DNA of 36,175 nucleotides from Planctomycetales bacterium 4484_113 (lineage in GTDB: Bacteria; 4484-113): positions 1 through 36,175 of the forward strand of contig MVCR01000002.1 of the NCBI GenBank assembly GCA_002050035.1, written 5' to 3'. Below are positions 1 through 36,175 of this stretch, piece after piece (the stretch's first letter is position 1; every line of letters begins with the position of its first letter). The notes beneath the pieces were generated by a model, which saw nothing but the letters and a program-made list of their open reading frames with translations, was not told the origin of the DNA and did not search any database. The position numbers and the translations under genes were made by a program.

Positions 1-867
1 CGGCGTGCTCATGGCACGCAAGCAGCGAAGCTGGGCGCGCGCGCCGCGTATATCGTCGGCTGCATCGGCACCTCCAACCTCGAGTGCGGGCGTGAGTTCG
101 GCATTCCCGTCTTCGGCACCGTCGCTCACTCGTGGGTGCAGGCTTTCGATGATGAACTCGCCGCCTTCAGGGCGAATCTGGACGCACTTCCCGAGGCTGG
201 TGTAATGCTCATCGACACCTACGACACACTAGAAGGCGCACGCAAGGCGGTGCTGCTAGGGAAGCGCCTGAAGGCGGTGCGCTTGGATTCAGGCGATCTG
301 ATTGCGCTCTCCAAGAAGGTGCGCCGCATTCTGGATAAAGCGGGACTCTCCAAGACTACCATCTTTCTTTCCGGCGACCTCGACGAGTACCGCATCGATG
401 AGATACTGCGAAAGCGCACGCCGGCGGACGCCTTCGGTGTTGGCACGCGGATGATTGTTTCCATCGATGCACCGGTGGTGAACGGTGTTTACAAGCTAGT
501 CGAAGTCATCCGTGACGGTCGTGTTTCGGGGCGCGTCAAGCTCAGCGCCGACAAGGTTCTCTATCCCGGCAAGAAGCAGGTCTTGCGGTATTCGCGAGAC
601 AGCATCTACTCGCGGGATGTCGTTTGCTCCGCTGACGAGCGGCTTCGGGGCGCAGCGCACAAGTTGCTGAAGCTGGTGATCCGTCACGGAAACCGCGTGC
701 GCGAGCCAGAGCCGCTGGAAGCGATTCGGAGTCGTGTGAAGCGCGAAGTCGCACGCCTTCCCCGAAGACTGCACCGGCTGGACACAGTCAAGCCCTATCC
801 GGTGGAGTTCTCGCGGGAGCTTGAGCGCCGGCTGGAGAAGGAAGCAGCTTCGGTCAGAAGTCGTTAG
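1..867 (+). CDS. pncB: Nicotinate phosphoribosyltransferase, 3' part (5' end outside window)
   Basis: Converts nicotinate and PRPP, with ATP, to nicotinate mononucleotide in the NAD salvage (Preiss-Handler) pathway in the cytoplasm. The frame is open from base 1, so only the last 288 residues are present. Family signatures are visible: GCIGTSNLECG followed by GTVAHSW near the window start (the His belongs to the active-site region), VRLDSGDL, the SGDLDEY strand-loop, and FGVGTRM. These are the phosphate and nucleotide binding segments of the type II PRTase barrel. The C-terminal part (VREPEPLEAIRSRVKREVARLP) is typical of bacterial PncB. The gene converges on dnaE, with a 94-bp gap between the stops. 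I am sure of the family; the true start is not visible. Confidence 0.93.
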   Translation, partial: RRAHGTQAAKLGARAAYIVGCIGTSNLECGREFGIPVFGTVAHSWVQAFDDELAAFRANLDALPEAGVMLIDTYDTLEGARKAVLLGKRLKAVRLDSGDLIALSKKVRRILDKAGLSKTTIFLSGDLDEYRIDEILRKRTPADAFGVGTRMIVSIDAPVVNGVYKLVEVIRDGRVSGRVKLSADKVLYPGKKQVLRYSRDSIYSRDVVCSADERLRGAAHKLLKLVIRHGNRVREPEPLEAIRSRVKREVARLPRRLHRLDTVKPYPVEFSRELERRLEKEAASVRSR

Positions 868-961
868 AGAGCACCGATCTGCATCCAGGGGTTGCGGCGG
901 CACAGGACGGGCACAAAGTGATCCGTTTGAGAAAGTGCTCCCTCTTTCCTCGCGCGCAAGT

Positions 962-3900
962 CTAGAGCCGGTGATTCTGCGATGGCGGGATTACGGGTAT
1001 GACCCGCAGCGGGAATCTATTCTCCAGTTCCCGCGCTCTATCAGCATCCAGTCCCAGGTCGTTTCCCAGATAAACCTTCTTGGGTTTCCCTCCGGGCATT
1101 GGCAGCAGCAGGAATCCAGGTATTTCACCCCTCACTGCCGATATGGCTTGGTTCAGCTCTCGAAGCAGTTGCCGTGATGGCGGCTTGGTGAACTTCAGGA
1201 GCAAGCGTGCCGGCTTTGGATATGTGCCGCGTGACGTCGTCCCAAGAGCCGTGCGAGCAAAGCCTTCTCGCTCGCGTAAGCCCCTGCCCGCGGTGCCTCC
1301 ATCGCCGCGATACAGCGTTACTGAGTCGACGTACATCTTCAAGGAACCCCTCAGCTCTTCGAAGTCCTCGTTCTTCGCGTCTTCCAGGTTGATAACACCC
1401 CGCACCAGCACCTCGTTGCCGTCGAGCAGCACGTTCTGGCAACGCTGCAACGCGTTCGCGCCGACCACGAGATTCAGGTGATTATGCTGTGAGCAAAGCT
1501 TGGCCAGCGCGTATCTCTGCTTGCGTTGCGAGATGCGCAGCCGCACGTCGTCCAGTACTCCACCAAGTTCCATTCGCTTGTCGGCAAGCCGCACTCCGTT
1601 CGCTTCCAGCTCAGTAAGCAGTTGCTCGATTTGCTTGACGCGCTCATCGCGGAGAACTAGCGAGTTTTCGTATGGATTATGCGTGAGGAAGATACCGATG
1701 CTTTCGCGCTCCATCTGGGCGATTTCTGCTGGCGAAGTCTGAATGCGCGAGACCAGCATTGCCGGCTCGGCGTCTTCAAACATGCCGATCTGGTTACGGT
1801 GCCCGCGACGCGCAAGATAGGTTTCCAGATTCGCCAGCAGCTCTCCTCGGTCATGACCGAATTCGTCGAAGGCTCCGGCACGCACTAGGTACTCGATGGA
1901 GGTCTTGGTCACCGCTCGACTGTCCACTCGGTCCAGGAAGTCATCCACCGATTTGAATGCACCTTCCTGGGTGCGCACGCGGACGATTTCATCCACCGCC
2001 GCCCGTCCCAGGCGCTTGATGCCGCCAAGGCCAAAAACGATTTCCCGACTCGCCGTCGGTGTAAAGTCGAATCCAGAGCGGTTGACGCTCGGCGGAACCA
2101 CTTTGATGCCGTGGCTGGCCGCATCGCCGAGTGCCAGCGCAATCTTCGGAGGATCAGTGATATAGGTATTCATCAAGGCGGCGATGAAGTACTGCGGGTA
2201 GTAGTGCTTCAAGTAGGCGGTCTGATAGGAAAGATAAGCGTAGCAGGCGGAATGAGCCTTGTTGAAGCCATAGCCGGCAAAGTTCTCCATCATCTTCCAG
2301 ATGCCGGTGGCTTTGCGCTTCGGCGTCCCGTGCCCCACTGCACGCTCAATGAACTCCTCGCGCTGCTTCGACATCAGCTCGCGTTTCTTCTTGCCCATTG
2401 CCTTGCGAAGTATGTCTGCTTCGCCGAGGGTGTATCCCGCCAGCTCACGCGCAATCAGCATCACCTGCTCCTGGTATAGCAACACACCGCAGGTAGGGGC
2501 GAGAATAGGCTCCAGTTCCCGCACCGGCGGACGTGCCTTTTCCGGATGCGCCGTATTGCGAATGTAGATGTCGAACATCCCGCCCTGCATCGGCCCCGGT
2601 CGGTTGAGCGCGTTGAGTGCCGTCAGATCTTCGATTGAACTTGGATGTGTCTCTTTCATAACCCGCACGATGTGCGGTGCTTCAAACTGAAACACGCCGA
2701 ATGTATCGCCCTTGGCGTATATCTCAGAGAACACTTCCTGCTCATCAAGTGGTATCGCGTCGATATCTATTTCCTTCGCTTCCGTTTCCCTGATGTAGCG
2801 CACGCATCTGTCTATGGTGGTGAGCGTTTTCAGCCCCAGCACGTCAAACTTGAACAGTCCCACTTTCTCAAGTGAACCCATCTCGTACTGCGTAACCAGC
2901 ATCGCGGAATCCTTGATCGATCGCAGGGGGACGTAATCAACCAGCGGGCGGTCGGCGATGACAACTCCGGCGGCGTGCACGCTCACGTGGCTGACCAGCC
3001 CTTCCAGCTTCTCCGCCTCCTGAACCAGCTCGTGTGCCGTGGGATCGCGGTCCAGCATCTCGGCAAGTTCTGGATTCTGCTCCTTGGCCTGCTGAATCGT
3101 CAGGTTCAGTCCTTGAATCCTCTTTGTAATCCGGTCAACATACGCGAATTCATAGTCCTTCACCCTTCCGACCGCCTTGATGACTGCCCGTGCCTTGAGC
3201 GTGGAAAAGGTGATGATTTGCGCCACATTTTCTTCGCCGTAGCGACGCCGTATGTAGTCGATGATCTCGTCTCGACGCTCGTAGCAGAAGTCGAGATCAA
3301 AATCGGGCAGCGCCACGCGTTCCTTGTTCAGGAAGCGTTCGAAGATGAGCCCGTGTCTTAGCGGATCGAGCTTGGTTATGTAAAGGCAGTAGGCGACTAG
3401 GCTTGCGGCGGCGGAACCGCGACCGGGCCCTGCGGGAATCCGGTTGTGCCGTGCGTAGCGAAGGAGATCCCACACGACGAGAAAGAGAGTCGTGAAGCCG
3501 GTGGTCGAGATGACGGAGAGTTCTTCCTCAAGGCGTTCAACCACCTGTTCTGGCAGAGGCTCGCCGTAGCGCTGCTTCGCGCCCTCGAATGCAAGCATAT
3601 GCAGGAATTCACCGGGAGCCATTTCTGCCTGCTCTTCCGGCAGCGAGAAATCAGGGAAGTGCACGATCTTGTCTCTCAGCTCCACCTGGCAGCGTCGGGC
3701 GATCTTCGCTGTGTTGGCGAGCGCATCGGGCTCCTCCACGAACAGCTCCGCCATTTCCTTCTGATTCCGCAAGTAGTAGTAGGGTCCGGAAAAGCGCATC
3801 CGCTCCTGGTCCGATTGCTTCGCACGCGTTTGCAGGCACAGAGCGATATCGTGCGCCGAGGCATCTTCGGGATATACGTAGTGGCAGTCATTGGTGGCAA

Positions 3901-4504
3901 CGAGCTGCAAGCCGTGGTGCCGCGCCTGTTCCTTCAAGAACTCGCGTGCTCGCTCTTCCTCCGGCAATCCGTGATTCTGCAATTCCAGGTAGAAGTGCTC
4001 CTCGCCCAGGAGTTTCGCATAGCGCTCAAGCTCCTCCTCCGCTCTTGCCTCACTCTCCTGCAGTAGCGGAGTGCTTATTACCCCGTGCAGACACGCCGAA
4101 AGTGCAATCAAGCCTTCCTTGTAGGCGCTGAGAAGCTCGAAATCAATGCGCGGGCGGTAGTAGTATCCCTTGGTGAAGCCCAGGGTCACTAGTTTGATCA
4201 AATTGCGGTATCCGAGCTGATTCTCCGCCAGCAGCACCAGATGTCGGCTGTTGCGGTCGGCGTCACCCTCGCGGTCGGTGCAGCGGTGCGGAGCCACGTA
4301 GACTTCGCAGCCGATGATGGGGTGCAGCCCCGCCGTGCTCATCCGGTCGAAGAACTCCACCGCGCCGTAGAGGTTGCCGTGGTCGGTGAGGGCGAACGCG
4401 TCCATGCCGGTATCCTGGAGACGCCGGGTAATGTGCTCAAAGGTGGCGATCCCGTCGAGCAGCGAGTACTGGGAGTGATTGTGCAGATGTACGAACTCGC
4501 TCAT
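962..4504 (-). CDS. dnaE: DNA polymerase III alpha subunit
   Basis: Replicative DNA polymerase of the C family, 1180 residues, the usual length for DnaE. The N-terminal PHP domain (about residues 1-270) begins VHLHNHSQYSLLDG. It keeps the His/Asp/Glu pattern expected of a metal-binding PHP site: HLH, LTDHG, GCEVYV, HLV, CLHG and TNDCHY. Proofreading by the PHP domain is therefore plausible; no DnaQ is seen nearby. The polymerase core shows GPGRGSAAAS (about 360) and the catalytic PDFDLDF. Further on are NALNRPGPM and NKAHSACYAYLSYQ, then the helix-hairpin-helix and OB-fold region. I chose ATG 4504 because the family starts M-S-x-F-V-H-L-H. An in-frame TTG at 4513 is the alternative but has no Shine-Dalgarno sequence. 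The gene follows the amidohydrolase by 22 bp and is probably cotranscribed with it from the promoter at 5754-5762. Confidence 0.96.
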   Translation of the reverse strand: MSEFVHLHNHSQYSLLDGIATFEHITRRLQDTGMDAFALTDHGNLYGAVEFFDRMSTAGLHPIIGCEVYVAPHRCTDREGDADRNSRHLVLLAENQLGYRNLIKLVTLGFTKGYYYRPRIDFELLSAYKEGLIALSACLHGVISTPLLQESEARAEEELERYAKLLGEEHFYLELQNHGLPEEERAREFLKEQARHHGLQLVATNDCHYVYPEDASAHDIALCLQTRAKQSDQERMRFSGPYYYLRNQKEMAELFVEEPDALANTAKIARRCQVELRDKIVHFPDFSLPEEQAEMAPGEFLHMLAFEGAKQRYGEPLPEQVVERLEEELSVISTTGFTTLFLVVWDLLRYARHNRIPAGPGRGSAAASLVAYCLYITKLDPLRHGLIFERFLNKERVALPDFDLDFCYERRDEIIDYIRRRYGEENVAQIITFSTLKARAVIKAVGRVKDYEFAYVDRITKRIQGLNLTIQQAKEQNPELAEMLDRDPTAHELVQEAEKLEGLVSHVSVHAAGVVIADRPLVDYVPLRSIKDSAMLVTQYEMGSLEKVGLFKFDVLGLKTLTTIDRCVRYIRETEAKEIDIDAIPLDEQEVFSEIYAKGDTFGVFQFEAPHIVRVMKETHPSSIEDLTALNALNRPGPMQGGMFDIYIRNTAHPEKARPPVRELEPILAPTCGVLLYQEQVMLIARELAGYTLGEADILRKAMGKKKRELMSKQREEFIERAVGHGTPKRKATGIWKMMENFAGYGFNKAHSACYAYLSYQTAYLKHYYPQYFIAALMNTYITDPPKIALALGDAASHGIKVVPPSVNRSGFDFTPTASREIVFGLGGIKRLGRAAVDEIVRVRTQEGAFKSVDDFLDRVDSRAVTKTSIEYLVRAGAFDEFGHDRGELLANLETYLARRGHRNQIGMFEDAEPAMLVSRIQTSPAEIAQMERESIGIFLTHNPYENSLVLRDERVKQIEQLLTELEANGVRLADKRMELGGVLDDVRLRISQRKQRYALAKLCSQHNHLNLVVGANALQRCQNVLLDGNEVLVRGVINLEDAKNEDFEELRGSLKMYVDSVTLYRGDGGTAGRGLREREGFARTALGTTSRGTYPKPARLLLKFTKPPSRQLLRELNQAISAVRGEIPGFLLLPMPGGKPKKVYLGNDLGLDADRARELENRFPLRVIPVIPPSQNHRL

Positions 4505-4526
4505 TTCCTTCAATACCGGGGAAGTA

Positions 4527-5723
4527 CTAATAGTTTCTCAGGTAGCTCTGAGTCACCCGCCACGCCAGCTCCATGCCAATCATCAGCGCGTCTTCGTCAA
4601 TCTCGAATCTAGGATGGTGATGCGGATAGACCGCGCCTTTCCTCTCGTTCTGCGCTCCGACAAAGGCGAATACTGCTGGGACCTTCTCGCAGTAGCGGGA
4701 GAAATCCTCTCCACCCATGGTGGGCTTGATATCCGCGACGCCTCTAGGGCCCACGATTTCGCCGGCGATACCGCGCACGAACTCGGACATCTTCTTGTCA
4801 TTCACCGTTGCCGGCAGCTTGGGAATGAAGTCAATCTCCGCGCGGCAGCCCATTGCCTTGGCGCTCTGCCGCACAATGGTCTTCAATCTTCGCTCCACCA
4901 GACGTCTCACCGGTTTCTCAAAAGTGCGCACGGTGCCTTTCATCGTTGCCACCGGCGGGATGATGTTGAAAGCGGTGCCGGCTTCCACAGATGCCACCGT
5001 TACCACGGCTGCTTCCCAGGGCGCGACGTTGCGGGATACGATGCTCTGTAGATTCTCGATAATGGCGGCGGAGGCGAGCACCGGATCGGTGGCTGAATGC
5101 GGATAGGCGGCGTGTCCGCCCTTTCCTATCAGTCTTACCTCGAACTCGTCCACTGCCGCCATCGCCGGGCCGGAAATGACCGCGATCTTGCCTGTGCGCA
5201 GCGGAGCCCACACGTGCATGCCGAAGGCAAAGTCGACATCCGGCTTCTCCAGCACGCCGGCAGCGACCATCTTGCCGGCGCCGTCCTCGCCTTCTTCTCC
5301 CGGTTGAAAGCACAGCTTGACCTTCCCCCGCGCCACCCTGTGAGTCGTTAACAGCTTCGCCATCCCCAGCAGCATCGCCATGTGCGAGTCATGACCGCAG
5401 GCATGCATTCTTCCTTTGTACCGGCTGCGATAGGAGTGGGTGTTTTCTTCCGTAACCGGAAGCGCGTCCATATCCGCCCGCAGCATGATCGTGGGGCCCG
5501 GCTTTCCCGAGCGGATAACCGAGACCACGCCGGTGCCCGCCAGCCGCTTGGTTTTCAGCTTGAGCTTGTGCAGCTCCTTCTCGATAAAACGGGCGGTTTC
5601 GTGCTCCTGCAACGAGAGCTCCGGATGCTGATGGAAGTGGCGACGGTACGCCACCACGGCAGGATGTAGCGCAGTCACATCCGGAGTGAACTTGATTCTG
5701 CTCAGGGGAGAGGTTTGTGGCAT
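4527..5723 (-). CDS. M20 family amidohydrolase / N-acyl-amino-acid hydrolase
   Basis: Metal-dependent peptidase-family amidohydrolase of the M20D type (hippurate, N-acetyl-amino-acid or IAA-amino-acid hydrolases), 398 residues and cytoplasmic. Visible motifs are RRHFHQHPELS near the N-terminus, LRADMDALPV (about 82-90), HACGHD (107-112, with the metal-binding Cys and His), FQPGEEGEDGAG (139-150, with the catalytic Glu pair), the dimerisation-domain GKGGHAAYPH, and C-terminal MGGEDFSRY and PHHHPRFEIDE. The ATG at 5723 has a GGAG Shine-Dalgarno 8 nt upstream. The frame stays open further upstream but would run across the divergent def promoter, so I rejected the longer version. It heads a two-gene operon with dnaE. 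The exact substrate cannot be read from the sequence. Confidence 0.93.
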   Translation of the reverse strand: MPQTSPLSRIKFTPDVTALHPAVVAYRRHFHQHPELSLQEHETARFIEKELHKLKLKTKRLAGTGVVSVIRSGKPGPTIMLRADMDALPVTEENTHSYRSRYKGRMHACGHDSHMAMLLGMAKLLTTHRVARGKVKLCFQPGEEGEDGAGKMVAAGVLEKPDVDFAFGMHVWAPLRTGKIAVISGPAMAAVDEFEVRLIGKGGHAAYPHSATDPVLASAAIIENLQSIVSRNVAPWEAAVVTVASVEAGTAFNIIPPVATMKGTVRTFEKPVRRLVERRLKTIVRQSAKAMGCRAEIDFIPKLPATVNDKKMSEFVRGIAGEIVGPRGVADIKPTMGGEDFSRYCEKVPAVFAFVGAQNERKGAVYPHHHPRFEIDEDALMIGMELAWRVTQSYLRNY

Positions 5724-5753
5724 CTGATTTACTCCGTCATTGGTCCTTTGCTC

Positions 5754-5762
5754 ATCATAGCA
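5754..5762 (-). promoter_or_regulatory. Extended -10 promoter for the amidohydrolase-dnaE operon
   Basis: On the minus strand the sequence reads TGC followed by TATGAT, an extended -10 element. It would place the transcription start about 24 nt before the ATG at 5723, leaving room for the GGAG Shine-Dalgarno. No convincing -35 lies at 16-18 bp. It shares the TGCTA core with four other promoters in the window. Confidence 0.55.
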
Positions 5763-5835
5763 CAGGAATCTTGCGAGTGAGGAAGTGCCAAGCAGCGATT
5801 TCACGCGCGCCGCAAGATTCCGCCAGCTTGTGGGG

Positions 5836-5841
5836 TATAAT
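5836..5841 (+). promoter_or_regulatory. -10 box of a leaderless def promoter
   Basis: A perfect TATAAT ends 7 nt before the GTG of def. Transcription normally begins about 7 nt after the -10, so the mRNA would start at or next to the GTG with no room for a Shine-Dalgarno. No good -35 is seen. The 125-bp gap also carries the divergent amidohydrolase promoter. Confidence 0.6.
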
Positions 5842-5848
5842 CCATATC

Positions 5849-6406
5849 GTGGCAATACGGGAAGTCGTACAGTATCCGGCGGAAGTGCTGACCCGACCCT
5901 GTCGGAAGATCGGCGCCGGCAAGCTCGCCGAAATGCGGGAACTGATCGCGGACATGATGGAGACGATGCAGCAGGCTGGCGGGGTTGGGTTGGCTGCGCC
6001 ACAGGTGGGCGTGAGCCTGCGCGTCATAGTGGCATATCGGATTGAGCGAGAGGAGGTTCTGTCCTCTGTAACCGCACCCGCGCCTCCGCGCCTGCGTGCC
6101 TATCTGAATCCGCGAATCACGCGTGGCGAAGGGGAAGAGCTCGATGAAGAAGGCTGCCTTTCCTTCGGTAAGCTCGTGGGTCTGATCCCCCGCTACACGA
6201 AGATCTGGTTGCGCTATCAGGATGATGAACTGAAGGAGCACAGCGAGGTTCTGGAAGGGCTTGACGCCCGCATCGTTCAGCACGAGGTCGACCACCTCAA
6301 TGGCATCCTCATCTCCGATCGCACAACGGTTCCGCTTTACGAGCGCGAGGAGGAAAAAGAAGAGTCGCAAGTCGCCGCAACGGGTAGCGATGCTGACACG
6401 GCCTAG
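5849..6406 (+). CDS. def: Peptide deformylase
   Basis: Removes the N-formyl group from nascent proteins at the ribosome exit; Fe2+/Zn2+ metallohydrolase of 185 residues. All three family motifs are intact: GVGLAAPQ (45-52), EGCLS (101-105, metal-ligand Cys) and QHEVDH (144-149, two metal-ligand His plus the catalytic Glu). The GTG at 5849 gives the usual N-terminus (I-R-x-V-x-x-Y-P). The frame is open further upstream, but that would place the coding region across the TATAAT. The C-terminus is an acidic, low-complexity tail beyond the fold (about residue 165 on). The next gene, ruvB, begins 27 bp after the stop and has its own -10. Confidence 0.96.
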   Translation: MAIREVVQYPAEVLTRPCRKIGAGKLAEMRELIADMMETMQQAGGVGLAAPQVGVSLRVIVAYRIEREEVLSSVTAPAPPRLRAYLNPRITRGEGEELDEEGCLSFGKLVGLIPRYTKIWLRYQDDELKEHSEVLEGLDARIVQHEVDHLNGILISDRTTVPLYEREEEKEESQVAATGSDADTA

Positions 6407-6418
6407 CTCCTTTCATTG

Positions 6419-6427
6419 TGCTAGACT
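6419..6427 (+). promoter_or_regulatory. Extended -10 promoter for ruvB (leaderless)
   Basis: TGC followed by TAGACT lies just after the def stop and ends 6 nt before the ruvB GTG. The predicted transcription start coincides with the start codon. No -35 is recognisable, so the TG extension would have to compensate. ruvB may also be read through from def. Confidence 0.5.
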
Positions 6428-6433
6428 CTGAGT

Positions 6434-7513
6434 GTGCCGAAGTCCGCTGAGAACTCTCATCAGACGGAAAGCCGCACGGTTTCACCCAAAGGGGCTGATG
6501 CTCCGGTGGTGGGTACTAGGCGACCGGAGCGGCTCGCCGATTTTGTGGGACAGCGGCGCGTGCTGAGCAATCTCCAAGTGATGCTCGAGGCTGCCGCCAA
6601 GCGCGAAGTGGCGCTTGAGCACATTCTCCTGGCGGGGCCGCCGGGTCTGGGCAAGACAACCCTCGCCCATATCATCGCCCGCGAGATGAAGATTCCCATC
6701 ACCGTGAGCGCGGGACCACTTCTGGAGCGCGCCGGAGATCTGGTGGCAATCCTAACGAGCCTCAAGCCGCGGCAGGTGCTGTTCATCGATGAAGTCCATC
6801 GTCTCCCGCGACCGGTCGAGGAGACTCTATACGGGGCGATGGAAGACTACCGCGTGGACGTCATCATCGGCAAGGGACCCGGCGCCCGCACCATTCCGCT
6901 GCGGTTGAATCCTTTCACTCTCGTGGGCGCGACCACGCGCAGCGGTCTGCTCACCGCTCCTCTGCGCGACCGCTTTGGAGCGCTGTTTCATCTCACTTTC
7001 TATTCGCAGGAAGAACTAGAGGAGATACTCCGTCGCCGGGCTGCTGAGGAGAAGATCTCCATCTCCGCGGGTTGTCTTGCCTCCATCGCCGCCAAGTCCC
7101 GAGGTACTCCGCGAGTGGCGCTCCGGCTGCTCAAGCGGGTGTGGGACTTCGCGATAGTCGCGGGTAAGGAGGAGATAACTGAGGCGCTGGCGGAGAATGC
7201 CCTCAAGCAGCTCGGCATCTCCGCCGAAGGGCTGGACGAGATGGACCGTCGCATCCTCACAACGATGCTGCGCAACTTCCAGGGTGGGCCGGTGGGAATT
7301 GACACTATCGCCGCCGTGCTCAATGAGGAGCGCGATACCATCGAGGAGGTTTACGAGCCTTATCTCCTGAAGGCGGGATTCCTCGAAAAGACCTCGCGAG
7401 GTCGCGTAGCCACGCAAAAGACCTTCGACTACTTCAAAGTGCCCTACGAGCCGGGAAGATTCCGCCCGGGAGCGGAAGTTCCCCTGTTCGAGAATCCCGC
7501 AGAAGAGGAGTAA
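6434..7513 (+). CDS. ruvB: Holliday junction branch migration helicase RuvB
   Basis: Hexameric AAA+ motor that drives branch migration of Holliday junctions with RuvA, 359 residues. Visible are the N-terminal RPxxLxDFVGQ segment, Walker A GPPGLGKT (68-75), Walker B LFIDEVHRL (about 116-124), and sensor/arginine-finger segments GATTRSGLLTAPLRDRFG. The C-terminal winged-helix part contains LRNFQGGPVGIDT, and the end matches the family (R-G-R-V-A-T). It starts with GTG at 6434 and no Shine-Dalgarno. About 25 extra N-terminal residues precede the conserved region, within normal variation. ruvA and ruvC are not adjacent. Confidence 0.97.
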   Translation: MPKSAENSHQTESRTVSPKGADAPVVGTRRPERLADFVGQRRVLSNLQVMLEAAAKREVALEHILLAGPPGLGKTTLAHIIAREMKIPITVSAGPLLERAGDLVAILTSLKPRQVLFIDEVHRLPRPVEETLYGAMEDYRVDVIIGKGPGARTIPLRLNPFTLVGATTRSGLLTAPLRDRFGALFHLTFYSQEELEEILRRRAAEEKISISAGCLASIAAKSRGTPRVALRLLKRVWDFAIVAGKEEITEALAENALKQLGISAEGLDEMDRRILTTMLRNFQGGPVGIDTIAAVLNEERDTIEEVYEPYLLKAGFLEKTSRGRVATQKTFDYFKVPYEPGRFRPGAEVPLFENPAEEE

Positions 7514-7519
7514 GCTTTC

Positions 7520-7539
7520 CCTGAGAGCGGATTCTCAGG
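7520..7539. terminator. Bidirectional hairpin between ruvB and mazG
   Basis: CCTGAGA and TCTCAGG form a perfect 7-bp stem around a 6-nt loop between the convergent stops, overlapping the last codons of mazG. No T-run follows on either side, so it is not a textbook intrinsic terminator. A similar CTGAGA/TCTCAG stem sits at the end of rpoC. Confidence 0.45.
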
Positions 7540-8176
7540 ACAAGCCGCCCTCGTCACGGTTCTTTTCCTCCCGCTTGATGGCGTTCCACGAATCTAGGAC
7601 TTCATCTGGAGTGTCGGCACGAGCGTCGCCGAAAACATGCGGATGCCGCCGCACCAGCTTGCGATAGATTCCATCAATCGCCTCCACCAGCGTGAAATAC
7701 CCCAGCTTCTCCGCCAGCTTCGCCTGAAATACCGGCTGCATTATGAGGTCGCCGATTTCCTCGCAGAGTTCAGCCTTGGCTCGTGCCCACTTCCGCGCCA
7801 GCTCAGGCGGCATCGAGCCTTTTCCCAGCGGGGCTCCCGAAGCCGAATTGCCCTGGGAAAAGTCCTCTCTCTGCGGATGGTGCGCGTGCATATCACCACC
7901 ATCTTCACCTTCGCCGCTGGCAGGCTGAGGCGGAGAGGCGTCCGCTGCCGGAAGACCTCGCGTAGCCCGAATCTCCGCCTCCACATCAAGCAGCCGGTTA
8001 ATCGCCGAAACCACCTCGTTGGCTTCTTCAAGCACGTAGCGACGCAGTGAAGCCAGCGTCTGCTCGCGGTCCCAGGGGCACCCGCCCTCGGCGAGCAGCC
8101 TCTCCTGCAAGCCGACCAGATGGGCGAACGCCTCGCCGGCCTCCATCGATGGAACAATGCTCTCTTCGCGTTTCAC
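7535..8176 (-). CDS. mazG: MazG-family nucleoside triphosphate pyrophosphohydrolase with a long internal insertion
   Basis: Predicted house-cleaning NTP pyrophosphatase (all-alpha NTP-PPase fold), 213 residues. Family motifs are GGCPWDREQT (31-40), LEEANEV (49-55, the first metal-binding E-E-x-x-E helix), ELCEEIGDLIMQ (136-147, second metal-binding helix) and the hallmark RRHPHVFGD (176-184). Between the two helices, where the family has only a short loop, lie roughly 75 residues (about 61-135). They are rich in Gly, Ser, Pro, Glu and His and of low complexity. The DNA for this part contains inverted repeats. The core residues are kept, so the enzyme may still be active. Start is GTG 8176 with a -10 just upstream and no Shine-Dalgarno. 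Downstream of pyrD by 53 bp on the same strand. Confidence 0.9.
   Translation of the reverse strand: MKREESIVPSMEAGEAFAHLVGLQERLLAEGGCPWDREQTLASLRRYVLEEANEVVSAINRLLDVEAEIRATRGLPAADASPPQPASGEGEDGGDMHAHHPQREDFSQGNSASGAPLGKGSMPPELARKWARAKAELCEEIGDLIMQPVFQAKLAEKLGYFTLVEAIDGIYRKLVRRHPHVFGDARADTPDEVLDSWNAIKREEKNRDEGGLS
7819..7862. repeat. 10-bp perfect inverted repeat inside mazG
   Basis: CTTTTCCCAG (7819-7828) and CTGGGAAAAG (7853-7862) are perfect arms around a 24-nt loop, which itself contains a CGGG/CCCG mini-stem. They encode part of the low-complexity insertion of MazG. An in-frame palindromic repeat element is possible, but no second copy is visible in the window. Confidence 0.5.
7876..7903. 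repeat. Second inverted repeat inside the mazG insertion
   Basis: GATGGTG (7876-7882) and CACCATC (7897-7903) form a 7-bp inverted repeat around a 14-nt loop, just beside the 7819-7862 palindrome. It also falls within the extra coding segment of mazG. Confidence 0.35.
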
Positions 8177-8183
8177 TCCGCGG

Positions 8184-8192
8184 ATTGTAGCA
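8184..8192 (-). promoter_or_regulatory. Extended -10 promoter for mazG (leaderless)
   Basis: On the minus strand TGC-TACAAT ends 7 nt before the GTG at 8176, so transcription should begin at the start codon. It has the same extended TGCTA form as the ruvB promoter, and no -35 is seen. Confidence 0.55.
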
Positions 8193-8229
8193 TTGGAACA
8201 GTTGTATCGCTGCCGACAAGCGGCAACGA

Positions 8230-9153
8230 CTAGGCAGACAGAGTATTGCGAAGTTCCTGCATCGACTCACCACCTACCTCACTCAACAGTGCTGGTAGCT
8301 CCTCCAGTATCTTCTTCGGACGGGTCGGGTCGTGGAAGAGAATGGTTCCTAGCTCGACCGCGAGAGCTCCTGCGCGGATGAACTCGATGACATCGGTTGC
8401 GGTAACCGCCCCGCCGCTCGCGAGAATCGGAAGCTCCGGCACGGCATCGGCAGTCGCGGCGACACGAGCGAGGGTAAGCGGCTTCAGGGCCGGTCCGCTC
8501 AAGCCGCCAGTTGGCTTTGCCAGCTTGCTCTTGCCGCTCCTCCAATCAATCGCCATCGCGGACCACGTGTTGGCGACGGTGACGCCGTCCATCCCCGCGC
8601 CCCAGGCAATCTTCGCGTAGGGCACGAGATTCCCCGCGTCGGGTGATAGCTTGGGAATCAGCGGAAGCTCCGTTACCCGCCGCAGCCGCTCGCAGATGCG
8701 TCCGAAGGCCACGGCGCTGGTGCCGAAGATAAGCCCATCCTCCACGTTGGGACAGGAGAGGTTGACCTCAAAGGCGGAGATTCCTGGCTCGTCCTTCAGC
8801 CGCGTGAGCACGGCTTCGTAGTCCTCCTCGCTTCCTCCGGCGACGTTAACGATGGTGGTGACGCCGCGCTCGCGCAGTTGCGGCAGAATCTCTTGCGCAA
8901 ATGCCTCCATCCCCGGATTCTGCAAGCCGATGGAGTTGAGCATCCCGCAAGGGGTCTCGCAAATGCGTGGCGACGCATTGCCTTCACGCGGCTCGCGAGT
9001 GATGGCTTTGGTGATGAGCGCGCCCACGGAGGCGATATCGAAGAAGTCCTCGAATGGTTCGCCGAACGATGCGCAGCCGGATGCAAGCAGCACCGGGTTC
9101 TTGAACGCCAGCCTCCCCTGGGAGACTCCGAGAGCGGTGAAACTCTGATTCAT
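8230..9153 (-). CDS. pyrD: Dihydroorotate dehydrogenase, class 1B catalytic subunit type
   Basis: FMN enzyme oxidising dihydroorotate to orotate in pyrimidine synthesis, 307 residues. It has the class 1 barrel motifs: FKNPVLLASGCASFGE near the N-terminus, NSIGLQNPG (73-81), EVNLSCPNV (129-137, where the Cys is the class 1 active-site base), KLSPDAGN, NTWSAMAIDW, GGLSGPALKP, and the FMN-phosphate segments ILASGGAV and ALAVELGT. The serine of class 2 enzymes is absent. Class 1B enzymes normally pair with PyrK; no pyrK is adjacent, so the electron partner is unknown. I chose ATG 9153 because a TATAAT at 9166-9171 lies inside the longer frame. An ATG at 9162 is only 3 nt from that -10. Confidence 0.93.
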   Translation of the reverse strand: MNQSFTALGVSQGRLAFKNPVLLASGCASFGEPFEDFFDIASVGALITKAITREPREGNASPRICETPCGMLNSIGLQNPGMEAFAQEILPQLRERGVTTIVNVAGGSEEDYEAVLTRLKDEPGISAFEVNLSCPNVEDGLIFGTSAVAFGRICERLRRVTELPLIPKLSPDAGNLVPYAKIAWGAGMDGVTVANTWSAMAIDWRSGKSKLAKPTGGLSGPALKPLTLARVAATADAVPELPILASGGAVTATDVIEFIRAGALAVELGTILFHDPTRPKKILEELPALLSEVGGESMQELRNTLSA

Positions 9154-9165
9154 AGCACGCATCCT

Positions 9166-9171
9166 ATTATA
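9166..9171 (-). promoter_or_regulatory. -10 box of the pyrD promoter
   Basis: A perfect TATAAT on the minus strand, 12 nt before the ATG at 9153. The predicted leader is only about 5 nt, too short for a Shine-Dalgarno, so pyrD is probably near-leaderless. No good -35 is visible. Confidence 0.55.
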
Positions 9172-9344
9172 GGTCACGCGCGCCATTGGGATGCAGCCCA
9201 GCTGGAGCCTCCCCGGTCCGTTCGTGAAGTCCTTCTCTCAACACAGGGCGAAAGAACAACCAGGCGCTGCTCAACGAGCGCGGTGAGCTGGCATTCAGTC
9301 ATCAGCAATCGCCCATAAATCGCGCCTGCGGATCACGCAAGTAC

Positions 9345-9374
9345 TTGGAAATCCAACTCAGATTGTGCTAGAAT
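9345..9374 (+). promoter_or_regulatory. Promoter of the transhydrogenase operon, with palindrome over the -35
   Basis: TTGGAA (9345-9350), an 18-bp spacer ending in TGC, and TAGAAT (9369-9374) form a promoter with an extended -10. The -35 lies in the palindrome TTGGAAATCCAA (9345-9356), which could be half of an operator. Predicted transcription starts at about 9381, where a long-range RNA stem begins. The interval 9187-9344 upstream contains no gene or other element I recognise. Confidence 0.5.
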
Positions 9375-9380
9375 ACCTGC

Positions 9381-9657
9381 CGCTCTCAGGTCGTGCTCCT
9401 TGCGTGAGTGGATTCTCGACTCGTAGTCATCATGTGAGGGATTTAACAAGCCTGAGAGCGCAGCGCTAAGATAAATCTCATTGACAGAGGTATTGTCTGA
9501 GGCGGTGAACCGACAGCTAATCGCTCGGAAGCTGTCTGATGCTGCGGCTGATATTCTGAGTTTTGAATGGCCGCTGAGCGTGTGATATTACCAACAGGAA
9601 CGAGGATGGTAATCGTCGGTTCCACCCTTAACGGCTCTTTCTCGCAAGGAAGCTGAC
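9381..9657 (+). ncRNA. Structured 5' leader RNA upstream of the transhydrogenase operon (candidate cis-regulatory RNA)
   Basis: No open gene of note lies here, but the sequence is dense in complementary arms. CGCTCTCAGG (9381-9390) pairs perfectly with CCTGAGAGCG (9451-9460), extended inside by CTTG/CAAG (9399-9402 with 9447-9450). GACAGCT/AGCTGTC closes a hairpin at 9512-9536, and GCGGC/GCCGC with an inner ATTC/GAAT at 9544-9574. ATTACCA/TGGTAAT (9587-9613) overlaps an alternative GGAAC/GTTCC stem (9597-9623), so the two cannot form together. CTTTC/GGAAG (9637-9652) would hide the Shine-Dalgarno of the first gene. This looks like a switchable leader. I could not match it to a riboswitch class I know; the glutamine (glnA) motif consensus is absent. 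Confidence 0.45.
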
Positions 9658-10491
9658 ATGGAGTCTGACGCTCAACTAGAAACCCGCCACAACGCGGATG
9701 GCGAACTCGAGAGCGTAATCTCAATGCTCGAGCGGGTGCAGGCGCGGTACAACTACCTGCCCGAAGAAGCCCTGCGGAAGGTCGCCGCCGAGACCGGGCG
9801 GTCGATGGTCGACATCTACGGAGTCGCGACTTTCTATCGAGCCTTCAGTCTCAAACCTCGCGGCAAGCACCTGGTTTCGGTCTGCCTGGGCACCGCCTGC
9901 CACGTCCGCGGCGGGCCGATTATCGCCGAGGAGTTCGAACGGCAGCTCGGAATCCGCCGGGGGGAGACCACGGCGGACAAGGAGTTCACGCTTGAAACCG
10001 TGAACTGTCTGGGCGCATGCGCGCTCGGCCCCATCGTCACGGTGGACGGTCATTACTTCTCCCACGTAAGCACGGGCAGAGTGAAGAAAATCCTCCAGCA
10101 AGCCCGGGAGGGACTGGACGTGGTTGAAGTCAAGGCCGACGAGCGGGTCTTTCCGGTCGAGGTGAGCTGCCCCCACTGTAATCACAGTCTGATGGATGAG
10201 CGCCATCTCGTCGACGGACGACCGTCTATACGGGTGACGATATCATTCGGCAAGAAGCACGGCTGGCTATGCCTGTCGAGTCTCTACGGAAGCTATAACG
10301 TCGAATCAGAGTATCCGATCCCCGATAACATAGTGGCGCACTTCTTCTGTCCGCACTGCCACGGCGAGTTGCTCGGCACTACGGACTGTCCGGAGTGTGG
10401 CGCCCCCATGGTGCGGATGATGATTCGCGGTGGCGGCATGGTTCAGATTTGCTCGCGCCGCGGATGTAAAGGACACATACTGGACATTTAA
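9658..10491 (+). CDS. NuoE/HydC-like [2Fe-2S] subunit with C-terminal zinc-ribbon domain (StnC-like)
   Basis: Thioredoxin-fold [2Fe-2S] protein, about residues 1-155, fused to an extra domain of about 110 residues (277 in total). The cluster ligands are C76, C81, C117 and C121 in CLGTACHVRGG and NCLGACALGP, the NuoE/HydC/HoxE pattern. The added part has CPHC (171-174), CPHC (231-234), CPEC (244-247) and CSRRGC (265-270), i.e. paired cysteines as in zinc ribbons. It may hold zinc or further clusters. The ATG has an AAGGAAG Shine-Dalgarno that the leader RNA could sequester. It is the first gene of the operon, 52 bp before the NuoF/NfnB fusion. In the family this subunit is a peripheral electron carrier of NADH-oxidising complexes. 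Confidence 0.88.
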   Translation: MESDAQLETRHNADGELESVISMLERVQARYNYLPEEALRKVAAETGRSMVDIYGVATFYRAFSLKPRGKHLVSVCLGTACHVRGGPIIAEEFERQLGIRRGETTADKEFTLETVNCLGACALGPIVTVDGHYFSHVSTGRVKKILQQAREGLDVVEVKADERVFPVEVSCPHCNHSLMDERHLVDGRPSIRVTISFGKKHGWLCLSSLYGSYNVESEYPIPDNIVAHFFCPHCHGELLGTTDCPECGAPMVRMMIRGGGMVQICSRRGCKGHILDI

Positions 10492-10543
10492 GCTACACCA
10501 CGACTAGTATTCGAAGCAGAACAACAATTCGAGGAACCACCGG

Positions 10544-13500
10544 ATGCAGAAGCTATCATCAGTTGATGAACTCAAGAATTTCCGCCGGCTGATTCTGGAC
10601 GAGCCGGAGGAGGAAAAGCCTTGCCTGGTGATATGCGCGGGAACCGGGGGCCAGGCCAGCGGCTCAAACGACATAATCCGCGTCGTCAAACGCGAGATCC
10701 TGGAGAAGAACCTTCAGGAAGAGCTGTCGTTGCGGATTACCGGCTGCCAGGGGTTTTGCGAGATGGACCCCTTCATTCTGGTGGAGCCGGAACTTAATCT
10801 CTACACCCGCCTGAAGATGGAGGATGTTCCTCGCATTATCGATGCCGTAGCGGAGGGACGAGTGGTCGAAGACCTCCTGTACAGACCCGCGGGTGAGAAC
10901 AAGCCCTACCACTGTCAGAAGGACATTCCGTTCTTCAAGAAGCAGACGCGAACCATCCTCGGGTCGAACCAGAAGGTGGACCCGATTAGGACCTACGATT
11001 ACATCCGCAGGGATGGATATGCGGCGCTGGAGAAGGTACTCAGTAACCCTGAGCCCACCTGGATTATTGAAGAGGTCAAGCGTTCCGGGCTGCGGGGTCG
11101 AGGTGGCGCGGGTTTTCCTACCGGAAAGAAGTGGGAACTGGCCCGTGCTTCGGGAAACGGAGCAACGCAGAAGTACCTTGTCTGCAACGCGGACGAGGGC
11201 GACCCCGGTGCCTACATGGACCGAAGTCTCCTTGAAGGTAATCCTCATGCCATCATCGAAGGGATGCTGATTGGTGGGATTGCCATTGGCGCGACCAAGG
11301 GCTTCATCTACGTTCGCAGTGAATACCCGCTGGCAATTAAGCACACGCTAATCGCGCTCCGGCAGCTCCGAGAGATGGGTCTGTTGGGGAAGAACATCCT
11401 TGGTACCGGCATCGATTTTGAGATAGAAATCGTCCGCGGTGCCGGTGCCTTTGTTTGCGGTGAAGAAACCGCACTCATTCGGTCTATCGAGGGACTGATG
11501 GGCGAGCCGCGGCAGCGCCCTCCGTACCCCATCCAGAAGGGCATCCACGGTAAGCCGACGGTGATCAATAACGTCGAGACGTTGGCGAATATCCCCGTGA
11601 TCATACGGGAAGGGGCCGATGAGTACGCCAAGATAGGCGTTCCCGGAAACACCGGTACCAAGATATTCAGCTTGGTCGGCAAGATTCGCAACACCGGTCT
11701 GGTGGAAGTGCCGATGGGGATAACCCTCGGCGAGATTGTCTACGACATCGGCGGCGGCGGCATTGGCGGCGCGAAGATAAAGGCGGTGCAGACCGGTGGG
11801 CCTTCTGGAGGTTGCATACCTGCCAGCAGGTTTGACCTTCCCGTGGACTACGACAGCCTGACCGAGGCCGGGTCCATCATGGGTTCTGGCGGCATGATCG
11901 TGATGGACGAAAACACCTGCATGGTCGATGTCGCCAAGTACTTCATGAACTTCCTCAAAGACGAGTCCTGCGGGAAATGCTACACGTGTCGAAAGGGCAC
12001 GCAGCGGATGTACGAGCTGCTCGACGATATCTCGAAGGGCAAAGGCACCCTGGCCCATCTCGACCTGCTGGAGGAACTGGCCATTGCGGTCAAGGAATCG
12101 TCGATGTGCGGACTTGGCCAGACCGCGCCCAATCCGGTGCTGTCCACCCTGCGCTACTTCCGGGACGAGTACGAAGAGCACATTCTTCAGAAGAGGTGCC
12201 GCGCTTTTGTCTGCAAGGACCTGGTGGGAGCTCCCTGCCAGAGTGCCTGCCCGCTAGACACGGAGGCATGGCGCTATGTCGCACACATTGCGCGCGGCGA
12301 GTATGAGGATGCTTACCGGGTTATCCGGGAGGCAAACCCCTTCCCGTCCGTATGCGCCCGTGTCTGTAGCCATCCCTGCGAGGACAAATGCCGCAGCGGC
12401 ACTCTCGGCGGTCAGCCCATAGCCATCCGGGCGCTGAAACGCTTCATTACCGACCGTGTCGATCCCTCGGTGTACGAGCCGAAACGCATCTCGACCAACG
12501 GGAAAGAGATGCCGCCGGTGGCTGTGGTCGGTGCTGGGCCGGCAGGGCTTACGGCGGCGCATTACCTGTCGCTGCATGGATACAAGGTCACCGTATTCGA
12601 AGCAGACCGCGAGCCGGGCGGGATGCTGGTTAGCGCTATCCCGCCATACCGGTTGCCGCACGATGTGCTGCGTAGAGAAATCGAAGCGCTGATTGATGAG
12701 AATATCTCACTTAAGTGCAATCAGGTGTTGGGCAGGGACTTCTCCGTTGATAGCCTCCTCGGCGATGGCTTCAAGTCCGTCTTCCTTGCCATAGGCGCGC
12801 ACAAGAGCCGCCATCTCAACGTGGAGGGGGAAGATAGCGAGGGCGTCTTCCCTGCCATCGATTTCCTCAAGGCATTCAACATGCGGAATGAGAAGCTTGC
12901 GCGAGGGCGCGTGGGCGTTATCGGTGGCGGTAACTCGGCGGTGGATGCTGCACGAGTTGCATTACGCCAGGATGGTGTCGAGAGTGTGACTCTGCTCTAT
13001 CGGAGGACGCGGAGAGAAATGCCCGCCCTGTCGGATGAAGTTGATGCCGCCATCGAGGAAGGTGTCAAGCTGGAAACGCTGGTCTCGCCTTCAGCCATCC
13101 ATCAGGAAGCGGGGCGGGTGACCGCCGTTGATTTCATCAGGAACCGACTGGGCGATGTGGACAGCAGCGGCAGGCGCCGACCAGTGCCGATTGAGGGAAG
13201 CGAATTCACGCTTCCGTTCGACACCCTGATCGTCACCATCGGTGAAATACCCGATACCGACAGTGTCTCCGGTATGGGCGTTGAGGTGAACGCCCGGGGA
13301 ACGCTGGCGGTTGACGAAGAGACTCTTTCCACTAACCGTCCGGGTGTATTCGCCGGCGGTGACGTGGTTACCGGCCCGAATACGGTTGTGGAGGCCATTG
13401 CCGCGGGGAAGAAGGCAGCAGTGATGATTGACCGTTATTTGCGCGGCGAAGAACTGAAACAACCTGTTCAGGCCAAACTGCCCGAAGTGTATGTGGAGCC

Positions 13501-13732
13501 GGTCATGCTCGACGAGGAGGAACTGGCTGCTGCCGAACGTGCGGAGCCGCCTGCGATTTCAGTTGAGCAGCGAACTCACAGTTTCGATGAGGTTGAAATG
13601 CCGCTGTCGGTGGAAGCCGCCACCAGCGAGGCACGGCGGTGCTTGCGGTGCGATTTGGAGTTCACGCAGCCAAAGGAGGAGAAAACCTCCGTGGAAGTGC
13701 CGGTATCGGCTGACAAAGGTGGCTCAGCATGA
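10544..13732 (+). CDS. NuoF-NfnB/GltD fusion: NADH- and NAD(P)H-binding flavoprotein subunit (StnB-like)
   Basis: 1062-residue fusion. Residues about 1-115 are a degenerate thioredoxin-like [2Fe-2S] domain (C27, C31, C68, C72). About 135-550 is NuoF: GRGGAGFPTGKKW and NADEGDPGAYMDR (FMN and NADH binding), then the [4Fe-4S] ligands SCGKCYTC (C476, C479, C482) and C522. About 552-1040 is an NfnB/GltD-type flavoprotein: a Cys-rich segment (C557, C565, C569, C604, C608, C612, C616) for [4Fe-4S] clusters, FAD site VVGAGPAGLTAA (661-672), NAD(P) site GVIGGGNSAVDAA (791-803), FAGGD, and terminal CLRC. This fusion is characteristic of Stn-type electron-bifurcating transhydrogenases, which exchange electrons among NADPH, NAD+ and ferredoxin. 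It lacks the C-terminal 2x[4Fe-4S] ferredoxin domain found on many HydB proteins. The 3' end overlaps the next gene by 4 bp (ATGA). Confidence 0.9.
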   Translation: MQKLSSVDELKNFRRLILDEPEEEKPCLVICAGTGGQASGSNDIIRVVKREILEKNLQEELSLRITGCQGFCEMDPFILVEPELNLYTRLKMEDVPRIIDAVAEGRVVEDLLYRPAGENKPYHCQKDIPFFKKQTRTILGSNQKVDPIRTYDYIRRDGYAALEKVLSNPEPTWIIEEVKRSGLRGRGGAGFPTGKKWELARASGNGATQKYLVCNADEGDPGAYMDRSLLEGNPHAIIEGMLIGGIAIGATKGFIYVRSEYPLAIKHTLIALRQLREMGLLGKNILGTGIDFEIEIVRGAGAFVCGEETALIRSIEGLMGEPRQRPPYPIQKGIHGKPTVINNVETLANIPVIIREGADEYAKIGVPGNTGTKIFSLVGKIRNTGLVEVPMGITLGEIVYDIGGGGIGGAKIKAVQTGGPSGGCIPASRFDLPVDYDSLTEAGSIMGSGGMIVMDENTCMVDVAKYFMNFLKDESCGKCYTCRKGTQRMYELLDDISKGKGTLAHLDLLEELAIAVKESSMCGLGQTAPNPVLSTLRYFRDEYEEHILQKRCRAFVCKDLVGAPCQSACPLDTEAWRYVAHIARGEYEDAYRVIREANPFPSVCARVCSHPCEDKCRSGTLGGQPIAIRALKRFITDRVDPSVYEPKRISTNGKEMPPVAVVGAGPAGLTAAHYLSLHGYKVTVFEADREPGGMLVSAIPPYRLPHDVLRREIEALIDENISLKCNQVLGRDFSVDSLLGDGFKSVFLAIGAHKSRHLNVEGEDSEGVFPAIDFLKAFNMRNEKLARGRVGVIGGGNSAVDAARVALRQDGVESVTLLYRRTRREMPALSDEVDAAIEEGVKLETLVSPSAIHQEAGRVTAVDFIRNRLGDVDSSGRRRPVPIEGSEFTLPFDTLIVTIGEIPDTDSVSGMGVEVNARGTLAVDEETLSTNRPGVFAGGDVVTGPNTVVEAIAAGKKAAVMIDRYLRGEELKQPVQAKLPEVYVEPVMLDEEELAAAERAEPPAISVEQRTHSFDEVEMPLSVEAATSEARRCLRCDLEFTQPKEEKTSVEVPVSADKGGSA

Positions 13733-14454
13733 TTAATCTGAAGATAAACGGTCTGGATGTCTCGGTTGAAGAAGGCACCACCATTCTGGAGGCTGCTCGG
13801 TTCATTGGCTTCCCCATCCCGACGCTCTGCCACAACGATGGGCTCTCGCCCTACGGCGCTTGCCGGCTGTGCCTGGTGGAAATCGGCGAGCCCCCGCGCA
13901 GCAAGCTGGTGACCTCCTGCACCTATCCGGTTGAAGAAGGGCTCATCGTGCGCACGGATACGGAGCGGGTAATCCGGACCCGCAAGATGGTGATCGAGCT
14001 TCTGCTGGCATCCTCGCCGATGTCGAAGACTATTCAGGACCTGGCGTCGAAGTACGATGTGCACCAGCAGCGCTTCAAGCAGGAGTTTGAAGAATGTATT
14101 ATGTGCGGGCTTTGCACCCGCATGTGCGAGGAGCAGATGATGGCTAAGGCCATCGGCTTCCGCGGGCGCGGTCAGAACCGCAGCATCGGCACGCCTTTCG
14201 ACATTACCTCCGAGGAATGCCGGCGGTGCGGCGCGTGCATGTACATCTGCCCCATTTGCATGGCGCGCTGTCAGGGGCCGCAAGAGGAATCGCCGCTCTG
14301 CAACGCTTGCCTCAACCTGTCGCCGCCCTGTGTGGAAACCTACGGGCAGAAGATGTGCTACATGGACCCGTGCGTCGCCTGCGAATTGGCCGGCCCTTAC
14401 CGGAAGGACAAGCAGCGCAAGGAGAAAGAAGAATCAGCCCCGGTTGCTCGCTGA
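13729..14454 (+). CDS. NuoG-N/HydA-N-like iron-sulfur subunit (StnA-like)
   Basis: 241-residue electron-transfer protein. A plant-type [2Fe-2S] domain comes first (C34, C45, C48, C64). There is no His-ligated [4Fe-4S] site, and then two [4Fe-4S] ferredoxin motifs: CIMCGLCTRMC (123-133) and CRRCGACMYIC (164-174). The tail after residue 175 carries eight more cysteines (177, 181, 191, 194, 201, 210, 215, 218), including CNAC and CVAC, which could bind one or two further clusters. There is no hydrogenase H-cluster or molybdopterin domain, so it is not HydA or full NuoG. It overlaps the preceding gene by ATGA, implying translational coupling and a 1:1 complex. Its likely role is to carry electrons between the flavoprotein and ferredoxin or a partner enzyme. 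Confidence 0.88.
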   Translation: MINLKINGLDVSVEEGTTILEAARFIGFPIPTLCHNDGLSPYGACRLCLVEIGEPPRSKLVTSCTYPVEEGLIVRTDTERVIRTRKMVIELLLASSPMSKTIQDLASKYDVHQQRFKQEFEECIMCGLCTRMCEEQMMAKAIGFRGRGQNRSIGTPFDITSEECRRCGACMYICPICMARCQGPQEESPLCNACLNLSPPCVETYGQKMCYMDPCVACELAGPYRKDKQRKEKEESAPVAR

Positions 14455-14523
14455 GAATGGGCGTCCGTGGGCATTCGCTGTTGGCATGAATACGATGATA
14501 CTCTTGGATACTAGGAGGAGAAA

Positions 14524-16104
14524 ATGACTTTCTCGCGAATCAACTCAAGTGCTGCCACACTGAGCAAGAACCGGACGGAGGATTCCATAATTCCGTCCAG
14601 TGGCATGTGTGCTACCTGCATTGACGGCTGCATCGGCATGTGCGAGATAGGCAAGTCCGCCTACCGGGGGCACGAGGTGGCCTATCCCCAACCCTTCGGC
14701 ATCATCACCACCGCCGGGGAGAAAGATTACCCGATCGACTACTCCCACTTCAACATCATGGGAACCGCGGTGGGCGCGGTGGGCATCGAGGCCGATAGCG
14801 ATAAAGCCATCTTCCCGAACGTGGATCTTGAAACCAAGGTGGGTCGTAATCCTGGCGTCAGGTTCAAGCTTCCCTTCATCATTCCGGGATTGGGTTCAAC
14901 CGACGTCGCCAAGAACAACTGGCCCGGACTGGCCATCGGCTCGGCTCTTGCCGGCACCGCACTGACCATCGGGGAGAACGTCTCCGGTATGGATGTGGAG
15001 AGTAAGCTCAAGGGGGGGAAGGTGATTTCGGCTCCCGACCTTGAAGAGCGCATCCAGTTGTTCAGGGAATGGCAGCAGGATGGCTATGGCGACGTCATCC
15101 TGCAGGCCAACGTCGAAGACACCATGCTCGGAGCCCAGGAATACGCACTCGCCAACCTCGGTCTGACAACGGCGGAGCTGAAATGGGGCCAGGGCGCCAA
15201 GGATATCGGCGGTGAGGTGAAGATTAAGAGTCTCGAGAAGGCGCAGCTGCTGAAGGAGCGAGGATACATAGTCTTGCCGGATCCAACCGACCCGGTGGTG
15301 GTGGCGGCGTTCAAGAGCGGCGCGTTCAAGGAGTTCGAGCGCCACTCACGCGTGGGGATGGTCACGCGCGAGAGCTTTCTCAAGCGTGTGGAGCAGCTCC
15401 GCGAAGCGGGCGCGAAGAACATCTTCCTCAAGACCGGAGCCTACCGGCCCGCAGACCTCGCGCGTGCCGTCAAGTTCGCTTCGGAAGCCGAGATTGACCT
15501 CCTTACAATCGATGGTGCGGGCGGGGGTACCGGTATGAGTCCCTGGCGCATGATGAACGAGTGGGGCGTCCCAGCAGTCGAGCTGCACTCTCTGGCCTAT
15601 CAGTATGTCGACCGGCTGGCGAAGAAGAAGGAATTCGTCCCCGACCTTGCCTTCGCCGGCGGGTTCACCCTTGAGGACCAGATATTCAAGGGCTTGGCGC
15701 TCGGCGCTCCCTATGTGAAGCTGATAGGAATGGCGCGGGCGCCGCTGGCTGCCGCTATGGTGGGCAAGACCATCGGCAAGCGCATTGAAGAGGGCTTGAT
15801 GCCGGTATACGTGGAGCGTTTCGGCACCACCAAGGACGAGATCTTCGTGACCGCTCCTGAGCTCAGGGAGAAGCTGGGCGACCGTTTCGACGATGTTCCG
15901 ACCGGCGCGATCGGGCTCTACACCTACTACGAGCGATTGGCGCAAGGTCTCAGGCAGTTAATGTGCGGATGCCGGAAGTTCGCATTGAAGCACATCTCCC
16001 GGGACGATATCGCCGCTCTGACTCGTGAGTCCGCCGACGTCAGCGGCATCACTTACATCACCGAAGTGGACAAGGAAGAGGTTGACGCTATCCTGGAGGC
16101 CTGA
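14524..16104 (+). CDS. FMN-binding glutamate synthase family protein (GltB2-type core, no glutaminase domain)
   Basis: 526-residue barrel protein of the glutamate synthase FMN-domain family. It matches the central domain of GltB and the stand-alone archaeal/anaerobe type. Family features are PFIIPGLGSTDVAKNNW, GQGAKDIGGEVK, IFLKTGAYRPADLA, the FMN/substrate loop DGAGGGTGMSPW, LAFAGGFTLEDQIFKG and the phosphate-site GAPYVKLIGMARA. An N-terminal extension has CATCIDGCIGMC (C29, C32, C36, C40), a likely [4Fe-4S] site, followed by YRGHEVAYPQPFG. Near the C-terminus is LMCGCRKF instead of the classical three-Cys [3Fe-4S] motif of GltB. No amidotransferase domain is present or adjacent, so the nitrogen donor is unclear. 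AGGAGG Shine-Dalgarno before ATG 14524; 69 bp after the iron-sulfur subunit, probably the same operon. Confidence 0.88.
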   Translation: MTFSRINSSAATLSKNRTEDSIIPSSGMCATCIDGCIGMCEIGKSAYRGHEVAYPQPFGIITTAGEKDYPIDYSHFNIMGTAVGAVGIEADSDKAIFPNVDLETKVGRNPGVRFKLPFIIPGLGSTDVAKNNWPGLAIGSALAGTALTIGENVSGMDVESKLKGGKVISAPDLEERIQLFREWQQDGYGDVILQANVEDTMLGAQEYALANLGLTTAELKWGQGAKDIGGEVKIKSLEKAQLLKERGYIVLPDPTDPVVVAAFKSGAFKEFERHSRVGMVTRESFLKRVEQLREAGAKNIFLKTGAYRPADLARAVKFASEAEIDLLTIDGAGGGTGMSPWRMMNEWGVPAVELHSLAYQYVDRLAKKKEFVPDLAFAGGFTLEDQIFKGLALGAPYVKLIGMARAPLAAAMVGKTIGKRIEEGLMPVYVERFGTTKDEIFVTAPELREKLGDRFDDVPTGAIGLYTYYERLAQGLRQLMCGCRKFALKHISRDDIAALTRESADVSGITYITEVDKEEVDAILEA

Positions 16105-16119
16105 TAAGCTCCGCCCGGT

Positions 16120-16132
16120 CTGGCGAAGCCAG
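16120..16132 (+). terminator. Small hairpin after the glutamate synthase gene
   Basis: CTGGC-GAA-GCCAG forms a 5-bp stem with a 3-nt loop in the 115-bp gap before the dehydrogenase gene. There is no T-run. It may be a partial terminator or a processing signal. The rest of the gap shows no convincing promoter. Confidence 0.25.
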
Positions 16133-16219
16133 TAGATAGTTGACTCTCATCGACTGGTCACATGCAGGTTCGTCCAGATTCAGTATTCTTGAAGCCTGGA
16201 GCATTCAAGGAGGAAAGCG

Positions 16220-17470
16220 ATGTCTGAAGAGGCGAATCCACGGTTGATGGCGAACAAGCAGCTTGACCTCGCTGCAGAAGTCCTGGGCCTTGATCCGAAC
16301 TTGCACGCCTTTCTCCGCGAGCCGATTATGGTAGTCGAGGTCTCCGTTGCCGTCCGGCTGGATGACGGTAGAATCAGGCTGTTCAAGGGATGGCGCAGCC
16401 AGCACAACAGATTCCGCGGCCCCACCAAGGGCGGTATCCGCTACCACCCGGACACGAACCTGGAGGAAGTGGTGGCGCTTTCGATGTGGATGACCTGGAA
16501 GTGCGCGCTCGTGAATCTGCCTTTCGGTGGCGCCAAGGGCGGTGTCTGCTGCAACCCTCCGGAGATGAGCCGGGGGGAACTGGAAAGGCTCACCCGCCGC
16601 TACACCTTCCTGCTGAGTCCTTTCATTGGGCCGGAGAAGGACATTCCTGCTCCCGACGTGTACACCGATGCCCAGACGATGGCGTGGATAATGGACACCT
16701 TCAGCATTCTCAGCGGCTATACCGTGCCCGGCGTGGTCACGGGCAAGCCGGTGGACCTCGGCGGGAGCGTCGGAAGAGTCGAAGCCACCGGGCGCGGCTG
16801 CGTGTTCACCATTCGTGAAGTCCTCAAGCACCTCGGAATTGACCCCGAAAAAACCACCGCTGCCGTCCAAGGTTACGGCAATGTCGGCTCGAACGCCGCC
16901 TGCCTGCTTACCGACCTCGGGGTGAAGGTGATTGCTGCCACGGACGTCCACGGAGGCGTCATCAACCGTGATGGACTGGACACGCGTGCTCTCAAGCAGC
17001 ACGTTGGCGAAACTGGCTCCGTGGTCAGCTTCCCGGGGACTTCTCCTATCTCGAACGAGGAGCTGTTCGCCCTGGATGTGGACATCCTGATTCCGGCCGC
17101 GATGGGCAATGTCATCACCTCCCATAACGCGGGGAAGATCAGAGCGAAGGTGATCGGTGAGGGGGCCAACGGCCCGACAACTCCCGAAGCTGACCGGATT
17201 CTCCGCGACAACGGCGTGTTTGTCATCCCGGACATCCTCGCCAACGCCGGCGGCGTCACTGTATCCTACTTCGAGTGGGTGCAGAACCTCTATAACTTCC
17301 ATTGGGACGAGAAGCGCGTGAACCACGAGCTGGAGAAGGTGATGGTGCAGGCGTTCAACGAAGTCCACGAGATGGCGAAGGAGAAGCAGGTGGACAATCG
17401 GACCGCCGCTTACCTGCTGGCAGTCGATCGAGTGGCGCGAGCGGGCGCAGAACGCGGGCTCTTCCCGTAG
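16220..17470 (+). CDS. gdhA: Glutamate dehydrogenase (Glu/Leu/Phe/Val dehydrogenase family)
   Basis: Reversible oxidative deamination of glutamate to 2-oxoglutarate and ammonium, 416 residues, hexameric type. The substrate and catalytic region shows FKGWRSQHNRFRGPTKGGIRYH, K94, PFGGAKGG (catalytic K106) and PAPDVYTD. The Rossmann domain has VQGYGNVGSNAA (216-227), and D242 after beta-2 (IAATDVHG) favours NAD over NADP. Also present are EGANGPTTPEAD and ILANAGGVTVSYFEWVQN. A strong AAGGAGG Shine-Dalgarno supports ATG 16220. It follows the FMN glutamate synthase on the same strand, so the locus as a whole points to glutamate metabolism. Confidence 0.96.
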   Translation: MSEEANPRLMANKQLDLAAEVLGLDPNLHAFLREPIMVVEVSVAVRLDDGRIRLFKGWRSQHNRFRGPTKGGIRYHPDTNLEEVVALSMWMTWKCALVNLPFGGAKGGVCCNPPEMSRGELERLTRRYTFLLSPFIGPEKDIPAPDVYTDAQTMAWIMDTFSILSGYTVPGVVTGKPVDLGGSVGRVEATGRGCVFTIREVLKHLGIDPEKTTAAVQGYGNVGSNAACLLTDLGVKVIAATDVHGGVINRDGLDTRALKQHVGETGSVVSFPGTSPISNEELFALDVDILIPAAMGNVITSHNAGKIRAKVIGEGANGPTTPEADRILRDNGVFVIPDILANAGGVTVSYFEWVQNLYNFHWDEKRVNHELEKVMVQAFNEVHEMAKEKQVDNRTAAYLLAVDRVARAGAERGLFP

Positions 17471-17498
17471 GCTGTAGTACCGGAGCCGTAGGTCTCAA

Positions 17499-17514
17499 CA
17501 GGTGGAAACATCTG
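17499..17514. terminator. GNRA-capped hairpin between gdhA and the APC transporter
   Basis: CAGGTG-GAAA-CATCTG folds as a 6-bp stem (one G-T wobble) with a GAAA tetraloop between two convergent genes. An outer AACAG/CTGTT pairing (17497-17501 with 17519-17523) is an alternative. No T-run follows. Confidence 0.35.
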
Positions 17515-17521
17515 GCTGCTG

Positions 17522-19813
17522 TTAGCCGAAGGTGCGCTTGAACCATTTCTTCAGCGGTCCCTCGTAGCGCTTGACCAATATGACGCTGGCATGCGAGAAG
17601 CGGGCGACTTTCACCGGTATCTCGCCGGCGATGATCTTGCGCAGGAAAGGTTCGCGGGACGCCCCGATGACAACGAGGTCATAGACCTTCGACGCCCGGG
17701 CAATGGCGCCAGCGATGGTCTTTCCCTTGAGCACAATCTTGTCAGTGGGGAATCCGCTGAAGCTCTTCGCTTCGATCTCCGAGAGTATCTGTCGCCCGCG
17801 CAGCTCATAGGCACGCGGTCGTTGTTCGGGCAGCGCGGTGGCAAGTGTAACCGTCGCTTTATGCTCCTTAGCCAATGGCTTCAGGAGTCGCGAGGCAAGC
17901 TCCGCATTGGGGCCACCACCAGTTGCGAGCATTATCTTCTTGAAGGGATAGCGGCTCCGCTTGAGCACGACCAGATCGCAGGGATTCTGCCGCAGTAGAT
18001 GGTCAGTAATTTCCCCAAAGACGTAGCTTGCGGAGCTAGGATAGCCCTTCCATCCAGCAATCAGGAGATCCGATTCCTCCCGCTCCACCGTGTCAAGAAT
18101 GCCGTCAACCACGCGGTGCGCTAGCGAAATGCGGGTGCGGATCTTGAAGGCTTTCTTTGAAGCATAGGCGGTGGCCGCATCCAGAATCGAACGACCGTGA
18201 TGGGCGAAACGCAAGCCCTCTTCTATTGGCGTCTGTCGCGGAACCTTCACCACCGATACCACCGTTATCAATCCCTTGAACTCGCGGGCTATAGGTAGGG
18301 CGATATCAAGCAGCGGCGCCACGTTGTCGGGGTTGCCGATGGGCACGAGAATGCGCATCTTGGGCGATTTTATACCTCCGATTGCGGGGAGGGGCAGTAC
18401 CTTCGGCTTCTCCTTTTCAGTTATGCGCCCGAAGTAGCTTTGATATACGATGTAACCAGCTAGCATCCAGCCTATCACGAGGTACCATGCGACCGGTCGG
18501 AACCAGAACTGCGAGACTGCAAGTCCGATGTTCGCTGCTAGGCCCACAAAGGGCACGACTGGGTAGAGCGGGATGCGGAATCCGCCACGAAGCTCCGGGT
18601 GCTTCCGGCGGATGACGATGAGCGATAGGTTCACAAAGGCGAAAGTGATCAGGAAAATCAGGCTCGCCGCCGAGCCCAGTGCTTCGATGGGCAGGCTTAT
18701 CGCTACGAGAAGGAGCAGAATGCCCGTCGCCAGTATCGCCAGGTGCGGGGTTCGCCTTGCGCGGTGGATGACGGAGAAGAAGGCGGGAAGCCAGCGGTCT
18801 CGCCCCATGGAGAAGGCGACCCGCGACGACGCGAGTATAGTCGCATTGAGCGCGCTCATAGTGGATAGCAGTCCACCGAGAACGATGAGTACCACGCCGA
18901 AGGCGGGCATGAAGTTCTGCGCCGCCCGCACTATCGCCGTCTCCTTGTACTTGCCAAGGAACTGCCAGCTTGCCATTCCTTCGACCCGTACCGAGGCAAG
19001 CGAGACGAAGACGATCAAGAGGTAGATGCTCACGGCAATCACGAGGGCAAACACAATCGCACGTGGGATGGTTCGCTCAGGGCGCTTTATCTCCTCCGAC
19101 GCCGTGGCAATGAGGTCATAGCCCTGAAAGGCGATAAAAGTGAGTCCCATCGCAATGAAGACTGCCGGGATGCCTCGGGGGAAGAACGGAGTGAAGGCAC
19201 CAATAGACTCCGCCGGAGTCCGGAATGCGACCAGAAGCCCGAAAAGGGCGAAAACACCCAGGGCGAAGATCTTCGCTATCGTGATGACGTTCTCGGTCTT
19301 TCCGGTGGCGGCGGCGCCCCATGCGTTCAGTCCGATGAAAATCGACCCCATGAAAAGCGTGTAGAGGATAATCGCGCCGTGAGCGCCCAGCAATGAATCA
19401 ACGAGTTGCTGGAACGTGCCGAGATACAAAGACAGGAACTCGCGCACGTAGCTGGCAAGACCGGCTGCATAAAGGCTGCACGCCACGGTATAGGCGAACC
19501 AGAGTCCCCAGCCGGAAAGAAATCCGACGATTCCAGGGAAGGCCCGCCGGATGAAGGTATAGCCACCGCCAGCCCGCGGTAAGCATGAGGTGAGCTCCGC
19601 GTAGCATAGCGCAGTCAAAAGCGTGACCACCCCGTTCAGCGCGAAAGCCAGTATTGACGCCGGACCGGCGACTCCCGCCGCTATCCCGGTGAGAACGAAG
19701 ATGCCTGCGCCGATCATCCCCCCGACGCCAATCATGGTGGCGTCGAGGAGTCCCAACGAGCGCGTGAGGGTGACTTCTTCGCTGCGATTTCGCGATTGAT
19801 TGCTTCTAGTCAA
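17522..19813 (-). CDS. APC-family amino acid permease fused to two UspA domains
   Basis: 763-residue membrane protein. Residues about 15-460 are an amino acid-polyamine-organocation permease, with MIGVGGMIGAGIFVLTG in helix 1 (the unwound substrate-binding segment), PRAGGGYTFIRRAFP, and about twelve hydrophobic helices. After a linker (about 460-485) come two universal stress protein domains, beginning KMRILVPIGNPDN and FKKIMLATGGGPN. They end with GxS-type segments (YVFGEITDHLLR; VVIGASREPFLRKI) and terminal beta strands CDLVVLKRS and ASVILVKR. The Usp part probably senses nucleotide or stress status and gates transport; the substrate is unknown. TTG 19813 is the only start that keeps the full helix 1; its Shine-Dalgarno (GGAG, 11 nt away) is poor. 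It may supply amino acids to the neighbouring glutamate enzymes, which is inference only. Confidence 0.9.
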   Translation of the reverse strand: MTRSNQSRNRSEEVTLTRSLGLLDATMIGVGGMIGAGIFVLTGIAAGVAGPASILAFALNGVVTLLTALCYAELTSCLPRAGGGYTFIRRAFPGIVGFLSGWGLWFAYTVACSLYAAGLASYVREFLSLYLGTFQQLVDSLLGAHGAIILYTLFMGSIFIGLNAWGAAATGKTENVITIAKIFALGVFALFGLLVAFRTPAESIGAFTPFFPRGIPAVFIAMGLTFIAFQGYDLIATASEEIKRPERTIPRAIVFALVIAVSIYLLIVFVSLASVRVEGMASWQFLGKYKETAIVRAAQNFMPAFGVVLIVLGGLLSTMSALNATILASSRVAFSMGRDRWLPAFFSVIHRARRTPHLAILATGILLLLVAISLPIEALGSAASLIFLITFAFVNLSLIVIRRKHPELRGGFRIPLYPVVPFVGLAANIGLAVSQFWFRPVAWYLVIGWMLAGYIVYQSYFGRITEKEKPKVLPLPAIGGIKSPKMRILVPIGNPDNVAPLLDIALPIAREFKGLITVVSVVKVPRQTPIEEGLRFAHHGRSILDAATAYASKKAFKIRTRISLAHRVVDGILDTVEREESDLLIAGWKGYPSSASYVFGEITDHLLRQNPCDLVVLKRSRYPFKKIMLATGGGPNAELASRLLKPLAKEHKATVTLATALPEQRPRAYELRGRQILSEIEAKSFSGFPTDKIVLKGKTIAGAIARASKVYDLVVIGASREPFLRKIIAGEIPVKVARFSHASVILVKRYEGPLKKWFKRTFG

Positions 19814-19843
19814 GAAGGGTGCCGCTCCAGAGATTGCCGGGTA

Positions 19844-19852
19844 ATTCTAGCA
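19844..19852 (-). promoter_or_regulatory. Extended -10 promoter for the APC-Usp gene
   Basis: TGC-TAGAAT on the minus strand, identical to the -10 of the transhydrogenase operon. It predicts a leader of about 25 nt before TTG 19813. No -35 is seen. The rest of the 139-bp gap to the next gene holds only a weak GGGC/GCCC stem. Confidence 0.5.
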
Positions 19853-19952
19853 AACAGGAGCCCAGGACTCCCCCACGCCCGCGTGTCCTGTAGTGAACGG
19901 GGCAAAAGCCCGGGAGATTCTGCGAGCACAGGCACCTTCATGGGAAAGGCAG

Positions 19953-21056
19953 CTAGTCAGTTTCGCCGCTAGCTGAATCAACCGCACTCGGGTTGGACGC
20001 GGTTGCTGGCTCGCCCGCCGGTGCAGGAGCCACGAGCCCGAACTCCTCCCGTCTCACGACGAAGATGTTGAAGATGATCTTGATAGCCGCAACCGCCGGC
20101 AGAGCTACGAGTAGACCGACTATCCCGGCAAGATAAGCCCCGATGATCATCGCAATGATCACCGTGAGCGGATGCAGATCCATCGTATCTCCCATAATTC
20201 GTGGAGCCAGGAAGTAGCTTTCTGCGATGTTAACGATGATGTAAAAGCTGGCGACGATGAGGAAAAACCCGAGCCCCATCCCGAGACTCAACAGGCCAGC
20301 AGGGATGTACGCGATTATGGGTCCGATGACGGGGATAAACTCGGCGATGCCGGCGAGGGTGCCCAAGAGCAGAGGATACTTCACGCCGATGATGGTCAGA
20401 CCGGCTGAGACGAGTGCCCAGATGAGTATCGCCAGCAGCAGGCGTCCCCGTACATAGCTGCCCAGCATCCGGTTGACATGCGAGAGTCCAACGTCAATCC
20501 GCTCGTCGTATGCCTGGGGGAAGATGTGCTTGAACGCGCTCTTGATCTTGGCGGCGTCTTTGAGGAAGTAATAGCACATCAACGGAACCAGAATGAAGCC
20601 GAGAAGCAGGGTTATCAGCCCGCGAATGGTCTGAAAAGCTCTCTGCACGAGGTGTGGCGTGTCCGCCTGAATACTCTCCAGCGCTCGCACAATAGTGTCG
20701 GCAAGCACGAATTCGTGCCCTGGGTAATAGCGCTCGAAGTAGTAGTTGACCTTCGCTTCTAGCTGGCTCATATAGATGGGCGCGTCCTTGACCAGTTGCG
20801 ATGTCTCGTCAGTAATCACCGGGATGGTGAGAATGAGCAGCAAACCAAGCAGCACTGCGAAGATGAGGAAGACGATGACTATGGAAAACGTGCGCGGTAT
20901 CCGGTGGCGCACCAGCCAGTCAACAGGTGCCGCCATCAAGTATGCGAGCAGCACCGCAATTACAATATAGATGAAGATGAACCGGATGTAGTAGAGAAAG
21001 ACCAGCAGGAGCACGAGCCCCACCACAAAGAGGGTCTTACGTGTGAAATCTTTCAT
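19953..21056 (-). CDS. AI-2E family transporter (PerM/YdiK-like membrane protein)
   Basis: 367-residue integral membrane protein of the AI-2 exporter family (PF01594 type), whose members export small molecules or ions; several are Na+/H+ antiporters. It has paired N-terminal helices (FVVGLVLLLVFLYYI, FIYIVIAVLLAYLMAAP), another at about 60-80, a central soluble amphipathic segment, and the conserved C-terminal core GTLAGIAEFIPVIGPIIAYIPA and ESYFLAPRIMGDTMDLHPLTV. The tail is Ala/Pro-rich and polar. I chose ATG 21056 because an extended -10 lies just upstream and a Gly-rich GGGA precedes it. The longer frame has no such support and would cover the promoter. Substrate unknown. Confidence 0.9.
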   Translation of the reverse strand: MKDFTRKTLFVVGLVLLLVFLYYIRFIFIYIVIAVLLAYLMAAPVDWLVRHRIPRTFSIVIVFLIFAVLLGLLLILTIPVITDETSQLVKDAPIYMSQLEAKVNYYFERYYPGHEFVLADTIVRALESIQADTPHLVQRAFQTIRGLITLLLGFILVPLMCYYFLKDAAKIKSAFKHIFPQAYDERIDVGLSHVNRMLGSYVRGRLLLAILIWALVSAGLTIIGVKYPLLLGTLAGIAEFIPVIGPIIAYIPAGLLSLGMGLGFFLIVASFYIIVNIAESYFLAPRIMGDTMDLHPLTVIIAMIIGAYLAGIVGLLVALPAVAAIKIIFNIFVVRREEFGLVAPAPAGEPATASNPSAVDSASGETD

Positions 21057-21080
21057 TTCCCAGGCTCCTGCCTCCTCCCG

Positions 21081-21089
21081 ATTATACCA
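21081..21089 (-). promoter_or_regulatory. Extended -10 promoter for the AI-2E transporter gene
   Basis: TGG-TATAAT on the minus strand, with a predicted start about 18 nt before ATG 21056. It diverges from the lipoprotein promoter about 80 bp away. No -35 is evident. Confidence 0.6.
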
Positions 21090-21142
21090 GACGCACGGAA
21101 AGCCGATTTGGTTCCCTGGCTTGTGATGCGAAGCTCTCGCTG

Positions 21143-21171
21143 TTGCCTGCTGGTTCAAGCTGCCGTATAAT
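21143..21171 (+). promoter_or_regulatory. Promoter of the lipoprotein gene (leaderless)
   Basis: TTGCCT (21143-21148), a 17-bp spacer and TATAAT (21166-21171). The -10 ends 8 nt before the GTG at 21180, so the mRNA should begin within a base or two of the start codon. Confidence 0.65.
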
Positions 21172-21179
21172 CGTCAATC

Positions 21180-21593
21180 GTGAAGCCGACAATCCTGTTT
21201 GTTGCCGTGAGCCTCGCGCTGAGCCTAACAGCGTGCGGCGGAGGTCATGTCAGCCCGCCTCCGAATCAGCCATCGTTGAGCGGAGTCTACGAAGGCACCA
21301 TTACCGCTTCTGACGGCGTGCTCAATGCGCGCCTGGTGGTGGGCGACGCGTTCAGCGACGGCAGCTTTCCCGCCGAGCTGTCGAGTCCCGGCGACCCACA
21401 GGTGGTGCCGGTGGAAGGAGTGGGCAGCCAGTGGGGCTCGAGCTTCTCCGTCGTGTTTGACCGCTTCTCGCAAGATCCATTCTATCTGGAAGGTCGTCTG
21501 GACGCCGCCACGGGGCGGCTCGCGGGAACCATACGCTATGCGGACCGACGGCAGACGCTAAGCTTCGTTTTCTTCTATGCGGGGACGGTGTAG
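21180..21593 (+). CDS. Small lipoprotein of unknown function
   Basis: 137 residues. The N-terminus is a lipoprotein signal: MKPT, a hydrophobic stretch LFVAVSLALSL, then lipobox LTAC with the lipidated Cys at 19, followed by a Gly- and Pro-rich linker. The mature part reads as alternating strands: LSGVYEGTI, LNARLVVG, a Gly/Ser loop, YLEGRLDAATGRLAGTIRYAD and LSFVFFYAG. This resembles small beta-barrel or beta-sandwich envelope proteins that appear in many genomes with no assigned role. I do not recognise the family. GTG start, no Shine-Dalgarno, own promoter; it sits between two well-defined transcription units. Confidence 0.75.
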   Translation: MKPTILFVAVSLALSLTACGGGHVSPPPNQPSLSGVYEGTITASDGVLNARLVVGDAFSDGSFPAELSSPGDPQVVPVEGVGSQWGSSFSVVFDRFSQDPFYLEGRLDAATGRLAGTIRYADRRQTLSFVFFYAGTV

Positions 21594-21643
21594 CAGCGGA
21601 TTGTGGTGTGGGGCGAGAGGAAAGTGAAATCTGCTACACGAAC

Positions 21644-21672
21644 TTGCAATCCCCCGCTCTTTATGCCATAAT
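21644..21672 (+). promoter_or_regulatory. Promoter of the tuf-rpoC operon
   Basis: TTGCAA (21644-21649), a 17-bp spacer ending in TGC, and CATAAT (21667-21672): a near-consensus -35 with an extended -10. Predicted start near 21679, giving a leader of about 72 nt before the tuf ATG. Confidence 0.7.
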
Positions 21673-21679
21673 GTAGGTT

Positions 21680-21708
21680 CGCGGGTAGAAGCCCCGTTGC
21701 TGCCCGCG
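21680..21708 (+). promoter_or_regulatory. 5'-terminal hairpin in the tuf leader
   Basis: CGCGGG (21680-21685) pairs with CCCGCG (21703-21708) around a 17-nt loop, right at the predicted 5' end of the operon mRNA. It may stabilise the message. No known ribosomal-protein binding motif was recognised. Confidence 0.4.
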
Positions 21709-21750
21709 CGATTGCGTAAGCCGAATTTATAAGGCGTAAAGGAGGAGGAA

Positions 21751-22947
21751 ATGTCTAAGGCAAAATTCGAGCGGACCAAGCCGCATCTCAACGTCGGCAC
21801 CATTGGCCACGTTGACCACGGCAAGACGACGCTGCTTTCTGCGATGACCAAAGTCCTTGCCAAGAAGAGTCAGGCATCGTTCACTCCTTTCGATGAGATT
21901 GACAAGGCGCCGGAGGAGAAAGCCCGCGGTATCACCATCGCTCTGGCTCACGTCGAGTACGAGACCGACAAGCGTCACTACGCGCATGTGGATTGTCCCG
22001 GTCACAAGGATTACATCAAGAACATGATTACCGGTGCCGCGCAGATGGACGGCGCGATTCTCGTGGTGTCGGCCGCCGATGGAGCGATGCCGCAGACTCG
22101 CGAGCATATTCTGTTGGCGCGCCAGGTGGGCGTACCCAGCATCATTGTGTTCCTCAACAAGACCGATATGGTTGATGACCCGGAGCTGATCGACCTGGCG
22201 GAGGAGGACTGCCGCGAGCTGTTGACCAAGTATGGCTTCCCCGGTTCTGAGATACCGGTGATTCGCGGTTCCGCGCTGAAAGCGCTGGAGAGCGATGGTT
22301 CGATAAACCCGGACACCCAGTGCGTGGTTGAGCTGCTGGATGCGATGGACAGCTACTTTCCAGAGCCCGTGCGAGATGTCGACAAGCCCTTCCTCCTGGC
22401 GGTGGAGGACGTTTTCTCCATCACCGGCCGCGGCACTGTCGCTACCGGTCGCGTTGAGCGCGGCAAGGTCGTGGTGGGCGACGAAGTGGAGATCATTGGT
22501 CTGACCAACGAGCGACGCAAGACGGTGGTCACCGGCGTGGAGATGTTCCGCAAGACCCTTGATGCGGGGATTGCGGGCGATAACATCGGAGTGCTGCTTC
22601 GCGGGGTGGAGCGCACCGGGATAGAGCGCGGTCAAGTGATTGCTCATCCGGGCACCATTGACCCACACACCAAGTTTGAGGCGAAGGTATACGTGCTAAA
22701 GAAGGAGGAGGGCGGTCGACACAAGCCCTTCTTCAGCGGGTACCGTCCGCAGTTCTATATGCGCACCACCGACGTCACCGGTACTATCAAGCTGCCAGAG
22801 GGCAAGGAGATGGTTCTGCCGGGTGACGAGGTCGAGCTGATAACCGAGCTGATTGCCCCCGTTGCGATTGAGGAGGGTATGCGCTTTGCCATTCGCGAGG
22901 GCGGTCGGACCATCGGCGCTGGAGTCGTTACTAAGGTCGCCGAGTAG
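21751..22947 (+). CDS. tuf: Elongation factor Tu
   Basis: GTPase that brings aminoacyl-tRNA to the ribosome, 398 residues. G1 is GHVDHGKTT, switch I has KARGITI with the Mg-binding Thr retained, G3 is DCPGH, G4 is NKTD and G5 is GSALK. Domains 2 and 3 are complete ([39 protein letters not shown]). Oddities: after RGITI the usual N-T is A-L, and the segment usually read as GHADYVKN is GHKDYIKN, with Lys next to the catalytic His. AAAGGAGG Shine-Dalgarno before the ATG. First gene of the information-processing operon, 14 bp before rpmG. Confidence 0.97.
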
Positions 22948-22961
22948 TCCGGGCGAACATC

Positions 22962-23132
22962 ATGGCCAAGGCGAAGAAGGAGAAGCGCGTGCAGGCCGTC
23001 CTCGTTTGCGGGGAGTGTGGTTCGCGCAACTACTACACCAGTCGGAATCGTGCCAACACCCCAGGCAGGCTCGAGCTGATGAAGTACTGCCGCCTCTGTC
23101 GCAAGCACACCTTGCACAAGGAATCCAAGTAG
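22962..23132 (+). CDS. rpmG: 50S ribosomal protein L33
   Basis: 56-residue basic ribosomal protein of the large subunit. It is the zinc-binding form, with CGECG and CRLC giving a four-cysteine ribbon. The core [12 protein letters not shown] and LELMKYC match the family. It lies between tuf and the tRNA-Trp gene, the usual place in many bacteria. Confidence 0.93.
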
Positions 23133-23156
23133 GTGTTTCCCTGCGGGGATGGATTC

Positions 23157-23229
23157 AGGCCCATAGCTCAATTGGTAGAGCATTGGTCTCCAAAACCAAA
23201 GGTTGTCGGTTCGAGTCCGGCTGGGCCTG
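23157..23229 (+). tRNA. trnW: tRNA-Trp (anticodon CCA)
   Basis: Full cloverleaf by hand folding: acceptor AGGCCCA/TGGGCCT (23157-23163 with 23222-23228), D-stem GCTC/GAGC, anticodon stem TTGGT/ACCAA with loop CTCCAAA (anticodon CCA at 23190-23192), 5-nt variable loop, T-stem GTCGG/CCGGC with loop TTCGAGT. The discriminator base is G and the CCA end is not encoded. It lies within the operon between rpmG and secE and must be processed from the polycistronic transcript. Confidence 0.96.
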
Positions 23230-23256
23230 TTGGCTTCCGAATTGAGGGCTGAAGCT

Positions 23257-23520
23257 GTGGTATCCAAGAGTAAGACGGCATTAAAACGGAAGGAGGAAAA
23301 ACGTGGTCGGCGCGTGGTCGCCGAGCGCAGAAGCGAGCTCAACCCGATTGCTCGCTACTTCATGGAGCTGAAGGCTGAATGGTACAAGATAACTTTTCCC
23401 GATCGCAAGGAACTCACTCGCTCCACCATCGTGGTTTTCATCTTCACGCTGCTCGTGACCACTGTGATAGCGGCGTATGATTTTCTGGTTTCTCTGATCT
23501 TCGGGAGATTGTTTGGATAG
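23257..23520 (+). CDS. secE: Preprotein translocase subunit SecE
   Basis: Short single-span subunit of the SecYEG channel, 87 residues with the GTG 23257 start. A basic N-terminal segment is followed by the conserved amphipathic helix FMELKAEWYKITFPDRKEL and one transmembrane helix (STIVVFIFTLLVTTVIAAYDF). A GAGG lies 9 nt before the GTG. In-frame TTG codons at 23230 and 23242 are weaker alternatives that would abut the tRNA. The stop is immediately followed by the nusG region. Confidence 0.88.
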   Translation: MVSKSKTALKRKEEKRGRRVVAERRSELNPIARYFMELKAEWYKITFPDRKELTRSTIVVFIFTLLVTTVIAAYDFLVSLIFGRLFG

Positions 23521-23535
23521 GTGAGGACTGGGAAT

Positions 23536-24084
23536 ATGCGGTGGTACGTTCTACATACGATGAGCGGTTTTGAAGACAAAGTGGCGCAGACGCTGGAACA
23601 CATGAAGGAACACGGCCAGCTCAATGATGAGATTGACCGCATAGTTGTCCCCTGCGAGCTGAAGCTGGAATCGGTGAAGGGCAAGAAGCGCACGGTGCGC
23701 CGGAAGATGTACCCGGGCTATGTGCTGGTGCATATGCTGCTAACCAACGAGAATCAGATGAAGCTGAAGCGGGTGCAAGGAGTGATCGGATTCATCGGCA
23801 GTGCGAATGCGCCGCAGCCGCTCTCGCAGAGCGAAGCGGATGCTATCTTCCGCCGGATGGAAAGCGAGGAGCCGGTTCTGGAGACCTCCTACCAGGTAAA
23901 CGATACGGTCAAGGTTCTTTCCGGTCCTTTCACTGAGGCTATCGGTAAGGTGAAGGAGATTGATGCAGAGAGACGGAAGGTGAAGATCCTCATATCGCTC
24001 TTCGGGCGGGACACCCAATTGGAGCTTGACTTCGATCAGATCGAGCCGTTTGCCCCAGAGGAGCAGAAGGCGGCTCAAACCTAG
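23536..24084 (+). CDS. nusG: Transcription termination/antitermination factor NusG
   Basis: Binds RNA polymerase and links it to Rho or the ribosome, 182 residues. It starts MRWYVLHTMSGFEDKV, the family pattern W-Y-V-x-x-T-x-S-G-x-E. NGN domain features are KRTVRRKMYPGYVLVHM and GVIGFIGSANAPQPL. The C-terminal KOW domain reads NDTVKVLSGPFTEAIGKVKEID. An in-frame GTG at 23521 would add five residues, but GAGG 9 nt upstream fits ATG 23536. Directly follows secE. Confidence 0.95.
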   Translation: MRWYVLHTMSGFEDKVAQTLEHMKEHGQLNDEIDRIVVPCELKLESVKGKKRTVRRKMYPGYVLVHMLLTNENQMKLKRVQGVIGFIGSANAPQPLSQSEADAIFRRMESEEPVLETSYQVNDTVKVLSGPFTEAIGKVKEIDAERRKVKILISLFGRDTQLELDFDQIEPFAPEEQKAAQT

Positions 24085-24099
24085 AGGGAGCGCACGCAA

Positions 24100-24690
24100 A
24101 TGGCACGCAAGGACATCGAGAAGATTATCAAGGTGCACCTGAAAGGCGGGGGTGCCAGCCCGGCACCGCCGCTGGGCCCTTCGCTTTCGGCAGCGGGAAT
24201 CCAGGTGATGGACTTCTGTCGGCAGTTCAACGAGGCTACCAAGGAGCGTGCGGACGAGACCCTTCCCACCGAGATCCTCGTCTACCGCAATAAAGCGTTC
24301 GAGTTCCGCATCAAGACTCCGCTCACTTCAGACCTGGTGAAGAAGGAGCTGGGACTGGAGAAGGCAAGTCCGGAGCCAAACCGTGTGCGCGTGGGGCGGC
24401 TCACGCGGGAGCAGCTGGAACGCATTGCAAAGGTGAAGATGCCCGACCTCAACACGAACGACCTGGAGATGGCGACCCGGATTGTCGCCGGCACCTGCCG
24501 GCAAATGGGGGTGGATGTGGAGGGTTACGAGTGGGAGATCGCCAAGGGGCCCACTCGTGCAGAGCGCGATCGGATGGAAGCTGAAAGAGTGTCTGCTGAG
24601 GTTGAGGGCAAGACCAAGGAGGCGCTTGAAGCCGCCTCCGCGGAGAGCAAAGAACCCGGATCCACCGAGAAGAAGGGGAGCGGGCAATGA
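24100..24690 (+). CDS. rplK: 50S ribosomal protein L11 with an extended C-terminal tail
   Basis: L11 of the GTPase-associated centre, 196 residues against the usual 140-145. The N-terminal domain has PAPPLGPSLSAAGIQVMDFC and the C-terminal rRNA-binding domain ends around residue 143 (MPDLNTNDLE; GTCRQMGVDVEGYEW). Residues about 146-196 are a charged, Glu/Lys/Ala-rich tail (helical then disordered). The tail ends in a GSG-type sequence and overlaps rplA by ATGA. A GGGAGC lies 6-11 nt before ATG. Confidence 0.95.
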   Translation: MARKDIEKIIKVHLKGGGASPAPPLGPSLSAAGIQVMDFCRQFNEATKERADETLPTEILVYRNKAFEFRIKTPLTSDLVKKELGLEKASPEPNRVRVGRLTREQLERIAKVKMPDLNTNDLEMATRIVAGTCRQMGVDVEGYEWEIAKGPTRAERDRMEAERVSAEVEGKTKEALEAASAESKEPGSTEKKGSGQ

Positions 24691-25376
24691 GGCGCACTAA
24701 GGGCTGGCAGGCGAAACGGGAGAAGATGAACCTGGCTCAAGGCGCATACTCCTTGCCGGAGGCGGTGGCCAGAGTGAAGGCGGTGGCGCGCGACTGGGAG
24801 ACCATAGATGTCGCGGTGCGCCTGGCGGTTGATCCGCGCAAGGCGGACCAGAATGTTCGTGGGTCAGTAGTGCTTCCACATGGTACGGGCAAGGAAGTGC
24901 GCGTGGCTGTGTTTACCAAAGGTGAAAAGGAAAATGAAGCACGGGAGGCGGGAGCCGACCTAGTCGGACTCGAGGACATCATCGAGCAGGTGAAGAACGG
25001 CAAGATTGACTTTGATGTCGCAGTTGCCACCCCTGATGTAATGAAGGAGGTTTCCAAGGTGGCGAAAGTGCTCGGTCCGCGTCGCCTGATGCCAAACCCG
25101 AAGTCAGGTACCGTAACTTTCGATGTGGCTCGTGCGGTCAAGGAATTCAAGGGCGGCAAGATGGATTTCCGGGTGGAGAAAGCCGGCATCGTTCATTGCG
25201 TGGCTGGCAAAGGTTCGTTCACCGACCAGCAGGTGGTGGAGAACGTGCAGGCCTTGCTCGGAGAGCTTGTGCGATTGAAGCCGGCCTCGGCTCGTGGCGT
25301 CTACATTAAGTCGATTGCCCTGTCGGCTACAGAGTCACCTTCAGTGAAAGTGGATGTGAAGAGTACTGGTCTGTGA
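24687..25376 (+). CDS. rplA: 50S ribosomal protein L1
   Basis: 229-residue L1-stalk protein and, in many bacteria, translational repressor of its own operon. Features are the N-terminal SLPEAVARVKAVA, FDETVDVAVRL-like strand ETIDVAVRLAVDPRKADQ, VRGSVVLPHGTGK, GPRRLMPNPKSGTV and GKGSFTDQQVVEN. It overlaps rplK by four bases. I see no obvious L1-binding mimic in the short leader regions. Confidence 0.96.
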   Translation: MRRTKGWQAKREKMNLAQGAYSLPEAVARVKAVARDWETIDVAVRLAVDPRKADQNVRGSVVLPHGTGKEVRVAVFTKGEKENEAREAGADLVGLEDIIEQVKNGKIDFDVAVATPDVMKEVSKVAKVLGPRRLMPNPKSGTVTFDVARAVKEFKGGKMDFRVEKAGIVHCVAGKGSFTDQQVVENVQALLGELVRLKPASARGVYIKSIALSATESPSVKVDVKSTGL

Positions 25377-25386
25377 GGTCCTTATT

Positions 25387-25917
25387 ATGCTGCGCAAACA
25401 AAAAGAGGATCGGATTGAGCGCTACGAGCAGGCGCTGGCGGATGTCGGCTACATCGTATTCGTGGACCCGAGTGGGGTCAACATTCGCATTATGGATGAG
25501 CTGCGGCAGGAGCTGGTCAACGTTGGTGCTCGAGTGATGATGCTGAAGAACACGCTCGCTCGCATCGTATTCAGCCGGCAGGGACGAGAGGAAATCTGCT
25601 CGCTACTGATGGGCCCCTCGCTGGTTGTGGCGGGGGAGGAGAGTGAGATGGGGCGCTCCGCTCGATTGCTCGCGCAGTACCGGAAGGACTACCGCGACGC
25701 TCTGTTCGCCGTGAAAGGCGTGTGGTATCAGGGGAAGTTATATCCGGCGGAGGATTTCCATCTGTTTGCCACCCTGCCAACGAAGGAGGAGATTCAGGCG
25801 AGGCTGCTGAATGTACTGCAGTCCCCGCTGCGGCGCATAGCTGTTGTGTTATCGGAGGCGGACACTCGCTTTGTGAGAGTGCTCCGCCAGCGTGCAGAGA
25901 ATTCTGCATCGGAATAA
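25387..25917 (+). CDS. rplJ: 50S ribosomal protein L10
   Basis: 176 residues. Anchors the L7/L12 stalk. The N-terminal rRNA-binding part has GVNIRIMDELRQEL, VMMLKNTLARI and a GPSLVV strand; the C-terminal helix (about 140-175) is the L12-docking region. Only 10 bp separate it from rplA, so the long L10 leader seen in E. coli is absent. Confidence 0.93.
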   Translation: MLRKQKEDRIERYEQALADVGYIVFVDPSGVNIRIMDELRQELVNVGARVMMLKNTLARIVFSRQGREEICSLLMGPSLVVAGEESEMGRSARLLAQYRKDYRDALFAVKGVWYQGKLYPAEDFHLFATLPTKEEIQARLLNVLQSPLRRIAVVLSEADTRFVRVLRQRAENSASE

Positions 25918-25941
25918 GACAAAATCCAAGGAGGAGCAACA

Positions 25942-26319
25942 ATGGCGGATCTGGAAAAGATAATTGCCGGGCTGGAGAAGCTCACGGTGGTGGAGATGAA
26001 CGAGCTGGTGAAGGCACTGGAGGAACGCTGGGGGGTGAGTGCTGCGGTTGCGGCACCGGTGGCGGTTGCTGCTGGAGGAGCGTCTGAGGCTGCCGAAGAG
26101 GCTGAGAAGACCAGTTTCGATGTCGTGCTGAAGGCTCCGGGCGACTCCAAACTGCAGGTCATCAAGATCATCCGCGACGTGACAGGTCTGGGGATCAAGG
26201 AGGCCAAGGAGCTGGTGGACAATGTGCCCAAGCCCATTAAGACGGCGCTTCCCAAGGAGGAAGCCGAAGCGCTTAGCTCAAGGCTGACCGAGGCCGGGGC
26301 TACGGTTGATTTGGCCTGA
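25942..26319 (+). CDS. rplL: 50S ribosomal protein L7/L12
   Basis: 125-residue stalk protein. The N-terminal dimerisation helix [19 protein letters not shown] is followed by an Ala/Val/Gly-rich hinge (about 34-55) and the factor-binding C-terminal domain [32 protein letters not shown], and [27 protein letters not shown] Shine-Dalgarno. Followed by a 78-bp gap with no clear promoter before rpoB. Confidence 0.96.
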
Positions 26320-26397
26320 GTGCAGGATTGATGCAGCGTGCTGCGGGGTGGCGGCCTAGCGCGGGTCGCGCCCCGATTATGCAAGGAGGTTGCTGCT

Positions 26398-29300
26398 TTG
26401 GCTAAGATTGTCGAAGAACGATTCGCTCTGAGCGAGGAGGATTCATATCCCCTCCCGCCGTTGCTCGAAGTGCAGACTCAGTCGTACCGCTGGTTTCTCT
26501 TCGAGGGTCTGGACCAGGTTTTCCGCGAGGTCTTTCCCATCGTCAGCGGGGACGGCAATTTCGAGCTTCGCTTCAATCACTGCAAGGTCTACCTGCCCAA
26601 GTATGGAGTCGAGGAGTGCCTGATGAAGGACCTCACTCTCTCGGCAACGATCAAGGCTTCCATCTCTTTCGTGAACAACCTCACCGGCGAGATAAAGGAG
26701 CAGGAGGTTTTCACCACCGAGCTCCCCTTCATCACCGCTGACGGGACCGTGATCATCAATGGCGTCGAGCGGGTTATCGTGAGCCAGCTCGTGCGCGCTC
26801 CGGGGGTGTATCTCACCCACGGCGAGAAGCGCACTCCCAATGAGAGTGCGCATATGGTGAAGATCATCCCCTATCGCGGGGCATGGCTTCGGTTCGAGTA
26901 CGATATCAAGAGCGAAGCCTACCAGGTGCGGCTGGACAGCCCCCGGCGGGTCATCAAGGTGCCTATGGTGGATTTCCTGATGGCACTTGGGTTTGAGCTG
27001 GACGTTGAGGGGAAGCGATTGTGGCTGCCGCCGAAGGAGCGGGAGTTCATTCGCGAGCGGTTCGGTTTTGATTTCACCGAGAAGAACTGGCCGCAGCAGG
27101 AGTTTCTTCTTGAAGATCGGTTTAATCCCACTCTGCGTGCCCGGTCGCAGAACGTTCGCAGCAAGAGCGATGCTCAGAAGGAAATATGGCGGCGGCTGCA
27201 TCCGACAGACCCCTACACCTCGGAGATGCTGGAAGCAATGCTTCCTCAGCGCTTCTTTGACCGTCGTCGCTACGATCTGGCGGCGGTTGGGCGCTATGTG
27301 CTCAACCGGAAGCTCGGGGTAGGGTTTCCTCTCTCCTTAACCACGCTGACTCACGCGGATATCCTGGAGGCGTTCCGTCGTCTCTACGAGTTGCAGGAAT
27401 ACGGGGAGCGCGGAGTCGATGACATAGAGCATCTGAACTTAGGCAATCGGCGGGTCGAGCACATCGGGGAATTGTTGGTCTCTCAGTTCCGTCGGGGTCT
27501 CCTGCGGATGGAGCGAATCGTGCAGGAGAAGCTGATGCTTCCGGATGCGGCAAAGGAAACTCCGAAGAGCCTTATGAATACGCGTCCGATTATTGGCGTT
27601 GTCAAGGAGTTCTTCGGCTCCTCACAGATGAGCCAGTTCATGGACAACACCAACCCTCTGGCGGCGCTCACGCACAAGCGTCGGCTCTCGGCTCTGGGGC
27701 CCAAGGGACTCACCCGGGAAGCTGCCCGTTTCGATTTCCGCGATGTCCATCACAGCCACTACGGGCGGATCTGCCCTATTGAGTCGCCGGAAGGGCCGAA
27801 CATCGGTCTCATCAGTTCGCTCGCAACCTACGCACGCGTCAATGAGCTGGGATTCATCGAGACTCCCTATTACGTGGTGAAGGATGGTCGAGTTACTTCG
27901 GAGGTTCGCTACTTCGCCGCGCATGAAGAAGAGGAGTTCGCGATTGCACCTTCGACCGTGCGGCTGGACCGCCACCGGCACATTGAAGAGAGCGCGCTTT
28001 ATGTGCGTCGACACGGTTCCTACGAGCAGGTTCTGGCGAGCGAAGTTGACTTCGTGGAGGTCAGCCCCGCGCAGTTCATCTCCGTCACGACGGCACTGGT
28101 TCCGTTTCTGGAGCACGATGACCCTATTCGGGCTCTGATGGGCTCGAACATGCAGCGCCAGGCGGTGCCGCTGCTGTTCCCCGATTCGCCGCTCGTGGGC
28201 ACCGGCCTTGAGCACAAAGTGGCGGAGGATGCAGGGAACCTGCTGGTCTCACCTTTCTGCGGTGAGGTAACCTACGTTGACAGCGAGCGCATTCGCTTGC
28301 GCAAGGCGGTAGTCTTTGATCGGCTTACCGGCGAGATACTTGACTTCCCGAATCTGGAGCGGGTTGAGCGGGAGCAGGAGCTGACACGCGAGAAGTTCGA
28401 TTACCTGTTCAGTCCTCCCGAAGCAGGCAAAGCGATCTATCGCCGTGTGCCTTTTGCCGACCGAGCGGTGCGACGACTCACGGGTCATCGCATATCCGAC
28501 ATTGAAGAGGAGCTTGTGCTCCGGAAGTTCCAGCGGAGCAATCAGGGCACTCTCATCAATAACCGCCCGCGTGTGCATATGAACTTCGCGGTCATTAAGG
28601 GTGACCTGCTGGCGGATGCCAGCTCAACCCAGGGTGGCGAAATCGCCCTCGGTCAGAACGTGCTGGTAGGCTTCATGTCCTGGCGGGGCTACAACTTCGA
28701 AGACGCGGTTCTCGTGGGCGAACAACTCATCAAGAACGATACTTTCACCTCCATCCACATCGAGAAGTATGAGTGCGAGGCTTCCAACACCAAGCTCGGA
28801 CCTGAGCGCATCACGCGTGAGATAACCGGTATGCAGGAGGAGTATCTGGAGAGGAATCTGGACGAGCGCGGCATTGTGCGTGTTGGCGCCGAGGTTACCG
28901 CAGGCGATGTACTCGCTGGCAAGATCACCCCGCGGGGAGAGAGCGACCTCACCGGCGAAGAGAAGCTCATCCGGGCGGTATTCGGTGACAAGGGAAAAGG
29001 CTACAAGAACACACCACTCAAAGTACCGCATGGACAGGGTGGAGTGGTCATCCACACAAGCTACTACAGCCGCGGAGACGAGATTGAACTGCCGCACAAT
29101 GTGGTGGAGATGGCGCGTATCTTCGTGGCAAAGAAGCGTCGTCTTTCCATTGGGGACAAAGTTGCCGGTCGTCACGGCAACAAGGGAGTCATCAGCAACA
29201 TCCTGCCGGAAGAGGATATGCCTTTCCTGCCTGACGGCACACCTCTGGATATCATACTGGATCCGCTCGGTGTGCCTTCGCGGATGAACATCGGGCAGCT

Positions 29301-30030
29301 CCTCGAGACTCACCTCGGGCTGGCGTTGATGGGTATCGAGCGCGGTGATGAACAGATGCGGCGCGCGGTACGTCAGGCAGCGGAAACTGATGATGTTCCC
29401 ATGGATCGGTCAGAGGCCCCTCCCGGTGCCCGCGAAATCTGGCTGCAACCGGCCAAGCATCCGCTGAAAGTGATGAACCCGGTGTTCCGTTCCGTTCCCG
29501 AAGCGAAGATCCGTGCTATGTATCGGCAGCAGGGCTTGCCTCTCGATGGCAAGACAACGCTTTATGACGGTCTAACGGGTGAACCCTTCCGCGAGCGCGT
29601 GACCGTTGGCGTGATGTATGTGATGAAGCTTAACCACCTCGTGGATGACAAAGTTCACGCTCGATCCACTGGTTCCTACGCGCTGATTACGCAGCAGCCC
29701 CTGGGCGGTAAGGCGCAATTCGGCGGTCAGCGCTTGGGTGAGATGGAAGTATGGGCGCTGGAAGGTTACGGCGCGGCCAATCTGTTGAAAGAGATGCTCA
29801 CAGTGAAGAGCGACGACGTGGCCGGTCGCAACCGGACATACAAGGCTATTGTTGATGGTTCGGCCATTCCTGAGCCGGGAGTCCCTGAGTCCTTCTACGT
29901 GATGATGAATGAGCTGAAGGGTCTTGGGCTTGACGTGGAGATCGGCTACGAGGAAGAGGCCGGTAACATTCTTCTGGGTCCTCCTGCGGAGGAGGAGCAG
30001 AAAGTAACGAAGGGGGATGAGGTCATTTGA
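26398..30030 (+). CDS. rpoB: DNA-directed RNA polymerase subunit beta
   Basis: 1210 residues. The start is TTG 26398, preceded at 8 nt by a perfect AAGGAGG; upstream in-frame codons lack this. Family landmarks are the rifampicin region [55 protein letters not shown]-like [52 protein letters not shown], and [20 protein letters not shown] near the C-terminus. In the rifampicin region the usual GPGGL is GPKGL. The C-terminal Glu-rich tail ends at a stop overlapping the rpoC start. Confidence 0.97.
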
Positions 30031-32276
30031 ACAGCGACAGATTTTTCGTTGGCAGTCGTCGGAAGGAGCCGGAGAGGAAACAGATTCGCTCCATCCGGAT
30101 CGGCCTAGCCTCACCCCAGAAGATGCTGGAGTGGAGCCACGGGGAGGTCAAGAAGCCGGAGACCTTCAACTACCGTACCTACAAGCCGGAGAAAGATGGG
30201 CTCTTCTGCGAGCGCATCTTCGGGCCGGTCAAGGATTACGAATGTGCCTGCGGCAAGTATCGCAAGATCCGCTACAAGGGCACGGTATGTGAGCGCTGCG
30301 GAGTGGAGGTTACATCTTCCCGCGTGCGGCGCGAGCGGATGGGGCACATTCGTCTGGCAAGTCCGGTCGCGCATATCTGGTTCACCAAGTCGATTCCCAA
30401 CCGTTTCTCCGCTCTTCTCGGCATCAACGGCAAGGAAGTGGAGAAGGTCATCTACTTCGTCAACTGGATTGTCATTGAGAAGGACGAGGAGTGGCTGAAG
30501 GCGCACGATGGCGACATCGAGCGTGAGGTAAAGGCGCGGGTAGAGGAGCTGGCGCGGAACCGCCGCCACCTGGGAGACGTGCGCCGCATTAACTTCTTCG
30601 ACTTGGCGCGGGAAGTAGAAGGCCTGACTCCGCAGGAGAAGCGGGAGATTACCGAGGCACAGAAAGCCTATTCCTCCCATCTGCGTGACGAGAAGAGCCG
30701 CGCTCGCTTCGAGCGGCTGAAGGAGTTTCTTAGTCAGCACCCGCAGATCAGAGACTTCGATGTGCTCGAGACGGTGGTGGACAAGCATACTGGCGAGGTG
30801 GTGGCAGCGGGGGAAGAGCGCACGCCGCTCAATGTTCCGTTGCTCTCGCGTCTCGTCGACCTAAGGCACTTCAAGTTGAAGGTGGAGAACCGGCGCAAGC
30901 CGATAGAGGTGGAGAAGGAACTGGAGGAGATTGAGCGCGAGAGCGCAGCCCTCACACACGGGCTGACCATGCTGCGGCAGATCACGCGGATGGACCGCCT
31001 GACCGACCACCAGTATGAGGAGATTCGCACACTGTCGCGCCTTCTGGAAATGCGGGGGATGCGGGATCTCCATGAGCACCTGAAAATCGGCATCGGTGCC
31101 GAGGCTATTCAGGAGTTGCTCTCCCGGATTGACCTCGACAAACTGGCGTCAGACTTGGGGAAGGAGCTTGAGACAGCCTCCTCGCAGAAGCGGCAGAAGC
31201 TGATCAAGCAGCTTAAGGTTGTGCGGGCGTTCATCAGTTCCGGTAACAGGCCCGAATGGATGATTCTGGACGTCCTGCCGATTCTCCCGCCTGAGCTCAG
31301 ACCAATGGTGGAGCTGGACGGCGGACGCTTTGCCTCCTCTGACCTCAACGATCTCTACCGGCGCGTGATCAACCGCAACAATCGCTTGAAGAAACTGCTC
31401 GATATACGAGCGCCGGAGAGCATTCTGCGCAACGAACGGAGGATGCTGCAGGAGGCTGTGGACAGCCTGATTGACAACAGCCGGCGCGGTCGCAGCGCAG
31501 TCACGGTGAACAATCGCTCTCTGAAGTCGCTTTCGGATATGCTTAAGGGTAAGCAGGGACGCTTCCGCCAGAACCTGCTGGGGAAGCGCGTCGACTACTC
31601 AGGAAGAAGCGTCATCGTTGTGGGACCGAAGCTGCGCCTACACCAGTGCGGTCTGCCCAAGTATATGGCTCTGGAGCTCTTCAAGCCCTTCGTATTACAG
31701 CGCCTGATTGACCCGAATGACCCCACGCAGAATATAGCTACTGCCCGGCGGATGGTGGAGCGAGCTGAGGATCCCCGGGTGTGGGATGCTTTGGAGGAAA
31801 TCACCCGTAGCCACCCGGTGCTTCTCAACCGTGCGCCCACTCTGCACCGGCTTTCCATGCAGGCATTTGAGCCGGTTCTGATTGAGGGCAAGGCTATCCA
31901 GCTGCATCCCCTGGTGTGCGCGGCCTACAATGCAGACTTCGACGGCGACCAGATGGCGGTGCATGTGCCGCTTTCGGCGGCCAGTCAGGCGGAGGCGCGC
32001 ACGCTTATGCTCTCGGCAAACAACCTGTTCCTTCCTGCTGACGGCAAGCCGATCATCTCTCCCACTCACGATGTCGTGCTTGGGATCTACTATATGACGG
32101 AGACGCCGGATGGTCAGCCGCCGCATGCCGAAGCTCCCAAGATGTTCGTTTCTTCTGATGAAGCGGTGCTGGCGTTCGAGAACAAGCGCATCGGCATTCA
32201 CGAGGCGGTGAAAGTCCAGCTTGACCTGCCGGTTCAGGAAAGCCCTGATTTCACGATTGCGGGTTCTCTTCAATGA
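30027..32276 (+). CDS. rpoC: DNA-directed RNA polymerase subunit beta', N-terminal part (frameshifted)
   Basis: First 744 residues or so of RpoC. It starts at TTG 30027, overlapping the rpoB stop (ATTTGA), with a G-rich Shine-Dalgarno 9 nt upstream. Landmarks are [24 protein letters not shown], the N-terminal zinc site [13 protein letters not shown] plus [36 protein letters not shown] and the catalytic [16 protein letters not shown]. The frame continues to the expected T-I-G before RVLFND, then slips: after ATT at 32258 it reads A-G-S-L-Q and stops at 32276. The remainder of the gene is in another frame. An unbroken RpoC would be about 1442 residues. Confidence 0.93.
32253..32262 (+). other. 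Apparent 2-nt deletion (frameshift) in rpoC
   Basis: The bases read ACG ATT G CGG, where the family requires T-I-G-R (ACG ATT GGN CGG). One base of the Gly codon remains, so two bases are missing at about 32259. No slippery heptamer is present. A sequencing or assembly error is the simplest reading, because rpoC is essential and both halves are otherwise intact. Confidence 0.75.
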
Positions 32277-34353
32277 TGCCATCATCGGACTTGAAGACGA
32301 GCTGAACATCCCCCATGAAAAGCGGCTGCCCTTCTTTAACTTCGCGGTGGACAAGGGAACACTGGGCAGCATCGTCAGCTTCGCCTACGAGTGTCTGGGG
32401 CAGCGCTTCACAGTCCTGCTTGTCGATGTGCTGAAGGACCTGGGTTACGAGGAGGCAACTGTATCCGGTGTCACCATCGGCATTAACGACGTCACCATCC
32501 CGGCGCAGAAGTCAGAGATTCTCGCTCTCGCAGAGAAGGCGTCTTCTCAAGTGTGGTCCAAGTTCAAGAAGGAGCTGATTACGCGGAAGGAGAAAGACGA
32601 AGAAGTCACGCGTATCTGGGACCAGGCGACGAAAGACCTCACCAAGGCGATGAAGAACAACTTCGCCGTGCTGAATCCAGTCTTCATGATGGAGGAGAGC
32701 GGTGCGCGCGGGAAGATCGACCAGGTGCGGCAGCTCGCCGCGATGCGAGGACTTCTCGTTGGACCTACCGGGCGGGTGCTGGATGTGCCTATCCGCAGCA
32801 ACTTCAGGGAAGGCTTGAGTGTCTTTGAGTACTTCATCTCCACTCACGGTGGTCGGAAGGGTTTAGTCGATACCGCCCTCAAGACCGCCGAGTCCGGCTA
32901 CCTGACCCGCAGGCTGGTTGACGTGGCAGTGGATGTTTCCGTGACCGAGCAGAACTGCGGTACCCGGCAGGGCATCGACATCCACCTACATGTGGGGCGC
33001 TTGACTACGGTCGGCAAGGCTAAGAAGGCGCTTGTCGGTCGTGTGCTGGCGTCAGAAGTGAAGGATCCCAAGACCGGCAAAGTGCTTATGCGTGCGGGCA
33101 GCGAAATCACGCCTCACCGAGCGGAAGTGATATGGGAATCCGGCGTCGACAAGGTGAAAGTGCGTTCGGTTCTGACCTGTCGCAGCAAGGATGGCGTGTG
33201 CGCAAAGTGCTATGGATGGGATCTTGCCACCGGTCGGCTGGCCGAGATCGGCGACCCGGTAGGAGTTGTCGCCGCCCAGAGCATCGGCGAGCCCGGAACG
33301 CAGCTTACGATGCGCACCTTCCACACTGGCGGCATCAAGGGTCGAGATATCACGCAGGGCTTACCCTATGTGGAGACGCTTTTCGAGGTGCGGGGCGCCA
33401 AGCACGCCAGCATCCTGGCGGAACGCGAAGGCACCGTCAAGAGCATCGTCAAGGTGCTCTACGACCGGATTGTGATTCAGGACCCGGAGGGTTACATCGA
33501 GCGTTCGTACACCGTGCAGAGAGAGGAGGACGAGCAGCCTCGTGTGCGCTTCAAGAAGCGTGTGAACCGAGGAGACCCACTCGACCCCAAGGGCGAGATA
33601 CTGGCGGATATCGGCGGCATTGTCACCCAGCTTTATACCGATGTGAAACGCACTTTCTATCGCATTACCATTGAGCATCCGGATGCCACGGAGAAGGTTT
33701 ACGAGACACCGCACGAAAATCGGCAGCCTCTGGTGCAGAAGGGCGACCGCGTGGAGAAGGCTCAACCTCTGTGTGAAGGTGACCTTGATGTCAAGAAGTA
33801 CCATTCGCTGGTGGACGACCTCAAGACCCAGCAGTACCTGGTCAATACCATCCAGGAGATATACGAGAGCCAGAACGTCAATACGAACTCCAAGCACATC
33901 GAGATCATTGCCAAGCAGATGATCCGCTTCGTTGAAGTGACCAGCCCTGGCGACGTGGAGGGGCTCTTCGAGGGAGATGTGATTCCGCGGACTGCATTCG
34001 AGAGCATGGTGCAGAGAATGAAGGAGGAGGGTAAGAAGCCTCCACGGGGTCGCAGCCTGTTGCAGGGCATTTCCAAGGCGAGCCTTGCCGGTGATTCCTG
34101 GCTGGCAGCGGCTTCCTTCCAGGAAACCACGCGCGTGCTCACACGCGCCGCCATCGAGGGGCAAGTGGACTACCTGCGCGGCATCAAGGAGAATGTCATT
34201 ATCGGCTCGCTCATCCCCGTGGGAACCGGACGCAAGATACGAGATGTCCGGGCCGAACTGAAAGAAGGTTTGCCCGTGGCGAAGAAGGTGCTGGCTGACC
34301 TGCTGCCGGAGCAGATGCCGAAGGCGGAAGAGCGAACCGGCACTATTTTCTGA
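32260..34353 (+). CDS. rpoC: DNA-directed RNA polymerase subunit beta', C-terminal part (frameshifted)
   Basis: The remaining 697 residues, starting with RVLFNDAI, with no real start codon. Landmarks are [13 protein letters not shown], GFxxATxSGxxIGINDV (bridge-helix/trigger-loop side), [41 protein letters not shown], zinc ligands in EQNCGTRQG and [50 protein letters not shown], and at the end [24 protein letters not shown] and [16 protein letters not shown]-like [15 protein letters not shown]. It is the last gene of the operon; str-operon genes (rpsL, rpsG, fusA) do not follow. Confidence 0.93.
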
Positions 34354-34369
34354 GACTCCATCATCTCAG
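34350..34369 (+). terminator. Hairpin at the end of the rpoC transcript
   Basis: CTGAGA (34350-34355) and TCTCAG (34364-34369) make a 6-bp stem with an 8-nt loop that includes the rpoC stop codon. No T-run follows. It has the same stem sequence as the hairpin at 7520-7539. The remaining gap to 34488 shows nothing else. Confidence 0.35.
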
Positions 34370-34488
34370 GCTGGCTCTTCGCTGCTCGAATAATGGGTTT
34401 GTGCACAGGGCACGTCCTCTGATTCGCCTCGCGTTCAGCGAGAGTGTGTCTGCGCGGCTTCCGTATCGAGCCAGCTGCTCATGCCGAC

Positions 34489-35055
34489 CTACTCTGACTC
34501 GGCTTCCTCTTCCTCGAACGTGGTCTCATAGCGCTCAATGAGGCGATAGAAGGCGCTGGCGATAAGCGAGAAGATAACCGCCAGCAGGAGGAACCAGATT
34601 ACCGCTGACAACGCTCCTCCCGCTCCGTTCAGGCGGTCGCCGCTCAAGATGGTCACCAGGCGAACTACTGGGACCGAGAAGCCGCGATTCAAAGCTCCCA
34701 ACCCCGGAGGGAAGAAGCGTGCTGCCGCCGCCAGAATGATGCAGAAGACGTAGCCGATGACTCCGGACGCCAGAAGCCCATAGAGGAAGCTGCGTGTCCC
34801 AGAGCCGGCAGTCTCTCCCACAAACAGATCGCGGCGGTAGTGCCAGGAGAGGTAGAGAAGCGTGATGCAGAAGCTCACGATCCAGTAGAAGCTAGCGGTC
34901 TTCCAGGGCTCTGAGACCGCCCAGGTCGCCGGCAGAAGCTGCGGTGCCAGCCCGCTCAGGAGCACGTAGGTTTGAGTGAGGATAAGCTTGCCGACCCAGA
35001 TGATGAGGACAACGGCAGCGAGCCAAATTGTCCACATCACCCACCGATGATTCAT
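34489..35055 (-). CDS. Integral membrane protein of unknown function
   Basis: 188 residues with four hydrophobic helices: about residues 5-30 (VMWTIWLAAVVLIIWVGKLIL), 55-70 (FYWIVSFCITLLYLSW), 95-115 (YGLLASGVIGYVFCIILAAAA) and 145-170 (AVIWFLLLAVIFSLIASAFY). A basic segment (HYRRDLF) follows helix 2, and the C-terminus is acidic (TTFEEEEAESE), probably cytoplasmic. GGAGG lies about 6 nt before ATG 35055, which I prefer over an ATG at 35061 that abuts it. I do not recognise the family. Monocistronic, convergent with rpoC. Confidence 0.75.
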   Translation of the reverse strand: MNHRWVMWTIWLAAVVLIIWVGKLILTQTYVLLSGLAPQLLPATWAVSEPWKTASFYWIVSFCITLLYLSWHYRRDLFVGETAGSGTRSFLYGLLASGVIGYVFCIILAAAARFFPPGLGALNRGFSVPVVRLVTILSGDRLNGAGGALSAVIWFLLLAVIFSLIASAFYRLIERYETTFEEEEAESE

Positions 35056-35121
35056 TGCCATCCTCCCTTGCCGTACCGGCGAGTCTATTCTACCGCAAAT
35101 TGGGCGTCTGCGGGGGTTGAG

Positions 35122-36048
35122 CTAGTCGCCGATTTGCCCGTAGGTTTCGAGCACGATACTCGCGCTCTTATGCAGCGCTTCAATTTCCTCGGTGGTGAAC
35201 TCCGCGTCGAGGAATCCTTCCACGCCACTCCGCCCGATGATGGTCGGCAGGCTGATGCTGCTCTCCTCCTCGATGCCGTAGGCGCCGCCGGGAACCACCG
35301 ACACCGGCAGCGGCCGCTTCTCATCGAAGGAGATGGCACGTATCAGCTCCGCGGTGGCGACGGCGACCGCCCAGGCCGCGCCGCCCTTCAGGCGAATCAT
35401 ATCCGCGCCGCACTTGCGGTTCTTGGCGTAGACCTCGTCCAGCGCCTCGCGGGTCACTCCTGCCAGCGACTCGAAGCTCACGCCGGCATAGCTCGCCTGG
35501 CTCCAGATGGGCACCATGGAATCCCCGTGCTCGCCGCAAAGGAACGCCTGCACATCGCGCGGATACCAGCCGAACCGCTCCGACAGATACGAGCGGAAGC
35601 GAATCGTGTCCACGAGGTTGCCCAGCCCGATGACGCGCTCGCGGGGGAAACCGCTCCGCTTGTAAGCCCGCAGATTCAGCACGTCCACCGGATTCACCAC
35701 CGTGATGATGATGCAGCCGGGATTCACCTTCTTGATGACGTCGATGGAGTTGTCGAGAATCCCCACGTTCACCTTGATGAGCTCCAGGCGCGACTGGTCG
35801 GGCTTGCGGCGGCTGCCCGCGGGGATGATGACGATGTCGCATCCTTCCACCGCTTCCACCGAAGTCGCCGCTTCGATGTCGCAGGCGCCGGTAACCGCGG
35901 TGCACTGCAAGAGGTCTTCGCGCTCGCCCTTGACCGGGTCTTCGAGGATGTCGATGAGAACGAGCTTGCGCGCAAGCCCCTCCGTTAGTAGATGAAACGC
36001 GGTGGTAACTCCGACCCGACCCGCGCCTCCAATAATGGCAATTCGCAT
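35122..36048 (-). CDS. mdh: Malate dehydrogenase (lactate/malate dehydrogenase family)
   Basis: Predicted NAD-dependent oxidation of malate to oxaloacetate, 308 residues, LDH-like type. NAD-binding GGAGRVG (7-13) with Asp33 after strand 2 (LVLIDI) favours NAD. The substrate loop reads SRRKPDQSR: Arg81 at the selectivity position and Arg87 match malate rather than lactate specificity, although the usual G-M after KP is D-Q. Asp147, Arg150 and catalytic His174 (CGEHGDSMVP) are present. The usual G-S-G-T-x-L-D-T-A-R-F is G-L-G-N-L-V-D-T-I-R-F. AGGAGGG Shine-Dalgarno 8 nt before ATG. A close paralogue with another 2-hydroxyacid substrate remains possible. Confidence 0.85.
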   Translation of the reverse strand: MRIAIIGGAGRVGVTTAFHLLTEGLARKLVLIDILEDPVKGEREDLLQCTAVTGACDIEAATSVEAVEGCDIVIIPAGSRRKPDQSRLELIKVNVGILDNSIDVIKKVNPGCIIITVVNPVDVLNLRAYKRSGFPRERVIGLGNLVDTIRFRSYLSERFGWYPRDVQAFLCGEHGDSMVPIWSQASYAGVSFESLAGVTREALDEVYAKNRKCGADMIRLKGGAAWAVAVATAELIRAISFDEKRPLPVSVVPGGAYGIEEESSISLPTIIGRSGVEGFLDAEFTTEEIEALHKSASIVLETYGQIGD

Positions 36049-36082
36049 AATATTTCCCTCCTAGGCCTTAGAAGTCGCACCT

Positions 36083-36111
36083 ATTATCGCGCAAAAGCCC
36101 GCATCTGTGAA
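36083..36111 (-). promoter_or_regulatory. Promoter of mdh
   Basis: On the minus strand TTCACA (36106-36111), a 17-bp spacer, and GATAAT (36083-36088). Start predicted near 36077, leaving a leader of about 28 nt with the AGGAGGG Shine-Dalgarno. Nothing else is recognised in 36112-36175. Confidence 0.55.
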
Positions 36112-36175
36112 CCCTTCCCCAAAGGCTCCGCAAGAAAACCCGCCGCCACCGGGGGGCGCCAACCTCCCGCTCGGA

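Follow-up and report, generated by a model that had tools for sequence, protein, structure and literature searches.

A GltS-like FMN protein gene conserved behind Bfu genes, and the Glt-Bfu complex predicted from it

Genes for NuoE-like, NuoF-like, and NuoG-like proteins, followed directly by one for a protein resembling the FMN core of glutamate synthase (GltS), raise the question of whether the four products work together and, if so, on what substrate. This arrangement was found in Planctomycetales bacterium 4484_113, whose genome assembly is 1.54 Mb long and 77% complete. The window, that is, the whole stretch of DNA analysed (36,175 nucleotides), is one of its contigs. A sequence-only reading had described five genes on one strand here; all five open reading frames were recovered, each with Pfam support.

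9658..10491, + strand: BfuC/NuoE-like protein, 277 aa (PF01257, 155 bits)
10544..13732, + strand: BfuB-GltD fusion, 1062 aa (PF01512 + PF10589 + Fer4_20 + Pyr_redox_2)
10544..12187, + strand: BfuB/HydB core of the fusion, residues 1-548 (PF01512, PF10589; structure match 7t2r_B)
12188..13732, + strand: GltD module of the fusion, residues 549-1062 (PF14691, PF07992)
13729..14454, + strand: BfuA without H-cluster domain (NuoG-N/HydA-N-like), 241 aa (Fer2_4, Fer4_7)
14524..16104, + strand: GltS-like FMN TIM-barrel protein, 526 aa (PF01645, partial)
16220..17470, + strand: glutamate dehydrogenase (GDH, ELFV), 416 aa (PF00208/PF02812)

From these coordinates, the intergenic gaps along the five genes are 52, -4, 69, and 115 bp. 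The negative value is the ATGA overlap of the BfuB-GltD and BfuA genes at 13729-13732, which had been pointed out before and is real. GGAGG stands immediately 5' of the starts of the GltS-like and GDH genes, and no Rfam family was found near the unit in the window and the 11 of 80 related loci scanned. The first four genes (9658-16104) probably encode one complex, to judge from the comparisons below; we name it Glt-Bfu here.

Conservation of the four-gene unit and the BfuA tail

Relatives were collected by a profile scan of the GltS-like family in one genome per species (84,980 species), with a query alignment (A1) that included one row (L042) in which a stretch was N. At least 529 relatives were detected and the best 80 were kept. 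In this closest clade, the only one that the adjacency count describes (68-74% identity; best 80 of at least 529 relatives), BfuA was encoded directly upstream of the GltS-like gene on the same strand at 79 of the 80 loci; at the 80th (L061), the GltS-like match begins at base 21 of the contig. The loci were labelled with 19 named phyla, and 12 had no phylum label. Because the first four genes keep the same order across phyla, the arrangement is far beyond chance. BfuB was present at 75 and BfuC at 63 of the 80 loci, the absences falling at contig starts except in L116, where a BfuA fragment stands beside the GltS-like gene and no BfuB was found in the 8.5 kb upstream; the genome of L116 also carries an intact second copy (L150). 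At 75 loci, BfuB and BfuA were separated by a median of -4 bases, BfuA and the GltS-like gene by 27. The unit seems to stop at the latter, since the first downstream gene was on the same strand at only 37 of 74 loci.

The sequence-only reading had listed GDH among the five genes and proposed a survey for adjacent FMN-GltS and GDH genes. The GltS-like part of that expectation held (79/80 loci) and the GDH part did not: GDH-family genes are occasional neighbours (10/80 loci), the one in the window lying 115 bp downstream. Pairwise distances of the GltS-like protein correlated with those of BfuA (r = 0.88) and BfuB (r = 0.71) over 68 rows, and none of 999 permutations reached the observed values. 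When the 80 loci were searched for fusions of BfuA to the GltS-like protein or to BfuB, no single open reading frame gave matches to BfuA as well as to the GltS-like protein. Five odd long open reading frames proved to be out-of-frame artefacts.

BfuA matches Fer2_4 with 62.6 bits and Fer4_7 with 28.3 bits (cut-off 27). Its ligands for one predicted [2Fe-2S] cluster (C34, C45, C48, C64) and two predicted [4Fe-4S] clusters (C123-133, C164-174) are conserved in 76 of 76 rows. An H-cluster domain is absent from its 241 residues, where hydrogenase models match only N-terminal ferredoxin-like parts, far below their cut-offs. The protein ends in a Cys-rich tail (C177, C181, C191, C194, C201, C210, C215, C218), each cysteine of which is kept in 70-76 of 76 rows; in the AlphaFold model (pLDDT 58) the tail is not readable.

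In the genomes searched, this tail is private to the unit. Among 51 unit-carrying genomes (G068, G098, G101, and G104 omitted, six further genomes added), the tail-bearing form occurred once per genome (315-418 bits), at the locus of the GltS-like gene. The other BfuA-like proteins of these 51 genomes scored at most 230 bits, and their alignments, two excepted, ended before model position 200 and so missed the last tail cysteines. We also searched 385 genomes picked as relatives, with at most seven or three candidates scored per genome, which makes the counts lower bounds: all 24 tail-bearing BfuA loci (in 23 genomes) adjoined a GltS-like protein of at least 66% identity. Conversely, 24 of the 26 GltS-like loci with at least 65% identity had a tail-bearing BfuA; the exceptions were G330, where the contig ends 112 bp upstream, and G143 (L132), at 65%. 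None of the GltS-like loci at 60% identity or below in the 385 genomes had one alongside. Neighbourhood conservation of the bifurcating and FMN GltS-like genes, which the sequence-only reading had proposed as a check, is therefore very strong (BfuA upstream at 79/80 loci; a GltS-like gene beside 24/24 tail-bearing BfuA). The adjacency of the tail-bearing BfuA and the distance correlation are strong evidence, though not proof, for the physical partnership that we predict. The partnership of the genes is well supported, and the reaction is a prediction.

Subunits and the optional GltD module

The BfuC ligands of a predicted [2Fe-2S] cluster (C76, C81, C117, C121) were kept in 62-63 of 63 rows, and the cysteines of its C-terminal, Cys-rich, zinc-ribbon-like extension in 51-52 of 63 (window row included in both). 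Its top match among solved structures was HydC (8a6t_C, 140 bits). The BfuB core consists of an N-terminal thioredoxin-like part, the FMN/NADH domain, and 4Fe-4S ligands, and its top match was NiFe-HydB (7t2r_B, 681 bits over residues 28-562). For an SLBB domain in BfuB, PF10531 scored 20.3 bits (cut-off 27). C476, C479, C482, C522, and the pair C552/C557 were conserved in 70 of 70 rows; we read the first four as ligands of the B1 cluster, and the pair, just past the core, is probably B2. The Pfam domains used here for BfuB were presumed equivalent to the InterPro numbers of the Bfu paper.

In the window, the Fer4_20/DPD_II di-cluster of the GltD module replaces the usual ferredoxin tail of BfuB and is followed by FAD and nucleotide sites. 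By a homology-based count, 50 of the 75 relatives with readable BfuB carried GltD and 25 did not. The B3/B4 ferredoxin-type tail, absent from the window's BfuB, belongs to the class all the same, as all 25 unfused relatives have a CxxCxxxC..CxxCxxxC motif within their last 75 residues (2[4Fe-4S] ferredoxin-type tail). On a 68-row tree of GltS, BfuA, and the BfuB core, the presence and absence of GltD took 12 parsimony changes, at least six of which are required by well-supported branches (SH-aLRT at least 95, without bootstrap). GltD was thus changed repeatedly beside a constant GltS-like partner; therefore, the low-potential entry site appears to have been exchanged repeatedly. The best structure matches of the module were the StnC-type chains 9bov_A (376 bits) and 8oh5_C (320) and 9n5u_A "NfnA" (367), all ahead of NfnL 5jca (267). 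We take 9bov_A, a chain of 1178 aa, to be StnC by its size and partners.

Concerning the GltS-like protein, its PF01645 match (51 bits, cut-off 20.4) covers residues 280-400 only. An hhalign comparison of its profile with seven PF01645 proteins, five of which are archaeal-type GltS cores, gave 98.3% probability over 300 columns, and the QGAK..GG and GGTG loops align between the protein and the GltS cores; with E. coli GltB alone, the value was 15.5%. The FMN domain is accordingly homologous to GltS. Glutamate synthases carry [3Fe-4S] cysteines after the synthase domain, seen in the seven PF01645 rows as invariant C450/C456/C461; none were found there in the GltS-like protein. It has only six cysteines (29, 32, 36, 40, 481, 483), and all 33 of 33 rows keep the N-terminal CxxCxxxCxxxC that the first four form. 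These four are also retained in family members that fall outside the Bfu clade and have no adjacent Bfu genes. Pfam detected no glutaminase domain in the protein, and GATase_2 was not found in the window's own genome (77% complete). The AF2 model and fold searches placed the protein in the FMN TIM-barrel superfamily, with matches to IDI-2 and to glycolate and lactate oxidases. GltS was absent among the 50 fold-search matches listed, which carries no weight against GltS homology; the barrel is general to the superfamily, so that the fold leaves the substrate undecided. Compared by sequence with solved structures, the protein or its family gave weak matches only, mostly designed TIM barrels.

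Nitrogen context and canonical GltS

GDH was the commonest family among the nearest flanking genes scanned (7 of 95, hand-picked from 132). Twelve GDH-family genes, at 10 of 80 loci, lay in flanks totalling 709 kb, where about 0.26 would be expected. The expectation is rough (66 genes in about 180 Mb), since it combines a BLAST count with a Pfam density and leaves kinship out of account. More distant family members that lack Bfu genes adjoin NrpR, GAF-ANTAR, carbamoyl-phosphate synthase, GDH, and glutamine amidotransferases (57 of 62 neighbours surveyed, plus three already known from L038, L039, and L043); without those three, NrpR accounted for 3 and ANTAR for 1 of the 57 neighbours. Bfu genes are missing from L132 (65% identity), whose copy sits inside an operon with a CCG/4Fe-4S protein, GATase_2, an archaeal-type GltS core, and a GXGXG protein (four neighbours scanned separately), followed by MTHFR genes. 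In L043, an archaeal-type GltS core and a GATase/GXGXG protein occur within about 8 kb. These neighbourhoods support glutamate chemistry, and the link to glutamate and nitrogen metabolism suggested earlier is backed by the GDH, NrpR, and GltS-cluster neighbours. Since L132 and L043 are placed inside or close to a complete GltS cluster of the archaeal type, another role is also possible for the family.

Does Glt-Bfu stand in for canonical GltS? Family searches covered 49 unit-carrying genomes, namely the window's own and 48 hand-picked from those of the 80 loci, many of them incomplete. A strong canonical GltS domain (at least 80 bits) was found in 15 and was missing from 34, including six single-contig chromosomes; GATase_2 was found in 7, GlnA in 44, and the GDH family in 45. 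Among the 385 genomes, canonical GltS was detected in 9 of 23 Glt-Bfu carriers versus 211 of 362 others (p = 0.08), counts that are lower bounds because at most five candidates were scored per genome and one control genome out of 14 (Synechococcus) escaped detection. The proportions were 2/8 carriers versus 27/52 others in a smaller set of 60 genomes. Comparing 15/49 with the same 362 genomes gave p = 0.0004, the two sets not being matched by phylum. A replacement of canonical GltS by Glt-Bfu is possible and weakly supported by these counts. Absence of canonical GltS is common in general.

Predicted reaction, alternatives, and known systems

The scheme of the Bfu paper has a BfuBC core that takes electrons from NADH and from a low-potential carrier, and a BfuA that relays them to a third substrate (PMC9304861). 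The ligands found conserved in BfuC, BfuB, and BfuA fit this scheme. Applied to Glt-Bfu, NADH would enter at the BfuB FMN and the low-potential electron at the BfuB tail, from ferredoxin in unfused members; in fused members, including the window's, NADPH and perhaps also ferredoxin would enter through the GltD module. From the BfuA clusters, electrons would travel along the Cys-rich tail of that subunit and reach the GltS-like protein at its N-terminal Cys4 cluster. They would end at its FMN, and there 2-oxoglutarate and ammonia, either free or supplied by a glutaminase in trans, would yield glutamate. Glutamate would probably be made without a dedicated glutaminase. The 2-oxoglutarate/glutamate couple has a potential of about -0.12 V. 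The reaction is therefore expected to proceed toward glutamate with dissipation of energy, and ammonium at low concentration could be drawn in by this means without ATP. The couple is already favourable with NADH alone, and the need for confurcation is therefore not obvious.

We tentatively propose that Glt-Bfu is a widespread electron-confurcating glutamate synthase, and regard this as a possibility rather than a probability: it would take up ammonium without a dedicated glutaminase, NADH and reduced ferredoxin would replace the ATP of glutamine synthetase/GOGAT, and gain and loss of GltD would repeatedly swap ferredoxin and NADPH inputs. The main reading, a Glt-Bfu complex that makes glutamate from 2-oxoglutarate and ammonia, is moderately probable in our estimate. 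Against this main reading stand the partial PF01645 match, the lack of [3Fe-4S], the loci L116, L132, and L043, and the missing canonical ferredoxin tail in the window's BfuB, as does the usual co-presence of the GDH family (45/49) and GlnA (44/49). An alternative is a real complex whose FMN subunit uses another 2-oxo acid, an imine, or another nitrogen compound. Low similarity to characterised GltS (hhalign 15.5% with E. coli GltB alone), the missing [3Fe-4S], a fold common to IDI-2 and 2-hydroxy-acid oxidases, and the location of relatives within or close to complete GltS clusters all lean that way; nevertheless, the 98.3% profile match to GltS cores includes both active-site loops, and GDH and nitrogen-regulator genes recur as neighbours, so we hold a different substrate to be unlikely.

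The view that the genes encode a Stn/Nfn-like NADPH transhydrogenase (NADPH to NAD+ and ferredoxin), with the GltS-like protein an accessory or a chance neighbour, draws on the presence of FMN, FAD, and Fe-S modules of a transhydrogenase and on the GltD module of the window's BfuB, which best matches StnC-type chains. However, GltD is missing from 25 of 75 units, yet a GltS-like gene adjoins 24 of 24 tail-bearing BfuA; the GltD state switches at least six times on the tree; and GltD is carried by BfuB, not by the NuoG-like subunit to which the accessible accounts of Stn assign it. We find this reading quite improbable. Still a little less probable, in our estimate, is that one operon encodes two enzymes, BfuABC poising reduced carriers and the GltS-like protein acting as a separate ferredoxin-dependent enzyme through its N-terminal cluster. 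Family members that keep the four N-terminal cysteines without Bfu neighbours would agree with it, but BfuA has no catalytic domain, its tail-bearing form occurred only with a GltS-like gene in the genomes searched, and the two proteins co-vary. The best reading of the sequences is that Glt-Bfu represents a new third-substrate class of the Bfu family.

How does it compare with known systems? The sequence-only reading had held that a NuoF-NfnB fusion defines the Stn transhydrogenase and had assigned the locus to that type. According to the accessible text of the Stn papers, StnB is a plain NuoF/HydB homolog, and the GltD/NfnB-like domain sits on the NuoG-like StnC as a GltD-NuoG fusion (PMC7483475, PMC10482914), which contradicts the definition. 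The assignment fails as well, because GltD is on BfuB here, the 241-aa NuoG-like subunit is without GltD, and 25 of 75 relatives are unfused. As far as those papers describe Stn/Nfn-Bfu of Sporomusa ovata, it shares NuoE-like, NuoF-like, and GltD modules with Glt-Bfu, which differs in its optional GltD on BfuB and in its GltS-like subunit (PMC7483475, PMC10482914). Wor-, Por-, Codh-, and NiFe-Bfu, as presented in the accessible text, have in common with it the BfuBC core, a catalytically empty BfuA, and a clustered extra catalytic subunit; in Glt-Bfu, the third-substrate subunit is GltS-like, the BfuA tail is private, and BfuB may carry GltD (PMC9304861). The same source lists 17 BfuB clades without function, and its main text nowhere uses the word "glutamate" (PMC9304861). 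With GltBD and the archaeal-type split GltS, Glt-Bfu shares the FMN synthase domain, the QGAK/GGTG loops, and, in fused forms, a GltD-type module. Unlike theirs, its GltS-like subunit has no glutaminase, GXGXG, or [3Fe-4S] and carries an N-terminal Cys4 instead, and a bifurcating core is its predicted source of electrons. The earlier suspicion that the GltS linkage is undescribed stands for now, as no Bfu-GltS unit was found in the open-access literature searched, outside of which most subscription papers and preprints fall.

Glt-Bfu offers a testable function class where Bfu clades had none. If the proposal is true, electron bifurcation, so far a matter of energy and redox metabolism, would be tied to nitrogen assimilation, and some bacteria may drive ammonia uptake directly with two electron carriers. 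It could also explain glutamate synthesis, besides GDH, in bacteria without a recognised glutamate synthase domain. A BfuB with DPD_II and FAD has already been described, in the accessible text, for the sub-type I BfuABC [FeFe]-hydrogenase of Hydrogenedentota, where these domains likewise replace the B3/B4 ferredoxin tail; that BfuA has an H-cluster, whereas the BfuA of Glt-Bfu has none and is followed by the GltS-like gene (PMC11406978). In annotation, such BfuB and BfuA genes could pass for hydrogenase or complex I genes.

The C-terminal extension of BfuC

The BfuC protein of the window ends in a Cys-rich extension, and this extension is common to 51-52 of the 63 alignment rows (about four fifths). 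The short BfuC forms, of about 156-190 amino acids, are without it.

Window 10144-10491, forward strand: Cys-rich (zinc-ribbon-like) C-terminal extension of BfuC

A GltS-like gene operon with other partners

At L132, a locus of genome G143, no Bfu genes accompany the GltS-like gene (65% identity). Its operon holds methylene-tetrahydrofolate reductase genes together with those for GATase_2, a GXGXG protein, an archaeal-type GltS core and a CCG/4Fe-4S protein, which we read as HdrB-like. This operon may mark the boundary of the Bfu-linked clade or else its ancestral setting. A methylene-tetrahydrofolate reductase C-terminal (DUF5981) gene was found near the GltS-like relatives at two loci outside the Bfu setting, L132 and L043, which may point to some connection of the family with folate chemistry.

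L132 7617-13242: non-Bfu operon of the GltS-like gene
L132 6158-7613: neighbourhood of GltS-like relative and DUF5981 gene
L043 6568-11037: neighbourhood of GltS-like relative and DUF5981 gene

Relatives from Dethiobacter and Chocolate Pots

Another GltS-like gene (60% identity) and an IclR-type regulator gene were located just upstream of the unit in a Dethiobacter MAG (L049).

L049 3129-5551: genes directly 5' of the unit

The Chocolate Pots relative L106 (RCNQ01000195.1, ChocPot_Mid) has the BfuA and GltS-like genes of the unit. A study drawing on a related-lineage bin from Chocolate Pots (PMC6338057) interprets NuoEFG/HydABC-like genes as a soluble bifurcating hydrogenase; these are possibly the genes of this unit, misread.
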